From assembly GCA_024639025.1 (NCBI GenBank), contig JAHEJF010000110.1:1-6371 (forward strand): a stretch of 6,371 bases of DNA. Direction: 5' to 3'. Position numbers and translations under genes: made by a program. Every line of letters begins with the position of its first letter. Position 1 is the stretch's first letter. Positions 1-6,371 of this stretch are shown here, piece by piece. Source of the DNA: Ahrensia sp. Lineage in GTDB: Bacteria > Pseudomonadota > Alphaproteobacteria > Rhizobiales > Rhizobiaceae. Under the pieces are notes generated by a model. That model did no database searches. It was not told where the DNA came from and was given only the letters and a program-made list of their open reading frames with translations.

Positions 1-759
1 CTGGCTGAAGAAAGCAGCACCCTGACGTTCAATGAGTTCAAACATCAACAGCGCAGCAACAGCCGTTGGCAGGAGGGCCAGCATAATGATCGCGCCAACG
101 CTCGCCGCATGTGGCGTGATGACAAAACTGCTTTCCAGAAACACTGCAAGCGGTACCAGCCACAAGGCTCCTGCAAGCAGCAATGCAGCACCTGCGGCCC
201 TGCGCGGCATGTCGAGCAAGCCCTTGGTGATAATCGCATTAATGCCGTAGCTCACAGCCGCACCAAGGATCGCAATTTGCCGCACGCCATCGTCACCAAT
301 GCGCCCCAGGACCGCTGGACCGACGAGAATGACAAGCCCGGCCAGGCCTACACAAACGCCCAGTAGCTTCCATCTGCTCATCGGTTCATCGCGGGTGAAA
401 TAATGGGCGAGCACAAGCGTGGCAATTGGCATGATACCCATCAGGATGGCAGCCAATCCGGCGTCGACAACCTGCTGGCCCCAGGCGATAAGGCCGAACG
501 GAATGGCGTTTCCGAACAGACCGACCATTGCCAATGCGAACAACGAATGTGCAGTCAGTTGGATCCGTTCACCAAAGTAATATGCAACAACACCAAGTAT
601 GGCTGCACCCAGGAACAATCTGATCGAACTCATTGTAGCCGGTGGAAAATCATCCAGCGTAAATTCGATCAGGGTGAACGACCCGCCCCAGATCAACGCA
701 AGCGAAACCAATAGAGCGTAATCGAGCAGACCAGCGGACCCTCTGATGGAGCTCGTCAT
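1..759 (-). CDS. DMT/EamA family transporter, 3' end outside the window
   Basis: Inner-membrane permease of the drug/metabolite transporter superfamily (EamA domain). Known members export amino acids or other metabolites, but the substrate here cannot be read from sequence. The frame is open from the ATG at 759 to the left edge, giving 253 codons without a stop. About eight hydrophobic segments are visible (roughly residues 14-34, 44-61, 72-92, 100-120, 130-150, 160-178, 186-206, 218-240). The first EamA repeat is complete: it opens with LALIWGGSF, contains AWGQQVVDAGLAAIL and a mid-membrane MPIATLVLAHYF, followed by the charged DEPMSRWK and a final helix. The second repeat is cut after RQGAAFFSQ, so about 40-50 residues are probably missing. 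The start overlaps the upstream lipoprotein stop as ATGA, with AGAGG about 10 nt before it, which points to translational coupling. It is the third gene of the ilvI unit. The family call is firm; a role in exporting branched-chain compounds is only an inference from position. Confidence 0.9.
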   Translation of the reverse strand, partial: MTSSIRGSAGLLDYALLVSLALIWGGSFTLIEFTLDDFPPATMSSIRLFLGAAILGVVAYYFGERIQLTAHSLFALAMVGLFGNAIPFGLIAWGQQVVDAGLAAILMGIMPIATLVLAHYFTRDEPMSRWKLLGVCVGLAGLVILVGPAVLGRIGDDGVRQIAILGAAVSYGINAIITKGLLDMPRRAAGAALLLAGALWLVPLAVFLESSFVITPHAASVGAIIMLALLPTAVAALLMFELIERQGAAFFSQ

Positions 760-1364
760 GACCGCCGCGCCTCTTGGTAAGCAGGTTCGGCAACAGCATG
801 AAGATACCGACCGAACGTGTTGAATTGACTCTGGTTCATCCCCTTGAGCTTCATCAATGCGCCAATGCGTTCTGCATGTCGTTTTGAGATAAACAGCGCT
901 CGATCACCTGTTCCGGTCGCGCCTGCTGGGCGCGCGGCAATGACTTCGCGACTCACGGCAAAATCCTGGGCTGCACAGACCCGCGCCTGACCAAGCCGAA
1001 CAGATCGCGCACGCGCCTGCTTGTAACAGGCAAAGACAGCTTCGATTGCAGCCCGTTCACCGCCCTTTTTGCGGAGAGCTGCAATGTCCCTCAGGCCGTT
1101 GAGAACGATGTCTGAACCGGAGGACGCAGCGGGGGATGCAGGTGCAGCAGCAATTTCAGTCTCCGCCTCGGTTTCATTTGCCTCACCCTCGGCAATCGGA
1201 TTGCCTTGTTCATCAGTGACCAACGCCTGCTCGGGATCAATGGCGCTAACCTGCGCTTGATCCGTACCAACGGCGCTTCCCAGCACACCTTCGGTATCAG
1301 CACCGCTGGTTTGACAACCCGCAAGCCCACCGAGAATGCATGTGAGGATGAGTGCACGAAGCAT
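756..1364 (-). CDS. Small lipoprotein of unknown function
   Basis: A 202-residue protein I do not recognise. It has a typical lipoprotein signal peptide: a short N-region with one Arg, a hydrophobic stretch (LILTCILGGL) and the lipobox LAGC with the lipidated Cys at 17. Gln at +2 argues for outer-membrane sorting by the Lol rule, which is established for enterobacteria and assumed here. Residues 18-84 form an acidic, Ala/Glu/Ser/Pro-rich linker that is probably disordered. Residues 85-202 look like a helical, basic domain with two cysteines (113 and 130) that could form a disulfide. The ATG at 1364 lies 2 nt after the ilvI stop, with AGGAG 11 nt upstream inside the ilvI end. A TTG at 1370 with 5 nt spacing would add two residues and overlap the ilvI stop; I prefer ATG. 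The 3' end overlaps the transporter start by 4 nt. A lipobox arising by chance in a spurious frame is unlikely given the spacing to both neighbours. Confidence 0.85.
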   Translation of the reverse strand: MLRALILTCILGGLAGCQTSGADTEGVLGSAVGTDQAQVSAIDPEQALVTDEQGNPIAEGEANETEAETEIAAAPASPAASSGSDIVLNGLRDIAALRKKGGERAAIEAVFACYKQARARSVRLGQARVCAAQDFAVSREVIAARPAGATGTGDRALFISKRHAERIGALMKLKGMNQSQFNTFGRYLHAVAEPAYQEARRS

Positions 1365-1366
1365 GA

Positions 1367-3166
1367 TCAAACCAGCTCCTTGCCCTTCTTGTCGATAGCC
1401 TTGGAAATGGCTTCGTCGCTGGCCTCGTCCGGCAACAGCATCTCATTATGCGCCTTGCCCGAAGGAATCATCGGGAAGCAATTGGCAAGATTGGCCACAC
1501 GGCAATCAAAAATCACCGGTGCATCAACATTGATCATCTGGTCAATCGCATCGTCCAGATCATCGGGCCTGTCGCAATACAGGCCAACGCCGCCATAGGC
1601 CTCTGCCAACTTCACAAAATCGGGCAATGCTTCCGAGTAGGAATTTGAAAGACGGTTGCCATGCAGTAATTGCTGCCACTGGCGCACCATGCCCATATAC
1701 TGATTGTTCAAAATAAAGATTTTCATGGGTAGTCCATATTGGACCGCTGTCGACATTTCCTGCATCATCATTTGAATGGACGCGTCACCGGCAATATCGA
1801 TCACCAACGAATCTGGATGCGCAACCTGCACACCCATGGCAGCTGGCAAACCATAGCCCATCGTGCCCAATCCACCCGAAGTCATCCAACGATTTGGCTT
1901 TTCAAATCCAAAATACTGGGCAGCCCACATCTGGTGCTGTCCAACTTCGGTTGTAATGTAGGTATCCTTTCCCGATCGCATCACGCCTGCATACAAGCGC
2001 TCAATCGCAAATTGCGGCATGATTGAGGTCTTCGATGGCGTGTAAGCCAAGGAATTGCGCGCTTTCCAGGTGCGAATTGAATCGCGCCAGGAACCCAGCT
2101 TTTTGTTCTGGTCGCCGGTCTTGGTATCGCGCCACAATTTCAGCATGTGCTCGAGCACGTTGACCACATCGCCAATCACGCCGATATCGACATGAACGAT
2201 CTTGTTGATGGACGTCGGATCAATATCGATATGGATCTTCTTGGAGTTGGGAGAAAATGCGTCGATCCTGCCGGTAATGCGGTCATCGAAACGCGCACCG
2301 ATATTGATCATGACATCGCAATCATGCATCGCCATATTGGCTTCATAAGTGCCATGCATGCCCAGCATGCCGAGCCAGTGTTCACCGGATGCCGGATAGG
2401 CGCCCAGGCCCATCAGGGTCGATGTGATTGGAAACCCGGTTTCTTCGACCAGCTCTCGCAACAGCTCACTGGCCTTGTCGCCAGAATTGATGACGCCGCC
2501 ACCTGAATAGATGATCGGCTTTTTTGCTTTGGCCATCAAGTCGACGGCAGCCTTGATGGCTTCAAGATTGCCCTCGACTTTTGGCTTGTAGCTCAATCGA
2601 TGGCCGGCCGTTTCTGCCGATTTGTACATCCCGAGCTGAAATTGAATATCCTTCGGAATATCAACAACAACCGGGCCCGGACGGCCTGTTGTTGCAATCC
2701 GAAACGCCTCATGCAGCACGCGCGGCAAGTCTTCAATCGATTTCACCAACCAATTGTGTTTGGTGCACGGCCGGGTGATGCCGACAGTATCGCACTCCTG
2801 AAAAGCATCGGAACCAATCAATGTGGTTGGCACCTGCCCCGAGATACAAACCAGGGGAATCGAGTCCATCAGCGCATCCTGCAACGCAGTAACCGTATTG
2901 GTCGCACCTGGACCGGAAGTCACTAAAACCACGCCGGGCTTACCAGTTGAACGGGCATAACCCTCGGCAGCATGACCGGCGCCCTGCTCGTGCCGTACCA
3001 GAATATGCTTGATATCATCCTGCTGAAACAATTCATCATAGATCGGAAGCACAGCTCCGCCCGGATACCCAAATACGTGGCGAACGCCATTGTCCCGCAA
3101 TGCTTGCAAGACCATGCCTGCGCCCGTCATCTCTGCTCCATCAAATTTGGATTTTTTTGCGCTCAT
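1367..3166 (-). CDS. ilvI: Acetolactate synthase, large (catalytic) subunit
   Basis: Thiamine-diphosphate and FAD enzyme that condenses two pyruvates to 2-acetolactate, or pyruvate with 2-ketobutyrate to 2-aceto-2-hydroxybutyrate. This is the first common step of valine, leucine and isoleucine synthesis in the cytoplasm. The 599 residues match the usual full length. The N-terminal Pyr domain has VFGYPGGAVLP (31-41) and RHEQGAGHAAEGYAR with the catalytic Glu at 60. The central FAD-binding domain spans about 195-345. The C-terminal PP domain carries the ThDP/Mg motif from GDAS (460-463) to the NN at 487-488. Trp 497 in VRQWQQL corresponds to the conserved Trp of the herbicide site, and PSGKAHNEML lies near the C-terminus. 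The ATG at 3166 has a modest GGAACGAG upstream. Family members are named ilvI, ilvB or ilvG; ilvI is the common name in this group. It normally works with a regulatory small subunit (ilvH/ilvN), which is not the next gene. Expression is probably controlled by the attenuator upstream. Confidence 0.97.
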   Translation of the reverse strand: MSAKKSKFDGAEMTGAGMVLQALRDNGVRHVFGYPGGAVLPIYDELFQQDDIKHILVRHEQGAGHAAEGYARSTGKPGVVLVTSGPGATNTVTALQDALMDSIPLVCISGQVPTTLIGSDAFQECDTVGITRPCTKHNWLVKSIEDLPRVLHEAFRIATTGRPGPVVVDIPKDIQFQLGMYKSAETAGHRLSYKPKVEGNLEAIKAAVDLMAKAKKPIIYSGGGVINSGDKASELLRELVEETGFPITSTLMGLGAYPASGEHWLGMLGMHGTYEANMAMHDCDVMINIGARFDDRITGRIDAFSPNSKKIHIDIDPTSINKIVHVDIGVIGDVVNVLEHMLKLWRDTKTGDQNKKLGSWRDSIRTWKARNSLAYTPSKTSIMPQFAIERLYAGVMRSGKDTYITTEVGQHQMWAAQYFGFEKPNRWMTSGGLGTMGYGLPAAMGVQVAHPDSLVIDIAGDASIQMMMQEMSTAVQYGLPMKIFILNNQYMGMVRQWQQLLHGNRLSNSYSEALPDFVKLAEAYGGVGLYCDRPDDLDDAIDQMINVDAPVIFDCRVANLANCFPMIPSGKAHNEMLLPDEASDEAISKAIDKKGKELV

Positions 3167-3229
3167 CGTGCTCGTTCCGTCTGTTTTGTCTTAGAGTGTC
3201 TTTTGATCATTCCAGTTACCAAAGGCAAT

Positions 3230-3253
3230 AAAAAAGGCCCCTTTCAGGAGCCT
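3230..3253 (-). terminator. Intrinsic terminator of the ilv attenuator
   Basis: On the minus strand AGGCTCC (3253-3247), loop TGAAA, and GGGGCCT (3241-3235) give a 7-bp GC-rich stem with one G-T wobble. It is followed at once by a run of six T (3235-3230). It lies 35 nt after the leader peptide stop and 63 nt before the ilvI start. That position makes it the attenuator terminator rather than the end of another gene. Confidence 0.85.
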
Positions 3254-3262
3254 ATGTTTACC

Positions 3263-3309
3263 GCGCATGGGAGCTAATGCCAGATGGTTACACCATCTTG
3301 CCCATGCGC
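3263..3309 (-). promoter_or_regulatory. Attenuator leader RNA: nested hairpins
   Basis: On the minus strand GCGCATGGG (3309-3301) and CCCATGCGC (3271-3263) form a perfect 9-bp inverted repeat. Nested within it is AGATGGT / ACCATCT (3298-3292 with 3288-3282), a 7-bp hairpin with a 3-nt loop. The proximal arm lies inside the leader peptide codons just after Val-Val, so a stalled ribosome would mask it while a free-running one would not. This suits the ribosome-sensitive hairpin that governs whether the downstream terminator forms. The segment between the two stems, GGCATTAGCTCC (3281-3270), shares CTCC and part of the wider context with the terminator's 5' arm. Confidence 0.7.
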
Positions 3310-3341
3310 CTTCCCACCACAAGAATAGAATTCATGTTCAT
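3288..3341 (-). CDS. ilv leader peptide (attenuator sensor)
   Basis: A 17-codon open frame reading MNMNSILVVGRRMGKMV, then TAA. It holds four consecutive codons for the pathway's end products: Ile (ATT), Leu (CTT), Val (GTG), Val (GTG). This is the hallmark of a branched-chain amino acid leader peptide. When charged Ile-, Leu- or Val-tRNA is scarce, a ribosome would stall at 3326-3315 and cover the proximal hairpin arm that starts at 3309, changing the fold downstream. The first ATG (3341) sits where transcription should begin, so the message may be leaderless. The second ATG (3335) is a possible alternative; no Shine-Dalgarno is seen before either. The stop codon lies within an inner hairpin. 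It is too short for standard gene finders. The call rests on the regulatory codons, the terminator behind it and ilvI as the next gene. Confidence 0.85.
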   Translation of the reverse strand: MNMNSILVVGRRMGKMV

Positions 3342-3347
3342 GGCGCG

Positions 3348-3375
3348 ACAGTAACATGCAGTACGCATCAGTCAA
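3348..3375 (-). promoter_or_regulatory. Probable sigma-70 type promoter of the ilv leader
   Basis: On the minus strand there is a -35 TTGACT (3370-3375), which matches the consensus TTGACA at five of six positions. After 16 nt comes a weak -10, TACTGT (3348-3353). Six bases separate the -10 from the A of the leader ATG at 3341, so the expected transcription start falls on or next to that A. The placement just ahead of the leader peptide supports it; the weak -10 lowers confidence. Confidence 0.55.
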
Positions 3376-3478
3376 CCGCCAATTTGTGTCGTTAAATCAT
3401 TGGCATGTTCATCAAAACGCTAGGCACTCGTTAACGATATCAGTGTTAAATGCCCGTAAGTAATATGGGCAGCACTCA
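3376..3478. other. Divergent intergenic region between ilv leader and herA-like gene
   Basis: This stretch lies upstream of both divergent units and should hold the start signals of the plus-strand ATPase gene and any operator of the ilv promoter. I see an 8-bp palindrome CGTTAACG (3429-3436) and several AT-rich GTTAA repeats. I see no -35/-10 pair for the plus strand that I would defend. A short frame from the ATG at 3465 ends by overlapping the ATG at 3497. Confidence 0.3.
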
Positions 3479-5458
3479 ATGTATCGCGACGACAATATGA
3501 AGAGCAACGCACAAAGCGACCCAGAAGAAAGCATCAACGACGCCAATGCACCAATCGTTCGCAACCGGTCGGAAGGTCATGTGATCGAGTGTGACGGCAT
3601 GCATGCGATTGTGTCTGCCGTCATGAAAAAGGACGATAATGCCAGCCAGGACTATTGGTCGGTCGGTATGCTGATGTCGATTGCTATGGGTGATGTGCGT
3701 ACCATTGGCATGCTGTACAAGGTGGAAGCCGATACGAGCAATTGGGTTAAGGATGGCGAGAATCGCGTAAAAATTCACATGGAGTTGGTCGGCGAAATCC
3801 AGACCAACGAGAACGGCAAACCCTCGTTCAATGGCGGCATTTCGATCTATCCACATTTGGGCGCAATCGCGCATCGCATTCGCAGGGCAGATCTCGCCGC
3901 CGTGTTTGAGAATTCAGATGCGACCGCTGTGAACATTGGAACGCTGTCGCAGAACAAGGAAATCCCCGCCCTTCTTTCCGTCGATAGCATGATTTCACGC
4001 CACTTTGCCGTCGTCGGAACAACCGGAGTTGGTAAATCTTCAACTGTGACGCTCCTGATGCGCAAGGTGCTGGAGATGCGTCCTGATGTGCGCATCCTGA
4101 TCCTTGACCCCCATAACGAATTTTCTTCCGCATTTCCGGACAAGGCCGTCGTCATCACGGATGCCAATCTCGATCTACCATTCTGGGCGTTCCGGTTGGA
4201 AGAATTGGTTGAAGTCCTGTTTCGCGGTCGATCGCACATCGCTGAAGAAGTTGATATTCTACGCGACATGATCCCACGCGCCAAAGCGCTCTTCAAAGGC
4301 GATGAACGGACGTCAATTCGAAAATCCTCGGCCGATGAGGTGGGTCTGACAGCAGATACGCCTGTTCCCTATCGCATGTCCGATCTTGTGCGCTTGATTG
4401 ATGATGCAATGGGCAAATTGGGCATTGCCGAGCAGCGATCCCATCTCAAAGCGTTGCTTGCGCGTATTCAAGCGGTAACCAACGATCCGAACTATCGTTT
4501 CATGTTTGCCAACACCACGATCGAAGACAATCTGGACACCGTCCTGAGCACCATATTCCGTGTTCCAGCCAATGGGCGGCCAATCACGGCTTTCCAGCTC
4601 AGCGGCATTCCTTCTGAAGTTGTCAACGCCGTGGTGTCTGTCTTGTGTCGGATGGCATTTGATCTTGCCGTCTGGTCCGATTCAAAAGTCAAAACACTTG
4701 TTTTGTGTGAGGAAGCGCACCGCTACATTCCTGCCAACAAGGAAGCTGGATTTGCACCGACCCGCCAGGCGATTGCGCGAATTGCCAAGGAAGGTCGGAA
4801 ATACGGTGTGAGCCTGGGGATTGTGACCCAGCGCCCCGGTGAGCTTGACGAAACCATCCTGTCTCAGTGCAACACATTTGTTTCTATGCGGCTTGGCAAT
4901 GACATTGACCAGGAAATCATGCGCAAAGCGATTTCAGGAGCGTCGCGATCCTACATCAACTTCCTGCCGTCACTGGCAAACCGGGAAGCCATCATGTTCG
5001 GACAGGGTGTTTCAACGCCCATGCGCATGACCTTCCAGACTATTCCGCAGCATGAACTGCCGGCTAACCACTTGATGGATGAAGCAGCCAACAAAGATGT
5101 GGTTGACGACAGCAAGATTGATCTCGCAACGATATTGCACGAGATCCGTTATCCGAAGCTCGACGACAAGAATTTCGACATTGAATCCCTTGCGCCCCTA
5201 CCCGGCGACGTCGCAATGGAGCAGAAGGAAACCATCACCGATATTCGCGATGGTGACGTGCAGGCAAGAAACGAGGAGTTGTTTGCCCAGAACGCGCCGC
5301 TACGCCGACAAACAGATCAAGGCTCGTCCACCACTTTGGTTCGCGAGGGACGACGCCAAAACGACGCTGTCCGGAAGGTCACAGCCCCGCCTCCTTTGGA
5401 TGGCGGCGGCGGTTCAGGCGGCAACAACCTGATTAATCGTTTCAGGAAAAACTCCTAA
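3479..5458 (+). CDS. HerA/DUF87-type P-loop ATPase (putative DNA translocase)
   Basis: A 659-residue member of the HerA/FtsK superfamily of hexameric, ATP-driven DNA pumps, presumably cytoplasmic. Residues about 30-160 fit the beta-rich N-terminal HAS-barrel. The ATPase core follows: Walker A GTTGVGKS (180-187, Lys 186), Walker B ILILDPHNEF (206-215, Asp 210), LVLCEEAHRYIP (407-418) and GIVTQRPGELD with Gln 451-Arg-Pro. Then comes FVSMRLGND with Arg 471, a candidate arginine finger. Residues after about 555 are charged and low-complexity, ending in a proline/glycine-rich tail (PPPLDGGGGSGG). ATG 3479 gives the longest frame; ATG 3497 (residue 7) is an alternative. Neither has a clear Shine-Dalgarno. 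Archaeal HerA works with the nuclease NurA in DNA end processing, and some bacterial homologues pair with defence effectors. No such partner is adjacent, so this looks like a solitary chromosomal copy whose role I cannot state. It diverges from the ilv unit and is probably transcribed alone. Confidence 0.92.
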   Translation: MYRDDNMKSNAQSDPEESINDANAPIVRNRSEGHVIECDGMHAIVSAVMKKDDNASQDYWSVGMLMSIAMGDVRTIGMLYKVEADTSNWVKDGENRVKIHMELVGEIQTNENGKPSFNGGISIYPHLGAIAHRIRRADLAAVFENSDATAVNIGTLSQNKEIPALLSVDSMISRHFAVVGTTGVGKSSTVTLLMRKVLEMRPDVRILILDPHNEFSSAFPDKAVVITDANLDLPFWAFRLEELVEVLFRGRSHIAEEVDILRDMIPRAKALFKGDERTSIRKSSADEVGLTADTPVPYRMSDLVRLIDDAMGKLGIAEQRSHLKALLARIQAVTNDPNYRFMFANTTIEDNLDTVLSTIFRVPANGRPITAFQLSGIPSEVVNAVVSVLCRMAFDLAVWSDSKVKTLVLCEEAHRYIPANKEAGFAPTRQAIARIAKEGRKYGVSLGIVTQRPGELDETILSQCNTFVSMRLGNDIDQEIMRKAISGASRSYINFLPSLANREAIMFGQGVSTPMRMTFQTIPQHELPANHLMDEAANKDVVDDSKIDLATILHEIRYPKLDDKNFDIESLAPLPGDVAMEQKETITDIRDGDVQARNEELFAQNAPLRRQTDQGSSTTLVREGRRQNDAVRKVTAPPPLDGGGGSGGNNLINRFRKNS

Positions 5459-5480
5459 CGGCGATCAGTCTGCTTTTTAT

Positions 5481-5507
5481 AGCGTTTCAGTCTCTGACTG
5501 AAACGCT
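5481..5507 (+). terminator. Perfect 11-bp hairpin after the herA-like gene, possible terminator
   Basis: AGCGTTTCAGT (5481-5491), loop CTCTG, and ACTGAAACGCT (5497-5507) form a perfect stem starting 22 nt after the ATPase stop. No T-run follows on either strand; the T5 run (5474-5478) lies before it. It may be a 3'-end stabiliser, a non-canonical or Rho-assisted terminator, or a dispersed palindromic repeat. The structure is certain, the role is not. Confidence 0.45.
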
Positions 5508-5676
5508 GCAATGGGCCTTGAGGATTGATAAAGCTCAACTAATCCTAACGCAGCGATCCAATCGAAATCTAGTAAGCTCTCGGTTGTGGCATTCTAAAGC
5601 ACTGAAGTGCTCAAGGCGCGAGCAGGCCAGCGAGCATGGCACAGTACCGAGTATTCATTCAAAATTGAGTGCGGGC
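5508..5676. other. Intergenic stretch between convergent genes
   Basis: About 170 bases between the ATPase hairpin and the diguanylate cyclase stop. I see no supportable gene, RNA gene or mobile-element remnant. It holds two small inverted repeats: AGGATT (5520-5525) with AATCCT further on, and AGCACT/AGTGCT at 5598-5611. A plus-strand frame crosses it but runs antisense into the cyclase and has no recognisable features. Confidence 0.4.
5598..5611 (-). terminator. Short inverted repeat, weak terminator candidate for the cyclase gene
   Basis: Read on the minus strand, AGCAC-TTCA-GTGCT makes a 5-bp stem with a 4-nt loop followed by TTTAG. It lies 65 nt downstream of the cyclase stop. The stem is short and the T-run minimal, so this is only a candidate. 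Confidence 0.2.
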
Positions 5677-6369
5677 TTAGGCGACAGCGCGGTTTCGGCC
5701 GCTTGTCTTGGCCTTGTACAAGTTCTGATCCGCGCGCTTGAAGAAAGATGAGGACGATTCTGCACCATCCCAAAGGGCCAAGCCCATACTGGTGGTAACC
5801 CGAAAACTGACATTATCAGCCGAATAGGTAATTTCAGAAACCGCGTCACAGATCCTCTCGGCTAGACGCTGCAATGATCGCGCATCCAAGTTTGGCGCAA
5901 GAATGGCAAATTCCTCACCGCCGATACGGGCAACCACATCATGATAGCGCGTATAGTCCAGCAGGCATTTTGTAACACCTTTCAACACTTCATCGCCAAT
6001 ATCGTGTCCATACGTATCATTGACCTGCTTGAAATGATCAAGATCCATGACGATCATGCCAAGCGGATGGCCAATGGCCGAAAACTCTTCCAGATATTGA
6101 TTGAGCGCATCGTCGAAATAGCGGCGGTTTTGCAAACCGGTCAGCGGATCGGTTAGTGCAGCCTGCTGGAACGTCTCAGTCTTCTTGGTGAGATTCATCG
6201 TGACTTGCGATAATCGTCCGTGCTCGCGCGCGTCGCGCCTGATCGTTGGATAAATTCCCACAAGGCCTGCAATCACGCAGGCTGCCAATATCAAGCAAAC
6301 TGCATAGATATAGGATTGGACACCTTGAAGTCCTTCGCCAAGCTGAGTGCTACCAACAGAATTGGACAT
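5677..6369 (-). CDS. Membrane-anchored GGDEF diguanylate cyclase, start uncertain
   Basis: Makes the second messenger cyclic di-GMP from two GTP, typically steering the switch between motility and surface life. From the ATG at 6369 the protein has 230 residues. One membrane segment (about 20-40) is followed by a polar linker likely to be a signalling helix (42-70), then a GGDEF domain from DPLTGLQNRR (74-83) to the C-terminus. The metal-binding region MDLDHFKQVND has Asp 109 and Asn 117, and the active-site signature is GGEEF (150-154), an active variant. RYHD (141-144), five residues before GGEEF, is the RxxD inhibitory site, so product feedback is expected. The ATG is three bases from the right edge. 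The frame could continue beyond the window and add a sensor domain or a second membrane segment, so the N-terminus is provisional. It converges with the ATPase gene and shows no functional link to it. Confidence 0.9.
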   Translation of the reverse strand: MSNSVGSTQLGEGLQGVQSYIYAVCLILAACVIAGLVGIYPTIRRDAREHGRLSQVTMNLTKKTETFQQAALTDPLTGLQNRRYFDDALNQYLEEFSAIGHPLGMIVMDLDHFKQVNDTYGHDIGDEVLKGVTKCLLDYTRYHDVVARIGGEEFAILAPNLDARSLQRLAERICDAVSEITYSADNVSFRVTTSMGLALWDGAESSSSFFKRADQNLYKAKTSGRNRAVA

Positions 6370-6371
6370 GG

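Follow-up and report, generated by a model that had tools for sequence, protein, structure and literature searches.

Putative leader peptides and terminators upstream of branched-chain genes in various Gram-negative species are mentioned in a review that cites the 2004 survey of Vitreschak and colleagues (PMC6123439, section on these genes), and because that survey may already have predicted the attenuator considered here, no priority is claimed for the attenuator itself. In Caulobacter crescentus, also an alphaproteobacterium, the short ORF ilvL with Ile and Val codons lies before the acetolactate synthase genes ilvIH/ilvBN and is described as acting by transcription attenuation in the lines on ilvL of PMC4117421. 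The S. meliloti trpL leader is a leaderless short ORF with consecutive control codons, and its terminated RNA persists as the small RNA rnTrpL (PMC7298713, part on the leader). In an Agrobacterium sRNA survey, 32 sRNAs were noted to resemble parts of long 5' UTRs (PMC3738593, part on UTRs). None of the titles seen in literature searches dealt with a rhizobial ilvI attenuator; a search for Atu_C8 together with sRNA found no paper, and the word start 'ilv' was absent from the text of PMC10117765, PMC3616915, PMC3738593 and PMC3927594.

The window, i.e. the whole stretch of DNA that was analysed (6,371 nucleotides from Ahrensia sp.), carries on its minus strand at 3375-3230, directly upstream of ilvI, all of the attenuator parts that an earlier note had named from the letters. 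They are given below together with the gene and the Rfam match.

3370..3375, minus strand: -35 box TTGACT, read from the sequence.
3348..3353, minus strand: weak -10 box TACTGT, matching TATAAT at 3 of 6 positions, 16 nt after the -35 box.
3288..3341, minus strand: leader ORF MNMNSILVVGRRMGKMV, 17 codons and a stop, with its ATG at 3341; from translation and from related ORFs in relatives.
3301..3309, minus strand: hairpin arm B, GCGCATGGG, within the ORF and 5 nt past the last Val codon; from the fold and covariation with arm D.
3283..3297, minus strand: apical hairpin, the loop region with the stop codon TAA; from the fold, with 4 of 5 pairs changed on both sides in alignment A1 (described below).
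3263..3271, minus strand: hairpin arm D, CCCATGCGC; from the fold and covariation.
3235..3253, minus strand: intrinsic terminator hairpin, arms E and F, followed by T6; from a terminator scan, and conserved.
3220..3342, minus strand: whole match to Rfam RF02502 (Atu_C8), 100.2 bits against a gathering score of 50, E 1.1e-21.
1367..3166, minus strand: ilvI, acetolactate synthase 3 large subunit, 599 aa; NCBIfam NF006581, 1147.2 bits, cut-off 974.

No promoter was listed by a strict sigma-70 scan; from the TACTGT box, transcription would be expected to begin at the ATG or right beside it. The control codons of the leader ORF in the window are ATT CTT GTG GTG (Ile-Leu-Val-Val). Arms B and D form a 9-bp hairpin, in which the apical hairpin (3297-3283) with the leader stop codon is nested, and which does not overlap the terminator. 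One terminator site was found in the window by the scan, against an average of 0.4 in shuffles, and the fold of 3345-3225 was -47 kcal/mol as compared with -34.3 +/- 3.8 kcal/mol in 200 shuffles (z -3.37). The gene predicted to be regulated by the leader would be ilvI. Directly 3' of it lies an ORF on the same strand (756-1370, 204 aa, TTG start, lipoprotein-like N terminus) for which neither Pfam nor NCBIfam gave a family at E 0.001; the gene that follows ilvI is thus not ilvH. The divergent neighbour (3479-5458, plus strand) encodes a HerA-like DUF87 ATPase, which matched Pfam PF01935 and fell under the cut-offs of the NCBIfam HerA models.

It had been claimed that the element would be missed by ORF calling. 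That is correct in so far as the list of ORFs, at the usual lengths, does not include it; the element itself is already in Rfam, where RF02502 is filed as 'Rhizobiales sRNA Atu_C8' with the type sRNA gene. The match in the window covers the full model (122/122 positions), and the consensus contains the leader ORF in frame, (M)KNTMIILVVGPRMGRAV-stop, beginning at the last base of the presumed ATG. The match starts 1 base before the leader ATG in the window and 2 bases after the first base of that ATG in loci L047, L038 and L045.

RF02502 was found in 240/247 genomes of the family sample (234 above cut-off), 161/297 of the order sample (49 above cut-off) and 6/385 of the class sample (2 above cut-off), and no match was obtained in 14 control genomes. 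The 136/297 order-sample genomes without a match were counted under stricter filters and regardless of whether ilvI was present. For gene context, 116 matches were examined, among them 29 from the order sample, 80 more from it picked across families, and L001-L007 from other searches; 108 of the 116, counting the one in the window, stand 124-344 nt before ilvI on its strand. Conversely, all 20 named ilvI loci tested (chosen from 80, Agrobacterium and Rhizobium species included) exceeded the RF02502 gathering score. Because of these two results, the family is best read as a cis-acting ilvI leader, which is the firmest point of the analysis. Rfam enters the family as an sRNA gene, whereas here it is taken as an ilvI leader that would give rise to that RNA upon termination, and a probable function is thereby given to a catalogued RNA family labelled only as an sRNA in Rfam.

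Within 420 nt upstream of ilvI, 77 of the 80 named loci have an ORF in which four or more Ile/Leu/Val codons follow one another. Two of the exceptions (L042, L057) have a run of three and pass a looser pattern, and the third (L116) has its RF02502 match further upstream. Among the seven family genomes without a match, five have no intact ilvI (no match in two, a fragment in one, pieces with stops in one, and only a distant relative with 28% identity in one), and two have an intact ilvI with a leader too changed for RF02502 and the terminator-like sequence kept. In each of five further small genomes added as a check, an RF02502 match and an intact ilvI were present. As a side observation, L244 and L245, from small genomes of one genus, have an intact ilvI without an RF02502 match upstream and with a terminator-like sequence kept, L244 also retaining a Leu-Ile-Val run, and in G544 only ilvI pieces with stops were found; these three are possible stages of a loss.

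The leader set for the following comparisons held 190 sequences, of which 187 were parsed (not L081, L084 and L181), L001, L003 and L005-L007 having been excluded beforehand. Clustering at 90% gave 109 leaders, and removal by hand of L004, L078, L159 and L186, in which leader or terminator was misread or different, left 105 diverse leaders. Their control runs contain Val in 105/105, Ile in 101/105 and Leu in 100/105. The run favours codons that ilvI avoids: in the 105 leaders it uses GTA at 60%, CTT at 58% and ATT at 58%, as against 1.8%, 5.1% and 14.7%, respectively, in ilvI of the 80 loci. A run of end-product codons, an intrinsic terminator before the gene and a downstream gene that makes the same amino acids are among the general marks of an attenuator, and all three are found here. 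Attenuation of ilvI by branched-chain amino acids as such is well supported by comparison and very probable.

In the closer set (the window, the fetched loci up to L018 and the 80 ilvI loci; 90 parsed leaders), a TTGAC precedes the leader start by 34-38 nt in 88/90. In the diverse leaders it does so in 47/105, where shuffling gives 1.2; this spacing test superseded an earlier promoter pattern that had been found in 74/105 with its spacing in two groups. Since a -35 box at that distance from the ATG is nearly constant in the closer set, the leader ORF is probably leaderless in the window and in that set, like S. meliloti trpL. A Shine-Dalgarno-like motif is present upstream of the leader start in 35/105 diverse leaders, so that a leaderless start is likely in the closer leaders and less certain in the others; the comparison at ilvI (0/25) was set aside because the ilvI start positions are unreliable. 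The peptide end G-x-R-M-G is conserved among close relatives.

Covariation was examined in alignment A1, 30 sequences chosen by hand from the 105 and mostly closer relatives. Helix B:D is paired in 100% of cells across the 30 sequences, with 5/8 pairs changed on both sides. The covariation of the whole structure was 0.327 as compared with 0.171 in shuffled alignments, a value reached by 0/500, and the structure was 96.5% paired as against 32-57% when it was slid along the alignment; one of five measures, further pair types, was unexceptional (60/500). The same two domains were recovered by RNAalifold. Over the 105 leaders, pairs within a leader were stronger than species-swapped ones, both for B:D (-15.5 vs -10.1 kcal/mol, mean percentile 0.10) and for E:F (-12.7 vs -10.5 kcal/mol, mean percentile 0.24). 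The B:D hairpin begins 0-5 nt past the control run, ends 0-9 nt before the terminator and spans 44-62 nt. The comparison of relatives that the earlier note had proposed was thus run, with codon runs found conserved and stems found to covary. The element is real and widespread, and it is probably functional.

The same note had spoken of a 'complete' attenuator with 'switch hairpins', a description that is not supported. The leader, the branched-chain codons and the terminator before ilvI stand; a conserved alternative partner for the terminator arms was not found. In the switch test, the RNA was truncated in the terminator loop, the ribosome was masked as a footprint, and the capture of the terminator 5' arm was compared between a ribosome stalled on the control codons and one at the stop codon, the capture at stall being the highest value over the control codons. 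The test was passed by 4/4 E. coli leaders, with stall and stop captures of 0.73 and 0.29 for ilvL, 0.61 and 0.01 for leuL, 0.73 and 0.04 for hisL, and 0.78 and 0.10 for thrL. As a rhizobial control, 30 trpE loci were used, of which 15 have a leader with Trp codons and 11 of these 15 a parsed terminator; 10/11 passed. The window leader gave a capture of 0.41 at stall and 0.46 at stop, i.e. no stall-dependent switch. The test was passed by 10/78 leaders of the close set used here (the window and 77 named loci) and by only 12/105 diverse ilvI leaders, whose medians were 0.46 at stall and 0.40 at stop; when the capture was averaged over the control codons, the value at stall was 0.21, below that at stop. 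With footprint and truncation varied, 7-10 of the 11 trp leaders and 3-27 of the 105 ilvI leaders passed, and a minority of ilvI leaders may therefore contain something antiterminator-like.

Own and species-swapped pairing was also compared for the windows upstream of the terminator, and none paired better with E or F in the 105 leaders (mean percentiles 0.44-0.61). In the trp control, the segment directly past the stop codon has a pairing energy with E of -15.6 kcal/mol and a percentile of 0.33, which makes the swap test no more than moderately sensitive in that case; more telling is the difference in energy, -15.6 kcal/mol against about -5 kcal/mol for the ilvI windows that pair best. Two particular partners were tried and rejected. 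Pairing of the control-codon segment with arm E was weaker in own than in swapped combinations (-4.0 vs -4.7 kcal/mol, 109 leaders), and pairing of the control-codon region with arm D was weak at best, with mean percentiles of 0.43-0.48 in three windows, the one window at 0.18 overlapping arm B itself. A classical antiterminator was rejected for most leaders by constrained folding, duplex search and swapped pairing, tests that cover neither pseudoknots nor proteins. Since an antiterminator was searched for and not found in most leaders, the leader is not filed as a classical four-segment attenuator.

The best of the rival explanations is that the leader is nevertheless of this classical type, with a competing antiterminator that captures arm E through weak, lineage-variable or pseudoknotted pairing and so escapes the tests. 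The remaining parts (codon runs, rare codons, position before ilvI) fit the classical plan, single leaders do give such folds (12/105 with the standard footprint and up to 27/105 with a longer one), the C. crescentus ilvL is described as a terminator blocked through stalling (PMC4117421, same lines), and an antiterminator is given as the general Gram-negative mechanism in the review (PMC6123439, same section). Against it, the very calculation that detects the switch in 4/4 E. coli and 10/11 rhizobial trp leaders detects it in few ilvI leaders, no upstream window beats swapped pairing with E or F although B:D and E:F stand out at 0.10 and 0.24, and the obvious candidate, the control-codon segment with E, pairs more weakly than when swapped. 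This explanation is regarded as a substantial minority possibility.

The reading preferred here is that an ilvI leader with recurring Ile-Leu-Val-Val codons, a hairpin and a terminator would act by ribosome-mediated attenuation in which the stalled ribosome is predicted to prevent termination; for the four steps taken together, the chances are held to be about even. In the first step, transcription probably begins at the ATG or beside it, and the ORF would be read as a leaderless message, as the promoter spacing suggests. In the second, when amino acids are plentiful, the ribosome would translate as far as the apical loop, where the stop codon lies, and would tend to open B:D, the terminator E:F would form, and the RNA of about 120 nt that is catalogued as Atu_C8 would be released. 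In the third, when Ile, Leu or Val is scarce, stalling would occur at the rare control codons, and with a stall on the first of them the front edge of the ribosome would stand at the base of B:D, which is predicted to remain folded. In the fourth, a ribosome on the first control codon, brought near the terminator by B:D, would block the terminator itself or stay coupled to RNA polymerase, so that ilvI would be transcribed. This fourth step would take the place of the usual antiterminator and is the least certain part of the scheme; a terminator blocked by the stalled ribosome, or a polymerase kept going by it, is put forward as a tentative proposal that is held to be less likely than not.

The proposal is one of geometry. 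With the ribosome edge assumed to lie 13 nt past the start of the A-site codon, the median number of unpaired nucleotides from a ribosome stalled on the first control codon to the terminator was 8 with B:D folded and 58 with it unfolded, and 21 from the stop codon; by folding out about 50 nt, B:D would shorten the gap between stalled ribosome and terminator from 58 to about 8 nt. With a stall on the first control codon, half or more of the B:D pairs persist in 105/105 leaders, with one on the second in 103/105 and with one on the last in 20/105. When the ribosome stalls on the last codon, most of B:D is lost in 85/105 leaders and in the window, so that the distance of 11 nt computed for that codon, for which the rest of the hairpin was assumed to be folded, is unsupported, and the proximity idea fits stalls on the first control codons and not on the last. 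A ribosome at the stop codon opens the hairpin in 64/105 and leaves at least half of its pairs in 41/105, so the contrast between stall and stop is not clean. B:D also folds without any ribosome in 103/105 leaders. When only folding is considered, the terminator of the window forms wherever the ribosome stands (0.98), and the medians of the family do not differ between ribosome states (0.87); the E. coli controls show the same. A hairpin a few nucleotides from the ribosome edge may still be able to fold. A trailing ribosome is reported to lower intrinsic termination at pyrL from 21.5 to 9.9% (PMC10135430, part on termination), and a ribosome and a polymerase can remain coupled across looped-out mRNA, according to the part of PMC11711091 on coupling.

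Two RF02502 matches were present in 9/247 family genomes, one of the second matches being weak. Eight copies (L002, L019, L020, L122, L123, L240, L241 and L242) precede genes of one transporter family, and the two proteins of it that were scanned both passed the cut-off of TIGR00710, Bcr/CflA efflux MFS transporter. These copies are Val-rich, and their eight genomes represent three families, one of them outside the order of the window. Six plasmid loci with related transporter genes were also inspected: two from Rhizobium (L248, L249) have an RF02502 match, likewise Val-rich, before the gene, an Agrobacterium plasmid locus (L247) has a TPP riboswitch (724-840) where the Rhizobium plasmids have the ilv-type leader, and the remaining three have neither. 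With two nutrient sensors in the same place, this transporter may serve to take up a metabolite and not to expel drugs. Where it precedes transporter genes, the leader is seen as a module that is also employed for genes other than ilvI. Further second copies stand before a second ilvI gene (L121, L231, and L232, where the ilvI match is in two pieces). In two genomes of one family, paired RF02502 leaders about 2.7 kb apart (L136/L137 and L138/L139) each stand before ilvI, probably by tandem duplication of leader and gene. Weak matches without an ilvI or transporter gene nearby (L005-L007, L243) were set aside as chance.

The position of these copies also bears on a second rival, that Atu_C8 is an independent trans-acting sRNA whose place before ilvI is incidental, or that the terminated leader acts in trans as well, like rnTrpL. 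The Rfam type is that of an sRNA gene, the S. meliloti trp leader yields a trans-acting RNA and peptide (PMC7298713, same part), and the conserved G-x-R-M-G end of the peptide in close relatives would suit such a role. Yet 108/116 matches precede ilvI, and the eight copies found elsewhere also stand as leaders, in front of a transporter gene; a trans-acting RNA does not need rare branched-chain codons in a row; and in distant families the RNA sequence diverges, yet codon run, hairpin and terminator persist. This rival is considered improbable. A third rival, that the element is no more than a terminator or insulator separating divergent genes and that its ORF has no meaning, accounts for the terminator found and is very hard to reconcile with a codon run, codon choice, position and stop-codon hairpin that recur across many families of the order.

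A wider form of the preferred reading makes the leader an attenuator without an antiterminator: the stop-codon hairpin would bring the stalled ribosome to the terminator, where the ribosome itself would take the antiterminator's part. Such a switch would control ilvI generally in the Hyphomicrobiales, would have been concealed in Rfam by the sRNA label, and would have been put to use again in front of transporter genes; in that breadth the reading is speculative. If the proximity mechanism were true, a stalled ribosome would control termination through RNA geometry, and the leader would be a compact natural system for testing ribosome-polymerase coupling.

Among known systems, C. crescentus ilvL is likened to the present leader by its description and not by RNA structure; RF02502 matched none of the 14 control genomes, and Caulobacter vibrioides is among the control genomes named. 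The S. meliloti trpL type shares the short ORF with consecutive control codons and probably the leaderless start; its terminated RNA persists as an sRNA. It differs in that the trp leaders of the order show a competing antiterminator (10/11) whereas the ilvI leaders mostly do not (12/105). With E. coli ilvL, leuL, thrL and hisL, the ilvI leader has in common the control codons, the terminator and the biosynthetic gene downstream, but all four of these capture the terminator arm upon a stall and most ilvI leaders do not. The step proposed for ilvI most resembles E. coli pyrL (pyrBI), where a coupled ribosome stops the terminator hairpin from folding (PMC10135430, same part); pyrL senses UTP via polymerase pausing, whereas the ilvI leader would sense a stall on amino acid codons, with a hairpin shortening the distance to the terminator.
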